DNA of 64,000 nt, from positions 3,100,001 to 3,164,000 of the forward strand of contig NZ_NEVS01000004.1 of NCBI RefSeq assembly GCF_002261215.1, written 5' to 3'. How positions within the stretch are numbered: the stretch's first letter is position 1; the number at the start of each line of letters is the position of its first letter. A program made the translations under genes and the position numbers. This document shows, in pieces, positions 1 through 64,000 of the stretch. The DNA comes from Bordetella genomosp. 11. GTDB taxonomy: Bacteria; Pseudomonadota; Gammaproteobacteria; Burkholderiales; Burkholderiaceae_B. Under the pieces are notes generated by a model. It did not search any database, had not been told where the DNA came from, and saw only the letters and a program-made list of their open reading frames with translations.

Positions 1-1
1 C

Positions 2-1294
2 TTTCCCAAGCACGTGGATGTTGCGATTATCGGCGGAGGCGCCGCGGGCGTCATCACCGCTTATGAACTGGCGAAGCTGGGGCGAACCGTAGGCGTTTTC
101 GAGAAGGGACGAATCGCCGCCGAGCAGAGCAGCCGGAATTGGGGTTGGTGCCGTACTTTGGGTCGCGATACGCGCGAGCTCAGTATGGCCAAGCTCAGCG
201 TAAAGCGGTGGTCGGAGATATCCGCGGAGATCGGCGCGGATGTCGGCTTTCGCGAGACCGGCATTACGTTCGTCACGCAAAGCGAATCGGAGCTCGCCGG
301 CTGGGAAGACTGGTTCCAGTTCGCGAAACGCTCCGGCGTTGCCGCCGAAATGCTCACCCGCGAACAGGCCAACAAGGTCTATGCGGCGAACGGCAGCCCC
401 TGGATAGGCGGGGTGCGCACTTTTCATGACGGTTATGCCGATCCGTCATGCGCAATACCGCTTATCGCGCGCCATGCCGCAAGTATGGGTGTTTCGGTGC
501 AACAGCACTGTGCCGTCAATGAACTTTACTTCGAGGGCGGCAAGGTCGCAGGCGTCAAAACCGAGCGCGGTCTCGTCCGGGCTGGCGCGGTGGTCATCGC
601 GGGCGGTGCCTGGTCCTCCCTGTTCTGTGTCAAGCACAAGATTGTGCTGCCGACATTGAACGTCTACTCGTCCGCGTCCAAAACCCGCGACGATATGCAG
701 CTGGATTTCAGCGGCCCGCTGAAAGCGCCCGAGTTCTCGTTGCGCGAGCGCCAGGATGGCGGGTACACCCTGGCAAAGAGCGGACGCGGTTCCGTTCCCA
801 TCGTCCCCAACAGCCTGCGATACGGCAGGCGATTCATGGGGCTCTATACGAGCCGCCGCAAGAGCATAAAGCTTCAGTTCGGCCGCGAATTCTTCCGCCA
901 GCTCTGGAGCGAGTTCAATTATCTGTACCTGAATCGCTCTCCGTTCGAACGCAATCGCATCCTCGACCCTGCGCCGGATATGTCGCTGGTGCGCTCGGCC
1001 TACGAGGCATCGGAAAAGGTCTTCCCCGGATTGGGCCCGGAGCGGCTCGATATCGCCTGGGGCGGCGCGATCGATAACACGCCCGATGGCATTCCGGTCG
1101 TGTCGGAAGTGGACGGAATCCGTAACGTGTATCTATGCACTGGCTTTAGCGGCCACGGATTCAGCAGCGCCATGGGGGCGGGGCATATGCTCGCGCAACT
1201 GATCAACAGCGGCAATACGGCCCCCGACCTCCGGCATCTATCGCATAGACGCTTTCTGACCGGGGAAAGACTGGCGCCGAATATCATTTACTGA
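2..1294 (+). CDS. FAD-dependent oxidoreductase, DAO family (5' end outside window)
   Basis: This is a flavoprotein of the D-amino-acid oxidase/glycine oxidase-like family, which oxidises amines or amino acids. The dinucleotide-binding motif IIGGGAAGV lies at the very N-terminus. The FAD-contacting C-terminal segment, CTGFSGHGFSSAMGAGH, is near the end. A GTG at 14 could start translation, but the same frame is open upstream to the window edge (Phe-Pro-Lys-His before Val-Asp), so the true start is probably just outside. The length of about 430 residues is normal for the family. The substrate cannot be read from the sequence. The gene converges on the autotransporter downstream with 58 bases between stop codons. 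Confidence 0.8.
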   Translation, partial: FPKHVDVAIIGGGAAGVITAYELAKLGRTVGVFEKGRIAAEQSSRNWGWCRTLGRDTRELSMAKLSVKRWSEISAEIGADVGFRETGITFVTQSESELAGWEDWFQFAKRSGVAAEMLTREQANKVYAANGSPWIGGVRTFHDGYADPSCAIPLIARHAASMGVSVQQHCAVNELYFEGGKVAGVKTERGLVRAGAVVIAGGAWSSLFCVKHKIVLPTLNVYSSASKTRDDMQLDFSGPLKAPEFSLRERQDGGYTLAKSGRGSVPIVPNSLRYGRRFMGLYTSRRKSIKLQFGREFFRQLWSEFNYLYLNRSPFERNRILDPAPDMSLVRSAYEASEKVFPGLGPERLDIAWGGAIDNTPDGIPVVSEVDGIRNVYLCTGFSGHGFSSAMGAGHMLAQLINSGNTAPDLRHLSHRRFLTGERLAPNIIY

Positions 1295-1352
1295 ATCGGC
1301 GGGATCGTATCGGGACGGGCTCGCACACGGACAGCACGCGAGCGCGGCCGCG

Positions 1353-4300
1353 CTAGAACCGCCATGCGAGATTCACGCTGCCTGCATTCTGCCGGTTGCC
1401 GCCGCCGAGCTGGCCGTTGTAGGCCACGCCCACGGTCGTCGATTTCGTCAGCCGCATGTCGATGCCCAGCTCCATCACCGCGGCATCCTGCGCGATGGGG
1501 GCGCCGGCCACCGTGAACGGCACGCTGTCGCCGAAGGCCATGGTGGTGTCGGGATCCAGGTCGCCGAAGGCATGGCGCCAACCGGCCATGGCATGCACGC
1601 GGCCCGGCATTCCCGCTGACTCGAAACGAAGCTCGCCGCGCAGGCCCAACGTGGTGGTGGTGACCGCGCTGCGCTGGCTGTCGCCATCCAGAGCGGCCAC
1701 GCCGCCGGATTCCGAAAACCCGCGCACGCGCAGGTCGCTGTAGTTAACGCCGGCAAAAGGCTGCACTGCCATGCGATCGCCCACGGGCAAGCGGTAGCCC
1801 AGTTCCGTGAACGCTTGCGCGGTGCCGGCGTGATAGCTGGCCTTCAGCGTATCGGCCAGTCCCGCGGCGGACGTATCGCGGCGCGTGTCGATATCGTGCC
1901 AGGTATAGGCCACGCCCGCGGTCCATTCGATGTGGCCCGGCCCGGCCTGGAAGGCCTTGCCGCCATAGAGCGTGGCGCTGTAGCTGTCCACGTCCGCGGT
2001 GGAAGCGCGATCGTGCAGCGAGGCGTGGCTGCCGGTGTAGCCCAGCGCCCCGCCGAGGCGCCAGCCCGCGCCCAACGCCCGATCGCCGCCCACGAACAGG
2101 CCGCCATCCGATTGCCGCACGCGCCCCGCGTCGCCATTGCCGTCCAGCGTGCGCCAGCTGCCGAAAAGCTGGGCCCAGACAGGCTGCGCGGCCGACCGCG
2201 GCAGGACCGCCGCGTCCGCGGCCCCAGGTCCCGCTTGGGCGGTCGGCTCGCCGGCCGTCTGGCCCGCGTACAGGTTCGCGCGCAAGCGCGCCATCGGCAA
2301 CGTGGCCACCGTGTCGCTTACGCCCTGGAGCACGCCGATGGTGCTGGCGTGGACCTCGCCCGACAAGGCGTTGAATGCCGCCGGCGGCGCGCCGACGGGC
2401 AGGTTGAGCACCCGCGAATACACGGCATTGTCCTGCGGCAGGCTTTGCACGGCGTTGGCGGTGGCGCGCTGGTTGCCCGTCTCCGCGGCGTCGGCAAAAC
2501 GGATGGGCCGGGTGCCGCCATCGCCGCCGCCATCGCCATCGCCGCCGTTGCTCCCGCTACCGCCATCGCCGCCGCCATTGTCCGAGCCGCCGTTACCCGG
2601 CACCTGCTTCAACTGCATCCGCAAGGTGACATCGTTCGCGCCATAGCTCAGTTTGGGGTCGAGGAAGGCGTAATTGCTGGCCACGCTATTGAAAGCCCCA
2701 TGCAGGCCTCCCGCCGCCGTCACGATGGTGTAGTCGCGCGCCAGACTGAAATTACCGTCCGGCCCCACGTGCACCACCGAACCCGCCAGCGTCGCCGTGC
2801 CGCCCACCACGATGCGGTCGCTGGCCGACGACGTGGAATCCGCCTCCACCTGGTAGACCGCACCGGGGACCATGGCGAAGTCCCCGGTGACATGCAGCGT
2901 GCCGATGGAGTTGCCGGGCGCCACGATGCCGCCGGCGCCGATCACCGCGCCGCCGACCGTGCCCTGCCCGCCCAGCGTGGCGCCATTGCCTACGGTCACG
3001 ATGCCTGGCAGGATGGCGCCCGCGTGGGTGGCGTCGCCCACCACCAGCTTGCCGGCCTGCAGCGCGAAGGCGCCCGTATACGTACTGGCGCCGTTCAGCG
3101 TCAAGGTGCCGGCGCCGGTTTTGGCAAGCGCGCCGTTACCGGAAAGCGCGCCTTGCAGCGCCAGCGGCTGTGGCGTATCCAGGGTGCCGCCGCCAGCGCC
3201 CACCGCGATGGAACGCGCCGTATCGATGGCAGCGGTATTGCGCAGCGTGCCGCCATTGAACGTCAAGGCACCGGAAACATCGCCCAGCGCGGCGTCCGCG
3301 CCGATTACTAGCGTGCCGCCGCTCAGGGTCCACGGCGTGACGCCGGCGGTCGAGCCGGTCAGCGTCCACGTGCTGGCACCCGTTTTCTCGTAGGCATTGA
3401 AGCCCTGATACTGGACCGCGGCGCCCACCGCGCCGATCTGGCCGACATTGAATGTGGTGCTGGCGTCTGTCGTGTCGCCGCCCAGCGCCAGGACATCGCC
3501 GCCCAGCGTGGCCCCGCTGGTGCTGACGACGTTGCCCAGGATGGTGGATCCCGCCTGCAACGTCAGGCGATTGGCCCCACCGCTCAGTTCCACGGCATTG
3601 GCGCGGTTCCCGTTGAAGCTGTCCATGGCGCCCACGATCGTGCCGCTATTGGCTACCGTGACGCCGCCCTGGACGATCACGCCGGCCCCGCCGGCGCCCA
3701 GGGTGACGCCGGCCGGACTGCCCGCGGCGCCGCCGAAGATAATTCCGGAGTTCCGCAGGGATCCGCCGGTGTTGATGAAACGCACGCCGGCCCCGCCGTT
3801 GCCAGGCTGCCCGCTGGGTCCGAATGCGTCGCCTCCCCTGCCACCGATGATCTGGCCCGCCGCATCATTGGCGATCGCCGTTCCATTGGCGACGATGGCA
3901 TCGCCGCCCGTCCCGGCCGCGGCCCCGGTGGCTCCGCCGCCACCGCGGAGGGAAGCGGCATTGTTCACTGCCCCGCGGTTGGCGAGCACGGCGGCACCAC
4001 CCAGGCCGCCCGCCCCGCTCGTGGCGTCGCCTCCCAGGCCGCCCTGTACGGTGCCGGCATTGTTGAACAGCGTGCCGCCATCGACCAGGAACACGCCCGC
4101 ACCGCCTCCGCCGCCGCCCGAGTCCGGACCCAGGCCGGCCGCGCCGCCGGTGCCGCCGACGATCACGGAGCCGTCGTGTTGGATGGTCCCGCCGGACACA
4201 AGCACCACACCGGCGCCGCCACCGCCGCCGCCGCCGGGACCGCCGATCGCCGTATTTCCGGCGCCGCCTGTGCCGCCCGCGACGGAGGTTCCGCCGGTGG

Positions 4301-4937
4301 AGAGCACTGCATTCGCACCGGTCAGGACCAGGCCGCCCTGGCCGCCGCCGCCGCCGCCGCCGCCCGCATCGGAGATGCCCGCGCTGCCGGCATCTCCATT
4401 CGTGCCGCCCACCGCGCCGGACAGCACCGTGTCAAGGCTGCCGCTGACGTTGCCGGACGGCGACAAGCTATTGCCCCCAGCGCCGCCCGGTCCGGCAATG
4501 CCGCCAGCGCCGCCGCCACCGCCACCGCCGGAGCTGGCATCCCCGCCCAGAACTTGGCCCCCGAAACCACCCGCGGAGCTGAAATTGCCACCGTTGGCGC
4601 CGGGTCCGGCGGCGCCGCCCAGCGGCGCGCCGCTGCCGCCGCCCCCTCCGTCCACCGACGTGGAGGGCAGCATGACCCCTTGTCCACCGCCGCCACCGCC
4701 GCCACCGCCTGCCAGGCCGCCCGCGCCGCCCCCACCGCCGTTGCCGGAGCTCGAATCGCCGCCTTTACCGCCCTGGCCGCCGCCGCTGGTGATATCGCCC
4801 GGCGCCGCGTATGCCACCATGGGCGCGGCCGCGGACACGAGGGCGGCGGCCAGCGCGAGCTTCAGCGTGGGCAAGGGCTGATCGAGACCGCGACCATGCC
4901 GGAGGATGCGACTTCCTTGAGTGTTTTTCGTTTTCAT
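1353..4937 (-). CDS. Autotransporter with glycine-rich passenger (type Va secretion)
   Basis: This is a self-secreting outer-membrane protein of about 1194 residues. The start is set at the ATG at 4937 (MKTKNTQ) because a long N-terminal region and hydrophobic segment ending AAPMVAYA then make an extended signal peptide. The open frame continues upstream to 5102 without a signal-like sequence. The first ~400 mature residues are dominated by Gly-rich blocks (runs of up to nine Gly). Passenger repeats of the type KTGAGTLTLNGASTY and TVGGAVIGAGGIVAPGNSIGTL follow. A Gly/Asp linker and a C-terminal beta-barrel of about 270 residues end in Trp-Arg-Phe, the usual terminal-Phe barrel signature. The function of the passenger is unknown; adhesion is only inferred from the family. 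Its linker and barrel are related to the autotransporter at 52951-55932. Confidence 0.88.
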   Translation of the reverse strand: MKTKNTQGSRILRHGRGLDQPLPTLKLALAAALVSAAAPMVAYAAPGDITSGGGQGGKGGDSSSGNGGGGGAGGLAGGGGGGGGGQGVMLPSTSVDGGGGGSGAPLGGAAGPGANGGNFSSAGGFGGQVLGGDASSGGGGGGGAGGIAGPGGAGGNSLSPSGNVSGSLDTVLSGAVGGTNGDAGSAGISDAGGGGGGGGQGGLVLTGANAVLSTGGTSVAGGTGGAGNTAIGGPGGGGGGGAGVVLVSGGTIQHDGSVIVGGTGGAAGLGPDSGGGGGGAGVFLVDGGTLFNNAGTVQGGLGGDATSGAGGLGGAAVLANRGAVNNAASLRGGGGATGAAAGTGGDAIVANGTAIANDAAGQIIGGRGGDAFGPSGQPGNGGAGVRFINTGGSLRNSGIIFGGAAGSPAGVTLGAGGAGVIVQGGVTVANSGTIVGAMDSFNGNRANAVELSGGANRLTLQAGSTILGNVVSTSGATLGGDVLALGGDTTDASTTFNVGQIGAVGAAVQYQGFNAYEKTGASTWTLTGSTAGVTPWTLSGGTLVIGADAALGDVSGALTFNGGTLRNTAAIDTARSIAVGAGGGTLDTPQPLALQGALSGNGALAKTGAGTLTLNGASTYTGAFALQAGKLVVGDATHAGAILPGIVTVGNGATLGGQGTVGGAVIGAGGIVAPGNSIGTLHVTGDFAMVPGAVYQVEADSTSSASDRIVVGGTATLAGSVVHVGPDGNFSLARDYTIVTAAGGLHGAFNSVASNYAFLDPKLSYGANDVTLRMQLKQVPGNGGSDNGGGDGGSGSNGGDGDGGGDGGTRPIRFADAAETGNQRATANAVQSLPQDNAVYSRVLNLPVGAPPAAFNALSGEVHASTIGVLQGVSDTVATLPMARLRANLYAGQTAGEPTAQAGPGAADAAVLPRSAAQPVWAQLFGSWRTLDGNGDAGRVRQSDGGLFVGGDRALGAGWRLGGALGYTGSHASLHDRASTADVDSYSATLYGGKAFQAGPGHIEWTAGVAYTWHDIDTRRDTSAAGLADTLKASYHAGTAQAFTELGYRLPVGDRMAVQPFAGVNYSDLRVRGFSESGGVAALDGDSQRSAVTTTTLGLRGELRFESAGMPGRVHAMAGWRHAFGDLDPDTTMAFGDSVPFTVAGAPIAQDAAVMELGIDMRLTKSTTVGVAYNGQLGGGNRQNAGSVNLAWRF

Positions 4938-5144
4938 AGCGGGACGAACAAGTGGGAAGCGGCGTGTGCGCCCGCACGCCAGAACTGGCGTACCACCGGG
5001 ATGGATTAGGCTGAACGACGTAGGCCGGCGCGCGGGAATTGTAAAAGGTAGCGCGCGGAAATGGCGTTTTGTTTCAGCTCTTGCGACCGGAATCGCGCCC
5101 ACGCGCGTGCCGTCCTCACGCGCGTCGGCCGATACGGCCGGGCG

Positions 5145-5972
5145 TCAATCGATCAAGTTGCCGCTCGCATCGTAAAACGGCGATGCGCCGCCGAAGTCGT
5201 CCACGTAGGCCAGATGGGTCACCAGGCCCGTTTCGGGGGCATGGCGGTGCAGCTGGAACGCCGGAGGCTCCATGACGAAGGCCGACGGGCCTTGGGGATC
5301 CAGGTCCAGCGCAACCTGGTGGGCAGGCGACGGGCAGATGCTGGCGATCGTGCCCGCGAAGCGCGCCTGCACCGCACGATGCACGTGGCCGCAGATCAGC
5401 CGTTCGACGTTCGGCGCCTGCGCGATGATCCCGGCCAGCGCCGCGGCGTCGCCCAGGTCCAGCGACTGGATGTCCATATGGCGTATGCCGCACTGGAATG
5501 GCGGATGATGCAGGGCCACGATGGTGGGCGTGGCGCGGTCCGCCGCGAGCTTATCCGCCAGCCACTGCAGGCGCTCGCCGCACAGGCGCCCGCCGCCCTT
5601 GGGCGGGTCCTGCGTGTCCAGAGCCAGCAGGCGCAGCGGACCGAGCGCCACCTCGTATTGCACGAAATCCGGATGCTGCCGAAGGTATGCGTGATCGGGA
5701 AAGGCCTCGCGCAACGCGTCGCGTCCATCATGGTTGCCCATGACCAGGTAGTAGGGAATCCGCAGCGGCGCCAGCAGCGCGCGCAAGTGTTCGTATTCCT
5801 CGCGCGCGCCGAAGTCGACCAGGTCGCCGGTCAGCACGAGGGCGTCGGGCCGAGGCTGCAGGCGGTTGAGCTTGTCCACGCAGCGCGCCAGATATGCCGC
5901 TGTATCCACTTTCTTGTAGGCCAGCCGTCCAGGCCGCTTGATATGTAGATCAGTGATTTGTGCGAACAGCAT
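5145..5972 (-). CDS. Calcineurin-like metallophosphoesterase (phosphodiesterase)
   Basis: This 275-residue cytosolic enzyme has the complete binuclear-metal motif set: D8-x-H10 (TDLH), GD50 (TGDLVD), GNHD (79-82), LHHPP and GHVH. The set and the length match the cAMP phosphodiesterase CpdA/glycerophosphodiesterase GpdQ family. No signal peptide is present. It is the last gene of the LacI-ABC operon, and its start lies only 3 bases past the stop of the ATPase gene. The context suggests that it hydrolyses the imported compound, so the transporter may take up a phosphodiester. That is inference; the sequence does not distinguish a cyclic nucleotide from a glycerophosphodiester. Confidence 0.85.
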   Translation of the reverse strand: MLFAQITDLHIKRPGRLAYKKVDTAAYLARCVDKLNRLQPRPDALVLTGDLVDFGAREEYEHLRALLAPLRIPYYLVMGNHDGRDALREAFPDHAYLRQHPDFVQYEVALGPLRLLALDTQDPPKGGGRLCGERLQWLADKLAADRATPTIVALHHPPFQCGIRHMDIQSLDLGDAAALAGIIAQAPNVERLICGHVHRAVQARFAGTIASICPSPAHQVALDLDPQGPSAFVMEPPAFQLHRHAPETGLVTHLAYVDDFGGASPFYDASGNLID

Positions 5973-5975
5973 GAT

Positions 5976-7019
5976 TCATCCGTTCAGGGGAAATACCGCC
6001 TGGGAGGCCAGCGTCAGGCCGACGCGCTGGCCGCGTTCATACGAAGTCCGGCTGGAGACTTCCACCAGGACCGGACCGGCGCCGGATATACCTGCCAGCG
6101 ACAGCCGCGTGCGGTCGCCCAGGAACTGCACCGCATCGACGGTGCCGGCCAGCGCCGCGCCGTCGGCCGCGCCCACGATGGCGTCTTCCGGCCGGAAGAA
6201 CAGTTCGCGTGTCGCCGTATCGCCGCCCGGATAGTCCAGCGCGCCGCCGTCCATGTGAAAGGCGCCATCGCGCCAGTCTCCGCTAAGCCTGTTCAGCGTA
6301 CCGACGAAGTTCGCCACGTGCCGGCTGCACGGGTGGTAATAGATGTCGCGCGGCGTGCCGATCTGTTCGATGCGGCCGGCGCTCATCACCACGATGCGGT
6401 CGCCCAGGGCCATGGCTTCGTCTTGGTCATGCGTGACATAGACCGTCGTGACGCCCAGGTCGCGCAGCAGCTTATCCATGTCGGCGCGTACCGTCTCGCG
6501 CAGTTTGGCGTCCAGCGCGGTAAGCGGCTCGTCCAGCAGCAGCACTCGCGGCTCCGGGGCCAGGGCACGGGCCAGCGCCACGCGCTGTTTCTGTCCGCCG
6601 GACAGCTGGGCGATCGGCCGGTCGGCCAGGGCCGTCAGCTGGACCATGTCCAGCAATTCGTCGACGCGGCGCTTTATCTGCGCGGCAGGCAGCCGCCGCA
6701 ATTTCAAGCCATAGGCGACGTTGCCGCGCACGGTGAAGTTGGGAAACAGCGCATAGTTCTGGAAGACCATGCCGACGCGCCGGTCCTCGATGGCGAGCCG
6801 CGTGACGTCGTCGTCGCCGAACAGCACGCGGCCGCCGGCATCGGGACGTTCCAGTCCGGCGATCAAGCGCAGCGTCGTCGTCTTGCCGCACCCCGACGGC
6901 CCCAGCAGCACCAGGGTTTCGCCCGCGCCGATCTGCAGATCCAGCGGCTGCAGGACGATGTTTCCGTTGAAGGTCTTGCTGCACCGCTCCAGGCGGATGG
7001 GTATGGATGTGAGTTTCAT
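5976..7019 (-). CDS. ABC transporter ATP-binding protein (spermidine/iron/phosphonate type)
   Basis: This 347-residue ATPase powers the importer encoded by the neighbouring permeases. Walker A is GPSGCGKTT, the signature is LSGGQKQRVALARAL and Walker B is VLLLDEPLTALD, followed by a switch His in YVTHDQDEA. A C-terminal TOBE-like region of about 100 residues (FFRPEDAIVG onward) is present, as in PotA, FbpC and PhnT. The gene sits between permease 1 and the phosphodiesterase with very short gaps, consistent with one transcript. Substrate specificity lies in the binding protein, not here. Confidence 0.92.
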   Translation of the reverse strand: MKLTSIPIRLERCSKTFNGNIVLQPLDLQIGAGETLVLLGPSGCGKTTTLRLIAGLERPDAGGRVLFGDDDVTRLAIEDRRVGMVFQNYALFPNFTVRGNVAYGLKLRRLPAAQIKRRVDELLDMVQLTALADRPIAQLSGGQKQRVALARALAPEPRVLLLDEPLTALDAKLRETVRADMDKLLRDLGVTTVYVTHDQDEAMALGDRIVVMSAGRIEQIGTPRDIYYHPCSRHVANFVGTLNRLSGDWRDGAFHMDGGALDYPGGDTATRELFFRPEDAIVGAADGAALAGTVDAVQFLGDRTRLSLAGISGAGPVLVEVSSRTSYERGQRVGLTLASQAVFPLNG

Positions 7020-7043
7020 GGATGGAAATTCAGGGAGACGGCC

Positions 7044-7835
7044 CTAGCGCTTGGCGGTGCGCGGCCTACCGCGTCCGGTGACCTGCAGCAGCACCAGCAG
7101 CGGCACGATGATCAGGAAGAACACGGCGGTATAGGCGCTGCCGACCTCCAGGCGCAGCGATGCATAGGCATCGGCAAGCCCTACCGGCAGGGTCTTGGTT
7201 TCCGGGGTATGCAGCATCCAGGTCAGATTGAACTCGCCCAGCGAGAGGGTCACGACAATCAACGCCCCCGCCACGATTTCCGACCGGATGTTCGGCAGCA
7301 CCACGGTAAAGAAGCGTCGCAGGAAGCGCGCGCCCAGGCTGGCCGCGCCCTCCTCCAGCACCTTGATGCGCCCGTCCGCGCAGGCGGCAGATACGGCGCG
7401 CACCATGAACGGCAAGGTGAAGACGACATGGCCGGCCACGATAAACGCCAAGCTCTCGCGGAAGGCACGCACGCCGCCATAGACGCTGATCAGCGCCAGC
7501 GCGCTGGCCAGGCCGGGCAGCGCGATGGGCAGCGTCAGGAGTTCCTCGATCCAGCGGGCGTAGCGGCTGCGCCAGCGGGCCAGGATGTATCCGGCCGGCA
7601 CGCCCAGCACGGCGACGATGGCCAACGTGGCCAGGGCGACGTACAGGGAATTGAGAATGGCGCCCTGGTAATCGTGCCAGACCTGGATCACCCACTTCAG
7701 CGTCAACCCGGAGGAAATGCCGCGAAAGTAGTTCTGCGTCAGCCCGGCCATGATGGACATGCCGACCGGAACCAGCAGGAATGCGCACATCAGCAGCGTC
7801 AGCGCCAGCTGCAGGATGAAAAGAACACGCTTCAT
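7044..7835 (-). CDS. ABC transporter permease (second of pair)
   Basis: This inner-membrane subunit has 263 residues and about six hydrophobic segments. The binding-protein-dependent transport signature around EEGAASLGARFLRRF fits the EAA loop. The start is placed at ATG 7835 (MKRVLFILQ) because AAGGAG lies six bases upstream; an in-frame start 15 bases earlier lacks such a site. It resembles the PotC/PhnV class of permeases. It follows the other permease by 28 bases and precedes the ATPase by 24. Confidence 0.9.
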   Translation of the reverse strand: MKRVLFILQLALTLLMCAFLLVPVGMSIMAGLTQNYFRGISSGLTLKWVIQVWHDYQGAILNSLYVALATLAIVAVLGVPAGYILARWRSRYARWIEELLTLPIALPGLASALALISVYGGVRAFRESLAFIVAGHVVFTLPFMVRAVSAACADGRIKVLEEGAASLGARFLRRFFTVVLPNIRSEIVAGALIVVTLSLGEFNLTWMLHTPETKTLPVGLADAYASLRLEVGSAYTAVFFLIIVPLLVLLQVTGRGRPRTAKR

Positions 7836-7863
7836 CGATTGCTCCTTCACGGGGCCGCCGCCC

Positions 7864-8688
7864 CTAGCCCGCGGCGCCCACGGAAGGGCCGGAGAAATTA
7901 CGCGCCAGCATCAGCACGCCCCAGGTGACTACGCCGAGCACCACTGACAGCGCGGCGGCGGTAGCAACGTTCGCGTTCAGGGTGAACTCGGTATAGATGG
8001 TCATCGGCAGCACATCGATGTCGGTGGCCAGCGTGAAGGCCGTGCCGAAGGCGCCCACCGACGTGGCAAAGCACATCGCCCCCGACGCGATGAGCGCGGG
8101 CGCCAGCGCGGGCAGCGTAATGTCGCGCATCAGCGCCCACGAACGTGCGCCCAGCGACGCGGCTGCTTCGTACAGAGAGGCATCCAGCGATTCGGCCGCC
8201 GCCATCACGGCCAGGATCACGCGCGGGATCGAGAAATACAGGTAGCCAAGGAACAGTCCCGCCAGGGAATAGGCGAACACGGCCTTGAAGCCGAACAGCC
8301 TGAGCGTCAGGTCGCCGATCAGGCCCTGGCGACCCGCCAGCATGATGACCATGAAACCCACCACCACGCCGGGAAAGGCCAGCGGCAAGGTCAGCATCGA
8401 GATCAGCATGGACTTGCCGCGGAATTCATGCCGCGTCAGGAACAGGCCGGCCAGCACCGAAAGCACGAGCGTTGCCAGGGTCACCAGCAGCGACAGCAGC
8501 ACCGTCTGCCACAGGCTGTCCAGGTACCGAGGATTGGTCAGGACGGCCCGGTACGCCTGGATCGCGTCGCCGTTGCCGGAAATGCGCACCAGCACGGCGA
8601 TCGGCATCAGCCAGAACGCCAGGAACACCACCAGGGCGGGCAGCAGCATGGCCACGCGCCAACCGCGCGGCAGGGTCAAGTCTTGCAT
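7864..8688 (-). CDS. ABC transporter permease (first of pair)
   Basis: This 274-residue inner-membrane permease is of the PotB/PhnU type. Hydrophobic segments are evident from residue 12 onward (MLLPALVVFLAFWL) and in four or five later stretches. The EAA-type loop reads YEAAASLGARSWALM, which contacts the ATPase. It pairs with the permease at 7044-7835 to form a heterodimeric channel, as is usual for families with one binding protein, two permeases and one ATPase. Confidence 0.9.
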   Translation of the reverse strand: MQDLTLPRGWRVAMLLPALVVFLAFWLMPIAVLVRISGNGDAIQAYRAVLTNPRYLDSLWQTVLLSLLVTLATLVLSVLAGLFLTRHEFRGKSMLISMLTLPLAFPGVVVGFMVIMLAGRQGLIGDLTLRLFGFKAVFAYSLAGLFLGYLYFSIPRVILAVMAAAESLDASLYEAAASLGARSWALMRDITLPALAPALIASGAMCFATSVGAFGTAFTLATDIDVLPMTIYTEFTLNANVATAAALSVVLGVVTWGVLMLARNFSGPSVGAAG

Positions 8689-8716
8689 GGTTGTCTCTTG
8701 GCCGGCGGCGGCGCGA

Positions 8717-9748
8717 TCAGCGAACGTTCTTCAGGTAGTCCTGGCCGAAGGAGGCCTGCCTGGCGGCAAGCTGCTCCAGGTTCACGGGTCGCACCCGCTC
8801 GTAGTCGCTCGCTGGCAGAAATTTCTTGGCCAGTTCCGGGTCCATCGCCCCCTGCCGCACCGGCCGCAGGTAGGCCTGTGCCCAATGCGCCTGTCCTTTG
8901 TCGGATAGCGTGTAGTCCAGCACTTTCTTCGCGTCGGCCGCGTGCGGGGCGCCCTTGACCAGCGCCATCACGTACGGCAACGCCACCGTCCCTTCGGCCG
9001 GAATGACGAACTGGACGTTGGCGTGGTCCTTGTAAATGGCGCGGTAGGCGTTGAAATCGAAGTCCAGCAGGATGGGGATTTCGCCGGACAGCACGCGCGC
9101 ATACGAGGTCTGCTTGGGCACGATGGGGTCGTTCTGCTTCAGCTTCTTGAAGTACTCCAGGGCCGGGCCGAAATTATCGATCGTGCCGCCCAGGGCCTGG
9201 TTGACCGCCACGGCCGACGCATAGCCGACGAAGGCGCTGCTGGGATCCAGGTAGCCCACCATGCCGCGATATTCGGGCTTGAGCAGGTCCGCCCACGACT
9301 TGGGCACCGGCTTGCCCTCCAGCGCATCGCGATTGACGAAAAATCCGATGGTGCCCGAATGAATGGAGAACCACAGGCCGTCGGGGTCCTTCAAGTCGGT
9401 GGGGATCTGGTCCCAGTGCGCCGGCTTGTACGGCGCGAGCAAGCCTTTCTTAGCCGCCTCGATGGCCGACGTAATGCCCAGGTAAACGACATCGGCCACC
9501 GGCGAGTTGCGTTCGGCGATCATTTGCGCCACCGCCTGCCCGGAATTCTTGTTATCCAGGGGCACGCGGATGCCCAGATCGCTTTCAATGGCCTTGACCT
9601 GGCCTGCCCAGTCCGCCCATTCGGGCGGACAGTTGTAGCAGATCACCGTCGGATCCGCCTGCGCGGGCGTGGCGGCCAGCGTGGCCAGCAAGGCCAGGAC
9701 GCCCGCTCCCGCGGACAACGCCTGCCTGATTCTTGTCTTGAAGCTCAT
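8717..9748 (-). CDS. ABC transporter periplasmic substrate-binding protein
   Basis: This 343-residue exported binding protein has a Sec signal peptide (positive start, hydrophobic core, ending TPAQA before DPTVICY). The body has the two-lobe pattern of family 1 solute-binding proteins of the iron/spermidine/phosphonate group, for example SGTIGFFVNRDAL and WADLLKPEYRGMVGY. AAGGAGAG sits eight bases before the ATG. It follows the LacI gene by 22 bases and is therefore the first structural gene of the operon. The ligand is unknown. The terminal phosphodiesterase makes an organophosphate possible, and a 2-aminoethylphosphonate-like ligand is an alternative. Confidence 0.88.
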   Translation of the reverse strand: MSFKTRIRQALSAGAGVLALLATLAATPAQADPTVICYNCPPEWADWAGQVKAIESDLGIRVPLDNKNSGQAVAQMIAERNSPVADVVYLGITSAIEAAKKGLLAPYKPAHWDQIPTDLKDPDGLWFSIHSGTIGFFVNRDALEGKPVPKSWADLLKPEYRGMVGYLDPSSAFVGYASAVAVNQALGGTIDNFGPALEYFKKLKQNDPIVPKQTSYARVLSGEIPILLDFDFNAYRAIYKDHANVQFVIPAEGTVALPYVMALVKGAPHAADAKKVLDYTLSDKGQAHWAQAYLRPVRQGAMDPELAKKFLPASDYERVRPVNLEQLAARQASFGQDYLKNVR

Positions 9749-9770
9749 CTTGTCTCTCCTTTGGTGAACG

Positions 9771-10790
9771 CTATCGAAGCGGTGCTTCGCATGGACGGAC
9801 GGTTCCGCCCAGCCGCACCTCGTGTTCTAGGATCAAGGCGTCGCCGGCGGCGTCCCGGCCACCGATATGCGCGAGCAGCCTTTGCGCGGCACGGCGCCCG
9901 ATCTCAGCGCTGGGTTGCCGCACAGTCGCCAAGGTCGGCGCGGTCAGTTCGCCGAAGACCAAGCCATCGAAACCCAGGATGGACATGTCGTCCGGGATCC
10001 GCATGCCGGTCTGGCGCAGCGCGCGCATGACGCCCAGCGCCAGCAGGTCGTTGCTGCAGAACAGCGCCGTGGGATGCCAGCGCGCATCGGTGCCGCGCGT
10101 CAGGGCTTCCCGCATGGATTCAGCATGCGCGCCGACGTTGAAGTCCACCTCCACCGCCGGCCACGGCATCAGGCCGGCGGCCTGCATGGCATCGCGGTAG
10201 CCTTCATAGCGCCGTTTCGCGCGATCGGACGCATGCAGGGCGCCGGTGACCATCGCGATATCGCGATGTCCCTGTTCAATCAGCATGGCCACGCCATCCG
10301 CGGCGGCGCGGCGGTTGTCCACCGAAACGCAAGGCTGGTTCGGCGTGTCGTTGTAGAGCAATTGATACGGAACGCCTTCGGCGGCGAAGTCCGCAAGCAG
10401 GGAGTTGCGGCCGGCATCGGCCAGGGTCAGCAGGAGCCCGTCCACACGTTGGCGCAAGAGTGTCTCGATCGCGTTGCGTTCGCGGTCCGGGTCGTATTGG
10501 GTGGTGACGAGCAGCACGCGGCTGTCGGTGCCGGCCAGCGCGGCTTCGATGCCTTCGACGCAATCGGCGAATACCGGGTTGGAGAGGGTCGGCAACATGA
10601 CGCCAATCAAGCCGGTTCTTTCGCCACGTAACTGGCGGCCCAAGGAATTAGGGCGGAATTTCAGGGCCGCGATCGCGGCTTCCACGCGCGCCCGCATCTC
10701 TGGCCGCACCTGTTCCGGCGCGTTCAGGGCGCGCGATACGGTCGCGATGGAACAGCCTGCGTGCTGGGCGACGTCGCGGATGTCGGGCAT
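9771..10790 (-). CDS. LacI/GalR-family transcriptional repressor
   Basis: This 339-residue regulator has an N-terminal helix-turn-helix (IRDVAQHAGCSIATVSRALN), a hinge region (FRPNSLGRQLRGERT) and a periplasmic-binding-protein-like effector domain ending in VRLGGTVRP. The start is set at ATG 10790: GAGG lies four bases upstream and the HTH begins at once, as in LacI relatives. The open frame runs 150 residues further upstream without family features. It is the promoter-proximal gene of the transporter operon and has a perfect palindromic site 34 bases before its start, so it probably represses its own operon until the transported compound or a derivative binds. Confidence 0.92.
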   Translation of the reverse strand: MPDIRDVAQHAGCSIATVSRALNAPEQVRPEMRARVEAAIAALKFRPNSLGRQLRGERTGLIGVMLPTLSNPVFADCVEGIEAALAGTDSRVLLVTTQYDPDRERNAIETLLRQRVDGLLLTLADAGRNSLLADFAAEGVPYQLLYNDTPNQPCVSVDNRRAAADGVAMLIEQGHRDIAMVTGALHASDRAKRRYEGYRDAMQAAGLMPWPAVEVDFNVGAHAESMREALTRGTDARWHPTALFCSNDLLALGVMRALRQTGMRIPDDMSILGFDGLVFGELTAPTLATVRQPSAEIGRRAAQRLLAHIGGRDAAGDALILEHEVRLGGTVRPCEAPLR

Positions 10791-10824
10791 GACCTCGCTG
10801 CCTGGACGAATGACGATGTGGCAA

Positions 10825-10850
10825 TGTAAACGTTTTCGAAAACGTTTACA
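10825..10850. promoter_or_regulatory. LacI-family operator, perfect 26-bp palindrome
   Basis: The half-site TGTAAACGTTTTC is followed directly by its exact reverse complement, with CG at the centre of symmetry as in LacI/GalR operators. It lies 34 bases upstream of the LacI gene and about 245 bases before the divergent KaiC-like gene. Autoregulation of the operon is the simplest reading. Binding by this particular LacI protein is inferred. Confidence 0.8.
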
Positions 10851-11096
10851 ACGTGGCGATGCGTGAATTTCGATGCTGCACCGCGGCAAGAGTCCCCCAG
10901 GCTCATCGGTACGCCCGCCAGAAAGGATTAGGCCCAAGGTTGTAGAACCCGCGTGCCGACAATCCCCAAGCCCCGGGCACGACAAGTGCGAAAGGCCGGC
11001 CTCAAGCTGAACGCCCGCCGGGGCTGGGCACGGCGCTGGCGACGTGCGTCTGAAACACGGACCGCCACGAGCGCGGCGGCAAGAAGGGAGGAAACA

Positions 11097-12530
11097 GTGG
11101 CACGGCATCTCGCACGCACGGCGAGTGGCATAGACGGGCTGGACCGCATACTGCACGGCGGATTCGTCGAAGGCGCTTCCTATATCATCCAGGGCCGCCC
11201 GGGGGCGGGGAAAACCATCCTGTGCAACCAGATCGCGTTTTCGCATGCCGCCAACGGCGGCAAAGTCCTCTACGTGACGCTACTGGCTGAAACCCACGAA
11301 CGGCTATTCCAGGCGATGTCCACGCTGGACTTTTTCAATGCGGAGTACCTGGGCCAAAAAGTCACCTATGTCAGCGTCTTCCAGTCCTTGCGCGAGGAAG
11401 GCCTGGGCGCGGTAGTGCAGCTGCTGCGGCAGGAAACCAGGCGCCACCAGGCCACCTTGCTGATCTTCGACGGCCTGCTCAACGCCCGCGATCGCGCCGC
11501 GACGGATCTGGACGTCAAGACTTTCGTGGCCGAGGTCCAGGGGCAGGCCGGTTTCGTCGGATGTACGGTTCTGTTCCTGACCAGCACGCGGCTGGACGAC
11601 AGCAGCCCGGAACACACCATGGTCGACGGAGTGATCGACCTCGGCGACGAAATCTTCGGGGTACGCACGGTCCGCCAGCTGCAAGTCCGCAAATCGCGCG
11701 GCAGCCCCGCCATCGGCGGCCTGCATCAGTATGAAATCACGCGATCCGGCGTGACCCTCTATCCGCGGATCGAGGCCGTCGCATGGCCGCTGATCCCACC
11801 CGCGCCCGCGATGCTGGGGCAACGCGTCACCAGCGGCAACCACGGCCTGGATGGCCTGATGTGCGGCGGCCTCCCGCGTGGGTCCATCACGCTGGTGGCC
11901 GGACCGACAGGCGCGGGCAAGACCACCCTGGGACTGCACTTCCTTAGCGCGGGCTGCGCCGAAGAGCCCGCCCTGCATTTCGGTTTCTTCGAGAAGCTGG
12001 CGCTGCTGCAACGCAAAGCCTCCACCTTGGGCATCGGCTTGTCGCCGGACCACGTGCATCTGGCGTGGACGCCCCTGGCGGAAAACCTGCTCGATCGCCT
12101 GGGCCATGAATTGCTCGCGCTGGTCACGCGCCATCGCGTGACGCGGCTGTTCATCGATGGCGTCGGAGGTTTCGAACGAGCGGCCACGCATCGCTCCAGG
12201 CTGGTCGAATTTTTCACGGCGCTTACCAACCGCCTGCGCGCTACCGGTGTGACGACTCTGGTGACGTGGGAATCGCGCGAGATCCTCGACCAAAGTGCAA
12301 AAGCGCCCATGGAACAGCTCTCCGGCATGTTCGACAACATCGTCATGATGCGCCGGATCGAGACGGACCATGGCCCTGAGGGCACGATCGCCATCGAGAA
12401 GATGCGCGACAGCGCATTCGACAGCCACACGCACATTCTCGCCATCACGGACAGCGGCTTGCTGATAGGCCCCAGGTGGGGAGAGGACCGCGACACGGGC
12501 GATGAGGCGGAAAACCCCGGCGCATATTGA
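11097..12530 (+). CDS. KaiC-like tandem RecA-fold ATPase
   Basis: This 477-residue protein has two KaiC-type domains. Walker A motifs are at residues 33-40 (GRPGAGKT) and 269-276 (GPTGAGKT). Each domain opens with the family motif (SGIDGLDRILHGGF; SGNHGLDGLMCGGL). The GTG at 11097 is chosen because GGGAGG lies six bases upstream and the first KaiC motif follows; the frame extends upstream to 10953 with a low-complexity Arg-rich stretch. By eye the catalytic Glu pair is reduced to Ala-Glu (64-65) and Phe-Glu (298-299). The cyanobacterial Ser-Thr phosphosite pair aligns with Ser-Gly. It is a signalling ATPase of unknown output. The next gene encodes a receiver. Confidence 0.88.
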   Translation: MARHLARTASGIDGLDRILHGGFVEGASYIIQGRPGAGKTILCNQIAFSHAANGGKVLYVTLLAETHERLFQAMSTLDFFNAEYLGQKVTYVSVFQSLREEGLGAVVQLLRQETRRHQATLLIFDGLLNARDRAATDLDVKTFVAEVQGQAGFVGCTVLFLTSTRLDDSSPEHTMVDGVIDLGDEIFGVRTVRQLQVRKSRGSPAIGGLHQYEITRSGVTLYPRIEAVAWPLIPPAPAMLGQRVTSGNHGLDGLMCGGLPRGSITLVAGPTGAGKTTLGLHFLSAGCAEEPALHFGFFEKLALLQRKASTLGIGLSPDHVHLAWTPLAENLLDRLGHELLALVTRHRVTRLFIDGVGGFERAATHRSRLVEFFTALTNRLRATGVTTLVTWESREILDQSAKAPMEQLSGMFDNIVMMRRIETDHGPEGTIAIEKMRDSAFDSHTHILAITDSGLLIGPRWGEDRDTGDEAENPGAY

Positions 12531-12564
12531 CGATGAAGGGAAAACCGCAAGGAGACCGCTCCTC

Positions 12565-12933
12565 ATGGCATTGATCCTGGTCGTGGATGACGAGATCCTG
12601 CTCGCGGAGATGCTGGCCGTCATGCTGCGGGACGCGGGCCACGTCGCCCTTACGGCGCCGCATGGGCGCGCGGCACTGGAGCTCATGCAAGCGCAGCGAC
12701 CGGATCTGGTCATCACGGACTTCATGATGCCCGTGATGACGGGGCTCGAACTGGCCCAGGCCCTACGCGCCGACGGAAACACGCGGGACTTGCCGATCAT
12801 TCTTTGTACCGGCGGCCAGGGCCTGTTGGCTCGCCAAAGCCCTCACTTGTTCGATCTGGTCGTCGACAAGCCATACGATTACGGGGCACTGCTTTCCCAG
12901 GCCGAGCGCCTGGTGCGAAAGACCCGTCGATAA
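12565..12933 (+). CDS. Stand-alone response-regulator receiver domain
   Basis: This 122-residue single-domain receiver has the acidic pair D8-D9, phospho-acceptor D52 (ITDFMMP), switch residue T82 (ILCTGG) and conserved K102 (DKPY). There is no output domain. The ATG at 12565 has AGGAG about nine bases upstream. A longer in-frame start at 12502 would overlap the KaiC-like gene by 29 bases and adds no conserved sequence. Position and spacing indicate co-transcription with the KaiC-like ATPase, so the two probably act together. No histidine kinase is adjacent. Confidence 0.9.
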   Translation: MALILVVDDEILLAEMLAVMLRDAGHVALTAPHGRAALELMQAQRPDLVITDFMMPVMTGLELAQALRADGNTRDLPIILCTGGQGLLARQSPHLFDLVVDKPYDYGALLSQAERLVRKTRR

Positions 12934-13140
12934 ATCGTCGCGAGTGGCTCCCGCTCCACAAACGGATGAGCATGCGGCACGGTCCATAGGGCTTTGCCAT
13001 GCGGGGCGCCGTTGTAATTTGACAAATCGCGTACCAAAATCAAGACATGATAATTATGTTTTGTTACTCTCGATTCAAATTGCAATAAACGGACAAGGCG
13101 GCGATCACATTCGCACCTTCGTAGCCCTGGTGTTGAATCG

Positions 13141-16100
13141 ATGAAAATCCGCAATTTCCGGCGCCAGCGCCGCCACTCCAAGTATCTGACCGTCTCCCGG
13201 GCCGCATTCGGCGCGGGATTGTTCCTCGCGGGGGCCGGTGGAGCGCTTGCCCAGTGCGTGACCACGGGGCCGGTAACGACGAACTCCGGCTGCGTGACCT
13301 GGAGCGCCGGCGATTTCATCATCACCAGCACCGGCGTCGTCGATGGGACCGCAAATCCCCTCCCGTACGCGCTCAATGCCTCCGGTTCGGTCGGCACGTT
13401 GCTCAATCAGGGGATCATCCGCGGAGGTAGCTCGGAAGGCGTCGGGATCGGCGCCGGAACGTTGGTGCCGGCCATTATCAACGAAGGCACGATAATCAGT
13501 CCGACCGCGCTTCGGAACGTTGGCACGGTCACCAGCCTCACGAACGCGAGCACCGGCATCATCATCGGCTCGGATGGGTATGGAGTCGAAGCCGACGGTC
13601 GCTTCGCCATATCGGGCATCGGCACAGTGGCCAACAACGGGACCATCACGGCGTCGAGCAGCACGCAGGCCGCCATCGCGGCCGTGGCCACCGTCGGAAC
13701 GCTCACCGGCATCGGCACCATCGTCAACAACGGTTCGATCCTGGCGACCTCCACGGGGGGCGCCGGCATAGGCGGCGCCGCCGGGAGCACCATCGGCACG
13801 GTGATCAACGCGGCGAGCGGGAGCATCACCGGTGTCACGGCGGGCATCCTGAACAACGGCACCATCGGCACGATCAGCAATCACGGCCTTATCGCCGGCA
13901 CCAGCACTGCCGGCGATGCTGCCTACGGTATCGATGCCAATGGCGGCTCTATCGGACTCATCGACAACGGCGGCACGATCCGGGGCGCTTTCGCGGGCGT
14001 GGTGGCCGAAGCCGCCACCACCATACAGGCCATCGACAACACGGGGACGATCGCTTCCGCTGTGACCGATCTGGGTGTCAGCACGCCATCGCCCTATACA
14101 GGCCTGCTGGTGCGGACGGGCGGCAGCATCGGTTCGGTCACGAACAGCGGCACCATCACTGGCCTGTACAACGCCATACAGATCGACGCCAGCAGTGCGA
14201 TCGGCACGATCGCCAACAGCGGTCTTATCGCCGGCGACATCACGTCCGCCAGCACGCAGGACCTGATGATCGCGGGCGGCAGCGGCACGGCCATCGGCAC
14301 ACTGACCGGCCTGAGCGGCGGCCTGGCCGAAACCGACAAAGGCTTCATCAAGCTCACGGGAGCCAACCTGGTGTTCACCAGCGGCAATCTGCTGTTGAAC
14401 GACGACATCGGGGTGAATGCCGGCTATGCCGTGATCAACAACGGCGCGACCCTGCAGATCAACAATCCCATCACCGTGCACGGCGACTACACCCAGACCG
14501 GCGGCGGCCTGGCGATCAACGCGGCCAACGCCACGACGTACGGGTATCTGGACGTCAGTGGCAGCGCGTCGGTCAGCAACTCGGCCATCAGCCTGAGCGG
14601 AAGCAGCCTGGCCGCGGGACAGACCTACTCCGTCGTGCGCGCGGCGGGCAGCGCCGCCTATAGCGGCAACACGGCATTCGTCTCGGTGAACAACGGCCTG
14701 CTCGCGCAGCTGAGCACGGTCGGCGGCAACCTGGTCGCCACGCTGGCGCCCGATGCCCAGCATCATTACTGGGACGGCGCCAACACCGCCGCGGACGGCA
14801 CCATCGCCGGCGGCTCCGGCACCTGGACGGCGACCGGCACGAACTGGACCAGTACCGATGGCACCAGCAATGGCAAGCTCGATACCGCCGATGTGCGCCC
14901 GGTATTCGGCGGCACCGCCGGCACCGTCACGGTGGACAACAGCCTGGGCGCGATCAAGGTCAGCGGCATGCAGTTTTCCACCGACGGCTACCGGGTCACG
15001 GGCAGTCCGATCAACCTGACCGCCGCCGCCTCGGCCATCGAAGTGGACGACAACGTCAACGCCACCATCGATTCGGTGCTCCAGGGCAACGGCGGGCTGG
15101 CCAAGACGGGCAACGGCCTGCTGATCCTGAACGGCGCGAATACCTACTCCGGCGGCACGACGGTCGATGCCGGTACGCTGGAGATCGGCGATGCCGACCA
15201 CGCCGGCGCCAGCATCCTGGGCGACGTTGCCGTGGGATCGGCCGGGACCCTGCGCGGACACGGCACGATCGGCGGCAGCGTCACCAACAACGGTGTGGTG
15301 CGGCCGGGCGGATCCATCGGCACGCTGACCATCGCGGGCAACTATACGCAGTCGCCCTCGGGCACCTTGTTCGTCGATGTCAGCCCCACCGCGGCCTCGC
15401 AGCTGAAGGTCGGCGGAACGGCGACGCTGGGCGGGACCTTGAACGTGCTGTACGGGCCGGGCACCTATAGCGCCGCGTCCTACCGCATCATCGATGCGTC
15501 CAGCGTGAGCGGCCAGTTCTCCAGCGTGACCAGCAACGCGCCGGCCGAACTCGCGCAAAGCGTGCAGAGGCTGGCCGATGGCAGCACGCTGACGCTGTCG
15601 CCGGCGGGCACCGATAACGGCGGTACGGATAACGGTGGCGGCACGGGCGGCGGCACGGTGGTCGTCAAGCCCACCAACGCCACCATCTTCGGGGCCATGG
15701 GCTCGGCCGCCATCCGCGAAGGCCAGCGAGTGAACGAAACGCTGCTCTCGCGCCTGGGACAAGCCTGCGCGGACGCCGCGTCGGCGGCCGACTGCGCACG
15801 CCCCGGCCGCCAGGCCTGGGCGCAGATCGTCTCGGATACGGCGCATGTGCGCGGCAACGACGACGCGCCCAGCTACAAGGACAGCCACTACGGTTTCCTG
15901 ACCGGGCTGGATCACCAGGTGGGCGACTGGACGCTGGGTATCGCCGGCGGCTATAGCCACACCGATGTCTCCGAGGACGATGCCAGCGGCAAGATCGACA
16001 CGGTGCGCGTGGCCGGCTATGGCAGCCGCCGGCTGGGGCCGGTCGACGTGGCTGCCACGGTGGGCGCGGCCTACGACTTCCTGCAATCGCGGCGCTCCTT

Positions 16101-16617
16101 CGCGGGACTGGGCAGCGCCAAGGGCGATACGGACGGCCAGGAGATCACCGCCGGGCTGCAGGCCAGCCTGCCGCTGGCGACGGGCCGCTTCACGATCACG
16201 CCGCGCGTGGGCCTGCGCTACCAGTACTTCCATGCCGACAGCTTCGGCGAAAACGGTTCGACCAGCCAGAACCTGCACGTCGGCTCGCAGGACATCAACA
16301 GCCTGCAGCCGTACGCGCAGCTGGCCGTGGGCCTGCCCTTCACCACGGGGGCGGCGCGGCCCGCGCTGGTCGAGGCGCGGGTGGGCTATGCCTATGAAAC
16401 CCTGGATGCCAGCCGCACCGTCGCGGCCGCGGCCAGCGACGGCACGCGCTTCACGCTGCCCGGCGTGGCACCGTCGCGCGGCATGCTGACGGCTGGCGTG
16501 GGCCTGACGCTGCCGCTCGGCAAGGCGGTCGATATCACGGCGAGTTACGATCGCCTTTTCGATACCGGCAATGTCTCGGCGCAGGCTTTCCAGCTGCAGG
16601 GGCGCTACACGTTCTGA
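13141..16617 (+). CDS. Autotransporter, AIDA-like repeat passenger
   Basis: This 1158-residue type Va secreted protein begins MKIRNFRRQRRHSKYL and has a basic extended N-region, a hydrophobic core and a probable cleavage after GGALA, before QCVTT. The passenger holds many degenerate repeats of about 20-25 residues built on IxTIxNxGxI, typical of beta-helices. Passenger-associated transport repeats follow (GLAKTGNGLLILNGANTYSGG). A Gly-rich linker GTDNGGGTGGGTV precedes a barrel of about 270 residues ending Arg-Tyr-Thr-Phe. Two Cys (CADAASAADC) lie at the start of the barrel region. No Shine-Dalgarno sequence is clear before the ATG. The ligand or role is unknown. Confidence 0.88.
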   Translation: MKIRNFRRQRRHSKYLTVSRAAFGAGLFLAGAGGALAQCVTTGPVTTNSGCVTWSAGDFIITSTGVVDGTANPLPYALNASGSVGTLLNQGIIRGGSSEGVGIGAGTLVPAIINEGTIISPTALRNVGTVTSLTNASTGIIIGSDGYGVEADGRFAISGIGTVANNGTITASSSTQAAIAAVATVGTLTGIGTIVNNGSILATSTGGAGIGGAAGSTIGTVINAASGSITGVTAGILNNGTIGTISNHGLIAGTSTAGDAAYGIDANGGSIGLIDNGGTIRGAFAGVVAEAATTIQAIDNTGTIASAVTDLGVSTPSPYTGLLVRTGGSIGSVTNSGTITGLYNAIQIDASSAIGTIANSGLIAGDITSASTQDLMIAGGSGTAIGTLTGLSGGLAETDKGFIKLTGANLVFTSGNLLLNDDIGVNAGYAVINNGATLQINNPITVHGDYTQTGGGLAINAANATTYGYLDVSGSASVSNSAISLSGSSLAAGQTYSVVRAAGSAAYSGNTAFVSVNNGLLAQLSTVGGNLVATLAPDAQHHYWDGANTAADGTIAGGSGTWTATGTNWTSTDGTSNGKLDTADVRPVFGGTAGTVTVDNSLGAIKVSGMQFSTDGYRVTGSPINLTAAASAIEVDDNVNATIDSVLQGNGGLAKTGNGLLILNGANTYSGGTTVDAGTLEIGDADHAGASILGDVAVGSAGTLRGHGTIGGSVTNNGVVRPGGSIGTLTIAGNYTQSPSGTLFVDVSPTAASQLKVGGTATLGGTLNVLYGPGTYSAASYRIIDASSVSGQFSSVTSNAPAELAQSVQRLADGSTLTLSPAGTDNGGTDNGGGTGGGTVVVKPTNATIFGAMGSAAIREGQRVNETLLSRLGQACADAASAADCARPGRQAWAQIVSDTAHVRGNDDAPSYKDSHYGFLTGLDHQVGDWTLGIAGGYSHTDVSEDDASGKIDTVRVAGYGSRRLGPVDVAATVGAAYDFLQSRRSFAGLGSAKGDTDGQEITAGLQASLPLATGRFTITPRVGLRYQYFHADSFGENGSTSQNLHVGSQDINSLQPYAQLAVGLPFTTGAARPALVEARVGYAYETLDASRTVAAAASDGTRFTLPGVAPSRGMLTAGVGLTLPLGKAVDITASYDRLFDTGNVSAQAFQLQGRYTF

Positions 16618-16642
16618 TGCCGGGCGGCGGTTCGCCCAGCCA

Positions 16643-18136
16643 TCACATCCAGCCCAGCCAGCGCCAGTACGTCAGTCCGAATCCAAGCATCAGCACATAA
16701 CCGATCACGGTCACGGCGATTCCCACCTTGGCGAATTGCCTGGCCGTGAATGTTTCGGTTCCCAGGCAGACCATATTCTGCGGGGCGTTGATCGGCAGGA
16801 TAAATCCATAGCTGACCACGAAGCCCAGCAGCATCGTCATGCCCAAGGGGTTGAAATCGCCGGGCAGCGTCGCCAGCACCGAGATCAGTATCGGCAGCAT
16901 GGCCGAGGTCAGCGCCGTTGCGCTGGCGAAGCCCAGGTGAATCACGATCAGGAAGGCGGCCAGTATCGAGAAAATGCCCAGCGGCCCCAGCTGGGCAAGG
17001 CCCGTGTTTTCCACCACTTTCGCGCCCAACCATTGACCGGCATGGGTCGTCAGCAGCGCGGTCCCCAGGCTGATGCCCACCCCGAACACGATGACCGTTC
17101 CCCACGGGATCCGCGACTGAACGTCCTTCCATGTCATCACGCCGATGCGCGGCAGCAGCAACAGCACCAGGCCGAAATAGGTGGTGGAGGTCGTGTCGAA
17201 GCGATGGAGCTTGCCTTCCGTGGCCCAGCACAATAGCAGCAGCACGGAAACCGCCATCAGGCGCTTCTGGGCGCCCGTCATGGGACCGAGCTCGCGCAGC
17301 GATTCTTCGACGGCCTCCTTTCCGCCGGCGATATTGTCGCTTTCAGGGGGCAGCATTTTCAGCACAAGGAAGACCAGCACGGCGGACATCACGACGGCCC
17401 ACGGCGCACCCGCGACCAGCCAGTCCGACCAGGTCACGCGGGCGTGCAGCATTTTCTCCATGAAACCTATCGTCAACAGGTTCTGCGCCGCCGCGGTCTG
17501 GATACCGACGTTCCAGATGCTGGTAGCCTGCGCCACGATAATCATGATGCCGGCGGCGATATTCGACCGCTTATCGACGCCGAATGCCGCTATCACGCCC
17601 ATCATGATGGGCACCACCGCCGCGCTGCGAGCGGTAGCGCTGGGTACCACCAGGCTAAGGACGATGGTCACCGCGATGCAGCCGATCAGGATGCGCCGCG
17701 TGCTGGTTCCTATCTTCGATAGCGTCACCAACGCGATCCGGCGGTCGAGCCCGGTGTAGGTCATGGCTGCGGCGATGAAAAGCGCGCCCGCCACGAGCGC
17801 CAGCGCCGAATTGGCAAAACCGGTCAATGCCATGCCGATGGCCGCCGAGGTGCCGTATACCGATGCGGGATTGCCGACGACGGGCGCCGTTCCCAGCAGG
17901 AACGCCATCAACGTCGTGATCATGATCGCACTGGCTTCGTACGAGACGGCTTCCGTTACCCACACCACCACCGCGAATACCAGGATGGCCAGCATACGGT
18001 GCCCCGCCGCGGGCAGGTCGGGCGTCAATGGCAACAGCAACACGACCACCATGGCCCCGATCCCCGCGATCAGGCCCATGGGAAGCTTGCTTCCCCGTGC
18101 GCTCTTGGTCGCCCCGGCAGCGCCTGTTGTCGCCAT
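16643..18136 (-). CDS. DASS (SLC13-type) anion/dicarboxylate transporter
   Basis: This 497-residue inner-membrane protein has about eleven to twelve hydrophobic segments. The divalent anion:sodium symporter family is recognised from VVPSATARSAAVVPIMMG and the C-terminal half PINAPQNMVCLGTETFTARQFAKVG. Relatives import dicarboxylates, citrate or sulfate, or exchange them. The ATG at 18136 has GGAG six bases upstream. The alternative TTG at 18151 would place that ribosome site inside the gene. It is convergent with the autotransporter upstream in the window. The substrate is not decided by the sequence. Confidence 0.85.
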   Translation of the reverse strand: MATTGAAGATKSARGSKLPMGLIAGIGAMVVVLLLPLTPDLPAAGHRMLAILVFAVVVWVTEAVSYEASAIMITTLMAFLLGTAPVVGNPASVYGTSAAIGMALTGFANSALALVAGALFIAAAMTYTGLDRRIALVTLSKIGTSTRRILIGCIAVTIVLSLVVPSATARSAAVVPIMMGVIAAFGVDKRSNIAAGIMIIVAQATSIWNVGIQTAAAQNLLTIGFMEKMLHARVTWSDWLVAGAPWAVVMSAVLVFLVLKMLPPESDNIAGGKEAVEESLRELGPMTGAQKRLMAVSVLLLLCWATEGKLHRFDTTSTTYFGLVLLLLPRIGVMTWKDVQSRIPWGTVIVFGVGISLGTALLTTHAGQWLGAKVVENTGLAQLGPLGIFSILAAFLIVIHLGFASATALTSAMLPILISVLATLPGDFNPLGMTMLLGFVVSYGFILPINAPQNMVCLGTETFTARQFAKVGIAVTVIGYVLMLGFGLTYWRWLGWM

Positions 18137-18223
18137 CTCGATCTCCGTCAAAGCTGGGATGAATCTCGCTTTTAACCGGAGGCAAATGGCTTTTCAACTT
18201 GCGCCGGGGGGCTGATCCCGCGA

Positions 18224-18925
18224 TCAGGCTGCGCCGGCTTGCCGGTCGACCAGGCCGGGCAAGGCATCCATAGAGGTAGCGGTCATGTCAGGTTGCACGC
18301 CCAGTTCATCGAAACTGTTGCCGGCGCGGTTGATCCAGCAGACCGGGAAGCCGAAGTGGCGTGCGCCGGCGGCGTCCCAGGCATTGGAGGACACGAAAAG
18401 AATGTCCGAGCGGTGCAGCCCCAAACGGGTCTCCGCCAACTCGTAGACCTTCGTGTGCGGCTTGAAAAGCCGCACACTGTCCACGCTGATCAGTTCCGCG
18501 AAATGATGCCGCAGCCCGGAGTTACCCACCACGCTGTCGATCGAATGCACCGAGCCATTGGAAAGAATGGCCAGGGGCAAGCCGCACCGCTGCAGCGCGG
18601 ACAGGGCCGCCGGAACTTCCGGGTGGGGCTGCAGGTGCAGATACGCATCGCACAGCGTCGCCCGGGTCTTGTCGTCCAGCGCCAGCTTCAGTTGCCGGCA
18701 GGTGAAGACCAGCGCATCTTCCGTGGCCGCCTCGAAGGACAGATACTGTCCCATCAGGGTGCGCAGCCAGGTGTATTCCAGCTGCTTCTGCCGCCACATC
18801 GCACTGATTTCAAGTCCGCGGCCGGGGTAGAACCCGCTGCATTGGCGGGCGACCGAATGCACGTCATAAAGCGTGCCATAAAGATCGAAGACCACTGCTT
18901 TTACAGGTTTCATTTCAAGCCTCAT
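18224..18925 (-). CDS. Haloacid dehalogenase, type II ((S)-2-haloacid dehalogenase-like)
   Basis: This HAD-superfamily hydrolase of 233 residues carries all type II landmarks: nucleophile Asp in [14 protein letters not shown] in the cap ([11 protein letters not shown]), LSNGS, the Lys of [11 protein letters not shown], and [15 protein letters not shown]. In characterised relatives these residues hydrolyse 2-haloalkanoates to 2-hydroxy acids. Many genomic homologues have unknown natural substrates. An internal ATG at codon 5 (MKPVK) with GAGG just before it may be the used start. The adjacent DASS transporter could supply an organic acid substrate, but this is speculative. Confidence 0.88.
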
Positions 18926-19023
18926 AGGTGAAGTGGCGAAAAGGCAGGGCTGCCCTTGGGTTCACCCGGGCCGGCGCCGTGGAGTCATGGCCGACACGAA
19001 TTCCCCCGGATGATGCGGGGCAT

Positions 19024-20484
19024 TCAGGCGATGGGAATGTGGAAGCGGAACGTCGTCCCGCGCACGCTACCGATCAGTTGGATGGTACCGCCTTGCAGCT
19101 GCAGCAGCCGCTGCACGACGATCAGGCCCAGTCCGCCGCTTTCCCCGCCGGGCCGACGCAGGGCGCAGGCATGGACGAACAGATTGTCGCGCAGGGCCGC
19201 CGGAATTCCCGGCCCATCGTCGGCCACCTCCACGGCGACCCTGCCGCCGGCAACGCTCAACTTGAGCCGGACATGCGTGCCTTCCGGCGTATGCCGCATG
19301 GCATTGTCCAGCAAATTGGTCAGCACCCGTTCGATCATGCCCAGATCCGCGCGGATCAGGGGCAAGGACTGGGCGATATCCACATCGATGCGCTGGCGGC
19401 GCGCGTGCGCCGCCAGCTCGCACTTCTGCACGACGTCCTGCACCAGGTCCGGCAATGCAAACACCGCCAGATCGGGATGGACCAGGCCAGACTCCAGGCG
19501 CGCCAGACCGAAAAGTTCCTGCGCCAGGTGGCCCACCTTGCGGCTCTGGTCCAGGGCGATATCCAGATAGCGCCTGCGTTGCGGCGCGTCCAGGACTGCG
19601 TCCTTCAGGCGCAGCGTCTCCAGATAACCGTGCAGCGATGTCAGCGGGGTGCGCAGGTCATGCGAGAGGTTCGCGATCAGGTCGCGCCGCTGCTGGTCCT
19701 GCCGCGACAACTCGCCCCACTGTTCGACGATGCGTCGACCGAGCTGGCCGAACGCATCTCGCAATACGGCGATCTCGTCGACGGGAGTCCGCCCGGCCCC
19801 CGGCTCGCCCAATGCAGCGGCATGCTCGCCATTGGCGTCGAAGCCGCGGACGACGTCGGTCAGCGCCCGCAGGGGGCGCGTGATCGAGCGGAAGGCGATC
19901 AGCCCCATGGCGAGCGCCAGCAATGCGATGAAGCCCAGGATCCAGAGCGAGAGCCTCAGCATGCGGTCGCCCGCCCGCGCATCGGCCACCGCGTCGTGAT
20001 TCTCCCCCTGGAGAACGACATACACATATCCCGCGTTCGCGCCGTCGACCTGTACGCGCGCCGCGCTGAAGACTTTCCTGCCGTAAAGGCTGCGCGGGTC
20101 GTCGCCCAGGATGGGCAGCCGTTCGCCCGCAAGATAGTGGGCGACGGGCGCCAGGTCGACACGTCCGCGCTTCAAATGCCCGGCCGGCGCGGCATCGCCG
20201 ACGATACGCCCGCTGTTGTCCAGCAGATAGAGCTCCACCGACGGATTGACCGCCATGAGCTGATCGAAAAGCGTGCGCGCCGCCTGGGGACGCCAGCCGT
20301 TGCTGTCCATGAGCTGGGCCGTCCCGGCAATATGCCCGGCCAGGCCGAAGGAAACACGTTGCACGACTTCCTGCTCGTGACGCGCGCTGGTGCCGATCTG
20401 CAACCAGGCGGATACGGCACTGCAAGCCAGCAACGACACGGCGAAGACCAGCGACAGCCTCTGTGTAAGGGTGAGGCGTTTCAT
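19024..20484 (-). CDS. HAMP-containing sensor histidine kinase
   Basis: This 486-residue membrane sensor has a TM helix at about residues 9-29, a periplasmic domain of about 150 residues, a second TM helix at 180-200 and a HAMP linker (RSITRPLRALTDVV). The dimerisation/phosphoacceptor helix holds H275 (ANLSHDLRTPLTS). The ATPase domain has an N box (NLLDNAMRHT), G1 (VADDGPGIP) and G2 (GLGLIVVQ). The start at ATG 20484 (MKRLTLTQ) gives a proper N-terminal TM; upstream in-frame residues to 20679 look non-coding. No response regulator gene lies on either side, which is unusual. It is divergent from the cytochrome b/molybdopterin operon. Confidence 0.9.
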   Translation of the reverse strand: MKRLTLTQRLSLVFAVSLLACSAVSAWLQIGTSARHEQEVVQRVSFGLAGHIAGTAQLMDSNGWRPQAARTLFDQLMAVNPSVELYLLDNSGRIVGDAAPAGHLKRGRVDLAPVAHYLAGERLPILGDDPRSLYGRKVFSAARVQVDGANAGYVYVVLQGENHDAVADARAGDRMLRLSLWILGFIALLALAMGLIAFRSITRPLRALTDVVRGFDANGEHAAALGEPGAGRTPVDEIAVLRDAFGQLGRRIVEQWGELSRQDQQRRDLIANLSHDLRTPLTSLHGYLETLRLKDAVLDAPQRRRYLDIALDQSRKVGHLAQELFGLARLESGLVHPDLAVFALPDLVQDVVQKCELAAHARRQRIDVDIAQSLPLIRADLGMIERVLTNLLDNAMRHTPEGTHVRLKLSVAGGRVAVEVADDGPGIPAALRDNLFVHACALRRPGGESGGLGLIVVQRLLQLQGGTIQLIGSVRGTTFRFHIPIA

Positions 20485-20645
20485 GCCAGCGTCCCGGAAG
20501 CAATGGAATGGAAAGGAAATACCGATGCCATTGTCGGCAATTCCGGCCCGCCCGGTTATCACATTTAATTTAAGAGACCGTGAGGACTTGGATATCGAGC
20601 CCATCGCACAATGGCGCAAATCAACCCGGCATGTCAGGAGAAGCC

Positions 20646-21272
20646 ATGTCAAACCCAGCGAATCCCGCGGATCCGCCACGGACGGACAGACGAAGCGTGC
20701 AGCCGGGCTGGCTGCGCCTGACCCATTGGATCAACGTGCTGGCGGTCCTTGCGATGGTAATGAGCGGATGGCGCGTCTATAACGCCTCGCCGCTGTTCGA
20801 TTTCCGGTTTCCCAATGGCTTGACGCTGGGCGGCTGGCTGGGCGGCGCCTTGCAATGGCACTTCGCCGCCATGTGGCTGCTGGTGGGCAACGGACTGGTC
20901 TACCTGGCGGTGAACCTGGCCAGCGGCCGCCTGGCACGGCGCTTTTTCCCGCTTACCCCGCGCGGCATCGTGCATGACGCCGTCGCCGCGCTGCGGGGCA
21001 AGCTCTCGCACGCGGACCTCCGCCAATACAACCATGTCCAGAAGGCGGCGTATCTGTTCGTCATCGCCGACCTGGCGGTGCTCGTGCTGTCCGGGCTGTC
21101 CATCTGGAAGCCGGTGCAGTTCAGCGTCCTGGTTGCGCTGATGGGCGGGTACGACACCGGTCGCGTGGTGCACTTCAGCGCGATGGCGCTGCTGCTGGCC
21201 TTCGTCATCGTGCACGTCGTCATGGTGGCCCTGGTGCCGCGCACGCTGCGCACCATGATCATCGGACGCTAG
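20646..21272 (+). CDS. Cytochrome b/b6-domain membrane protein (b561 type)
   Basis: This inner-membrane diheme cytochrome of 208 residues has four to five hydrophobic helices. Candidate heme-ligand His lie in RLTHWINV, LQWHFAAMW, YNHVQKAAYL and VVHFSAMALLL with FVIVHVVM. AGGAG lies five bases before ATG 20646. The gene ends ten bases before the molybdopterin oxidoreductase, so the two form an operon. The cytochrome would pass quinol electrons to that enzyme, as MsrQ does for MsrP in E. coli. The family is cytochrome b561-like rather than MsrQ itself. Confidence 0.88.
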   Translation: MSNPANPADPPRTDRRSVQPGWLRLTHWINVLAVLAMVMSGWRVYNASPLFDFRFPNGLTLGGWLGGALQWHFAAMWLLVGNGLVYLAVNLASGRLARRFFPLTPRGIVHDAVAALRGKLSHADLRQYNHVQKAAYLFVIADLAVLVLSGLSIWKPVQFSVLVALMGGYDTGRVVHFSAMALLLAFVIVHVVMVALVPRTLRTMIIGR

Positions 21273-21282
21273 GAAGATCCCC

Positions 21283-22071
21283 ATGATATTCAAACGTGGC
21301 AACAACAAGGCGATCGACGGCGAACTCGCACTGAAGGAAGCGCGCGGCATCCTGGCGCGGCGGGTAGACGAGCCGGCACGGCGTGCGTTCCTGACGCGGA
21401 CACTGTCACTGGGCGGACTGGCCATGCTTACGGGCTGCTCGCTGGACGACAACGAAAGTGTCGGCAAGGCCTTGACGGCTGTATCGCGATGGAACGACCG
21501 CGTGCAGGACGCGATATTCCGGCCCGCATCGATGGCGCAGACGTATCCGGAATCCATGATCACCCGGCCGTTCCCCTTCAATGCCTTCTACGACGTGGAC
21601 CAGGCGCCTACCGTCGCCGAAGAAACCTACCGGCTGGAAGTGACCGGCATGGTGGCCGACAAGCGGTCCTGGAAACTGGAGGAGCTGCGCCAGATGGCGC
21701 AGTCGGACCAGATCACGCGGCATATCTGCGTGGAAGGCTGGAGCGCCATCGGCCGCTGGGGCGGCGTGAAGTTTTCCGACTTCCTGCATCGCGTCGGCGC
21801 GGACACGACGGCGAAGTACGTCGGATTCAAGTGCGCCGACGATTACTACACCAGTATCGATATGCCTACCGCGCTGCACCCGCAGACCATCCTGGCGCTG
21901 ACTTACGACGGCAAGACGCTGCCCCGCGAGTACGGCTTTCCGATGAAGCTGCGCGTGCCGACCAAGCTTGGCTACAAGAACCCCAAGCATATCCAGGCGA
22001 TCTTCGTCACCAACTCGTACCCGGGCGGCTACTGGGAAGACCAGGGCTACAACTGGTTCGGTGGCAGCTGA
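21283..22071 (+). CDS. Molybdopterin-dependent oxidoreductase, sulfite oxidase/MsrP fold, Tat-exported
   Basis: This 262-residue periplasmic enzyme binds molybdopterin. Twin arginines at 33-34 (ARRAFLTR) precede a hydrophobic stretch and LTGC with Cys52, so it may be a Tat-exported lipoprotein. C149 in RHICVEGWSAIGRW is the expected molybdenum ligand. Other family blocks are RLEVTGMV, YTSIDMPTAL and KLGYKNPKHIQAIFV. Fold relatives include the catalytic subunit MsrP (YedY), which reduces periplasmic methionine sulfoxide, and sulfite oxidases. The next gene encodes a Met-rich exported peptide, which favours a methionine-sulfoxide role. The substrate is inferred, not shown. Confidence 0.87.
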   Translation: MIFKRGNNKAIDGELALKEARGILARRVDEPARRAFLTRTLSLGGLAMLTGCSLDDNESVGKALTAVSRWNDRVQDAIFRPASMAQTYPESMITRPFPFNAFYDVDQAPTVAEETYRLEVTGMVADKRSWKLEELRQMAQSDQITRHICVEGWSAIGRWGGVKFSDFLHRVGADTTAKYVGFKCADDYYTSIDMPTALHPQTILALTYDGKTLPREYGFPMKLRVPTKLGYKNPKHIQAIFVTNSYPGGYWEDQGYNWFGGS

Positions 22072-22138
22072 TTTTCTCAACCGCGCGGGTTTTTCCGCGC
22101 ATTCTCGACCCTATCGATCCACCTGAAGGAGTACCGTT

Positions 22139-22438
22139 ATGAAGAAGATTTCCGCTGCCGTCCTGTCGGTTTGCATGGCCTTTGCCGCCGGCTCCGCCTT
22201 CGCCGCCGATGCGATGAAACACGACGCGATGGGCAAGAGCGATGCCATGAGCAAAGGCGACGCCATGGGCAAGGGCGACGCCATGAGCAAGGGCGACGCC
22301 ATGGGCAAAAGCGATGCCATGGGCAAGCATGACGCCATGGGCAAGGGCGACGCCATGGGCAAGCATGACGCCATGGGCAAGGGCGATGCCATGGGCAAGC
22401 ACGACGCCATGGGCAAAGGCGACGCGATGAAGAAGTAA
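22139..22438 (+). CDS. MXKDX pentapeptide-repeat exported protein (Met-rich)
   Basis: This 99-residue protein has a Sec signal peptide (MKKISAAVL...SAFA) and then consists of little but the pentamer Asp-Ala-Met-Gly/Ser/Lys-Lys followed by Gly, Ser or His. I count 13 Asp-Ala-Met units. About one residue in six of the mature chain is Met, with extra Lys and four His. This matches the penta_MxKDx family. GAAGGAG precedes the ATG by about eight bases. A terminator directly follows the gene, closing the cytochrome b/oxidoreductase operon. A periplasmic sacrificial Met pool or a metal-binding role is inferred. Confidence 0.9.
   Translation: MKKISAAVLSVCMAFAAGSAFAADAMKHDAMGKSDAMSKGDAMGKGDAMSKGDAMGKSDAMGKHDAMGKGDAMGKHDAMGKGDAMGKHDAMGKGDAMKK
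22208..22435 (+). repeat. 15-bp in-frame tandem repeats within the MXKDX gene
   Basis: There are thirteen units of 15 bases, each containing GAYGCSATG. The last six units alternate as a 30-base higher-order repeat (His-Asp-Ala-Met-Gly-Lys then Gly-Asp-Ala-Met-Gly-Lys). The near-identical nucleotide copies should make repeat number prone to slippage and variable between strains. Confidence 0.9.
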
Positions 22439-22452
22439 GGGTCCCTACCGGC

Positions 22453-22479
22453 AAAAAGGCGGCGAATGCCGCCTTTTTT
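22453..22479 (+). terminator. Rho-independent terminator after MXKDX gene
   Basis: The stem GGCGGC/GCCGCC has loop GAAT, is flanked by five A on the left and is followed by six T. It lies 15 bases past the MXKDX stop codon. Confidence 0.9.
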
Positions 22480-22569
22480 CATTGGGCCGGCCGAAACGTC
22501 GGGCTGGCCCCCAAGGGAATCGTGTGGGTTCTCCCGGACTAAGGCTGGGCCGCGGATGCCATCCGTCCC

Positions 22570-22618
22570 TTGCACCTTTTGCACACTGACGTTACTATTA
22601 ATGCGAATCGTTATCATT
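22570..22618 (+). promoter_or_regulatory. Promoter with overlapping Fur box for TonB receptor
   Basis: TTGCAC (22570-22575), a 17-base spacer and TACTAT (22593-22598) form a sigma-70 promoter. The sequence AATGCGAATCGTTATCATT at 22600-22618 matches the Fur consensus closely and covers the expected transcription start. Iron-bound Fur would block this promoter. The predicted start near 22605 leaves about 45 leader bases before the ATG at 22650. Confidence 0.8.
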
Positions 22619-22649
22619 TTTGTATCTAATCGGCTCGCATCCTGGCCCC

Positions 22650-24794
22650 ATGGCATCCTCCCCCTCCCGGCTTTTCCTCGTCGGCCTGGTCGCGCTCGCG
22701 CCGGCAAACACACTGGCCCAAAACGTACCCGCTACTCCATCCCCATCGAACCCTGCCCAGGCGGCGCCTGCCGCGCATGCCGGAACGGCCCAACTGCCGA
22801 CCGTGCATGTCGTGAGCGACGGCGAGGCCGACGCCCCGTTCAATCCCGTCACGCCGCCCCAGGTCAACAAGTCTTCCGTGCCGCTGTCGGAAACCCCGAT
22901 GTCGATCACGGTGGTGCCGCGGTCGGTGCTGGACAGCGAGCAGGCGCAAACGCTGGCGGATGCCTTGCACAATGTACCGGGCGTGGTGGCCAACCAATTC
23001 GGCCGTCGAGGCTGGGACGACCTGATCATTCGTGGCCAGGTCGCCTCCGATTCGCTGTTCCTGGACGGATTGCGCACATCGGCCACCAGTCGCGTGGCCG
23101 AACAGTTGTACGGCCTGGAGCAGGTCGAGGTGCTGAAAGGGCCGGCCTCCCTGCTTTACGGACTGGTCCTGCCGGGCGGCCTGGTCAATATGGTCAGCAA
23201 GCGGCCGCAACCGGAGGCCTTCGCCAATGCGGACGTGACCGTCGGCAGCCACGACATGTACCAGGGCGCGATCGACATGGGTACGCCGCTTTCGGACAAC
23301 GGTAAAGCCGCGTTCCGCCTGAATGCCCTGACGGAGAACTCGCACGATGCAACCGATTACGTGTGGTTCAAGAACCGATGGATCGCGCCGTCCCTGTCGC
23401 TGGACCTCGGGTCGCGCACCGACTTCACGATACTGACCAGCTACCAGGAACGCCGCTACGTGCGCCAGCAGGGCCTGCCGCTGGCCGGGTCCGTGCTGCC
23501 CAACCCCAACGGCAGCATCCCGCGCGACCGCTTCATCGGCGAGCCGGGCCAGGACCCATACCGTGCCTTCGAAACCCGCGTGGGATACGCGCTGACCCAC
23601 CGCTTCGACAACGGCTGGACCGTGAATCAGAACCTTCGGTGGCAGGAGTATTCGGTAACCGGCCAGGTCGTGACCAACGGCACGCTGGCGCGGGATAACC
23701 GCACGCTGAGCCGCACCGCCACGGATCAAAGCTGGAGCGGCGACACGATCACCCTGGACACCAATGCCCAGAGGACGTTCGCCACCGCCTTCGGCAAGCA
23801 TGAAGTCACATTCGGCACCGATTACCTGCGCACCCGCGAAACCGTGCAGAATTTCAATTGCAGGGTCGGCACGCTGGATGTCTACAACCCGACATACGGC
23901 AGCCCCATTGTCTGCCCCGCCACCCCGCGCACCGCCAGCGACAGCACGATACGGTCGCTGGGCTTCTATGTGCGCGACCAGGTACAACTGGGCGAACGCT
24001 GGCGGGTGCTGGCGGGCCTGCGCCGCGATGACGCATCCAGTTATGCCACCAATACGCTGGACGGCACCCGCACCGACAATCCGTCGAATGCCACGACAGG
24101 TTCGGCGGCGATCATGTACGAGCTGTGGCCCGGCGTACGGCCCTACGTTAGCTATGCCACCTCGTTCTTTCCGAACAGCGGTACGGACGTCGACGGCAAT
24201 GCCTTCGATCCGGAAACCGGTCGCCAATGGGAAGCCGGCGTCAAGGTGGACCTGGACGACGGCGATACGAACCTGACCTTCGCCGTTTTCGACCTGCGCC
24301 GGCGCAACGTGCTGCAGGCCGACCCCGTCAACGATGGCTTCAGCATCGCCGTGGGCGAACAACGCTCCCGCGGCGCCGAATTCGGCATCGTGTCGGACCT
24401 GGGCAACGGCTTGAGCCTGTTGGGCGGCTATGCCTACACGGCGGCCGTGATCACCGATGACGGCGGCCAGTCACCGTCGACGCAGGGCGATCCACTGGAC
24501 AACGTACCGCGCCACAGCTTTACCATGACCGCCCGCTACCGCCTGCATGGCGCCCTGCTGGGGTGGGAACTGAATGGCGGCGTGCGCGGCGAAAGCAGCC
24601 GCCACGCCTACGGCTACGAAATCCCGGGTTATACGGTGGCCGATGCCGGCATCGCCTATAACGCGGACCACTGGCGCGCCGCGCTGACCGTCAGGAACCT
24701 GTTCGACAAGCAGTACTTCGCCGGCGGGCTGCGCAACGCGGTCGCGCTGGGGGACGACCGTACGGTATTGCTGACACTGGGATACCGGTACTGA
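22650..24794 (+). CDS. TonB-dependent siderophore receptor
   Basis: This outer-membrane receptor of 714 residues has a signal peptide ending NTLAQ, and a plug domain with SETPMSITVVPRSVLDSEQ, LHNVPGV, LIIRGQ, VEVLKGPASLLYG and PGGLVNMVSKRP. The beta-barrel ends with LFDKQYFAGG and the C-terminal LTLGYRY. These are hallmarks of TIGR01783-type siderophore receptors (FpvA/FhuA-like). ATG 22650 fits the predicted transcription start; a TTG at 22620 in frame would lie inside the promoter-proximal leader. The Fur box indicates expression under iron limitation. No siderophore biosynthesis or TonB gene is adjacent, so it probably takes up a foreign siderophore. Confidence 0.92.
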   Translation: MASSPSRLFLVGLVALAPANTLAQNVPATPSPSNPAQAAPAAHAGTAQLPTVHVVSDGEADAPFNPVTPPQVNKSSVPLSETPMSITVVPRSVLDSEQAQTLADALHNVPGVVANQFGRRGWDDLIIRGQVASDSLFLDGLRTSATSRVAEQLYGLEQVEVLKGPASLLYGLVLPGGLVNMVSKRPQPEAFANADVTVGSHDMYQGAIDMGTPLSDNGKAAFRLNALTENSHDATDYVWFKNRWIAPSLSLDLGSRTDFTILTSYQERRYVRQQGLPLAGSVLPNPNGSIPRDRFIGEPGQDPYRAFETRVGYALTHRFDNGWTVNQNLRWQEYSVTGQVVTNGTLARDNRTLSRTATDQSWSGDTITLDTNAQRTFATAFGKHEVTFGTDYLRTRETVQNFNCRVGTLDVYNPTYGSPIVCPATPRTASDSTIRSLGFYVRDQVQLGERWRVLAGLRRDDASSYATNTLDGTRTDNPSNATTGSAAIMYELWPGVRPYVSYATSFFPNSGTDVDGNAFDPETGRQWEAGVKVDLDDGDTNLTFAVFDLRRRNVLQADPVNDGFSIAVGEQRSRGAEFGIVSDLGNGLSLLGGYAYTAAVITDDGGQSPSTQGDPLDNVPRHSFTMTARYRLHGALLGWELNGGVRGESSRHAYGYEIPGYTVADAGIAYNADHWRAALTVRNLFDKQYFAGGLRNAVALGDDRTVLLTLGYRY

Positions 24795-24850
24795 AGGGGC
24801 TTGCATGGCTCCGCAGCGACGCTGGCTGTTCGAGCGATCGCGCGCCGCCT

Positions 24851-25951
24851 CTAGTTCCGGATATCCTGGATAAACCACTCCAGCGGCAATTCGTGGCCAA
24901 GGCCCTGCGCCTTGGCCTTCCTGTACACCACCCCGCCTACCGATGAAAACTGCACGCCCCAGTTGCCCACCGTGTAGTAGAAGGTGATCTGGTCATCCCG
25001 CGTGCGGCCCGGTGCCTTGCCGGATATCACGTCGGTGTACACGGGCCAATCCTGGGTCGGCAGCCGGGCTTTCTTCGGCTTGGGCAGCCGCTGCTGTTCT
25101 TCTTCCGTTCCGGCCACGTAGGCGCCCGGGCTGCCGGATATTCCCTTGCGAAAGCGTTCGGTTTCGGGCATCGGCAGTTCTTCCCTGCCCTGCTGGACCG
25201 CGACGTCGAAGCGCTGCACGATGGAGGCATCGATCTCGCGCGGCGTCAGCACCACCACGTGCATGCCCGGTTCCAGCCAATCGGCCTGCAGCACCGGCGC
25301 CATGCTGTCCGTGCAGGTGGCGACGATGTCGGCACCCCGCACGGCATCGCGCGGCGTATCGACCGGCACGATTTCCACGCCGAAACGTTCGGCGCATTCC
25401 CGGGCGAAACGCTCGCGGTTTTCGCGGTTGCGGCTGAAGACGCGCACACGCGCGATCGCGCGCACGGCAAGGATGGCCTCCAGGAAGGTGCGGGCCATGC
25501 CGCCCGAGCCGATGATGCCCAATTCGCGGGAGTTCTCGCGCGACAGCAGCCGGGTCCCGATACCGGCGGCACCCCCCACGCGCATATGCTGCAGGTGACC
25601 GTCGTTGAGCAGTGCCAGCGGCTGGCCGTTGCCGGTACTGAACAGGAACACCAGCCCGCAGTAGGTGCCGGGTTCGATGCAGAATTTCTGCTCGCTGCCG
25701 CCCGCGCCCTCGTTGCGCGGCCAGACCAGGATGTCGGACTTCAGGCGCACGGCAAGGATACCGTCGCTGGTGCCGTCCACCGTTCCCCAGCGGTAGTAGC
25801 CGTCGTCGCGGTCGCAGGGCACATACATGTCGATGCGCGGACGGCCGATCGCCGCGCCGGTCAGCAGGCCGGCGAAGGCGCGTTCCTGTGCCTCGATGCA
25901 CTCGCGCATGGTCAGCACTTTCTCGACGACTTCGTTATTGATCAAAAGCAT
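24851..25951 (-). CDS. Ornithine cyclodeaminase/mu-crystallin family protein
   Basis: This 366-residue cytosolic protein has an NAD(P)-binding Rossmann motif (LGIIGSGGMARTFLEAI) and the family's substrate-side residues around VRLKSD and ALLNDGHLQHMRVGGAAGIGTRLL. Members include ornithine cyclodeaminase, ketimine and pyrroline-2-carboxylate reductases and subunits annotated with tyramine oxidase. Which reaction applies here is not decided. ATG 25951 has GGAG four bases upstream. It follows a TTT binding-protein gene by 55 bases on the same strand, suggesting uptake and conversion of one small carboxylate or amino acid. Confidence 0.82.
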   Translation of the reverse strand: MLLINNEVVEKVLTMRECIEAQERAFAGLLTGAAIGRPRIDMYVPCDRDDGYYRWGTVDGTSDGILAVRLKSDILVWPRNEGAGGSEQKFCIEPGTYCGLVFLFSTGNGQPLALLNDGHLQHMRVGGAAGIGTRLLSRENSRELGIIGSGGMARTFLEAILAVRAIARVRVFSRNRENRERFARECAERFGVEIVPVDTPRDAVRGADIVATCTDSMAPVLQADWLEPGMHVVVLTPREIDASIVQRFDVAVQQGREELPMPETERFRKGISGSPGAYVAGTEEEQQRLPKPKKARLPTQDWPVYTDVISGKAPGRTRDDQITFYYTVGNWGVQFSSVGGVVYRKAKAQGLGHELPLEWFIQDIRN

Positions 25952-26006
25952 GATTTCTCCAGGAACACCGGCCGGCACCACGAATTTCGCCCATGCCGAC
26001 GTACAG

Positions 26007-26990
26007 CTACTGCGGTTGAATGCCGGACTTGCGTATGACGTCTCCCCAGCGCTGGCTTTCGCTGCGAATGAATTCCCTGAACTCCTCCGGCGTCGATCCC
26101 TTGGGTTCCGCGCCTTCGTCGACCAGCATTTTGTTCACGGCCGGCGCGTGCACGAACTTGACGATTTCCCGTTGCAGCTTGTCGATGACCGGCTTGGGCG
26201 TACCCTTGGGCGCCAGCACGCCGTACCAAACGCTGGACGCGTACCCCGGCACGGTTTCCGCGACGGTCGGCACATCGGGCAGCGCGGGGTTGCGCCGCGG
26301 CGTCGTCACCGCCACCGCGCGCAGCTGATGGTTTTTCACGAACGCCAGCCCGGCCGTCATATCGGCGAAGGTCATGGTCACCTCGCCTGTCATCACGGCC
26401 TGGATGGCCGGCGCCGTCCCCTTGTACGGGACGTGCAGCATATCGGCGCCGGAAAGCACCTTCAGCAACTGCGCCGACAGGTGCGCCGTGCCGCCCAGGC
26501 CGGAGGACGAGAAGGTCAACTTGCCAGGCTCCTTGCGCGCCAGATCCAACAGGTCTTTCACTGTGTGTATGGGCGAGTCGTTCTTGACCAGCAGGACGGC
26601 CGGGACGTCGGCGATCAGGCTGACGGGCTCCAGATCCTTCTGCGGGTCGTAGTTCAGTTTCTTTACCAGGTAGGGAGCGACGACCAGCGGGGATGGCGAA
26701 TCGAGGATCAAGGTATAGCCATCCGGCGCGGCGGCGGTCAGCGACTGGGTGCCCACCACGCCGCCCGCGCCAGGACGGTTTTCCACCACGACGGACACGC
26801 CGAGTTCCTGGGTCAGGTTCCGCGCCACCATGCGCGCCATGATGTCCACCCCGCCTCCCGGCTCATAGGGCGAGATCATGCGTATCGGCCGGTTGGGATA
26901 GGACCCGCCGGACGCCGTATCCGCGTGCGCGACAGAGTATGGGGCCAGGGTCATAAGGGCGTAGAGGACCATGCGGCAAGGCAGCTTCAT
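26007..26990 (-). CDS. Tripartite tricarboxylate transporter substrate-binding protein (Bug/TctC family)
   Basis: This exported binding protein of 327 residues has a signal peptide ending SVAHA and the Bug-family blocks YPNRPIRMISPYEPGGGVD, VVVENRPGAGG, VPYKGTAPAIQAVMTGE and GTPKPVIDKL. The N-terminal YPxxPIR...PxxPGG...D motif binds the ligand's carboxylate. Bug proteins are greatly expanded in Bordetella and relatives, and most lack linked membrane subunits, as here. GGAG precedes ATG 26990 by eight bases. The ligand is unknown. Confidence 0.92.
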   Translation of the reverse strand: MKLPCRMVLYALMTLAPYSVAHADTASGGSYPNRPIRMISPYEPGGGVDIMARMVARNLTQELGVSVVVENRPGAGGVVGTQSLTAAAPDGYTLILDSPSPLVVAPYLVKKLNYDPQKDLEPVSLIADVPAVLLVKNDSPIHTVKDLLDLARKEPGKLTFSSSGLGGTAHLSAQLLKVLSGADMLHVPYKGTAPAIQAVMTGEVTMTFADMTAGLAFVKNHQLRAVAVTTPRRNPALPDVPTVAETVPGYASSVWYGVLAPKGTPKPVIDKLQREIVKFVHAPAVNKMLVDEGAEPKGSTPEEFREFIRSESQRWGDVIRKSGIQPQ

Positions 26991-27341
26991 ATCGTTGTCT
27001 CCGATCACCTTGGAATCGGCCGATGTCTCTGGGACCCGGCCATGTTTATTAGTATGCTACGGTATACCATCGTTGCCGCATCGACAATGATGCGTTATCC
27101 CGCATGACAGACCGCTTAAGCGGATGCCGCGCAGGCGGCGCGGGCAGAGGCGTGACCGTCCCTGGAGATTCCCCCTGGGCCGGGGCAGCGGCTTCAAGAC
27201 CCTGGCGATTGCCTTTACCGGAATGCGGCGCCGCGTCTTCGGCGCCAGACGGCAAAACGCCCGGCAGTTGCCTGCCGGGCGTCCCTTCATCGGGCGATTC
27301 CGCCCCCGACTCGGTCGACCGTGTCCACGGCCCCTGGGCGG
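26991..27341. other. Intergenic region upstream of the TTT/OCD operon
   Basis: I see no convincing gene in these 351 bases. It holds the promoter region of the minus-strand TTT/OCD operon, including a small palindrome GGTATACC at 27061-27068 close to AT-rich sequence. At the other end is the opgD terminator (27257-27282). Short open frames here have no ribosome site and no family character. Confidence 0.6.
27257..27282 (-). terminator. Rho-independent terminator for opgD
   Basis: A perfect 11-base-pair stem (ACGCCCGGCAG with CTGCCGGGCGT) has a four-base loop. Read on the minus strand it is followed by TTTT. It lies about 60 bases beyond the opgD stop. Confidence 0.8.
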
Positions 27342-28967
27342 TCAGGTATACCGGCGCTTATCCGGCGGCGGCGGGAAATACTGATACAGCCAGGTCTCGC
27401 TAAGTACCTGCTTGTCGCTGATGCGCCGGATGAAGCCGCGCATTTCCACGGGGTCGGTACTGTCGCTGGTGGGATACCAATCGAACATCGCTCGAAAGCC
27501 CTCCACCTCGGGATGCAGCGCGAAGATCTGGAAGTCCTGGGTGCGGCCGTGCGAGACCGTGATCACGGATTCGATACGTTCGTTCTTGTCCATGCCGTGC
27601 AGCGGCCCGCCGACGAAATCGATGGCAAACCGGCGCGCCCACACAGTGGGATAGTGTTCACCCGGAGCCCACCCTTCGGTGAAGCCGCCCATGCCGGTGC
27701 GCGTTGCCAGCACGCGCGCCAGCGTAGGCTGCACGGGTGCCAGCGCCGCCCAGTGCAGCTTGTAGCCGTAATGCAGGGATTGCCCCGCCTTGACCGGTTC
27801 CTTCGGGTTCCAGAACGCGACGATGTTGTCCAGGGTCTCGCCGGTGGTGGGCAGCTCCATCAGGTTGATGGCCCCCTCTCCCCACGCCGTGGTGGGCTCC
27901 ACCCATAGGCTGGGACGGCGGCTATACCAGTCCACGGTGTCCTGGTACGACCTGAAATCGTGGTCCGTTTGCAGCAGGCCGAAGCCGCGCGGATTGTTGT
28001 CCAGGTACACATTGAACTGGATGCGTTCGGGGTTGTTCAGCGGCCGGCAAATCCATTCCCCGTTGCCGCGCCACATGGACAGCCGATCCGAATCGTGGAT
28101 CTTCGGATGTATCGTGTCGCACATGCGGCGTTCGTTGGTGCCGCAGCTGAACATGCTGGTCATGGGGGCGATGCCCAGTTGCTTGATGTCCTTGCGGGCG
28201 TTGACATGCGCGTCGATGTCCATGATGACGCGGTCAGACAGGCAATTGATGTCGAAGCGATAAGCCCCGGTGATACTGGGCGAATCCATCAGCGCATACA
28301 GCACGAAGCGCGTGCTGTCCCGCGCCGGAGTCTCGAACCAGAACTCGACGAAGTCGGGAAATTCCTCGGTCGTTCCGATGTAGGTATTCACCGCCACGCC
28401 TCGCGCCGACAACCCATACTGCCCGGTGTTGTCCACGGCGCGGAAATAGCTGGCGCCCAGGAAGGACACGATGTCGTACTTGTCGATATTCGGTTGCTTG
28501 AACACCTTCAGGCCGGAAAATCCCAGGTCGCCCTTGAGCTGCCCCACGTCCACGCCGCTGCTGTCGTAATTGAACAGCTCCGGCCGGAAATGCACCTCTT
28601 TGGCGATGCGGGTCTTCGGGTCGATGCTATGCATGCGGACCGGCGTGCGAAACCCCATGCCGACATGAAAGAACTGCACGTCCAGCTTGCCCTTGCGTCC
28701 CCATAGGGAATGCGCGGCATCGTACTGGATGGCATTGAACTGCTGCGGCGTCATGTTCGCCAGCGTGGGGGGCAGAACCTCGCGCGTGTCCACATACGGG
28801 CGCGTGGCCAGCGCCTTGGCGCGATCCTGCAGGCGTTCGAAGCTGAAGGGTTTGGCTTCGCCGTCGGCAATGTCCGCGAAAGCGGGCGAGGCAAGCAGGA
28901 AAGAGGCTGGCAAGCCCGTGCAGGCCGCCAAGGCCGTAGAGGCTTTGAGCAGTGATCGTCGGTGCAT
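27342..28967 (-). CDS. opgD: Glucan biosynthesis protein D (osmoregulated periplasmic glucan)
   Basis: This periplasmic protein of 541 residues helps form the branched beta-glucans that respond to osmolarity. The N-terminus [10 protein letters not shown] followed by a hydrophobic stretch to SPAFA is a twin-arginine signal, which distinguishes OpgD from the Sec-exported OpgG. OpgG/OpgD family blocks include [45 protein letters not shown] and [14 protein letters not shown] 28967 is used because it begins the Tat motif; the in-frame extension to 29057 lacks export features. The gene is followed by its own terminator, and no opgH glycosyltransferase is adjacent. Confidence 0.92.
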
Positions 28968-29232
28968 GGTACCTAGGGAAAACGGAGCCAAAGAAAGGGC
29001 GTGGCCGGAACCGCGCCACGCCCGTGCACCCACATTGAACCATAGCTTGGGGGACATCCGGGCGCGTAACCGCGCCTGCGCGGGGTCCCAGTGTCACCGC
29101 GTCACGAACCGACACGCCCGGAAAAGAAACGGCCGGCCGTCCCGATGGTTTTCGTGCCGGCTGGCGACGAAAGACCTGGCGGACCGCCGGCCGGGGCGCC
29201 TGATCGAGCGCGTCCCCTTTCCTTGCCGGGTC

Positions 29233-29808
29233 TCAGGCCAGCAGATAGCGGGCTGGACGTTCCGCCGACTGCGCTTGCATCGCGGGGTTGGCGTCCTGCT
29301 TGGGTGTACCGGCGATTTCGATGACGACGGACCGCGACCTGGCGAGGGCGGCATGTTTACTGCCATAGCCGACGCCCCTGGGGGTAAGGACGATGACGTC
29401 TTTGTCGATGCCCCGGAATACCAGGAAGTTTTTCACGGCTTCCGCGCGCGGTTTGGCGAATTCCTTGAAGAAAGGAAAGAAGCTCTTGATCTCGATTTCC
29501 CGGACATTCATGTCCTTGGCGGCGTTGACCACCTGGTCGAGCGCCTGGCGGACCCGGTCGTCCTGGAGCAACTCGTCCACCGGACCGTCGACTTTCTCGA
29601 TGGTGAACTTCACGTTCGAAGCGTCGCGGCCCGGACGCGCCTGGACGACGGATTCGGCGCGTGCCGCCTGGTAGGCAAACAAGGTATCGATGGCGGGCGA
29701 GGTGGCGACCAACGGCCTGACCGCGCTGCCCTCGATGGCGACGCCGCCCGCGATCGTGCTGGAAGGGACGATGCCGGCAGGATGATTCGTTATGGCAGTT
29801 CCATACAT
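29233..29808 (-). CDS. Divergent OmpA-like domain protein without signal peptide
   Basis: This 191-residue protein has a C-terminal half (about 65-166) with the order of an OmpA/MotB peptidoglycan-binding domain: a strand, VNAAKDMNVREIEIKSF, the helix KEFAKPRAEAVKNFLV in the NxxLSxxRA position, a strand with GxGYG, and SRSVVIEI in place of RRVEI. The N-terminal 60 residues are Ala/Val/Thr-rich and carry no signal peptide or TM helix. ATG 29808 has GGAG eight bases upstream; ATG 29814 is an alternative. The key Asp and Arg pair that binds diaminopimelate is not clearly kept. Function is unknown, and a cytosolic or non-classically exported role is possible. Confidence 0.6.
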   Translation of the reverse strand: MYGTAITNHPAGIVPSSTIAGGVAIEGSAVRPLVATSPAIDTLFAYQAARAESVVQARPGRDASNVKFTIEKVDGPVDELLQDDRVRQALDQVVNAAKDMNVREIEIKSFFPFFKEFAKPRAEAVKNFLVFRGIDKDVIVLTPRGVGYGSKHAALARSRSVVIEIAGTPKQDANPAMQAQSAERPARYLLA

Positions 29809-30024
29809 GGTCATTTCTCCATAATTGTCGGTGGCAATGCGGCGATGGGTTTCCCGCATCGAGCCGCGGGTTCCGGCACGGACGAATCCGATGGCTGGCG
29901 CCAGCCGATATCGGACGCATTGACTGCACAAGGAAGAGCCTTCGCTTCGACGCCGGCGGTTTGGCGCTACGATAGCGGTCGTCGCCCCGCCGCTCTCCAT
30001 CGCGCGAAGCCGCCGCCTGGCGGT

Positions 30025-30693
30025 ATGTCCATGCCCTCTACCGTTCAAGTGCCTCCCTCCCCTCCCCTGGTCGTCCTGGATGCCTGCGTCCTGATGTCAT
30101 CCATCCTGCGCCCGCTGCTGCTGCGCCTGGCGGCCGAAGGGGTGTTCGCACCGGTATGGAGCGCCCGCATCGGCGAAGAATGGATACGCAACGCGGCAAG
30201 ACTATGGAAAGTCACCGTCGACGACGTCGCCGCATTATGGGAAGCCATGCAGCAGCAGTTTCCGGACGCCGACGCCGGCGACGTCCTCCCGTATGAAACG
30301 GGCCTGCGCTATAGCGACCCCAAGGATCACCACGTGATCGCCGCCGGGCTGGCGAAGCGCGCGCGTTGCGGCCTGCAGCAGCCGCCAACGGTCCTGGTGA
30401 TGACCTGGAACCTGAAGGACTTCAACCGATCGGAAATGCGGCGCCTTGGCGTGGACGCCTTCAATCCCGACAGGCTGCTGTCGCAGTGGTGGGGGCAATC
30501 TCGCACGGCGATACGCATGGCACTACATAGCGTGGCCACCGACGCGGCCGCCCTGGGGCGCGAGGCGCAGCCGCTCACGACCACCCTGCATCGCGAACGG
30601 CTTTATCGGCTTCGCGCACTGGTGGCGCAGGACGAGGCCGAGGCAACGCGCGGCACGCCCGGACCCACCGCTTCGACGACGCACGCAGGCTGA
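30025..30693 (+). CDS. PIN-domain ribonuclease-like protein, no antitoxin beside it
   Basis: This 222-residue protein has the PIN-domain acidic residues in order: D19 (VVLDACVLM), Glu pair in IGEEWIRN, SDPKDHHVIAAGL and the TWNLKDF motif that ends the fold. PIN proteins are usually metal-dependent RNases, often VapC-type toxins. The C-terminal ~70 residues after DRLLSQWW are an added helical tail. No small DNA-binding antitoxin gene is adjacent: the upstream neighbour is divergent and the downstream neighbour convergent. ATG 30025 or 30031 may start translation, and the ribosome site is weak. Confidence 0.78.
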   Translation: MSMPSTVQVPPSPPLVVLDACVLMSSILRPLLLRLAAEGVFAPVWSARIGEEWIRNAARLWKVTVDDVAALWEAMQQQFPDADAGDVLPYETGLRYSDPKDHHVIAAGLAKRARCGLQQPPTVLVMTWNLKDFNRSEMRRLGVDAFNPDRLLSQWWGQSRTAIRMALHSVATDAAALGREAQPLTTTLHRERLYRLRALVAQDEAEATRGTPGPTASTTHAG

Positions 30694-30823
30694 ACACCCG
30701 GAAGCGGCGTTCGTCGCGGGACGCTGACGCCGCGGCGCGCAGGCATGAAGCCAGACCGAGACAGCGGCGCGAAGGCCGGAAGCCCCAAGATCGTGGCACC
30801 CAGGCACATGGCCTGGAGCGGCG

Positions 30824-32041
30824 TCAATGATCGTGATTGCTGGCCGCGAAACCGGCCGCATTCAGGCGCTCGATGACTTCGGCGATGTGTTCGGGCCCAC
30901 GCGTCTGCAGCACGAAATCGACTTCCACATTGCGTACCGGTAGCGCCGTGAAGGCCCTCTGGTGATGGACTTCCGTGATGTTGGCATGCGCATCGGCAAT
31001 GATGGCGGTGGCCTGCGCCAGCGCGCCGGGCAGGTCGCGCAGATCCACGCGGATACGCGCCAGCCGGCCGGCGCGCACCATGCCGCGCTCGATAAGCTCG
31101 CCCAGCATCAGCGGGTCGATATTGCCTCCCGTCAGTACCAGCCCCACCCGCTTGCCCTGGAACCGCGTACTTTCCTGCTCCCGGTCGCGCAGCATGGCCG
31201 CCAGGCCTGCGGCGCCCGCGCCCTCGACCACGGTTTTCTCGATTTCGAGCAGTACCACGATGGCATGTTCGATATCGGCTTCGCTGACGAGTTCGATGCG
31301 GTCGACCAGGCGCCCCACGATCTCGCGCGTGAGTTCGCCGGGCGAGCGCACGGCAATGCCCTCCGCGATGGTGTATTGCCCATGCGGCAGGGTGACGCCC
31401 TGGGTGGCTTCATACATCGACGGAAAGCGCTCGGTCTGCACGCCGACGATCTCGATGTCCGGCTTGATCGCCTTGGCAGCCACCGCGATACCCGATATCA
31501 GCCCACCTCCGCCAATGGCGACGACCAGGGTATCGAGGTCCGGCTTGACCTGCAGCATTTCCAGCGCGATCGTCCCCTGCCCGGCGATGACATCGGCGTC
31601 GTCGTAGGGATGGATCATGACCAGGCCGCGCTCCTGCGCCAGCAGGTAGCCATGGGTCTTTGCGTCGTCGAAGGTGTCTCCGGCCAGGACGACCTGCGCG
31701 CCGAAGCGGCGGGTATTGGCCACCTTGACCGTGGGCGTGAAGCGCGGCATGACAATGACCGCGGGAATACCCATGCGCTGGGCATGATAGGCCACGCCCT
31801 GGGCGTGGTTGCCGGCCGACACCGCGATCACGCCGCTGGCGCGCTCGCGCGCATCTAAATTCAGCATGCGGTTCAGGGCGCCGCGTTCCTTGAAAGAGGC
31901 GGTGAACTGCAGATTCTCGAACTTCAGCCAGACTTCCGCGCCCAGTATGTCGGACAGCGTGCGCGAGTGCGAGAACGGCGTGTTCAGTACCTGGCCCTGT
32001 AACCGGCGATGCGCGGATTCGATTGCGGATAGATCGATCAC
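30824..32041 (-). CDS. ilvA: Threonine ammonia-lyase with single ACT domain
   Basis: This PLP enzyme deaminates threonine to 2-oxobutyrate, the first step toward isoleucine. It has 405 residues. K51 in FTASFKERGALNRM forms the Schiff base and GGGGLISG cradles the phosphate. An ACT-type domain covers about residues 325-400 (RIRVDLRDLPGALAQATAII). E. coli IlvA is longer with a double regulatory domain, and TdcB has none, so this is the medium form. Translation starts at GTG 32041: AGGAG precedes it by eight bases, while no equal site serves the upstream in-frame codons. The ilvIHC genes lie about 6 kb away. Confidence 0.92.
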   Translation of the reverse strand: MIDLSAIESAHRRLQGQVLNTPFSHSRTLSDILGAEVWLKFENLQFTASFKERGALNRMLNLDARERASGVIAVSAGNHAQGVAYHAQRMGIPAVIVMPRFTPTVKVANTRRFGAQVVLAGDTFDDAKTHGYLLAQERGLVMIHPYDDADVIAGQGTIALEMLQVKPDLDTLVVAIGGGGLISGIAVAAKAIKPDIEIVGVQTERFPSMYEATQGVTLPHGQYTIAEGIAVRSPGELTREIVGRLVDRIELVSEADIEHAIVVLLEIEKTVVEGAGAAGLAAMLRDREQESTRFQGKRVGLVLTGGNIDPLMLGELIERGMVRAGRLARIRVDLRDLPGALAQATAIIADAHANITEVHHQRAFTALPVRNVEVDFVLQTRGPEHIAEVIERLNAAGFAASNHDH

Positions 32042-32088
32042 GGAGGGCTCCTGGTAAATCCGATGGACCGGCTCACGGGCCGTGTGCG

Positions 32089-32820
32089 TCAGCGCACCGG
32101 CAAGAAATTGAAAAACATCAGCCCTTGCGCGTAATTGATGCCGACCCGGCGGCCGTTTTCGCCGAGCAGGTTGGCGATCAGGTCCAGTCTGCCGATGATC
32201 GCGCCGAACTCGCGCTCGAAGCTCAAATTGGTCACGCTGGGGCTGATTTCGTTGGCCAGCAGCAGCGGCTGGCCGGCGCTGTCGCGGCGGCTGGCCAGCA
32301 GCCACGCGGCAGCCTCGACGTTACGAGCGGCATTGTAGACGCGCTGGCTGTCCAGTACATCGGAGACATAGAAGCGCGTCTTGCCATTGTGCGCCGCGAT
32401 GATGGTGTCGGCCAGGCCATAGATGAAAACGGCCACGCGGTCGCCCTGGAAACCCGGGTCCAGCGACACCGCCAGGATCTGGATGTCGCGCAGCCCGGCC
32501 AGCGAAGGGGGCGGGGTGCGGTTGTCTATCATCGTGCGCAATCGCGCCACCGCGGCGGCCTGGTTGGCCACGCCCGCCTTGCGCCACTCGCGGGGATTGC
32601 GGCGGTACAGCTTGTCGGCGAGCGCATACAGGCTGTTCAGGTTGTCGCGCATTTCCAGGGTGACGGTACGGTTGAAATCCGTCTGCATGACTTGGTCCGC
32701 GGACATGGATTCCGCGTCCGGCCTGCGCCCGTCGACGGATGGCGCTTGCGGGGACATGCAAGCCGCAAGCGTCATGCTCGCTCCGATTGCCGCCAAGGCC
32801 ATGCGCCCGCGTCGCTTCAT
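32089..32820 (-). CDS. Putative lipoprotein, unknown function
   Basis: This 243-residue protein starts MKRRGRMALAAIGASMTLAAC, a lipoprotein signal with lipobox LAAC. The mature part contains about 200 mostly helical residues (LEMRDNLNSLYALADKLYRRNPREWRK) and a segment RDIQILAVSLDPGFQGDRVAVFIYGL that could be membrane- or strand-forming. I do not recognise a named family. It lies 47 bases upstream of the threonine ammonia-lyase start on the same strand, so co-transcription is possible. An outer-membrane anchored role is likely from the lipobox. Confidence 0.8.
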   Translation of the reverse strand: MKRRGRMALAAIGASMTLAACMSPQAPSVDGRRPDAESMSADQVMQTDFNRTVTLEMRDNLNSLYALADKLYRRNPREWRKAGVANQAAAVARLRTMIDNRTPPPSLAGLRDIQILAVSLDPGFQGDRVAVFIYGLADTIIAAHNGKTRFYVSDVLDSQRVYNAARNVEAAAWLLASRRDSAGQPLLLANEISPSVTNLSFEREFGAIIGRLDLIANLLGENGRRVGINYAQGLMFFNFLPVR

Positions 32821-32965
32821 GCCATATGTGCCTGTATTCCCGATGCTGCCTGATGCGTCGCGCCGCCCCGATGGGCGTACGCCGCGCCTGCACTTTACCG
32901 CACCCGCGCGAAAAAGCGGGCAACCGGGCCCGTCCGGCGGGCCGGCGCACGGCCCGTCCCAAACG

Positions 32966-32994
32966 GAAAACGGCACCTCGCGGTGCCGTTTCCT
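32966..32994 (-). terminator. Rho-independent terminator after pnp
   Basis: The stem CGGCACC/GGTGCCG has a TCGC loop and is extended by A/T pairs. On the minus strand it ends in TTTTCC. It lies about 60 bases past the pnp stop. Confidence 0.8.
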
Positions 32995-33054
32995 TGACGA
33001 TGCCGGTAGTCCGGCCCCAAGCCGCCAACGACGGCCTGGCGCTGACCCGACCGC

Positions 33055-35226
33055 TTACTGCTGCGGCTCGGATTGCGGAGCCGAAGCAGGCGCGGGCTCG
33101 CCCTGCTGGGGCTGCTGCTGCTGCTCGATGCCGCCGATCGCCTTGATGGACAGGCGCAGGCGGCCCTTGTCGTCGGCCTCGATGACCTTGACGCGGACGT
33201 TCTGGCCGACCTTCAACACATCGTTGATGTTGGCGATGCGGTAGTTGGCGATTTCCGAGATGTGGAGCAGGCCGTCGCGGCCCGGCAGCACCTGGACGAT
33301 GGCGCCGAAATCCAGCAGGCGCAGCACGGTGCCTTCGTAGACCTGGCCGACTTCGACGTCGGCGGTCAGTTCCACGATGCGGCGCTGGGCTTCCTTGGCC
33401 TGGGCTTCGTCCACGCTGGCGATGACGATGGTGCCGTCATCCGAGATATCGATCTGCGTGCCGGTTTCCTCGGTCAGGGCGCGGATGGTGGCACCACCCT
33501 TGCCGATGACGTCGCGGATTTTTTCCGGATTGATCTTGATCGTCAGCATGCGCGGCGCGAAGGCGGAGAGTTCGCCGCGCGAGGCGCCGAGAGCCTCTTG
33601 CATCTTGTCCAGGATATGCAGGCGGCCTTCGCGGGCTTGCGCCAGCGCGACCTGCATGATTTCCTTGGTGATGCCCTGGATCTTGATGTCCATCTGCAGG
33701 GCGGTCACGCCCTGCTTGGTGCCGGCCACCTTGAAGTCCATATCGCCCAGGTGATCTTCGTCGCCCAGGATGTCCGTCAGCACGGCGAACTTGCCGTTTT
33801 CCAGGATCAGGCCCATGGCCACGCCAGCGACGTGATCCTTGACCGGTACACCGGCATCCATCATGGCCAGCGAACCGCCGCACACGGACGCCATGGACGA
33901 CGAACCGTTGGATTCGGTGATTTCCGATACCAGGCGGATCGTGTACTGAAATTCTTCCGGCGCAGGAAGCAGCGAGCGCAGCGCGCGCTTGGCCAGGCGG
34001 CCATGGCCGATTTCGCGGCGTTTGGGCACGCCGATGCGGCCGGTTTCGCCGGTGGCGAAAGGCGGCATGTTGTAGTGCAGCATGAAGCGGTCGCGGTATT
34101 CGCCCATGAGCGCGTCGATGATCTGCTCGTCCTGCTTCGTGCCCAGCGTGGCAACAACCAGCGCCTGGGTTTCGCCGCGGGTGAACAGCGCGCTGCCGTG
34201 GGCGCGCGGCAACACGCCCAGGCGGACACTGATGGGACGCACGGTGCGCGTGTCGCGCCCGTCGATACGCGGTTCGCCATTCAGGATCTGGCCGCGCACG
34301 ATGCGCGATTCCAGGTCGAACAGAATGTTGTCCACGGTGACCGAATCTGGAATGCCCTCGCCCGTTTCAGCGGCACGCGCGGCCAGCCGGGCCTGCACGT
34401 CGGCATAGACTTCGCGCAGCTTGGTGGTACGCAGCTGCTTTTCGCGGATCTGGTAAGCGGCGTTCAGGCCATCCTGGGCGGCGGCCGTCACCGCGGCGAT
34501 CAGGGTTTCGTTCTTGGCTTCCGGCTTCCAGTCCCATTCCGGCTTGCCGGCATCGCGCACCAGCTCGTGAATGGCGTTGATGACGGCCTGCATCTGTTCG
34601 TGGCCGAACACCACGGAGCCCAGCATCACTTCTTCCGACAACTGGTCGGCTTCGGATTCGACCATCAGCACGGCGGTTTCGGTGCCCGCCACGACCAGGT
34701 CCAGCTTGGACTGCTTCAGTTGCGAAGCGGTGGGATTGAGCACGTACTGGCCGTCGACATAGCCGACCCGCGCGGCGCCGATCGGGCCGTTGAACGGAAT
34801 GCCGGAAATCGCCAGCGCGGCCGAGGCGCCGATCATCGCGGCGATGTCGGGATCGATTTCAGGATTGACCGACAGCGTGTGCAGGACGACCTGCACTTCG
34901 TTGTAGAAGCCTTCCGGGAACAGCGGACGCAGCGGACGATCGATCAGGCGCGACGTCAGCGTTTCTTTTTCCGAAGGCTTGCCTTCGCGCTTGAAAAAGC
35001 CGCCCGGGATACGGCCGGCAGCGTAGGTCTTTTCGATGTAGTCGACCGTCAGCGGGAAGAAATCCTGTCCCGGCTTGGCCTTCTTGGCGGCCACGACGGT
35101 GGCCAGCACTACCGTGTCCTCGATGGACACCACGACGGCACCGGATGCCTGGCGGGCAATCTCTCCGGTCTCCAGCACGACCGTATGCTGGCCGTACTGG
35201 AACGTTTTTGTCACTTTATTGAACAT
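33055..35226 (-). CDS. pnp: Polynucleotide phosphorylase
   Basis: This 3'-5' phosphorolytic exoribonuclease of 723 residues is a degradosome and RNA-turnover enzyme. It has two RNase PH-like domains (for example [30 protein letters not shown], given here only as the landmark start GGFFKREG), then a KH domain ([20 protein letters not shown]) and an S1 domain ([20 protein letters not shown]). A Gln/Pro-rich tail ends the protein. ATG 35226 (MFNKVTK) has AAGGAA nine bases upstream; six residues further upstream are also open. The gene lies downstream of rpsO with a long hairpin in the 89-base gap, as in the E. coli rpsO-pnp operon where RNase III and PNPase autoregulate expression. Confidence 0.97.
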
Positions 35227-35250
35227 GACGATTATTCCTTGCAAATGAAA

Positions 35251-35289
35251 AACCGTGGCCGCTGCGACAAGGTCGCACCGGCCACGGTT
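35251..35289 (-). promoter_or_regulatory. rpsO-pnp intercistronic hairpin (terminator/RNase III-type leader)
   Basis: A ten-base-pair perfect outer stem (AACCGTGGCC with GGCCACGGTT) continues through one more pair and a mismatch into TGCGAC/GTCGCA with a three-base loop. On the minus strand five T follow the stem, so it can act as an attenuating terminator after rpsO. Its position in the pnp leader matches the RNase III-cleaved stem used for PNPase autoregulation in E. coli. The functional assignment is inferred. Confidence 0.75.
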
Positions 35290-35315
35290 GCGTCATGGGG
35301 AACCGACCCCGTCGA

Positions 35316-35585
35316 TCACTTGCGCAGACCGAGTTTTTCGATCAGAGCGCGATAAGCATCGGGGTTGCGACCCTTGAGGTAGTCGAGCAGTTTGCGGCGG
35401 CGGCTGACCATGCGCAGCAAACCGCGGCGCGAATGGTGATCCTTGATGTGTTCCTTGAAGTGACCGGTGAGCTCGTTGATGCGAGCGGTGAGCAGCGCCA
35501 CTTGGACTTCGGGGGAGCCGGTATCGCCTTGAGCGCGCTGGAATTGCGCGACGATATCGGACTTCTTGATGTCAGCTACGGACAT
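35316..35585 (-). CDS. rpsO: 30S ribosomal protein S15
   Basis: This 89-residue primary binder of the 16S rRNA central domain is the usual length for S15. Family blocks present are [48 protein letters not shown] and the C-terminal [12 protein letters not shown]. It heads the rpsO-pnp operon and has a strong promoter about 100 bases upstream. S15 can repress its own translation in other bacteria; no specific operator structure is claimed here. Confidence 0.98.
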
Positions 35586-35690
35586 TTATTGACCTCTTCG
35601 GACATGCGCCAGGGCCGAGGTGCCATGGCGTGGGTTGGAAAAACAGTTGAAAAACGGAAATAGCCGTTGTTCGACAGCAAAAACCGACGG

Positions 35691-35718
35691 ATTATAACTT
35701 ATCGGTGAAAATTGTCAG
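35691..35718 (-). promoter_or_regulatory. Sigma-70 promoter of rpsO-pnp
   Basis: Read on the minus strand: CTGACA (35718-35713), 16-base spacer, TATAAT (35696-35691). The near-consensus elements suit a highly expressed ribosomal operon. The leader before rpsO would be about 100 bases. Confidence 0.75.
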
Positions 35719-35800
35719 GGCCCCGCCAGGCTGCCCCGGCATCCGGCCTGAGGCAGGCCGCGGGCCGGCACCAAGCCTGGCCGCACCCTCTGGAGGAGCC

Positions 35801-36337
35801 ATGGCTGAGCAGACCCGCCCCCTATTCCATCGCCGTTGCGCGGCCGTGTTCGTGTCCGCGCTGCTGGCCACGCTGGCCGGCTGTGCCGACATGGCGGCGC
35901 GCACGCCGCCCGACACCCCGTTAAGCCAGGTCGTCGCGCAGTACGGCCGGCCCAACTTCACCTGCCCCCTGCCCGACGGCGGCCAACGGGTTATCTGGAC
36001 CCAGCAGCCGCTGGGCCAGTATGCCTGGGGCGGCAACGTGGGTCCGGATGGCCGGATCGACCGGGTGGAACGCCTTTTGACGGACCAGCACTTCGCCCTG
36101 CTGTCCAGCGGAGACTGGCCGGCCAACCGCGTATTGTGCGAATTCGGCCCGCCTGCCATCGTCGATGAAGTCGGGCTGCCCAGCGTCCGCCAGGTGGTCT
36201 GGTCGTACCGCTACCGGGAGAACGATTCCTGGAATTCCTTGATGTACGTGTACATGGGCCGCAAGGGCGACCGCGTCACACGGCACCACCCCGGCCCGGA
36301 CCCGATGTACGACCAGGATTGGGACTTCGCCCGCTGA
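35801..36337 (+). CDS. Putative lipoprotein
   Basis: This 178-residue protein has a lipoprotein signal ending ATLAGC, so the mature chain starts at Cys. The body has two Gly/Pro-centred repeats of similar pattern (VVAQYGRPNFTCPLPDGGQRVIWTQQP and VLCEFGPPAIVDEVGLPSVRQVVWSY, shown here as landmarks QYGRPN and EFGPPA), each followed by aromatic residues. This resembles the SmpA/BamE-like small lipoprotein layout but I cannot name the family. TGGAGGAG lies just upstream of ATG 35801. It is convergent with pssA. Confidence 0.8.
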   Translation: MAEQTRPLFHRRCAAVFVSALLATLAGCADMAARTPPDTPLSQVVAQYGRPNFTCPLPDGGQRVIWTQQPLGQYAWGGNVGPDGRIDRVERLLTDQHFALLSSGDWPANRVLCEFGPPAIVDEVGLPSVRQVVWSYRYRENDSWNSLMYVYMGRKGDRVTRHHPGPDPMYDQDWDFAR

Positions 36338-36362
36338 ACGGGCCCTGGCGCCCCGTGTGTTG

Positions 36363-37145
36363 CTACGGCTCCAACCCGCCGGCGCGGCCGCGGCTGCGCT
36401 GCAAGCGGCGCGCCCTGTTCCAGCGCCAGGCCAGGATGAACCAGCCCGATATGCCGTAGACCACGAAAAGGCCGAACAGGACCACCGGCGGATCGCTGGA
36501 AACGAAAACGAACGCGGCCACCACCAGCAGGATCACCCAGAAAGGTACGCTGCGCCCCAGGGCGAAGCTTTTCCCGCTGTAGAAAGGTGCGTTGGTGACC
36601 ATGGCGATGCCGGCGTACATGGTGACGCAGAACGCCGTCCAGGCCATGAAGGCGTCATGAATGGGCAGCTTGTTGTCCACCGCCAGCCAGACGTAGCCGG
36701 CCACCAGGGCGGCGGCCGACGGGCTGGGCAGGCCCTGGAAGAAGCGCTTGTCGACCACCCCGATATTGGTGTTGAAGCGCGCCAGGCGCAAAGCCGCGCC
36801 GGCCACGTATACGAAGGCGGCCAGCCAGCCCCAGCGGCCGAGTTCGTTGAGCATCCATTCGTACATGACCAGGGCCGGCGCGACGCCGAAGGAAGTCATG
36901 TCCGACAGGGAATCGTATTGCTCGCCGAACGCCGATTGGGTGTTGGTCAGGCGGGCCACCCGCCCGTCCATGCCGTCCAGCACCATGGCCGTGAAGATCG
37001 CGATCGCGGCGGCCTCGAACTGGTTGTTCATAGCCTGCACCACGGCATAGAAACCGGCGAACAGCGCCGCCGTGGTGAACGCATTGGGCAGCAGGTAAAT
37101 GCTGCGGTGGCGGTTCTCGGGATCGCGCATCGACAGTTTAGGCAT
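36363..37145 (-). CDS. pssA: CDP-diacylglycerol-serine O-phosphatidyltransferase
   Basis: This inner-membrane enzyme of 260 residues makes phosphatidylserine from CDP-diacylglycerol and serine. The CDP-alcohol phosphotransferase motif is complete: D60-G-x-x-A-R65, G74, D78 and D82. Six or more hydrophobic segments surround it. The start codon at 37145 overlaps the last codons of psd by eight bases (ATGCCTAA), so translation is probably coupled. Its product is the substrate of the psd enzyme, giving phosphatidylethanolamine. Confidence 0.95.
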
Positions 37146-37809
37146 GGCTCGCATCGTCGGTTGCAGGCAGGTCCGCCAGCACGGAGCTGGTCGCACTGAC
37201 TTTGTCTCCCAGCGCGACCCGGGGCCGGGCGGCGGGCGGAAGGTAGACATCCACGCGAGACCCGAAACGAATGAATCCGTAGCGTTGGCCGCGCGTCAGT
37301 GTGTCGTTCTTCCTGGCATAGCAAAGAATGCGCTTGGCCACCAGGCCCGCCACCTGCACGGCCGTGACGACGTGGCCGCCGGGGGTGCGCAGCACCATGG
37401 CGTTGCGCTCGTTTTCCAGCGAGGCCTTGTCCAGCGCCGCGTTGAAGAACTTGCCGGGGAAGTACTGGACGTCCATGACCTGGCCGTCGACCGGCGCGCG
37501 GTTGGAGTGGACGTTGAAGACATTCATGAACACGCTGATCTTCAGCGCGTCCCGGTCGGCATAGGGATCGCGCACCGTTTCGACGGCGACCACGCGGCCA
37601 TCGGCCGGCGAAAGCACCGCGGCGGGCGAATCCGGCGCCATCCTGGGCGGATCGCGAAAAAACTGCAGCACGAACAGCGCGATGATCCAGAAGACGATCG
37701 ACGCCATCGGCGACCAAAGCGTGACCAGTATCGCCACGATGACCGCACCGGCAAGGAACGGCCAGCCCTCTCGGGCGATGATGGGATGGGGATAAGGGGG
37801 TTTATTCAT
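37138..37809 (-). CDS. psd: Phosphatidylserine decarboxylase, short (Psd-A) form
   Basis: This proenzyme of 223 residues decarboxylates phosphatidylserine to phosphatidylethanolamine. Self-cleavage at G183-S184 ([10 protein letters not shown]) would generate the pyruvoyl group on the small subunit. Two hydrophobic segments near residues 20-50 anchor it in the inner membrane, and [13 protein letters not shown] carries the conserved active-site His. The length is that of the compact class found in many betaproteobacteria; E. coli Psd is longer. It is translationally coupled to pssA and lies downstream of the ilv genes. Confidence 0.95.
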
Positions 37810-37900
37810 CGTAGGCGAAGGTTAACCGATATGACCCCGTTAGTGCCCGGGCGGGTCCGCCCGTCGCTGCGAGTATGCGACAAATTCGGCCGGGCCGCGA

Positions 37901-37932
37901 AAAGCAAAAGCGGCATGCAGGGGCATGCCGCT
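37901..37932 (-). terminator. Rho-independent terminator after ilvC
   Basis: A perfect ten-base-pair stem (AGCGGCATGC with GCATGCCGCT) has loop AGGG. On the minus strand it is followed by TTTTGCTTT. It separates the ilvIHC operon from psd-pssA. Confidence 0.85.
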
Positions 37933-37970
37933 CGCGCAAGCCGCGTACCCGGCCGGGGCCGGGCGCGGGT

Positions 37971-39011
<1,041 letters not shown>

Positions 39012-39055
39012 TCAGTAAACAGATAAACAATCAATGATCGATCGGCCGGAGCCGG

Positions 39056-39547
39056 TCAAAGCTTGAGCACGCGTTCCCCGCGGCCGATGCCCGAAACCCC
39101 GGTACGAACGGTTTCGAGAATCGCGCTGCGATCCAGCGCCTCGATAAAGGCCGAGATCTTCTCCTGAACACCGGTCAGTTCGATGGTGTAGGACTTATCG
39201 GTCACGTCGATGATGCGCCCGCGGAAGATGTCCGCCATGCGCTTCATTTCCTCTCGCTCCTTGCCGACCGCGCGCACCTTCACCAGCATCAGCTCGCGCT
39301 CGATGTGCGCGCCTTCGGTCAGGTCCACCACCTTGACCACATCGACGAGGCGGTTCAGGTGCTTGGTGATCTGTTCGATGACCTCGTCGGATCCGGCGGT
39401 GACGATGGTCATGCGCGACAGCGTGGCGTCCTCGGTGGGGGCCACGGTCAGCGTTTCAATGTTGTAGCCGCGCGCGGAAAACAGGCCGACCACCCGCGAC
39501 AGCGCGCCGGGTTCGTTTTCCAGCAAAACCGAAATCACGTGTTTCAT
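39056..39547 (-). CDS. ilvH: Acetolactate synthase small (regulatory) subunit
   Basis: This 163-residue partner of the catalytic subunit confers activation and valine feedback inhibition. The N-terminal ACT domain reads MKHVISVLLENEPGALSRVV followed by FSARGYNIETLTV; the Gly/Asn positions of the valine site are kept. The C-terminal domain ends GRGERVLKL. It starts nine bases after the ilvI stop on the same strand. Confidence 0.97.
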   Translation of the reverse strand: MKHVISVLLENEPGALSRVVGLFSARGYNIETLTVAPTEDATLSRMTIVTAGSDEVIEQITKHLNRLVDVVKVVDLTEGAHIERELMLVKVRAVGKEREEMKRMADIFRGRIIDVTDKSYTIELTGVQEKISAFIEALDRSAILETVRTGVSGIGRGERVLKL

Positions 39548-39556
39548 GATGCCCCC

Positions 39557-41266
39557 TTACAGATCCTCTGAACCCAGCAGCATTTCGGTCAAGCCACGAC
39601 CGGCCTTGACCATCGGCCACACGTTTTCGGTACGGTCCGTAATGAAGTCCAGGAACACCAGGCGGTCCTTGTGCTTCTTGAAGGCTTCACGCAACGCGGG
39701 TTCGACATCGGAGGGGCTTTCGATGCGCAGGCCGACATGGCCGTAGGCTTCGGCGACCTTGACGAAATCCGGCAGCGAATCCATGTACGACTCGGAATAG
39801 CGCGAGCCGTAATCGATCTGCTGCCATTGCCGCACCATGCCCAGGAAGCGATTGTTCAGGCAGATGATCTTGGGCGTCAGATGGTACTGGTGGCAGGTCG
39901 ACAGTTCCTGGATGTTCATCTGGATCGACGCTTCGCCGGTAATGACGGCCACGTCCTCGCCCGGGTTGGCCATCTGCACGCCCATCGCGTACGGCAGGCC
40001 CACGCCCATGGTGCCCAGGCCGCCGGAATTGATCCAGCGGCGCGGCTGGCCGAAGCGGTAGTACTGCGCGGCCCACATCTGGTGCTGGCCCACGTCGGAG
40101 GTCACGAAAGCCTTGCCGCCGGTTACTTCCCACAGCTTTTCGACGACGAACTGCGGCTTGATGACGCTGGTGGAACCGGCGTACTTCAGGCATTCCTTGC
40201 CACGCCATTCCTGCACCTGCTGCCACCACTTTTCCAGCGAAGGCGGCTTGACGTCCGCCACGCGCAGCTGCGCCAGCATTTCGATCAGCACGTCCTTGAC
40301 GTTGCCGACGATGGGCACGTCCACGCGCACGCGCTTGGAAATCGACGAAGGATCGATATCCACGTGGACGATCTTGCGCGGATTCTGCGCGAAATGCTTG
40401 GGATTGCCGATGACGCGGTCATCGAAGCGTGCCCCGATGGCCAGCAGCACGTCGCAGTGCTGCATGGCCATGTTGGCTTCGTAGGTGCCGTGCATGCCGG
40501 GCATGCCCAGGAAAGCCGGGTGATCGGCGGGCAGCGAGCCCAGGCCCATCAAGGTGTTGGTGCAGGGCGCGCCCAGCAGATCCACCACCGCGCGCAGCTC
40601 GGCCGCGGCGTCCGACAGGATGACGCCGCCGCCGGTGTAGATCATGGGACGTTCGGCCGCCAGCAGCATCTGCACGGCTTTCTTGATCTGGCCCTGGTGT
40701 CCCTTGTTGACCGGCGCGTACGAGCGCATCGTGATCTCGCCCTTGGGCGGCACGTACTTGCACGGGGCCAGCGTAATGTCCTTGGGGATGTCCACCAGCA
40801 CGGGGCCGGGACGGCCGGTGCGCGCGATGTAGAAGGCGCGCCGCATGGTGTCGGCCAGGTCCTTGACATCGCGCACCAGGAAGTTGTGCTTGACGCAGGG
40901 ACGGGTGATACCGACGGTGTCGCACTCCTGGAAAGCGTCCTCGCCGATGGCCGCGGTGGGCACCTGGCCGCTGATGATGACCAGCGGGATGGAGTCCATA
41001 TACGCGGTGGCGATGCCGGTCACGGCATTGGTGACGCCCGGGCCGCTGGTGACGATGCATACGCCCACCTTGTTGGACGAGCGCGAATAGGCATCCGCGG
41101 CATGCACGGCGGCCTGCTCGTGGCGCACCAGGATATGCTGGAATTTATCTTGCTTGAAGATTGCGTCGTAGATGTAAAGCACCGCGCCGCCAGGATAGCC
41201 AAAGACGTGTTCCACGCCCTCATCGGCCAGGCAGCGCACGACGATGTCGGCGCCATTGAGTTCCAT
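39557..41266 (-). CDS. ilvI: Acetolactate synthase catalytic subunit
   Basis: This ThDP/FAD enzyme of 569 residues condenses pyruvate with pyruvate or 2-oxobutyrate at the branch to all branched-chain amino acids. The catalytic Glu lies in VRHEQAAVHAADAY. The ThDP/Mg motif reads TGEASIQMNIQEL...NN, with Glu at the usual Asp position, as I recall from related betaproteobacterial enzymes. A Gln/Phe-lined channel is indicated by EDAFQECD. AAAGGAACG precedes ATG 41266; the in-frame extension upstream belongs to the leader. It is first of ilvIHC and has a leader of about 340 bases. Confidence 0.96.
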   Translation of the reverse strand: MELNGADIVVRCLADEGVEHVFGYPGGAVLYIYDAIFKQDKFQHILVRHEQAAVHAADAYSRSSNKVGVCIVTSGPGVTNAVTGIATAYMDSIPLVIISGQVPTAAIGEDAFQECDTVGITRPCVKHNFLVRDVKDLADTMRRAFYIARTGRPGPVLVDIPKDITLAPCKYVPPKGEITMRSYAPVNKGHQGQIKKAVQMLLAAERPMIYTGGGVILSDAAAELRAVVDLLGAPCTNTLMGLGSLPADHPAFLGMPGMHGTYEANMAMQHCDVLLAIGARFDDRVIGNPKHFAQNPRKIVHVDIDPSSISKRVRVDVPIVGNVKDVLIEMLAQLRVADVKPPSLEKWWQQVQEWRGKECLKYAGSTSVIKPQFVVEKLWEVTGGKAFVTSDVGQHQMWAAQYYRFGQPRRWINSGGLGTMGVGLPYAMGVQMANPGEDVAVITGEASIQMNIQELSTCHQYHLTPKIICLNNRFLGMVRQWQQIDYGSRYSESYMDSLPDFVKVAEAYGHVGLRIESPSDVEPALREAFKKHKDRLVFLDFITDRTENVWPMVKAGRGLTEMLLGSEDL

Positions 41267-41642
41267 GTTGTCGTTCCTTTCAGGGTTCCGGCCTTGCGTT
41301 CGGGAGTGCGGCGCCTGCATACCTTTGAAGTATCAGGCTGCGGGACCCGATACCGGCCCCGGCAACACAGCCCGGCGCTTCGCGATTCACGGAATCGCTC
41401 CACCCGGATGCCTTGCCGATCCGGCACGCGTCCATCCAGCACGCAGTGCATGCGCCCACATGGGCGCCGGAGATCGAAATGGAAGCCTCTGACTACGCGC
41501 TTGTGGCACGGCCAATGGCAGGGTACTGCTGGCGCTTCGAAACCGGTCGGTAGACCGGGAAACTGGCAAACCATCACCGCCGGTCCTGGATGACGGACCG
41601 CGGCAACCGGTGAATTTACCGTGTTTGCGGGTTATCTAGCAA
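41267..41642 (-). promoter_or_regulatory. Long untranslated leader and candidate promoter of ilvIHC
   Basis: There is no gene between ilvI and the divergent FUSC gene. A weak promoter is possible on the minus strand: TTGCTA (41642-41637), 17-base spacer, GTAAAT (41619-41614). The resulting leader would be about 340 bases and contains several GC-rich inverted repeats. I found no leader peptide rich in Ile, Leu or Val codons, so classical attenuation is not apparent. A structured cis-regulatory RNA is possible. The remaining 195 bases to the FUSC start show only weak promoter-like sequence (TATACT at 41792-41797). Confidence 0.4.
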
Positions 41643-41837
41643 ATCGGACGCAGTTACGGAACCGGGCAGGTTCAACGCCAACGCCGTTCGCAGCCCGGCC
41701 CCGGCGGCCTTTCCCTATGGGCGCCCCCGGGGGCGGAGGCCCCGTTTTCGCCCCCGACCGGCGCCATGACGGCAAATAACCGGGGACTCTCTATACTTGG
41801 CGACTGTCCCGTCCCCATTCGTACCAAGCCGTCACCC

Positions 41838-44054
41838 ATGGACTTGCGCATCGCGAATCTCCGCCGCTTCATCTACAGCCATTACTTTTTCGGGGGAGTT
41901 CGCCAGGGCGTGGGCATGTTGCTGCCCGTGCTCATCCTTGGCGTGCTGTTCGGGCAATACACGCTTGGCCTGGTCGCCACCTTCGGCGCCCAGTGCGTGG
42001 CCATCATCGACCAGCCGGGCGGCCCCCAGCAGCACCGCACCAACGAGATGCTGGGCGGCGCCGTCCTGGCCACGCTGACGGTGTGCATCACCGGCTTCGC
42101 CTCCAACGACCGGTTGGCGCTATGGCTGGTCGTCATCGCGCAGAGCTTTTTCTATTCCCTGTTCACCGTGTTCGGCAAACGCGGCGGGCTGATCGGCTTC
42201 GCCGGCCTGCTGGTGATGGCGCTGACCATGCACTCGCCCCTGCCGGCGGACCAGGTGCTGCTGCACGCCGCCGTCACCCTGGGCGGGGCGCTGTTCTACC
42301 TGGCCTTCAGCGTGGGCTTCAGCCGCCTGTTCTGGCTGCGCGAGGAACAGCAGGCGATGTCGGTGGCCCTGTTCGCCACCGCGGACTACGTCGCGGCGCG
42401 CGCCTCCTTCTATGACGAAAGCGAGGACCTGGAAGATTCCTACCGGGCGCTGATCCAGCGCCAGTCGGTCATGACGGAAAAGCACCAGGCGGCCCGCGAC
42501 GTGGTGCTGCGCGCGCTGCCGCGCGGCAAGGGCTGGGGCGATTCCCGCCGCGTGATGATCTGGAATATGTTCGTCGACATGCTGCAACTGGTGGACACCC
42601 TCTTTGCCACGCACACGGATTATGCCGCCCTGCGCCGCGCGCTGACGGGCAATGACGTGCTGGTGTTCATGCGCGATGCGCTGCTGAAGATGTCGCTGAA
42701 CCTGGACCGCATCGCGCTGGGCGTTTCCCATGGCGGCCCGGTCAAGCGCAGCATCAGCATCAAGGCCGAACTGCGCGCCATCGAATATGAACTCGACCAG
42801 CTCAAGCAACAGGGCCTGGGCGAACGGGAGCCGGAAATCCTGGCCCTGCTGATCCAGATCCAGCGGCGCCTGCGCAATGCGGCGCGGATCGTCGAGCGCC
42901 TGGCCGATCACACCCTGAACCGCCCCGACGCCAAGCCCACGAGCGCCCTGCGCATCGACAAGTCGCTGACCCGCTTCATGACGCGGCAGGAATTCAGGCT
43001 GGGGATGATCACCAGCAACCTGCGCATGGATTCACCGAATTTCCGCTACGCGCTGCGCGTGGCCCTGGCCGCCGCCCTGGCCATGACCGTCAGCGAGCTA
43101 TGGGTATCGGAGACCTTCTCGGCGCATAACTACTGGATCATGCTGACCATCGTCATCATCATGAAGCCGGGCTTCGCGCTGACACGGCAGCGCAATAGCT
43201 GGCGACTGACAGGCACGCTGATCGGCTGCGTCATGGCGCTGATCCTGCTGAACCTGACCAGCAGCCCGGAGATCCTGTTCGCCGCCCTGCTGGCCGCGTG
43301 CATCATGGGCAACAGCCTGGTGCAGCTGAACTACATGGCCAGCGCGATCTTCAACACCATCTTCGTGGTGCTGGTCTTCCATTTCGTATCGCCCGGCACC
43401 GTATCCATGAACGTGATCGGCGAGCGCGCGCTGGACACCCTGATCGGCTGCGCGCTCTCGCTGGCCTGCAGCTACGCCTTCCCGTGGTGGGAGGCGCGCT
43501 ACCTGCCGCCGCTGGCGCGCGCGGCAATCAAGGCCAACCGCGAATATCTGCGTGCCGGGCTGCAATACGCCAGCGTCATGCGGGAAAAGCAGGCGCGCCG
43601 CGAGACCCCGGACCAGGCGCAAGGCCCCGTGCCCGAACCGCCCGCCACCCAGGCCGAGATCGACGCGGATTTGAACTGGCGACTGGCCCGCAAGAACGTG
43701 CATATCGCCTTCAGCAACTTCGCCGAGGCGTTCTATCGCATGATGAGCGAGCCGCAGTCGCGGCAGCAGTACGTGCCCGAACTGAACAACCTGCTTATCC
43801 AGAACCACGTCCTGGCGTCGCAAACCACGGCCGCGGTGCCCACGCTGGCCACGCTGAGCCAGGAGCCGCCGAAGTCGATCAAGGACACCCTGGAGGCCGT
43901 CACGGCCATGATCGACCCGGCCAACCCACCGGTGCCGCCCCTGCCCGAGCAGATCGACACGCAGGGCGAACTCGCTTCCCTGGCCTATCCCCTGAAACTG
44001 ATGGTGCGGGCCGCCCAGATGATCCGCCAGGAAAGCACCGCACTAGAAGGTTGA
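41838..44054 (+). CDS. FUSC/YccS-family inner-membrane protein
   Basis: This 738-residue protein has two clusters of about five to six hydrophobic helices (roughly residues 25-155 and 395-525), separated by a soluble helical region and followed by a cytosolic tail. This is the duplicated layout of YccS/YhfK and fusaric-acid-resistance (FUSC) proteins, relatives of the aromatic-acid exporter AaeB. The motif SETFSAHNYWIMLTIVIIMKPGF starts the second membrane block. Substrate and role are not established. ATG 41838 begins a normal N-terminus (MDLRIANLRRF); a start at 41766 in frame is less likely. It is monocistronic, convergent with yaaA. Confidence 0.85.
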   Translation: MDLRIANLRRFIYSHYFFGGVRQGVGMLLPVLILGVLFGQYTLGLVATFGAQCVAIIDQPGGPQQHRTNEMLGGAVLATLTVCITGFASNDRLALWLVVIAQSFFYSLFTVFGKRGGLIGFAGLLVMALTMHSPLPADQVLLHAAVTLGGALFYLAFSVGFSRLFWLREEQQAMSVALFATADYVAARASFYDESEDLEDSYRALIQRQSVMTEKHQAARDVVLRALPRGKGWGDSRRVMIWNMFVDMLQLVDTLFATHTDYAALRRALTGNDVLVFMRDALLKMSLNLDRIALGVSHGGPVKRSISIKAELRAIEYELDQLKQQGLGEREPEILALLIQIQRRLRNAARIVERLADHTLNRPDAKPTSALRIDKSLTRFMTRQEFRLGMITSNLRMDSPNFRYALRVALAAALAMTVSELWVSETFSAHNYWIMLTIVIIMKPGFALTRQRNSWRLTGTLIGCVMALILLNLTSSPEILFAALLAACIMGNSLVQLNYMASAIFNTIFVVLVFHFVSPGTVSMNVIGERALDTLIGCALSLACSYAFPWWEARYLPPLARAAIKANREYLRAGLQYASVMREKQARRETPDQAQGPVPEPPATQAEIDADLNWRLARKNVHIAFSNFAEAFYRMMSEPQSRQQYVPELNNLLIQNHVLASQTTAAVPTLATLSQEPPKSIKDTLEAVTAMIDPANPPVPPLPEQIDTQGELASLAYPLKLMVRAAQMIRQESTALEG

Positions 44055-44082
44055 AAGCGCGCAGCGCGTCGAGGGAGGCCCT

Positions 44083-44850
44083 CTACCCTCTACGGAACAC
44101 CAGCTTGTCGGGCGTCGATACCGACTCGTCGTACGCGTAGTCCTCGCTGTCGAACGCCCGCAGGCGTTCGGGCGTGGCGATCTTGTGCTGGATGGCATAG
44201 CGTGCCATCAGGCCGCGCGCGCGCTTGGCGTTGAAGCTGATGATCTTGTAAGCGCCGTTCTTCTTTTCCTGGAAGACGCATTGCACCACCCGAGCCTTCA
44301 ACGCCTTCAGGTCCACCGACTTGAAATACTCCTCGGATGCCAGGTTGACGACGACAGGCTTCTTGTCGCCCTCCAGGCGTTCGTTCAGGTATTCGGCGAT
44401 ATCGGTGCCCCAGAACTCGTACAGGTTCTTGCCGCGCGGCGTTTCCAGGCGGGTCCCCATCTCCAGGCGATAGGGCTGCATCAGGTCCAGCGGACGCAGC
44501 ACCCCGTACAGGCCGCTAAGAATGGCGATATGGTCCTGCGCCCACTGCAATTGCGGCACGCTCAGGCTGGGGGCCTGCAGGCCCTCGTACACATCGCCAT
44601 TGAAAGCCAGGATTGCCGGGCGCGCGTTCTGCTGGGTGAACGTCGGCTTCCATGCCGCGTAGCGGCGAGCATTCAGGTCCGCCAACGCCGGACTCAAGTC
44701 CATAAGCTGGGCGATGTCCTCGGCGCTTTTCTTCTTCAGCACCTTGATCAGCGCGGCCGCGTGATCGACAAAGAGCGGCTGCGTATGCAGATCGACGCCC
44801 AGCGGCGTGTCGTAGTCGAGCTTCTTGGCGGGAGACAGCAGGAACAGCAT
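44083..44850 (-). CDS. yaaA: Peroxide stress protein YaaA (DUF328)
   Basis: This 255-residue cytosolic protein starts with the family hallmark MLFLLSPAKKLDY and carries FNGDVYEGL, ILSGLYGVLRPLDLMQPYRLEMG (landmark LSGLYG) and NLASEEYFKSV. In E. coli YaaA lowers free iron and limits Fenton damage during hydrogen peroxide stress, and the fold binds DNA. Full length is conserved here. It is followed on the same strand, in reading order, by the DASS-unrelated intergenic region shared with FUSC. Confidence 0.93.
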   Translation of the reverse strand: MLFLLSPAKKLDYDTPLGVDLHTQPLFVDHAAALIKVLKKKSAEDIAQLMDLSPALADLNARRYAAWKPTFTQQNARPAILAFNGDVYEGLQAPSLSVPQLQWAQDHIAILSGLYGVLRPLDLMQPYRLEMGTRLETPRGKNLYEFWGTDIAEYLNERLEGDKKPVVVNLASEEYFKSVDLKALKARVVQCVFQEKKNGAYKIISFNAKRARGLMARYAIQHKIATPERLRAFDSEDYAYDESVSTPDKLVFRRG

Positions 44851-44876
44851 GTTCGGAGTTTTCCTTGTTCAGATGA

Positions 44877-45659
44877 TCAGCGCGACGTCCAGCCACCGTC
44901 GACGGAAATCGACGTGCCAGTCACCTGTTCGGCGGCCGGCGAGCACAGATAGACGGCGGTGCCGCCCAATTGTTCGGGCGTCACGAATTGCAGCGACGGC
45001 TGCTTTTCGGTAAGCAGTTCGCGGGCCGCGGTTTCCTGGTCCACGCCCTCCTTGGCGGCAATGGCGCTGATCTGCTTTTCCACCAGCGCGGTACGCACCC
45101 AGCCGGGACAAATCGCGTTGGCCGTAATGCCCAGCCCGGCGGTCTCCAGCGCGGTCACCTTGGTCAAGCCCACCACGCCATGCTTGGCCGCCACATAGGC
45201 CGACTTGCTGGCCGATCCGACCAGACCGTGCGCCGAAGCAATATTGATAATGCGCCCCCACTTCTGCTTCTTCATGTGCGGCAGCGCCGCCGCGGTACCG
45301 TGGAACACGGCCGACAGATTGAGCGCGATGATGGCGTCCCATTTCTCCGGCGGGAAATTCTCTATCAGGTCGGTGTGCTGGATGCCGGCGTTATTCACCA
45401 GGATATCGATGCGTCCGTGCGCCGCGACGGCATTTTCCACCAGTTGCCGCACCGCCGACCCCTTGGACAGATCCGCCCCGTCGTAAGTCGCCTGGATGCC
45501 GTGCGCCAGGGCCAGGCCCGCGCGGGTCTTCTCGATCTCGGCCGCATCGCCAAACCCGTTCAGCACGATGTCGGCACCCTGTGCGGCCAGCGCGGTCGCG
45601 ATACCCAGGCCGATACCGCTGGTGGATCCGGTAACGACGGCGACTTTTCCTTTCAGCAT
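44877..45659 (-). CDS. bdhA: 3-hydroxybutyrate dehydrogenase
   Basis: This short-chain dehydrogenase of 260 residues oxidises D-3-hydroxybutyrate to acetoacetate with NAD, used in polyhydroxybutyrate and ketone-body turnover. The cofactor motif is TGSTSGIGLGIA, NNAGIQH is the structural motif, and the Ser-Tyr-Lys catalytic set is in NIASAHGLVGSASKSAYVAAKHG (landmarks S, Y, K). The C-terminal stretch around KQPSLQFVTPEQLGG with QVTGTSISVDGGW is typical of this enzyme. AAGGAGCACCGTC precedes the ATG. YaaA follows 26 bases downstream on the same strand. Confidence 0.93.
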   Translation of the reverse strand: MLKGKVAVVTGSTSGIGLGIATALAAQGADIVLNGFGDAAEIEKTRAGLALAHGIQATYDGADLSKGSAVRQLVENAVAAHGRIDILVNNAGIQHTDLIENFPPEKWDAIIALNLSAVFHGTAAALPHMKKQKWGRIINIASAHGLVGSASKSAYVAAKHGVVGLTKVTALETAGLGITANAICPGWVRTALVEKQISAIAAKEGVDQETAARELLTEKQPSLQFVTPEQLGGTAVYLCSPAAEQVTGTSISVDGGWTSR

Positions 45660-45741
45660 GACGGTGCTCCTTGCGGGTTGGGATGGGATCGGGCGACGAG
45701 TCGCGGGTGGCGGACGGCAGCCCTTCGTAGCGGCGCCCCGC

Positions 45742-46899
45742 TCAGGGCGCCCCGGAAGTGTAGCCTTCCACGCGGCCGGGCTGCATGCGCTCGACCATCT
45801 TGAGAAGAACGGGGACCACCGCCATGGAAATGGCCACCACCACGGAGATCAGATCTCGATGGGGCGCACTGAGCAAACCGTTGTCCCAGGCTTCGTTGAA
45901 CAGCGCGAAACCGAACTCCCCGCCTTGCGCCAGCGAGATGGCGAACGGCAGCCGGTGATAGGCAGGCAACCCGGACATACGCGCGATGCCGTACAGGATC
46001 ACCCCTTTTACCAATAGCAGGGCCATTACGCTGAAAACGATAAAACGCCAATGCTCACGCACGACGTCCAGATTGATGGACATGCCGATGCCAAGGAAAA
46101 ACAGGCCCAGCAGCAATCCCTTGAACGGCTCGATCGACGTTTCCATCGATTCGCGGTACTTCGACTTGGCCAGCAACACCCCGACCAGGAACCCGCCCAG
46201 GCCGGCCGATAGGCCGGCATGATCGAACAACTGGGCCGTACCGATCACCACCAGCAAAGTCGCCGCCGTGAACAGCTCCTGCAATTGGGCGCGCTCCGCC
46301 CAACTGATGACCCTTAACCTGTAGCCGACCAGCACGACGGCCACCGCGATCAGCGACGACACGAACGACGGCGCCCGCGTACCGCCGCCGCCAATAATGC
46401 CCAATGCGATCAGCAGGGGAATCGCCGCCATATCCTGCAGCAGCAGCACACCCAGCGCCGTGCGGCCCATGGGGGTGCGGGTCAGTTGGCGTTCGTCCAG
46501 CAGCCGCATGGCCACCGCGGTCGAGGACAAGGCCACGGCCACACCGCAGACGATTGCCCCGGTCCATGACATATCGATCAGATGGCGCAGCAACAACCCC
46601 ATCAGCAAGGCCAGCACGCCACCGCACGCGACCATCTGGAAAATACCGATGCCGAACACCTCGCGCCGCATGCCCCACAGACGGGAGGGTTCCAGCTCCA
46701 GGCCGATGACGAACAGCATCATCACCACGCCCCACTGGGAAATATCGATGATGGCGGGCACATCGGTAACTAGCTTCAGGGCGGACGGGCCGATCAGAAT
46801 GCCGGCCAACAGATAGCCGGGGATGGTACCCAGGCCCAGTACCTGGGTCAGCGGCACGCAAATCACCGCGGCTAGCAGAAGGACGACGACGAGTTCCAT
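45742..46899 (-). CDS. CPA2-family cation:proton antiporter lacking an RCK domain
   Basis: This 385-residue inner-membrane protein has about twelve hydrophobic helices. Family motifs are GTIPGYLLAGILIGP, MMLFVIGLELEPSRLW, LSSTAVAMRLL and LLLQDMAAIPLL. It matches the membrane domain of KefB/KefC potassium efflux and related antiporters. KefC is about 620 residues with a cytosolic NAD-binding RCK domain. Here the frame ends directly after the membrane part (MVERMQPGRVEGYTSGAP), so the nucleotide/glutathione-sensing region is absent. ATG 46899 is preferred over the 12-residue upstream extension, which is Cys-rich and not hydrophobic. The transported ion is unknown. Confidence 0.88.
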   Translation of the reverse strand: MELVVVLLLAAVICVPLTQVLGLGTIPGYLLAGILIGPSALKLVTDVPAIIDISQWGVVMMLFVIGLELEPSRLWGMRREVFGIGIFQMVACGGVLALLMGLLLRHLIDMSWTGAIVCGVAVALSSTAVAMRLLDERQLTRTPMGRTALGVLLLQDMAAIPLLIALGIIGGGGTRAPSFVSSLIAVAVVLVGYRLRVISWAERAQLQELFTAATLLVVIGTAQLFDHAGLSAGLGGFLVGVLLAKSKYRESMETSIEPFKGLLLGLFFLGIGMSINLDVVREHWRFIVFSVMALLLVKGVILYGIARMSGLPAYHRLPFAISLAQGGEFGFALFNEAWDNGLLSAPHRDLISVVVAISMAVVPVLLKMVERMQPGRVEGYTSGAP

Positions 46900-47333
46900 G
46901 AGCACCCTGGCCGGACAGAACACACATTCTGACAAAAAATTACGAGGCCCGGGAGTCTTCTCTTAGTGAAGAAGGGGCGGAAGCCGTTGGCGAGCGGGTA
47001 CCCGGGGAACCGTTGGACGGGGCTCGCGGGGAAGAGCGACTTTTTCCTATGCCGTTTGGGCGGGGCGGCGCCGGCGACTCGACCGTGCGCTGGGGTGGCG
47101 GAACCCGACTTCCCGCTCGTGACGAAAGCGGCCCGCCGCGTTGACGCAGCCCGCACAAAGTTTCAAATTGCTGGTAGAATAGCTGGCTTTGCTGCTCGCC
47201 GGATGTTTATTGACGGGCAGCCTCGCGGCGTCTGTTGACCACCCCGTCATCGCGCCAATCATTCCCCTGGTGCGCAAGTATCGCGGTGGCAAGGATTGGC
47301 AGGATCAGGGAGCCGCCGCGACGAAAGCACCCA
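46900..47333. other. Intergenic region upstream of tRNA-Ser
   Basis: I see no supported gene in these 434 bases. The left part should hold the minus-strand promoter of the antiporter. On the plus strand TAGAAT at 47175-47180, preceded by TGGxx, may be the tRNA -10 element; no well-spaced -35 was found (TTGACG at 47141 is 28 bases away). The interval before the tRNA contains no obvious repeats. Confidence 0.5.
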
Positions 47334-47424
<91 letters not shown>

Positions 47425-47456
47425 CATATTTATTTCGATGAATCCATCGAAGTACC

Positions 47457-47494
47457 AAAGGCCCGCTAGTCGCTGAGACAGCGGGCTTTGTTTT
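47457..47494 (+). terminator. Terminator of tRNA-Ser
   Basis: The stem GCCCGCT/AGCGGGC is extended by AAA/TTT with one bulged G, and is followed by GTTTT. It lies about 35 bases downstream of the tRNA CCA end. Confidence 0.75.
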
Positions 47495-47536
47495 GGCCAG
47501 CAACGCGCCCGAACGTCTCTTGCCATCCTCATCCTT

Positions 47537-47590
47537 TTGACGGTAGTTTTGACGGCACGCCTCAAATACCGTCAATAGAGATACCGTCAT
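47537..47590. repeat. Four TTGACGGTA-type repeats before the integrase remnant
   Basis: Two direct copies (TTGACGGTA at 47537, TTGACGGCA at 47549) are followed by two inverted copies (TACCGTCAA at 47567, TACCGTCAT at 47582, overlapping the integrase ATG). This arrangement is typical of arm-type binding or autoregulatory sites of tRNA-targeting tyrosine recombinases. Function is inferred. Confidence 0.6.
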
Positions 47591-47811
47591 GCCCTTGAGC
47601 GACACCGCTTGCCGCCAAGCAAAGCCCAAAGAAAAGCCAAATAAACTCACCGATGCCGGCGGTCTCTATCTGCTGGTCAACGCCACAGGTAAATATTGGC
47701 GCTGGGACTATCGTCATGCCCAGAAGCGCAAGACGCAAGATCCTATGCTGGCCCGAAAGGAGACCAAACAAGCCGACGCGGTAATTTTCGAGGCGGTCGC
47801 AACGCATAATG
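47589..47811 (+). pseudogene. Tyrosine recombinase (P4-type integrase) remnant
   Basis: The first ~45 residues match the N-terminal arm-binding domain of tRNA-targeting integrases (LSDTACRQAKPKEKPNKL, DAGGLYLLVNATGKYWRWDYR). Then residues normally separated by about 25 positions are joined (QKRKT to QDPMLARKETKQADA). A short piece like FEAVA follows before similarity stops. The catalytic domain with its Arg, His and Tyr is absent. The frame happens to stay open into the next gene (DUF4189). The remnant lies just downstream of tRNA-Ser and marks a decayed island insertion. Confidence 0.8.
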
Positions 47812-47894
47812 TGCGTCGGCCTACCGGGCCAGAACTGCCCACCCATGGGACAGCGCCCGGGAGGGCCCTGCCCTTCGTTTCCAGGAACCGCCTG

Positions 47895-48386
47895 ATGAAA
47901 TTTATCGCCTTCGGGTTTTGGATTTTGCTTGCCGCTCCCTTTACGGTTCATGCGCAGTGCGCGCCCGGCATCCCGGGTGCCGGCAATCCGGGATGTATCC
48001 CGCCCACGATGCAGAACTCGCCCTACAACCAGGGCATGGATGCCCCGTCGCCACCACCGCCTGTCTGGCGCGAAACCTGGGGAGCCATCGCCATAGACAT
48101 GGGCGTCGGCCGGGCGGGCATGTCGGATACGGAAATGAGCAAGGATTCCGCTATCTCGGTCGCGCTGGCCCGATGCAAGAGCGCAGGCGGTAGCCAATGC
48201 GAGATCAAGACCACGTACCACAACCAGTGCGTCGCCCTCGCCCAGCAAAAAGGCGGCGGGGATGTTGTGACCTTTACCGGGCCGGACAAAAGCCGGGCCG
48301 AACTACGATCCGTGGAGAGATGTGGGGGCAAGGCGCGTTGCGCCGTCGTCTACAGCGCCTGCAGCGATGCCGTCCGAGTGCAATGA
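47895..48386 (+). CDS. DUF4189-domain exported protein (copy 1)
   Basis: This 163-residue secreted protein has a signal peptide MKFIAFGFWILLAAPFTVHA before QCAPGIPGAGNPGCIPP, a Cys-containing motif shared with the next gene. A DUF4189 domain follows from WGAIAIDMG through C-terminal CGGKARCAVVYSACSDAVRVQ, with conserved Cys pairs probably forming disulfides. AGGAA precedes ATG 47895, although the frame is open upstream through the integrase remnant. The function of DUF4189 proteins is not known. It is the first of three plus-strand genes packed head to tail. Confidence 0.85.
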   Translation: MKFIAFGFWILLAAPFTVHAQCAPGIPGAGNPGCIPPTMQNSPYNQGMDAPSPPPPVWRETWGAIAIDMGVGRAGMSDTEMSKDSAISVALARCKSAGGSQCEIKTTYHNQCVALAQQKGGGDVVTFTGPDKSRAELRSVERCGGKARCAVVYSACSDAVRVQ

Positions 48387-48393
48387 CTTCATC

Positions 48394-48912
48394 ATGACCA
48401 AGCGAAAGAAAATCCCGTTCATCGCCTTCGGGCTTTGGCTGTTGCTCGCCGCTCCCTTGATGGCTCATGCGCAGTGCGCCCCAGGTATTCCTGGCGCGGG
48501 AAATCCTGGTTGTATTCCTCCCTCGGCCCCTAATTCTCCCTATAACCAAGGTGGCGGCGCCTCCGCTCCGTCGCCAACCCCGCCGCCCGTGTGGCGAGAC
48601 AGTTGGGGAGCCATTGCGATGGACCCTAACACCGCCCAGTCTGGTACGGTGATTGGCCTCCCGGATAAGCAGGCGGCGACACGCGAAGCGCTCGATCAAT
48701 GCCGTCGAAACGGAGGACGGGCGTGTGAGATCCTCGTGTCGTACTACAACCAATGCGCCGCCGTGGCACAACGCCCGGGTGGAGGCCCGGTTTCCGTCGC
48801 CCGTTCCGCCGATGAAAAAAAGGCTGGCGACATGGCGGTGAAAGCATGTGGCGGAAAGTCCGCATGCGTGGTCGTCTATAGTGCCTGCAGCGACGCCGTC
48901 CGAGTGCAATGA
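48394..48912 (+). CDS. DUF4189-domain exported protein (copy 2)
   Basis: This 172-residue paralogue of the preceding gene shares the signal peptide style (FIAFGLWLLLAAPLMAHA), the QCAPGIPGAGNPGCIPP motif and the identical C-terminal VVYSACSDAVRVQ. The middle parts have diverged (SWGAIAMDPNTAQSG versus TWGAIAIDMGVGRAG). Its start lies seven bases after the stop of copy 1, and its stop overlaps the start of the next gene. The tandem duplication followed by divergence suggests variation in a recognition or binding surface. Confidence 0.85.
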   Translation: MTKRKKIPFIAFGLWLLLAAPLMAHAQCAPGIPGAGNPGCIPPSAPNSPYNQGGGASAPSPTPPPVWRDSWGAIAMDPNTAQSGTVIGLPDKQAATREALDQCRRNGGRACEILVSYYNQCAAVAQRPGGGPVSVARSADEKKAGDMAVKACGGKSACVVVYSACSDAVRVQ

Positions 48913-49166
48913 TGTCCACCAACGAGTTTGAACGGATACGGCGACGGCTCACGTGGCGCATTCATCGCCTGAGCGCGCACCCTGGCACGAGCGCGGCGAT
49001 CGCGCTTGCCACGCTGTTGCCGCCGGGCGTGGTTCACGCCGCCCGCTGGCGCACCACGGTACGGGACCGCTGTAAAGACGCGGCGTGCCTGGAGTCCGTC
49101 TACGTCGCACGTCTGGCGGCGATGCGAAAGAACTGGGCCCAGGCGCTGGACCCGGCGGATCGATAA
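48909..49166 (+). CDS. Small protein with an LprI-like Cys motif
   Basis: This 85-residue protein begins with an ATG overlapping the stop of the DUF4189 gene by four bases (ATGA), indicating translational coupling. It has a helical basic N-terminus, a hydrophobic stretch (TSAAIALATLLPPGVVHAA) that may be a signal or anchor, and the motif RDRCKDAACLESVYVARLAAMRKNW. The Cys-x4-Cys-Leu-x3-Tyr-x2-Arg pattern recurs in proteins annotated as lysozyme-inhibitor LprI/DUF1311. It may be a stand-alone module of that type. Confidence in function is low, and confidence that it is a gene is moderate. Confidence 0.6.
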   Translation: MMSTNEFERIRRRLTWRIHRLSAHPGTSAAIALATLLPPGVVHAARWRTTVRDRCKDAACLESVYVARLAAMRKNWAQALDPADR

Positions 49167-49193
49167 CGCCCGATTACACCCACGCTCGCTGTC

Positions 49194-50228
49194 TTACTGC
49201 TCGCCTTCGCAGCGATTGTCGGTTGGCGTTCGCTTGCCTGCGATTTTCCGGTGCAGCGTCAGGTACTTCACATTTTTCTTTCCCCACGGCTGATACCAAT
49301 CCAATTGGTCGCCCCGCAGCACAAAATAATCTGCCTGTGTCGTATCGAAGTTCGTGCATCCGACGTCCGAGGCCATCTGTTCGGGACTGTCCGTGCAGAA
49401 ATGCGCATACAGCTTGCCGTCGCGAATATCGCCCTGCAAGGATCCTTGCTCGCCGATACCGCGGCCGGAGCCGTCGCTCCAGTTGCCAGTTGCCTTCCCA
49501 TCGCGGACCTTCAGGCTGACGCCGGCCGCATGCCGCCAACCACATGTCTGCTGGTATACCCAATCCCCCTGAAAGCCTGCCGCCCCCATGGAAGGAGATG
49601 CATTGGAAGCAGCACGCTCAGCCTGCATGCTGATCGAAAAGGTCGCGTAGGGATTGCCGAATGCATTGGCGTCCATCGCGCCGATATCGATGCGCTCGTT
49701 TTCGGCATGGCCGTAGGATCTTAATGAAAAGAATCGCGTGACCTTCTTTCCAGCAAGCAAGTCGTCGTTGTAAAGCGCCGGGCTGAACATCACCTTGGAA
49801 TGATGAAGTTCTACCGTGATGCCCACGATCGACCAGTGGCATATCCCTTGTCCGAAATAGTCCTCGTCAAGGAAACGGTCAATCACGACGTCAGCCTTAT
49901 ACGTGTTTTCGCCCGCAGCGACGAAGGACACCGGCACTCGTTTTTCAGGAACCACCGTTGCGCCGGTCACCGGTGTCAATGGCACGCAGGCAGGCGTGTC
50001 GACGCGATAATTCACGTGGCCTTCGACGTGTTCGAACGGCCCCGGCGCCGCATGAACGACGGCGCTGACGCTGTAGCGGAGTCGGGGTGAAGGATTGAGG
50101 CGAGCTTCCCGACTCGCGACCGCACGGGCCTGGCTCTGGGCGTGGGCTGGCGCCTGGCATAAACACAGGCACGCGCCCAGCGTGATGCAGAAGAGTCTGC
50201 AAACTGTTGCGAACGGGGTCATTCTCAT
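49194..50228 (-). CDS. Exported protein of unknown function
   Basis: This 344-residue protein has a signal peptide (FCITLGACLCLCQAPAHA). The first half of the mature chain is beta-rich with a C-x(n)-C arrangement (DTPACVPL, GQGICHWSI). The second half contains a repeat-like region GFQGDWVYQQTCGWRHAAGVSLKVRDGKATGNW (landmark WVYQQTCGW) and FCTDSP...GCTNFD, resembling small secreted beta-barrel domains. I do not recognise a family. It is convergent with the small LprI-like gene and lies 19 bases downstream of the next lipoprotein on the same strand, likely co-transcribed with it. Confidence 0.75.
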   Translation of the reverse strand: MRMTPFATVCRLFCITLGACLCLCQAPAHAQSQARAVASREARLNPSPRLRYSVSAVVHAAPGPFEHVEGHVNYRVDTPACVPLTPVTGATVVPEKRVPVSFVAAGENTYKADVVIDRFLDEDYFGQGICHWSIVGITVELHHSKVMFSPALYNDDLLAGKKVTRFFSLRSYGHAENERIDIGAMDANAFGNPYATFSISMQAERAASNASPSMGAAGFQGDWVYQQTCGWRHAAGVSLKVRDGKATGNWSDGSGRGIGEQGSLQGDIRDGKLYAHFCTDSPEQMASDVGCTNFDTTQADYFVLRGDQLDWYQPWGKKNVKYLTLHRKIAGKRTPTDNRCEGEQ

Positions 50229-50247
50229 CGCCCTGGCGCGGTGATTG

Positions 50248-50694
50248 TCAGAAGCCGTAGCCGCTGATGTATCTACCGCAGGAGTTGTAGTTGATCTTGC
50301 CGTTGGTGATCATCTTGTAGCGAAGGATGGTGCCCTCGTTATTCGTATAAAAGATGACCCAGCAGTCGGTCGATTCCGGATGATATTCATCGTATCGCCC
50401 GTTCTGGATGACGCCCGGCGAGGTCATCACCTGATAACCCTTGTTCTCGTAATGCGCGGCCTGATAACCATAAATGTAGGTGTACGACTTTGTCTGGGCG
50501 TCCTCTTGTTTCACGAATGGCGTCGCACCGTTGGGCTCGGGCCATTTGGGCAACAGTTCCTTGATGTTCTTACCGACCTGCGCGTCCAGCTTGTTCCGGG
50601 TCGGGGACCATGGAGATAGTCCCATGCAAGCTGAGAGCATTACAGGAAGAAAAATCGCGGGGGCAATACGAAACATGCTTCCAAAGCGTTTCAT
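50248..50694 (-). CDS. Small lipoprotein, unknown function
   Basis: This 148-residue protein has the lipoprotein signal FLPVMLSAC (Cys about residue 23). The mature part contains two Cys late in the chain (TDCWVIFY, NSCGRYI) and is rich in Tyr and Asn, unlike neighbouring core genes. The coding sequence also looks less GC-biased than the flanks. It resembles many small BamE/SmpA-like or island-borne lipoproteins only in general layout. It lies upstream of and close to the 344-residue exported protein. Confidence 0.78.
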   Translation of the reverse strand: MKRFGSMFRIAPAIFLPVMLSACMGLSPWSPTRNKLDAQVGKNIKELLPKWPEPNGATPFVKQEDAQTKSYTYIYGYQAAHYENKGYQVMTSPGVIQNGRYDEYHPESTDCWVIFYTNNEGTILRYKMITNGKINYNSCGRYISGYGF

Positions 50695-51116
50695 GATTTC
50701 TCGACGTTGCTTTAAGGGCAGGAGATCACAGTGGGCCGCAATATATCACCTGGGTTCACCTCTGGTAACCGTCGTAGAAACGAAGAGTAAGATCAAAAAT
50801 TCGCTATACCCCGGGTCGTCATTGCGTGCTGCGGTGGCGAACCCACGCCTGATTGCACGAGCCTGCCAGCGTGCCTGGAGGCAATGTTCCGCAACGATGT
50901 AATGGGAAATCTGGCCTCGCCCGCTCCCGCCAGAGGAGCCTCGATATACCCCTGCGCCTGGTTACATACGTACCGCCGATCTGAGCCGATGCGCCGTCGG
51001 GGTTTGATATGTTGAGTTCACGCCGGTGCGGGAACGCAGTAACCGCACCGGACGTAACGCAGTTGAGCCACGGCCCTAGGCCGTGGCTCTTTTTTAGGAA
51101 GTCCCGCGTAACGCGC
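50695..51116. other. Gene-free interval with tandem hairpins
   Basis: No protein-coding gene is supported here. At 51023-51051 a perfect nine-base-pair stem (CCGGTGCGG with CCGCACCGG) has an 11-base loop. It is followed 13 bases later by a strong terminator at 51065-51095. The two hairpins with a T tract look like the 3' part of a small plus-strand transcript, but no good promoter was found. The left part probably includes the promoter of the minus-strand lipoprotein. Confidence 0.45.
51065..51095 (+). terminator. Strong Rho-independent terminator
   Basis: The 11-base-pair perfect stem GAGCCACGGCC/GGCCGTGGCTC has loop CTA and is followed by six T. No annotated plus-strand gene ends here; it lies about 20 bases past the 3' end of the convergent LprI-like gene. 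Confidence 0.85.
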
Positions 51117-51677
51117 TCAATGTCGATGCGTTGCTGTGTAGCTGATTCGCCAGTCTTCCAGTTCCTGGGCACGTATGGCCGTTCTTTCCATTCGACAGGT
51201 CGACAACGTACTCGGCCCCGACGTCGATCCAAATCGATAGGCCCTTACCGCGCAATCCTTTTCATAGAAGGCAAGCCACGCACGCTGCGCCGCCTGTATC
51301 TCCTGGAGAGCGTCCTTGCCTTCCACGCTGGTAACGGCGGCAGTCAGCGCCTTATAAGCTTTATTCAGACGCGCATCCTGATAGGTATATTCAGCGTCTG
51401 CACAATCCCCCTGACCCGGCACCTGGCCTTGCGTGGCCTTGATGCACGCATCATAGTCTGGCCTGATACCGTAATAGCGTGGTGATACGTAGGAAAGCCG
51501 CTCTACGCCCGGCATGATGGCGACGCCGTTGATCACGGTACCGTCGTCATTGGACTCCGCTTTGTAGCCTTGAGCGCTGCCCGCCGTGGCTACGGCCGGC
51601 GGCGGGGACGCCAGCGCGCTACCGAAAAGGGATAAGAGAAACAGCGGCAGTGCACAGGCAGCCGATCCCCGATTCAT
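51117..51677 (-). CDS. DUF1311/LprI-family exported protein
   Basis: This 186-residue protein has a signal peptide (LPLFLLSLFGSALA). The DUF1311 core lies in the second half: DYDACIKAT, QGDCADAEYTYQDARLNKAYKAL, the helix with QRAWLAFYEKDCAVRAY, GPSTLSTCRMERTAIRAQEL. Four Cys in typical positions suggest two disulfides. The mycobacterial member LprI inhibits lysozyme, and most others are uncharacterised. GGAGGAAG is located upstream of ATG 51677; an in-frame ATG six codons earlier is possible. The family fits a periplasmic protective role. Confidence 0.85.
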   Translation of the reverse strand: MNRGSAACALPLFLLSLFGSALASPPPAVATAGSAQGYKAESNDDGTVINGVAIMPGVERLSYVSPRYYGIRPDYDACIKATQGQVPGQGDCADAEYTYQDARLNKAYKALTAAVTSVEGKDALQEIQAAQRAWLAFYEKDCAVRAYRFGSTSGPSTLSTCRMERTAIRAQELEDWRISYTATHRH

Positions 51678-51715
51678 CACTTCTTCCTCCAGCATTAAGT
51701 TACCGAAGTCGAAAT

Positions 51716-52063
51716 ATGCACGACTTAGCGAACCGTATCATCGATCACTACGAGCGTCACGCCGGCGCATGAGATGCCGATCGGCGCATGGCCGACTGGA
51801 ACGATAAGCCATGGCATGACCGACGGAAGATGTTTTCGGTATTCGACCAACATGCCGCATCGTCGGCTGTGCTGATGTTCAACAGCGGCCCGGCGGCAGG
51901 CGAAGCGGTGGGAGAGTATCGGCGTGACCCGCTCTACCACGCGAGCCTGAGCACAGAGGAGTACAAAGCGCTGCTCCACGGCATCGTGGTGCGGCATTAT
52001 GCCTGGGTAAAGGGCGATGCATCAACCATCAGGCTTTTTGTCGACGACCGGTCTCTGTCCTAA
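51716..52063 (+). pseudogene. Decayed duplicate of the adjacent methyltransferase
   Basis: The reading frame from ATG 51716 matches the gene at 52254-52862 closely at both ends. Codon 19 is TGA (51770-51772) where the intact gene has Trp. About 86 codons are deleted in frame after WHDR, joining it to RKMFSVFD, which removes the SAM-binding motif. After LLHGI the sequence diverges and runs to a stop at 52063. The deletion junction sits at a short shared GACC. The gene cannot make an active methyltransferase. Confidence 0.85.
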
Positions 52064-52253
52064 CCAGTCCAGGCCTTTTCCCGGCAGGGATAACGACCTC
52101 GGCTTCTCCACCGAGGTCGATGGCAAGCCTGCCCCGGGCAAAGCGGAAATGAAGGCATATGGCAACGATACGGGCCGGACCGTGCTGCTGGACAGCCTGC
52201 ATAACGGCGCCGCGCCAATACGAGATGGCACCTCTGTAGGGTAAATTTCGCGT

Positions 52254-52862
52254 ATGCACGAACTAGCCAGCCGCATCATCGACCATTACGAGCGTCACGC
52301 CAGCGCGTGGGATGCAGATCGGCGCATGGCTGGCTGGAACGACAAACCATGGCACGACCGCTTCATCGCTGCGCTGCCGAACGGTGCGAGCATCCTCGAC
52401 TTGGGTTGTGGCTCCGGTTCCCCCGTCGCCCGACAGATGGTTTCGCATGGCTTGCGTGTGACAGGCATAGACTCGTCACCCACTCTCATTTCGCTATGTC
52501 GCCAACGCCTGCCCGATCAGGAATGGCTTGCAGAAGACATGCGCAAGCTCCGACTCGCCCGTCGATTCGATGGTGTGCTTGCTTGGGATAGCTTCTTTCA
52601 CCTCACGCCCGACGACCAGCGGCGCATGTTCACGGTGTTTGACCTACATGCTGGGGCGTCAGCCATGCTGATGTTCAATAGCGGACCAGCACAAGGCGAA
52701 GCGGTCGGAGAGTATCGAGGCGATCCGCTTTATCACGCGAGTCTGAGTGCCGATGAGTATAGATCGCTACTCCACGGGATCGGATTCAAGGTCGTTGCCC
52801 ACGTGGCGAACGATTGGAACACGGGCGGCGGTCGCACAGTTTGGCTTGCGAAACGCGGCTGA
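52254..52862 (+). CDS. Class I SAM-dependent methyltransferase
   Basis: This 202-residue cytosolic enzyme has motif I ILDLGCGSGSPV, motif II-like VTGIDSSPTLI and a FDGVLAWDSFFHL segment in the motif IV position. The N-terminus RIIDHYERHASAWDADR is typical of small-molecule methyltransferases of the methyltransf_25/11 type. The substrate is unknown. A decayed duplicate lies 190 bases upstream in the same orientation, and the 190-base spacer contains no recognisable gene. Confidence 0.88.
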   Translation: MHELASRIIDHYERHASAWDADRRMAGWNDKPWHDRFIAALPNGASILDLGCGSGSPVARQMVSHGLRVTGIDSSPTLISLCRQRLPDQEWLAEDMRKLRLARRFDGVLAWDSFFHLTPDDQRRMFTVFDLHAGASAMLMFNSGPAQGEAVGEYRGDPLYHASLSADEYRSLLHGIGFKVVAHVANDWNTGGGRTVWLAKRG

Positions 52863-52950
52863 GCTGGATATCCAAGCCCAAGCCATTCAGACTTGGTGCA
52901 GCCAACCGTGTCGCCGCTACCGATGCGCGCTGACCTGCCCTTTCCTCGGG

Positions 52951-55932
52951 TTAGAAAGCGATATTCAGCGCCCCCATCACGCCCTGATTCGTCACACCCG
53001 ACGCATACTGCCCGTTGTATGAAAGACTGATGGTCGCATTGCGGGTGATATGAACGCCAAGGCCAAAATCGACTACCGCCTGGTTGCGCGCAATCGGCAC
53101 ACCAGAGATATCGAACGATGAGCCGCCCGCGAACGATTCCGACACCGTAGGCTTCACATCGCCCACCGCATAGCGCCAGCCCACCGATCCCTTGGCGAGG
53201 ACTTCGGTACCGTTGAACATGAACGTGGTCTTGCCGCGCAGCCCCAGGGTGCTGAAGCCCGTGTTCATGTCCTGGCTGCCAACGTGCAGCGCGTCGGCGC
53301 CCCCGCTTTCATCGAAGCCTTCGGCGTGCTGGCTCACGTAGGCGACGTTCAGGAACGGTTCCACAGACGAGCGCCCCATGTCGAAGCGATATCCCAGCTC
53401 GCCGAATATCTGGGCCGTGCCTGCGTTGTAGTTGGAACTCATATGGTCGGCGAATCCCGGTACCGCCATGCTGCGATCCGCGCTGATGTCGTGCCACGTA
53501 TAGGTCGCCCCCGTCCTGAAGCCCAAGGCCCCCCACTGGGTGCCGCCGTACAGGCCGAGGTGGTAGTCGTCGCTCTCCGCAGAGGCGCTACGGCCGCTTA
53601 CGTTATAGCTGCCATGGCTATATCCGGCCAGCACACCCGCGCGCCAGTTGGCGGCGACCGGCATATCCGCGCCGATGAAGAAGCCACCCAGGGACGTATT
53701 CAAGCGGCTGGCATTGCCATCGCCATCGATATGCCCCCAGTTGCCATAGAAACGCGCCCATCCGGTGGGACGCGACGTGCCGCAGCCGGTCGTGCCGGCA
53801 GCTTGCGCGTTCATGCGGTTATCGCCGTTGGCCGGACAGGTGAACGTGTCGGTAAGCCTGTCGCTGACCGCATCGCGCGTGAAATGGCTGCTCTCCAGCA
53901 TCGCGCTTTGCACCGACGCATGGACTTCGCCCGACAATTGATCGAGCGCCATGCGCGCGTTGTCGTTTGTTTGCTGATTGAGCACAGGCGCGGCGGCCGC
54001 GCTGTTCGGCCCTGTCGAATCCAACCCGCTTGCTACCGCGGCCTGGTTGCCCGTCGTCGCGATATCCGTGATGGACTTCGTTTGCTTGACTTCCAGATAG
54101 GAATTGTTGGCATCCGAGGTGGGCGCCAGACCGTAGAACGCGGTAAGGGCTGTGTCGCCGGTCACATCGAAGCTGCCGGTTACGCCGTTGGTCGCCGTCA
54201 GCACGGTGTACTTTGTTCCAAGCACATAAGGTGCCGCTGTCGTCCGGGTGACGTTCAGGATCGCGCCATCCTGGATCGTCGCCGTGCCCGTGACAGCAAT
54301 GCGGTCGGATGCGGAAGAGTTCGGATCGACTTCGACCTGGTAGACGCCGCCCTTTTCCTGCGTATAGGCGCCATTGACGTTCAGGGTTCCGATGCTGTTG
54401 CCTGGCGCAACGATGCCGCCGGCATGCACGGTGGTCGCGCCGACCGTGCCGTTGCCGATCAGCCTGCCGCCCGAGTTGATCGCGACGGCGGAATTGGTGT
54501 TCGAACCACCCACCTGTACCGTGCCACCGTTGTTGATGGTGAAAGAGGAATTGGTAAGCGAGGTCCCGCCATTGAGTGCCAGCGTGCCGCTATTGTTGAC
54601 GGTGAAGGTGGAATTGGTAAGCGAGACCGCGCTATCGAGTGCCAACGTTCCTTGCTGCACTGTCCATGGCGTCGATTCGGTGGACGTACCCGTCAAAGTC
54701 CACGTGCTGGTTCCCGTCTTCTCGAAAACTCCGAAACCCCGATATTGGGCGTTCGCGCCTATCGCGGAGACATCGAAGCTCGAATTGGTCGTTCCGCCCA
54801 GCTTAAGCGTGTCCGCCGCGCTGAATGCCACCACATTACCGGTAATCGTCGAGCCCGCTTGCAGTTCCAACGAGTTCACGCCACCGATGAACTGAATCGC
54901 ATTGGCGATCCCGGCCGAGGCAATCCAGTTTTGTCCGCCTGTGATCGCACCGGCATTGATTACCGTGGCGTTTGCTCCCACGACCCCGATACCACCGACG
55001 GGTTTAGGGTAAGCGGCGCCGAGTTGGGTGAACTGTACGGCCGCACCGCCGGCGATCACGCCGCCGGATGTGTTGATGAGCGTGCCGCCATTCGAAATCC
55101 AGGCGCCCTCACCGCCGGAACCGGCTTGCCCCGACACCCCAGCGGTAGCACCTCTGGCGCGTCCCGCTACACCGCCGGTCAGGGTGCCCGAGTTCGAAAC
55201 CGTTCCGTGGCCGCTGAGGATGACGGCGACACCGCCACCGCCGCCGCCGCCGATAGAACCGGTGGCCGCTCCCCCCTGGCCGCCAACGATGGCAGCGCCC
55301 TGTTGGATGGTCACATTGGCAGACGAAAAAACGCCCGCGCCACCGCCGCCGCCGCCGCCCGCACCGGTATCGGAGACGAGGCTGCCGAAGGCGGCTCCTC
55401 CGGCCCCACCCGTTACTGTCGTGCCGCTTTGCACGAGCAGATCAACGCCACTGGTAACGCCAACACCCCCACCGCCGCCGCCAGCGCTATTGACTGTTGC
55501 ACTCGCTGCCGCACCGTTGGCCCCTGCACCGCCCGTGATCGAGTGGTCGACGATTGAAATGCCTTCGGCGCCTGCGCCTCCTGTACTGGCAGGCGCGACC
55601 ACGGTGGGATCATTGGTGAAACTCACGCTCATTCCGCCGCTGCCGCCAAAACCTGTCGTCAGATTGGTTGCCCCACCGCCACCGCCCTTGCGGGTGGTGC
55701 CGGTGAAAGGTCCGTACCCGCCATCAGGCGAGGCGCCATTCACACCGGCCGCGCCACCGCCCAGAGAGTCCGAGGCTGTACGCGTCCCGCCCGTGCCGCC
55801 GTTGCCCGCCCACGCCGTCGCGGATAGTGCCGCGGCAAGCGCAGCCACCGATACCTTTAAGCGCAAGGTTGGAAGAACGGGATGGACAGCCTGGTCGCGA
55901 CGGGCATCGGGCTTCTTTGACAGGGGCGGCAT
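52951..55932 (-). CDS. Autotransporter with glycine-rich passenger
   Basis: This 993-residue type Va protein has an extended N-region (SKKPDARRDQ), a hydrophobic core and a cleavage site after ATAWA. The first ~300 mature residues are Gly-rich blocks like those of the autotransporter at 1353-4937. A beta-helix segment includes FEKTGTSTWTLTGTS and GGIVAPGNSIGTLNVNGAY. A linker with LDQLSGEVHASVQSAML precedes the barrel (WARFYGNWGHIDGDGNASR) ending Ala-Leu-Asn-Ile-Ala-Phe. Two Cys occur in the linker. GGAG lies eight bases before ATG 55932. The passenger function is unknown. Confidence 0.88.
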   Translation of the reverse strand: MPPLSKKPDARRDQAVHPVLPTLRLKVSVAALAAALSATAWAGNGGTGGTRTASDSLGGGAAGVNGASPDGGYGPFTGTTRKGGGGGATNLTTGFGGSGGMSVSFTNDPTVVAPASTGGAGAEGISIVDHSITGGAGANGAAASATVNSAGGGGGGVGVTSGVDLLVQSGTTVTGGAGGAAFGSLVSDTGAGGGGGGGAGVFSSANVTIQQGAAIVGGQGGAATGSIGGGGGGGVAVILSGHGTVSNSGTLTGGVAGRARGATAGVSGQAGSGGEGAWISNGGTLINTSGGVIAGGAAVQFTQLGAAYPKPVGGIGVVGANATVINAGAITGGQNWIASAGIANAIQFIGGVNSLELQAGSTITGNVVAFSAADTLKLGGTTNSSFDVSAIGANAQYRGFGVFEKTGTSTWTLTGTSTESTPWTVQQGTLALDSAVSLTNSTFTVNNSGTLALNGGTSLTNSSFTINNGGTVQVGGSNTNSAVAINSGGRLIGNGTVGATTVHAGGIVAPGNSIGTLNVNGAYTQEKGGVYQVEVDPNSSASDRIAVTGTATIQDGAILNVTRTTAAPYVLGTKYTVLTATNGVTGSFDVTGDTALTAFYGLAPTSDANNSYLEVKQTKSITDIATTGNQAAVASGLDSTGPNSAAAAPVLNQQTNDNARMALDQLSGEVHASVQSAMLESSHFTRDAVSDRLTDTFTCPANGDNRMNAQAAGTTGCGTSRPTGWARFYGNWGHIDGDGNASRLNTSLGGFFIGADMPVAANWRAGVLAGYSHGSYNVSGRSASAESDDYHLGLYGGTQWGALGFRTGATYTWHDISADRSMAVPGFADHMSSNYNAGTAQIFGELGYRFDMGRSSVEPFLNVAYVSQHAEGFDESGGADALHVGSQDMNTGFSTLGLRGKTTFMFNGTEVLAKGSVGWRYAVGDVKPTVSESFAGGSSFDISGVPIARNQAVVDFGLGVHITRNATISLSYNGQYASGVTNQGVMGALNIAF

Positions 55933-56330
55933 TGCAGCTTCTCCACGGGGCCGTGCCCCAGCTTTTGAATGACGAGGACGAACAGATCCGAGCTACGGCG
56001 ATGGCGTAGCAATGGTGTTTTTTTGAATTCGGGAGGCTTGTCCGGCGCGTTCGCGCTATCGAGCGCGAACAGATGAGGAAACCACTAAGGCCCGCAGGCT
56101 GGATGGACGCTGACAGCTATGCACTTCGCGTACGACGACCAGATGCAGGGCATATGTTGCGCCAACGGTTGCGGTAGGTTGCATTTTGAAGCCGGATTAT
56201 TTCCGATCACCGCGGAAAAATGGCGGAATTTAATAATTGTTAACAATTTGCCTGGCCGACTTGAACGGGCCGGCTCTGTAGATATCACTACATCATTGCA
56301 GTACCCCCTACGCCACCCTATGCTGCGCCC
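55933..56330. other. Divergent regulatory region between autotransporter and chrB
   Basis: There is no gene in these 398 bases. Two palindromes stand out: AATTGTTAACAATT at 56235-56248 in an AT-rich stretch, and TGTAG-N6-CTACA at 56277-56292, about 40 bases before the chrB start. The second is placed where a chromate-responsive ChrB operator would be expected, but I cannot confirm this. The AT-rich stretch also lies suitably for a promoter of either divergent gene. Confidence 0.45.
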
Positions 56331-57293
56331 ATGGCTACCCTACCCACCCACTGGCTGCTCCTTATCGTCAGCCTTCCGACCGCGGGCGCAACGGCGCGCA
56401 TGCGGATATGGCGCGCGGTCAAGATGCTGGGCGCCGTGCCGTTGCGAGATGGCGCATATCTTCTTCCGGCGGACGCCGAGCAAGCCGGGCAATTCAGGGC
56501 ACTGGCCGGCGAGGCCAGGCAGGACGGCGGGCAGGGATGGGTGTTGCAGGTGCTCGCGCAAGACCAGGACGAGACGACTGCCTTGCAGGCGCTGTTCGAC
56601 CGCTCCGAGGACTATGCGGCCTGGCTTTCCGGATTGGCCGAGGCACGCCTATCTCTGTCCAAGGTCCCGGCCGCGGAACTTGCCCGCTCGCTACGCCGCC
56701 ACGAACGTGCCTACGAGGCAATTCGCAGGATCGACTTCTTTCCGACCGCGGCGTCCGCAAGCGCGCAAGCGCAATGGCGCGACTTTTCCAATGCTGTGGA
56801 CGCCATTCTGTCGCCCGGAGAGCCGCATGCGGCCATCGGCAGTATTCCAAGGCGCGACCCGATGCGCCATCAGGGCCGGGTTTGGGCGACCCGCCGCCAT
56901 CTTTGGGTGGATCGCGTCGCCTGCGTGTGGCTGATCCAGCGCTTTATCGATACGGGTGCGCGCTTCCTCTGGCTGGACACCCCCGCCGATTGCCCGGCGG
57001 ATGCGCTGGGCTTCGACTTCGATGGCGCGACCTTTACCCACGTGGGCGACCGGGTGTCCTTCGAAGTACTGACGGCCAGCTTCGGCCTGGATGAAAACAG
57101 GGGCTTGAAACGCCTGGGCGCGATGGTGCATGCGCTGGACGTGGGAGGTGCAACCGTGCCAGAGGCGGCCGGTTTCGAAGCCCTGCTGACGGGGGCCCGC
57201 AAGCGCCTGGACGACGACGACGCCCTCGTGGCGGAAATCGGCGTGGTGCTGGATTCGCTTTACGCCTATTTCTCGAATTCGCGGATGGCGTAG
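56331..57293 (+). CDS. chrB: Chromate resistance protein/regulator ChrB
   Basis: This 320-residue protein has an N-terminal part (LLIVSLPTAGATARMRIWRAVKMLGAV) resembling a winged-helix PaaX-like domain, and a C-terminal ChrB domain starting WATRRHLWVDRVACVWLIQRF with FDGATFTHVGDRVSFEVL. In Ochrobactrum and Cupriavidus ChrB senses chromate and controls chrA. It is first in a plus-strand cluster with chrA 46 bases downstream. The conserved Cys of RVACVWLI and His of THVGD are candidate ligand residues. Confidence 0.92.
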   Translation: MATLPTHWLLLIVSLPTAGATARMRIWRAVKMLGAVPLRDGAYLLPADAEQAGQFRALAGEARQDGGQGWVLQVLAQDQDETTALQALFDRSEDYAAWLSGLAEARLSLSKVPAAELARSLRRHERAYEAIRRIDFFPTAASASAQAQWRDFSNAVDAILSPGEPHAAIGSIPRRDPMRHQGRVWATRRHLWVDRVACVWLIQRFIDTGARFLWLDTPADCPADALGFDFDGATFTHVGDRVSFEVLTASFGLDENRGLKRLGAMVHALDVGGATVPEAAGFEALLTGARKRLDDDDALVAEIGVVLDSLYAYFSNSRMA

Positions 57294-57339
57294 GGACTAT
57301 GGGCGCCTGCCCCCGTCCCTTGGCTTGACGGAGACTTCA

Positions 57340-58542
57340 ATGAACGCATCCCCACCGGCCGATCCTGCGCCGTCCGCCGCCGCGCCGCCGCGATATACGC
57401 TTTGGCAACTGGTCGCCTATTTCGCGCGGCTGGGAACACTGGGTTTTGGCGGCCCCGTGGCGCTGGCCGGCTACATGCACCGCGATCTGGTGGAACGACG
57501 CGAGTGGATCGCGGAAGGCGACTACAAGGAAGGCCTGGCGCTGGCGCAACTGGCGCCCGGGCCGCTCGCGGCGCAGTTGGCGATCTATCTGGGATACGTG
57601 CATTTCCGCATCGTGGGCGCCACCCTGGTAGGCATCGCCTTCGTGTTGCCTTCCTTCCTTATGGTGGTGGCGCTGGGATGGGCGTACACCCGCTTCGGGG
57701 GACTGGATTGGATGCGATCGGTCTTCTATGGAGTCGGCGCCGCGGTGATCGGCATTATCGCCATCAGCGCGTACAAGCTCACCGTCAAAAGCGTAGGCAG
57801 GGACAAGCTGCTATGGGCCGTCTACCTGGTGCTTGCGGCGGTGACGGTTGCCACCGAAACGGAAATCGCATGGCTTTTCCTGGCCGCGGGCATCGTCGTG
57901 TGGTTCCGGCGGGCGCCGCCCAAATGGCTAAGGCAGGGAAACCTTCATTCCGTCGCGGCCACCGCCCTGCCCGCCGTGGGCGGCACGCTGAACACGATCG
58001 ACGCATCCTTGTTATGGCAAATCGGCATTTTCTTCGCCAAGGCCGGGGCCTTTGTCTTCGGCTCCGGGTTGGCGATCGTGCCATTTCTTTATGGCAGCGT
58101 GGTCACGCAGTTCCACTGGCTGAGTGAAAAGCAATTCGTGGATGCGGTGGCGGTTGCCATGATCACGCCCGGACCGGTGGTCATCACCGTGGGCTTCATC
58201 GGATATCTGGTCGCCGGGCTGCCGGGCGCGGTCGTGGCCGCCGGCGCCACGTTTCTACCGTGCTATCTGTTCACCATCCTACCGGCGCCGTACTTCAAAA
58301 AATACGGCAAGGTGCCCGCCATCCTGGCCTTTGTCGATGGCGTCACGGCCGCCGCGGTGGGCGCCATCACGGGGGCGGTGATCGTTCTGGCGCAACGTTC
58401 GATCGTCGATCTTCCAACACTGCTGCTGGCCGCGACCACGGCGGCGCTGCTGCTGCGGTTCAAGAAATTGCCGGAGCCGGCGATCGTGGCGGTTGCCGCG
58501 GCGATCGGGCTGGCGATCTATCCCTTGCTGCATTCCACCTGA
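57340..58542 (+). CDS. chrA: Chromate transporter ChrA, two-domain form
   Basis: This inner-membrane exporter of chromate has 400 residues. It is the long-chain CHR type with two homologous halves: GTLGFGGPVALAGYMHRDLVE with LAQLAPGPLAAQLA in the first, and AFVFGSGLAIVPFLYG with AMITPGPVVITVGF in the second. About ten to twelve hydrophobic helices are visible. ATG 57340 has GGAG six bases upstream; a TTG 15 bases earlier would include that site in the gene. It is followed by a stand-alone ChrB-domain gene. Confidence 0.93.
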   Translation: MNASPPADPAPSAAAPPRYTLWQLVAYFARLGTLGFGGPVALAGYMHRDLVERREWIAEGDYKEGLALAQLAPGPLAAQLAIYLGYVHFRIVGATLVGIAFVLPSFLMVVALGWAYTRFGGLDWMRSVFYGVGAAVIGIIAISAYKLTVKSVGRDKLLWAVYLVLAAVTVATETEIAWLFLAAGIVVWFRRAPPKWLRQGNLHSVAATALPAVGGTLNTIDASLLWQIGIFFAKAGAFVFGSGLAIVPFLYGSVVTQFHWLSEKQFVDAVAVAMITPGPVVITVGFIGYLVAGLPGAVVAAGATFLPCYLFTILPAPYFKKYGKVPAILAFVDGVTAAAVGAITGAVIVLAQRSIVDLPTLLLAATTAALLLRFKKLPEPAIVAVAAAIGLAIYPLLHST

Positions 58543-58603
58543 CTTTTCATGGAGGGCTTGATCGATATATGGACTGAATTGGACATTACCCAAGGAGACG
58601 ATC

Positions 58604-59065
58604 ATGAAATGGATTACCCGAGAGCACCCCAAGATCGACCGAATCGCTTGCCCATGGTTGATTGCCCGCTTTATCGACCAGCAACCGGAATTCCTATACG
58701 TGCCCGCGAACGAAGTGCTGCGCACCGCGAAGGAACGGAACGCGATTCCCTATGACATCCCGGGCGCCGAGCTGTCGCATGTCGGAGACCAGTGCAGCTT
58801 CGATGCCTTCCTGGCCAGGTATGAGCTGGGGCAGGACCCCGCCCTGCAAAAACTGGCGGCCATCGTGCGCGGAGCCGATACATCCCGCCTCGACCTGACC
58901 TTGCAGTCGGGCGGCTTGTACGCCATCTCGCTGGGCCTGTCGAACCTATACCAGGACGACCACCAGATGCTGGAGCACGGGATGGTGATGTACGACGCTC
59001 TCTATGCCTGGTGCCGGTCATGCCAGGATGAAACACACCAATGGCCGCCGCGCATGGCCGCTTGA
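58604..59065 (+). CDS. Stand-alone ChrB C-terminal domain protein
   Basis: This 153-residue protein aligns with the C-terminal domain of the ChrB encoded upstream: HPKIDRIACPWLIARFID corresponds to HLWVDRVACVWLIQRFID, and LSHVGDQCSFDAFLA to FTHVGDRVSFEVLTA. The N-terminal regulatory domain is missing. Extra Cys (ACP, DQCSF, WCRSC) are present. AAGGAG precedes the ATG. Such single-domain forms accompany chromate transporters in several bacteria, and the biochemical role is unclear. Co-transcription with chrBA is likely. Confidence 0.88.
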   Translation: MKWITREHPKIDRIACPWLIARFIDQQPEFLYVPANEVLRTAKERNAIPYDIPGAELSHVGDQCSFDAFLARYELGQDPALQKLAAIVRGADTSRLDLTLQSGGLYAISLGLSNLYQDDHQMLEHGMVMYDALYAWCRSCQDETHQWPPRMAA

Positions 59066-59245
59066 TATGGGCGAGCGCCCCTCCGGATAGGTCGCCGCTT
59101 TACGTCGTTCCCTCATCGTGAAGCGGCCGGCCTTTACCGCGCGGTCCCGCAGCCGTTGCCGGAAGCGCCTTCCGTATCGTCTGTTCCCGACATAAGCGTG
59201 ACGCGGGAGCCACCGTACCGCCGCATGTGTCACCCGGGCTGTACA

Positions 59246-59264
59246 TATCCCCTCCAGGGGGATA
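59246..59264. promoter_or_regulatory. Operator for the CsoR/RcnR-type repressor
   Basis: The inverted repeat TATCCCC-N5-GGGGATA lies 12 bases before the repressor's start codon. G/C-tract sites flanked by AT-rich ends are characteristic of CsoR/RcnR-family operators. It is well placed to control the repressor and rcnA genes. Confidence 0.7.
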
Positions 59265-59275
59265 GCATAGCAAGC

Positions 59276-59554
59276 ATGGATACACCCAATCCCCACCTGC
59301 ACCACGAAACCGTGGCCAAGCGCCTGAAACGGGCTGAAGGACACTTGCGCAGTGTCGTGCAGATGATCGAAGCGCAACGTCCCTGCCTGGATATTGCGCA
59401 GCAACTGCATGCCGTCGAGAAGGCCATTACGCAGGCAAAGCGGATACTCATCCAGGACCACATCGACCATTGCCTGGAAGACGTGGTGGGCGACGTGGAC
59501 AAAGCGCGCCGCCGCACCGTGGACGAGTTCAAGGAAATCACCAAGTACCTGTAG
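59276..59554 (+). CDS. CsoR/RcnR-family metal-sensing repressor
   Basis: This 92-residue all-helical repressor (DUF156) has candidate metal ligands C37 (RPCLDIAQQL), H62 and C66 (DHIDHCLED), the Cys-His-Cys pattern of CsoR. H65 and an N-terminal cluster H7, H9, H10 recall RcnR/DmeR nickel-cobalt sensors. The rcnA exporter gene starts 14 bases downstream, which favours nickel or cobalt sensing over copper. Metal binding should release it from the operator upstream. ATG 59276 begins a normal family N-terminus; the upstream in-frame extension overlaps the operator. Confidence 0.9.
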   Translation: MDTPNPHLHHETVAKRLKRAEGHLRSVVQMIEAQRPCLDIAQQLHAVEKAITQAKRILIQDHIDHCLEDVVGDVDKARRRTVDEFKEITKYL

Positions 59555-59568
59555 GGCACACCCCCAAG

Positions 59569-60753
59569 ATGCTGTCGTTCACCGAGCTTATCCAGCAGGG
59601 CACCAGCCATGCCTGGCTTTTCATTCCCAGCGCCATCGTGCTGGGTGCCTTGCACGGCCTGGAGCCGGGCCACTCCAAGACCATGATGGCGGCCTTCATC
59701 GTTGCCATCCGGGGCACGATAGGGCAGGCGGTCCTGCTCGGCGTCAGCGCCACCGTGTCGCACACCATCATTGTCTGGGGCATCGCCCTGGGCGGCATGT
59801 ATCTATGGCGCGGCGTCGATGCCGAGGCGCTGGAGCCCTACTTCCAGGTCGCTTCCGCGGTAGTGATTATTGCGATCGCGCTGTGGATGTTCATGCGCAC
59901 GTTGAAGGAACAGCGATTGCGGCAGGCGGCCTCGCAGGACCACGATCACCACGGGCATGATCACCACGCCCATTCTCACGATCACGACCACGATCATGGC
60001 CATGCCCACGACGAAAGCCGGCGTATCGATACCGGACACGGCGTGGTCGCGCTGCGTATCCATGAAGCCGGCGCCCCGCCCCGCTGGCGGCTGACGGTGG
60101 AGCGGGGCGCACACTGGCGGGCCGAGGACGTAAGCGTGGAAACGGAAAGGCCGGACGGCGCGAAGCAGCGATTCCGCTTCGCGGCGCGCGATGGCTATCT
60201 GGAATCGGTGGACGAGATTCCGGAACCCCACCAGTTCATGGCCAGGCTGGAACTTGCCCACGGCCATCATGCCCACAGCTACGATGTGGCCTTCGTCGAG
60301 GACGCCCCCAATCAGCATGACCACATTCATGAAGAACTGCGCGGGCTGGACGTGTCGGGGGGCGAGTACCAGGATGCGCACGCGCTGGCGCACGCCAACG
60401 ATATCCGGCGCAGGTTCGCCGACCGCAGGGTCACCAACTGGCAGATTCTCGGCTTCGGACTGACCGGCGGACTGATCCCCTGTCCGGCCGCCATCACCGT
60501 ACTGCTGCTGTGCCTGCAGCTCAAACAGGTGTCCCTGGGGGCGGCCCTGGTGCTGTGCTTTTCCGTGGGGCTCGCCCTGACGCTGGTTTCGGTCGGCGTG
60601 GCCGCGGCCTGGAGCGTCCGGCACGTGACCAAGCGGTATAGCTGGTTTTCCACCGTGGCAAGCCGGGCGCCCTATCTGTCCAGCCTGCTGATCGTCGCGG
60701 TCGGGGTTTACGTCGGTATCCATGGCTGGATGGGTATCGGCGCGATGGCATAA
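59569..60753 (+). CDS. rcnA: Nickel/cobalt efflux protein RcnA with large inserted loop
   Basis: This inner-membrane exporter of 394 residues keeps the RcnA/NicO motifs HGLEPGHSKTMMAAF and SHTIIVWGIALGG, and in the second half GGLIPCPAAITVLLL with FSVGLALTLVSVG. The His-rich loop is at residues 124-147. Behind it is an extra segment of about 120 residues, predicted beta-rich (WRLTVERGAHW, FRFAARDGYLESVDEIPEPHQFMARLEL, landmark HQFMARLEL) and ending in a second His cluster (NQHDHIHEEL). E. coli RcnA is about 274 residues, so the insert enlarges the cytosolic or periplasmic loop. It is coupled to the CsoR/RcnR gene. Confidence 0.92.
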   Translation: MLSFTELIQQGTSHAWLFIPSAIVLGALHGLEPGHSKTMMAAFIVAIRGTIGQAVLLGVSATVSHTIIVWGIALGGMYLWRGVDAEALEPYFQVASAVVIIAIALWMFMRTLKEQRLRQAASQDHDHHGHDHHAHSHDHDHDHGHAHDESRRIDTGHGVVALRIHEAGAPPRWRLTVERGAHWRAEDVSVETERPDGAKQRFRFAARDGYLESVDEIPEPHQFMARLELAHGHHAHSYDVAFVEDAPNQHDHIHEELRGLDVSGGEYQDAHALAHANDIRRRFADRRVTNWQILGFGLTGGLIPCPAAITVLLLCLQLKQVSLGAALVLCFSVGLALTLVSVGVAAAWSVRHVTKRYSWFSTVASRAPYLSSLLIVAVGVYVGIHGWMGIGAMA

Positions 60754-60807
60754 CCCCAAACCCACTTGATCTTTCGGTTTCGAGCGCCCGGATGACTCGC
60801 GAGTCAG

Positions 60808-63591
60808 CTAGAACGTCATCCTGAAGCCAGCGCTTGCCGTCACGGCATAACTGCCAGAGAAATCGGCGTCGGTGCCGAGCTCTCCATAGAGCGCATAGCG
60901 GCCGCCCCAACTGTAATTGCCGCCAACGCCCACGCCGCCCCAAGTACGGCCCAGGCGGCTGTCGACGGGCACGCCGGAGACCTGCACCCGCGTCCCGTCC
61001 AGGAATTCGTGCTTGATGTTGATCACGCCGTAGACGCTGGCCTGGCGCGGCTTGCCGCCGCCGTCGTCCAGGCTGCGCTTGTAGTCCAAGGCCACGCCGA
61101 TCCGGCCCAGCAGGCTGTCACCCTTGTCGCTGTCGACCCGGGCGCCGAACTGATCGTCGAAGCGGTTGAAATCGGTGGACACGTAGCTTAGCTGAGCCTG
61201 CGGGATGATGGCGAAGCCCTCCCTAACGGCAAAGGACTTGCCGGCTTCGATGCTTAGGCCATAGCTGTGCGCGTTATTGCCGTCCTTCAGCTTGCCGGCA
61301 AGGCCGGAACGCAGATCGCTATCGAACCAGGTTGCCTGCGCCTGGGCGTCCACATAGGTACCATCCTTGCCGTACCAGGTCAGGGTCGGGCCCAGGCCAT
61401 AGGCCCTGGTATCGATGCTGCCATTGCCATAGACCGATGAAACATCGGTGTCGGCCGTGCCGTAGTGGACGGTGAAGCCTCCGACCAGGCGCGAATCGCC
61501 CTGCTCGCCGGCCAGGATGCGATCGACGCCGAACTGCGCTTTCCAACTGTCGATATTCTGGTGCTCGCCGGTGGTGGAGAGCGCCGGTTTCAGGTGTGCG
61601 GTGGTGCCTTCCACTCGGGCCCAGACGCCGTTGCGACCGGTGTCCGCCGGATCATATTGACGGTTGCCCACGCGCTGCCGCAAGGTAGGCAGCTGGCTCA
61701 ATGACATCAGCGTATTGGCGTATGCCTCGTAGACCGGCACGCCCGGCTGGTACAGCATGGGGCCGCTCCCGCCATTTGGCGCAACGGCACCTTCGTCCGT
61801 TGGCGCGTCCCCGCCCGCCGAAACCGAAGTGTCGACCGCCTTCAGCGAGGAGCGCAGGTACCAATTGCCATTGCCCTGGTCCTTCTGCAGCACATAGCCG
61901 TAGGCGCCCGCCACCAGGGCCGGCTTACCGGCGATGACATAGTCTCCATTCGCCAAGTCGAATTGGCCAGCGGAGATACCATTCACCTGTACCACCTGGA
62001 TGCCTTGCCGGGTTTGCGCGCCCGAGCCTCCCACGTTCATGACGGTGACTGGCGTGATGCCGGAGGTGGCGCCGGTGATGACCAGGCGATCGGTGGGGGA
62101 TGCGTCGTCGCCCAGCGCAGTCCTGATTTCAAGGTTGCCCCCTTGTCCCGCGTAATCTCCGGCGATTGTCAGGGTCCCGAATCCGCCAGGAGGACCGGGT
62201 GCGATCGTGCCACGATTGGCGGTGGATCCGACTTGGCCGATACCGGTCAGCCGCGCCCCTGCCCACACATTGGCCGGGCCTCCCAATATGCCGTCCACCC
62301 GCAGCGTTCCGGCCTGGACCTCGGTGCTTCCGCTGAATGCCGAGCTATCGCCCGTCAGCGTCAAAGTACCGGCTCCCAACTTGTTAAGGCTTGACGTTCC
62401 CGAAAACGCGGTGCCGATGCCAATGTCGTGTGCGTTCGTGTCGAACCAGGCGCCGCCGGTGTTCACCGACAATGTCGTGAAGCCCTTAAGGAAGTCAGGC
62501 TGGTCGCGGTTCGCGCGCAGGATGCCGCCGTCCAGGTTAAGCACTAGTGGGCCGGTGCCGTCGCCCTTGATGACGGCGCCTGTTTCGAGGATGCCGCGTC
62601 CGGTAGAGTCGCCAGTCAGATTGAGCGTCCCTTGTGCCGTGGACCCGGCAGCGATTCGGACATTGCTGCCGGCTTCCACCAACCCGCCTTTTTGAATGTT
62701 CAACGTGCCGGCGCCATCCCAGCCAACCGCGATGAAATCGGTAGCGCTCAGCGTCGAAGTGTCGGCAGTGCCGCTCGATATGGTGACCGTGCCCGCGCCG
62801 CCGTTAGCGTAGCCGATATAGATAGCCGCGCTCGGATGCAGCGCATCAGGGCCGGCAGTACTCACCGCCGCGCCGTCCCGGACATGCAGCTCGCCGGTGC
62901 CGGCGGCACCCACGTAGATGTTGCCAACAGGGTCCCATAACGATCCGGCGCCGGTGACTGTGACGTGCCCATCGCCGCCCGCATCCAGTCCGATCGAACC
63001 TTGCCCGCTGTGCACTGCGCCGCCATTATCGATGTCGAGGGTCCCACTGCCGCCAGCGCCGATCACAAATGCAGCGCCACTGGAGTTCGTCCAGATCGAT
63101 CCGGGCCCGGAGACCAGCGCCATGCCAGTGCTGCCATTATCGCGGCCGATGGCAACGTTGCTGGTGCTGGTCGCCACACCGCCGCCAAGGACATTGAGCG
63201 TGCCATTGCTGCCCGACTCGACGCCGATCTGGGTCTGGCCGGAGATGGTCAAACCCGAAGCCAGGCCACCGCCGTTGCCGCCCTGGACCGTGACCATTCC
63301 CTGGTCATGGTTGCCGAAGTACGCGTCGTTGACGTTGCCGACCGTGCCACCGGCGTCGATGACCAATGTACCAAGTGCCGTATCGCCAACGACGAGATCA
63401 CCGCCGACAGACCAGTTCGGCGATTGCACACTGGATACGACCGGATCCAGGTTGCCGGAACCCACCACCGATTGCGCGTTCGCGGGTCCCCAGCAGTCGA
63501 CCGCCCACGCCAGCGCGATCGCTGTCGACAAAAGCAGGGGCCGGGATTGCGGCTTGGAATTGAGCTCCGGGGCGGTGTCCTTGTTTGCCAT
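60808..63591 (-). CDS. Autotransporter, AIDA-type repeats
   Basis: This 927-residue type Va protein starts at ATG 63591 (MANKDTAPEL; GAGG five bases upstream) with an N-region, a hydrophobic segment (LLLSTAIALAWAVDCWGPANA) and cleavage near AQSVV. The passenger contains repeats of about 45 residues with GxGSxWtN/D...G..GsGtL.I..GG.V (for example GPGSIWTNSSGAAFVIGAGG and GAGSLWDPVGNIYVGAAG). Passenger-transport repeats and a barrel follow (WARVEGTTAHLKPALSTTGE) ending Arg-Met-Thr-Phe. This is the pertactin-like barrel class. The frame extends 96 codons upstream without signal features. Its function is unknown. Confidence 0.88.
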   Translation of the reverse strand: MANKDTAPELNSKPQSRPLLLSTAIALAWAVDCWGPANAQSVVGSGNLDPVVSSVQSPNWSVGGDLVVGDTALGTLVIDAGGTVGNVNDAYFGNHDQGMVTVQGGNGGGLASGLTISGQTQIGVESGSNGTLNVLGGGVATSTSNVAIGRDNGSTGMALVSGPGSIWTNSSGAAFVIGAGGSGTLDIDNGGAVHSGQGSIGLDAGGDGHVTVTGAGSLWDPVGNIYVGAAGTGELHVRDGAAVSTAGPDALHPSAAIYIGYANGGAGTVTISSGTADTSTLSATDFIAVGWDGAGTLNIQKGGLVEAGSNVRIAAGSTAQGTLNLTGDSTGRGILETGAVIKGDGTGPLVLNLDGGILRANRDQPDFLKGFTTLSVNTGGAWFDTNAHDIGIGTAFSGTSSLNKLGAGTLTLTGDSSAFSGSTEVQAGTLRVDGILGGPANVWAGARLTGIGQVGSTANRGTIAPGPPGGFGTLTIAGDYAGQGGNLEIRTALGDDASPTDRLVITGATSGITPVTVMNVGGSGAQTRQGIQVVQVNGISAGQFDLANGDYVIAGKPALVAGAYGYVLQKDQGNGNWYLRSSLKAVDTSVSAGGDAPTDEGAVAPNGGSGPMLYQPGVPVYEAYANTLMSLSQLPTLRQRVGNRQYDPADTGRNGVWARVEGTTAHLKPALSTTGEHQNIDSWKAQFGVDRILAGEQGDSRLVGGFTVHYGTADTDVSSVYGNGSIDTRAYGLGPTLTWYGKDGTYVDAQAQATWFDSDLRSGLAGKLKDGNNAHSYGLSIEAGKSFAVREGFAIIPQAQLSYVSTDFNRFDDQFGARVDSDKGDSLLGRIGVALDYKRSLDDGGGKPRQASVYGVINIKHEFLDGTRVQVSGVPVDSRLGRTWGGVGVGGNYSWGGRYALYGELGTDADFSGSYAVTASAGFRMTF

Positions 63592-64000
63592 TGGATGCCT
63601 CGCTGCTGTGACATGTATCCCGTGCCGGTCGTACGACACGCTATATGTCGCCGACGCATGCATGGGGACGACCCGCCGTGCCAGGTCGATATTTGCGTGT
63701 TCTGTGGATGTCCGCTGGGCTGTGCACGAGCGCACGAAGGCGACGGCTGCGCGTGGTCGCACGTAGCTTGGGACGGACGGGATCGCGCCGCATGTACCTG
63801 GTTGCGACCGTGGCTGGGTTTTGCTCAGCCGGACAGCAGGTTGCCACATTTTGTAGCCCATAATGCAACATATTGACAATTATTAACAAATAATGCAGCT
63901 GCCTCCGCGAACCGGGCGGCGGATTTGGCGGGCGGGCGGAATGCCCGTTGAGACCTCGCGCTGAAGTCGTCCGGGGACTTTGCTCAAAGGCATGTTGAAA
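63592..64000. other. Region upstream of the last autotransporter
   Basis: No gene is supported in these 409 bases. An AT-rich stretch at 63866-63897 contrasts with the rest and offers minus-strand promoter elements, for example TTGTTA, 18-base spacer, CATTAT. That would give a leader of roughly 260 bases before the autotransporter start. Nothing further is seen to the window end. Confidence 0.45.

What the first reader, a model, noticed from the sequence alone, without database searches (positions are those of the whole stretch)
20646..22479. Cytochrome b - MsrP-fold oxidoreductase - Met-rich repeat protein: candidate periplasmic methionine-oxidation scavenger
Three genes in one orientation encode a b-type cytochrome, a Tat-exported molybdopterin enzyme of the sulfite oxidase/MsrP fold and an exported peptide with Met in every pentamer. 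A terminator closes the unit. In Azospira suillum the Met-rich periplasmic peptide MrpX and the YedY1 methionine sulfoxide reductase scavenge hypochlorite. The same logic (sacrificial Met pool regenerated by a quinol-fed reductase) fits here with a different repeat family, MXKDX. Order, export signals and repeats are seen; the cycle is inferred.
Basis: partly seen in the sequence, partly recalled or inferred. Interest (0 to 1): 0.75.

Follow-up and report, generated by a model that had tools for sequence, protein, structure and literature searches.

The report
Envelope methionine-sulfoxide reductase with methionine-rich peptide
Three neighbouring bacterial genes probably make a membrane-powered repair enzyme and an exported methionine-rich peptide that soaks up bleach-like oxidants and is recharged by that enzyme; systems of this kind have already been described in two other bacteria, so this is a new, slightly altered member and not a new invention.

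Summary
The three-gene unit is real: a PF01292 b-type cytochrome, a Tat-type PF00174 molybdenum oxidoreductase with a lipobox cysteine, an exported Met-rich repeat protein (13 Met in 77 mature residues), then a terminator. One detail is wrong: the repeat unit is six residues (DAM-G/S-K-x), not a pentamer, and the protein does not match the MXKDX model TIGR02953.

The association is conserved. The repeat gene lies 31-144 bp behind the oxidoreductase in 78 of 80 closest relatives. In an even 398-genome draw of the phylum, 34 of 35 genomes with an MXKDX gene also carry the cytochrome/oxidoreductase pair, against 42 of 363 others. MsrA or MsrB genes often follow the repeat gene (20 and 11 of 80). 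One MXKDX genome in which no PF00174 gene was found has MsrA, MsrB and a DsbD-like protein beside it.

Best reading: a quinol-fed methionine-sulfoxide reductase with a dedicated sacrificial Met pool, a mechanism already published for Azospira suillum (yedYZ-mrpX) and Brucella (bcrXQP). Against a strict reading, the pair often lacks a nearby Met-rich gene (63 of 86 loci) and in one branch has a fasciclin protein instead. Here the sensor kinase lacks its usual response regulator.

The parts
19024..20484 (-). Sensor histidine kinase, 486 aa from its ATG, divergent from the unit. Its response regulator, which lies between kinase and cytochrome in relatives, is absent here.
   Evidence: Pfam HisKA/HATPase_c; homologue in 27 of 80 loci, all 27 with a response regulator; in the window only a 34% receiver-domain match at 12574-12834. 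Sensor-region M59 (96%) and M77 (100%) and first-membrane-segment C21 (89%) over 28 kinases.
20646..21272 (+). b-type cytochrome of the PF01292 (cytochrome b561 / formate dehydrogenase gamma) type; presumed quinol-oxidising electron donor
   Evidence: PF01292 79 bits; matches the cytochrome subunit of formate dehydrogenase 1kqf; H27, H72, H122, H176, H190 in all 80 aligned; no real similarity to E. coli MsrQ (20 bits)
21283..22071 (+). Tat-exported molybdopterin oxidoreductase of the sulfite oxidase / MsrP fold with an invariant lipobox Cys (probable lipoprotein)
22139..22438 (+). Exported Met-rich hexapeptide-repeat protein (99 aa; 13 Met in the 77-residue mature part; no Cys)
   Evidence: Met-rich gene in the same place in 78 of 80 loci
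22453..22479 (+). Intrinsic terminator closing the unit
   Evidence: fold; one search lists the same palindrome on the other strand only

Best explanation
The unit is an envelope methionine-redox module. The cytochrome (PF01292, conserved His) takes electrons from the quinol pool and passes them to the Tat-exported, probably lipid-anchored molybdenum enzyme, which reduces protein-bound methionine sulfoxide outside the inner membrane. The secreted repeat protein is its dedicated client: a presumably disordered chain rich in Met, Lys and Asp that is oxidised first by hypochlorite-type and other oxidants and is then recycled. Shown here: gene order, export signals (by eye), conserved candidate metal and heme ligands by alignment, repeat structure, and conserved linkage to the repeat gene and to MsrA/MsrB genes. 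Inferred: quinol oxidation, methionine-sulfoxide activity, disorder, sacrificial oxidation, induction by reactive chlorine.
For: 78 of 80 nearest loci keep the repeat gene 31-144 bp behind the oxidoreductase, and 79 of 80 keep the cytochrome in front; the 80th, L066, is cut short. MXKDX gene and cytochrome/oxidoreductase pair co-occur in 34 of 35 genomes against 42 of 363, Fisher p 7e-27, not corrected for kinship. Methionine-sulfoxide reductase genes follow the repeat gene within 2.5 kb on the same strand: MsrA in 20 of 80, MsrB in 11 of 80 (by BLAST to two proteins confirmed with Pfam; signal sequences seen by eye in those printed with a clear start). In genome G369 an MXKDX gene is present but no PF00174 match was found (its completeness is not told); beside that gene, on its strand, are MsrB, a DsbD/thioredoxin-like protein and MsrA, as if one reductase type replaced another. 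C149 aligns with the Cys of E. coli MsrP 'RMRCVEAWS' (that this Cys binds Mo is recalled), and the stretch PFNAxY, invariant in 25 of 25, aligns with MsrP GYNNFY. Met stays at 13-23% although the unit length changed from 5 to 6. Same gene set in Brucella: bcrXQP induced by HOCl; the triple deletion survived 2 mM HOCl less well at 1.5 h (PMC8315932). A. suillum yedYZ-mrpX is described as a periplasmic methionine-cycling mechanism (PMC4623255).
Confidence: 0.65

Rival explanations
1. Copper buffer. The Met-rich, partly His- or Cys-containing repeats bind Cu(I) or Ag(I) in the periplasm and the reductase keeps the Met ligands reduced; protection from oxidants is secondary.
For: E. coli MsrPQ is induced by copper through CusSR and repairs the Met-dependent copper chaperone CusF (PMC9302797, passages). 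Four His are interspersed in the window repeats. Some Met-rich proteins of the wider draw contain Cys, e.g. in L130, L131, L132, L140, L170, L171. The kinase has a sub-cut-off match to the heavy-metal sensor model TIGR01386, 120 of 292.6 bits, though PhoR scores higher, 141 of 334.
Against: In the near clade His and Cys are not conserved: 45 of 70 pentamer proteins have no His, 17 have one, and 69 of 70 have no Cys. No copper gene was recognised by eye among the 28 commonest neighbour clusters printed. MsrA and MsrB are the recurrent partners.
Confidence: 0.14
2. General envelope reductase with a loosely linked peptide. The cytochrome/oxidoreductase pair repairs many envelope proteins or reduces small S- or N-oxides; the Met-rich peptide is an independent stress protein that is merely co-regulated.
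For: The pair lacks a Met-rich neighbour in 63 of 86 loci of the even draw and has a fasciclin protein nearby in 11 of them. Twelve of 35 MXKDX genomes have the pair but more than 5 kb from the peptide gene.
Against: Near-obligate adjacency in the closest clade (78 of 80), two opposite gene orders that both keep the peptide close (12 and 10 of 35), and co-occurrence in 34 of 35 genomes point to a functional tie.
Confidence: 0.18
3. Neutral repeat expansion: the gene is a slippage artefact of an 18-bp unit without function.
For: Nearly exact tandem array, 81% matches.
Against: Synonymous differences between units with D, A and M fixed and K in 12 of 13, signal peptide and linkage kept across genera, similar Met density with another unit length.
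Confidence: 0.02

Closest known systems
Azospira suillum PS yedYZ (YedY1) - mrpX methionine-cycling system (Melnyk 2015; original not held, known here through passages of PMC4623255 and PMC5748585)
   Same: Reductase genes and Met-rich peptide gene named together as a periplasmic methionine cycle against hypochlorite
   Different: A. suillum is controlled by SigF/NrsF; the window has a sensor kinase and no ECF/NrsF hit.
Brucella melitensis bcrXQP with BcrS/AbcS (PMC8315932)
   Same: Three co-transcribed genes: Met-rich MXKDX protein and proteins called MsrQ and MsrP homologues; HOCl-induced, contributes to HOCl survival
   Different: Peptide gene first in the operon (X-Q-P); ECF sigma control; called MXKDX. 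The window has cytochrome-enzyme-peptide order and hexapeptides.
E. coli MsrPQ (msrP b1971, msrQ b1972)
   Same: Mo enzyme of the same fold with an aligned Cys; membrane heme partner; two-component control (HprSR)
   Different: Window enzyme is 262 aa with a lipobox and under the MsrP model cut-off; its partner is PF01292 and unlike MsrQ; no Met-rich peptide gene is annotated beside E. coli msrPQ.
TIGR02953 pentapeptide MXKDX repeat proteins
   Same: Signal peptide plus Met/Lys/Asp repeats, same genomic place
   Different: Window unit is six residues and gives no hit to the model.

Membership tests
A. suillum yedYZ-mrpX / Brucella bcrXQP type system | Small exported Met-rich protein encoded beside the reductase genes | tested here: met
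A. suillum yedYZ-mrpX / Brucella bcrXQP type system | Linked Tat-type PF00174 enzyme and membrane cytochrome b | tested here: met
A. suillum yedYZ-mrpX / Brucella bcrXQP type system | Control by a SigF/BcrS-type ECF sigma factor with NrsF-type anti-sigma | tested here: not met
   No ECF or NrsF hit in the 64 kb window by tblastn at 1e-5 with one query each; the rest of the genome is not held. Among relatives of the same enzyme clade the ECF/NrsF pair does occur (4 of 80), so this part is exchangeable within the group.
A. suillum yedYZ-mrpX / Brucella bcrXQP type system | Direct sequence homology of each protein to YedY1, YedZ and MrpX of A. suillum | not tested
A. suillum yedYZ-mrpX / Brucella bcrXQP type system | Oxidant-dependent oxidation and enzymatic regeneration of the peptide | not testable with these tools
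   needs experiment
MsrP equivalog (NF003767) | Score over NCBI's curated cut-off | tested here: not met
   86.5 bits against 207
MsrP equivalog (NF003767) | Cys aligned to the (recalled) Mo-ligand Cys, and the fold of YedY | tested here: met
MsrQ | Heme partner of the MsrQ flavocytochrome family | tested here: not met
   Pfam gives PF01292, no MsrQ-named hit; direct comparison with E. coli MsrQ 20 bits over 35 residues
TIGR02953 MXKDX repeat | Match to the model / five-residue period | tested here: not met
   No hit for the window protein at E 0.1; period six
Sulfite dehydrogenases SorA/SorT/SoxC | Score over curated cut-offs | tested here: not met
   58.4 of 600 (SorA), 41.2 of 420 (SoxC), 15.5 of 570 (SorT)

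The most novel reading that the evidence does not exclude
The PF01292 cytochrome plus Tat-lipoprotein Mo enzyme is a widespread reductase cassette with interchangeable dedicated client proteins. In one branch the client is a Met-rich peptide under selection for Met density and not for sequence or spacing (pentamer and hexamer forms); in another branch the client is an exported fasciclin-domain protein. Regulators (RR/HK or ECF/NrsF) and back-up thiol reductases (exported MsrA/MsrB with a DsbD-like donor) are swapped in and out around the same peptide.
Probability: 0.3. Interest if true: 0.55.

Novelty: new member of a known kind. Interest (0 to 1): 0.38.

Why it matters
The survey ties Met-rich repeat proteins of this sort to a defined reductase pair across Pseudomonadota and shows that the TIGR02953 model misses a hexapeptide branch. 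It also offers what looks like a natural replacement (MsrA/MsrB where no molybdenum enzyme of this fold was found), which makes the sacrificial-methionine idea testable with purified proteins.

Tried and rejected
Convergent origin of the hexamer in the window and in Pandoraea: rejected. In the oxidoreductase tree all nine hexamer carriers form one clade (support 100/93), so one change suffices.

Neutral repeat gene: rejected (and conservation).

Sulfite dehydrogenase as the enzyme's identity: not excluded by fold (tie) but disfavoured by model scores, by the length of 262 aa, which leaves no room for the extra domain of sulfite oxidases (recalled), and by the stretch PFNAFY aligned with MsrP GYNNFY. 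The sulfite-binding arginine argument is recalled and was not tested.

The predicted structure is weak (mean pLDDT 69.8; blocks 111-140 and 161-220 above 80); it was used for fold only.

A link to P. aeruginosa froABCD was considered after reading passages of a review and dropped: one search returned only that review.

A printed account of a fasciclin protein with this pair was looked for once (17 papers held two of the three terms, 8 listed). One listed paper on a Rhodobacter fasciclin protein mentions cytochrome b561 only in a reference title (PMC7561615); the nine unlisted papers were not seen.

The promoter scan found nothing. That call's terminator scan lists the palindrome behind the unit on the minus strand only; the plus-strand hairpin rests.

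Full report
What is there. The window carries, on the plus strand, a 208-aa PF01292 cytochrome (20646-21272), a 262-aa PF00174 oxidoreductase (21283-22071) and a 99-aa exported Met-rich protein (22139-22438), with gaps of 10 and 67 bp. A hairpin follows (22453-22478; -19.4 kcal/mol, z -2.4, 3 of 200 shuffles as good). A sensor kinase diverges upstream (19024-20484), and a TonB-dependent siderophore receptor follows at about 22620-24794.

The repeat is a hexapeptide: Tandem Repeats Finder gives an 18-bp unit x 11.6, and the protein has 13 DAM starts, the first two five apart and the rest six apart. The window protein gets no TIGR02953 hit. Three pentamer relatives do (79, 126 and 72 bits; cut-off 41), and a Pandoraea hexamer does not. 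Codons for the fixed residues vary synonymously, which speaks for protein-level constraint.

Conservation in near relatives. Cytochrome directly upstream in 79 of 80 (L066 is cut short); Met-rich gene 31-144 bp downstream in 78 of 80, not found in L011 and L052. Mature Met content averages 16.3% in nine hexamer proteins (including the window) and 18.8% in 70 pentamer ones. In the tree of 90 rows the nine hexamer carriers (window and eight Pandoraea) are one clade, 100/93, needing one change.

Partners. Behind the repeat gene, MsrA lies within 2.5 kb on the same strand in 20 of 80 and MsrB in 11 of 80 (74 of 80 had at least 2 kb of DNA). Several printed N-termini show Tat or Sec signals by eye; some ORF starts are too far upstream to tell. 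A kinase like the window's occurs in 27 of 80, always with a response regulator; two more have the regulator alone, in loci that end nearby; ECF sigma plus NrsF occur in 4 of 80 (L069, L073, L074, L078). In the window only the kinase is left: no regulator, ECF, NrsF, MsrA or MsrB was found at 1e-5 apart from a 34% receiver match at 12574.

Even draw across the phylum. Of 398 genomes, 35 carry a TIGR02953 match over the cut-off; a further 19 genomes had weaker matches and were not used. Of the 35, 34 have a PF00174 gene. The nearest one lies upstream of the peptide gene in 12, downstream in 10 (1.1-1.9 kb), and not within 5 kb in 13. A profile of the enzyme (A1) hits 76 of 398 genomes, with a clear gap between 33 nearer matches (347 bits or more) and 53 farther ones (191 or fewer). 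Peptide and pair co-occur in 34 of 35 against 42 of 363 (p 7e-27, kinship not corrected). The exception, G369, showed no PF00174 match (completeness not told) but has, beside the MXKDX gene, MsrB (PF01641), a DsbD/thioredoxin-like protein and MsrA (PF01625).

Against. Looking outward from the enzyme, a Met-rich exported ORF lies within 2.5 kb in 14 of 33 nearer and 9 of 53 farther loci only, while a cytochrome related to the window's or to that of L111 is found in all 86 loci of about 7.7 kb. The rule's background was 1 other ORF in 658,664 bases. Some of the wider Met-rich proteins contain Cys. In 11 of the 19 nearer loci without a Met-rich gene, a fasciclin protein (PF02469 tested for L147) lies 0.86-0.95 kb (ten) or 2.5 kb (one) away. 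The ten genomes with the short gap are ten of the 13 whose MXKDX gene is not near a PF00174 gene. So the pair is a general cassette and the Met-rich peptide an optional partner.

Regulator. E. coli HprSR controls msrPQ; [quoted passage not shown] In 28 kinases (window and 27 loci) M59 (96%) and M77 (100%) of the sensor region and C21 (89%) of the first membrane segment are conserved. Against HprS the window kinase is 22% identical overall, and M77 falls in the HprS stretch FNRMMDV. This is a lead, not a proof.

Literature. The Brucella paper (abstract, passages and the section on HOCl resistance seen) describes an MXKDX peptide with MsrQP-like genes, HOCl induction, and lower survival of the triple deletion at 1.5 h in 2 mM HOCl; at 4.5 h only the sigma-factor mutant was lower; the authors propose that the peptide is the substrate. 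A. suillum was seen only through passages of PMC4623255 and PMC5748585. PMC4623255 also reports msrA and msrB homologues predicted to be exported in two other perchlorate-reduction islands, close to what searches show. Searches for MXKDX and for MrpX/YedY1 in the held library listed no title on a hexapeptide form; most subscription papers are not held.

Verdict. The unit is best read as a methionine-sulfoxide reductase with a dedicated Met-rich client, working like the A. suillum and Brucella systems. What I did not find described are details: the hexapeptide branch missed by the family model, the frequent coupling to MsrA/MsrB outside perchlorate islands, and the fasciclin alternative.

Noticed in passing
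   Followed up: partly
L115 (G369), 2-5235: MXKDX gene with MsrA, DsbD/thioredoxin-like, MsrB and a weakly FecR-like gene, beside genes that look like an ECF sigma/NrsF pair (by eye), in a genome without a PF00174 match.
   Followed up: partly
window 19024-20645: Sensor kinase without the response regulator found in all 27 relatives with this kinase; an orphan kinase or a lost gene.
   Followed up: partly
L001 1441-4171 and 6278-9008: The unit appears tandemly duplicated in Bordetella genomosp. 2 (99.96% over at least 2731 bp), or the assembly repeats it.
   Followed up: partly
L081, L083, L084, L087, L088, L089, L090, L092, L095, L099: A distinct MXKDX form with conserved neighbours: what looks like a TRAP-type solute-binding protein and a small Ala/Glu/Lys-rich protein (output cut; names by eye).
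   Followed up: no
L116, L117, L119: A protein with a TSQGC or TSEGCSSCPPAD-like motif (looks like DUF1223, recalled; only the start is seen in L119) beside MXKDX or ECF-like genes.
   Followed up: no
window 22597-22623: AT-rich stretch ahead of the TonB-dependent receptor that resembles a Fur box (by eye).
   Followed up: no
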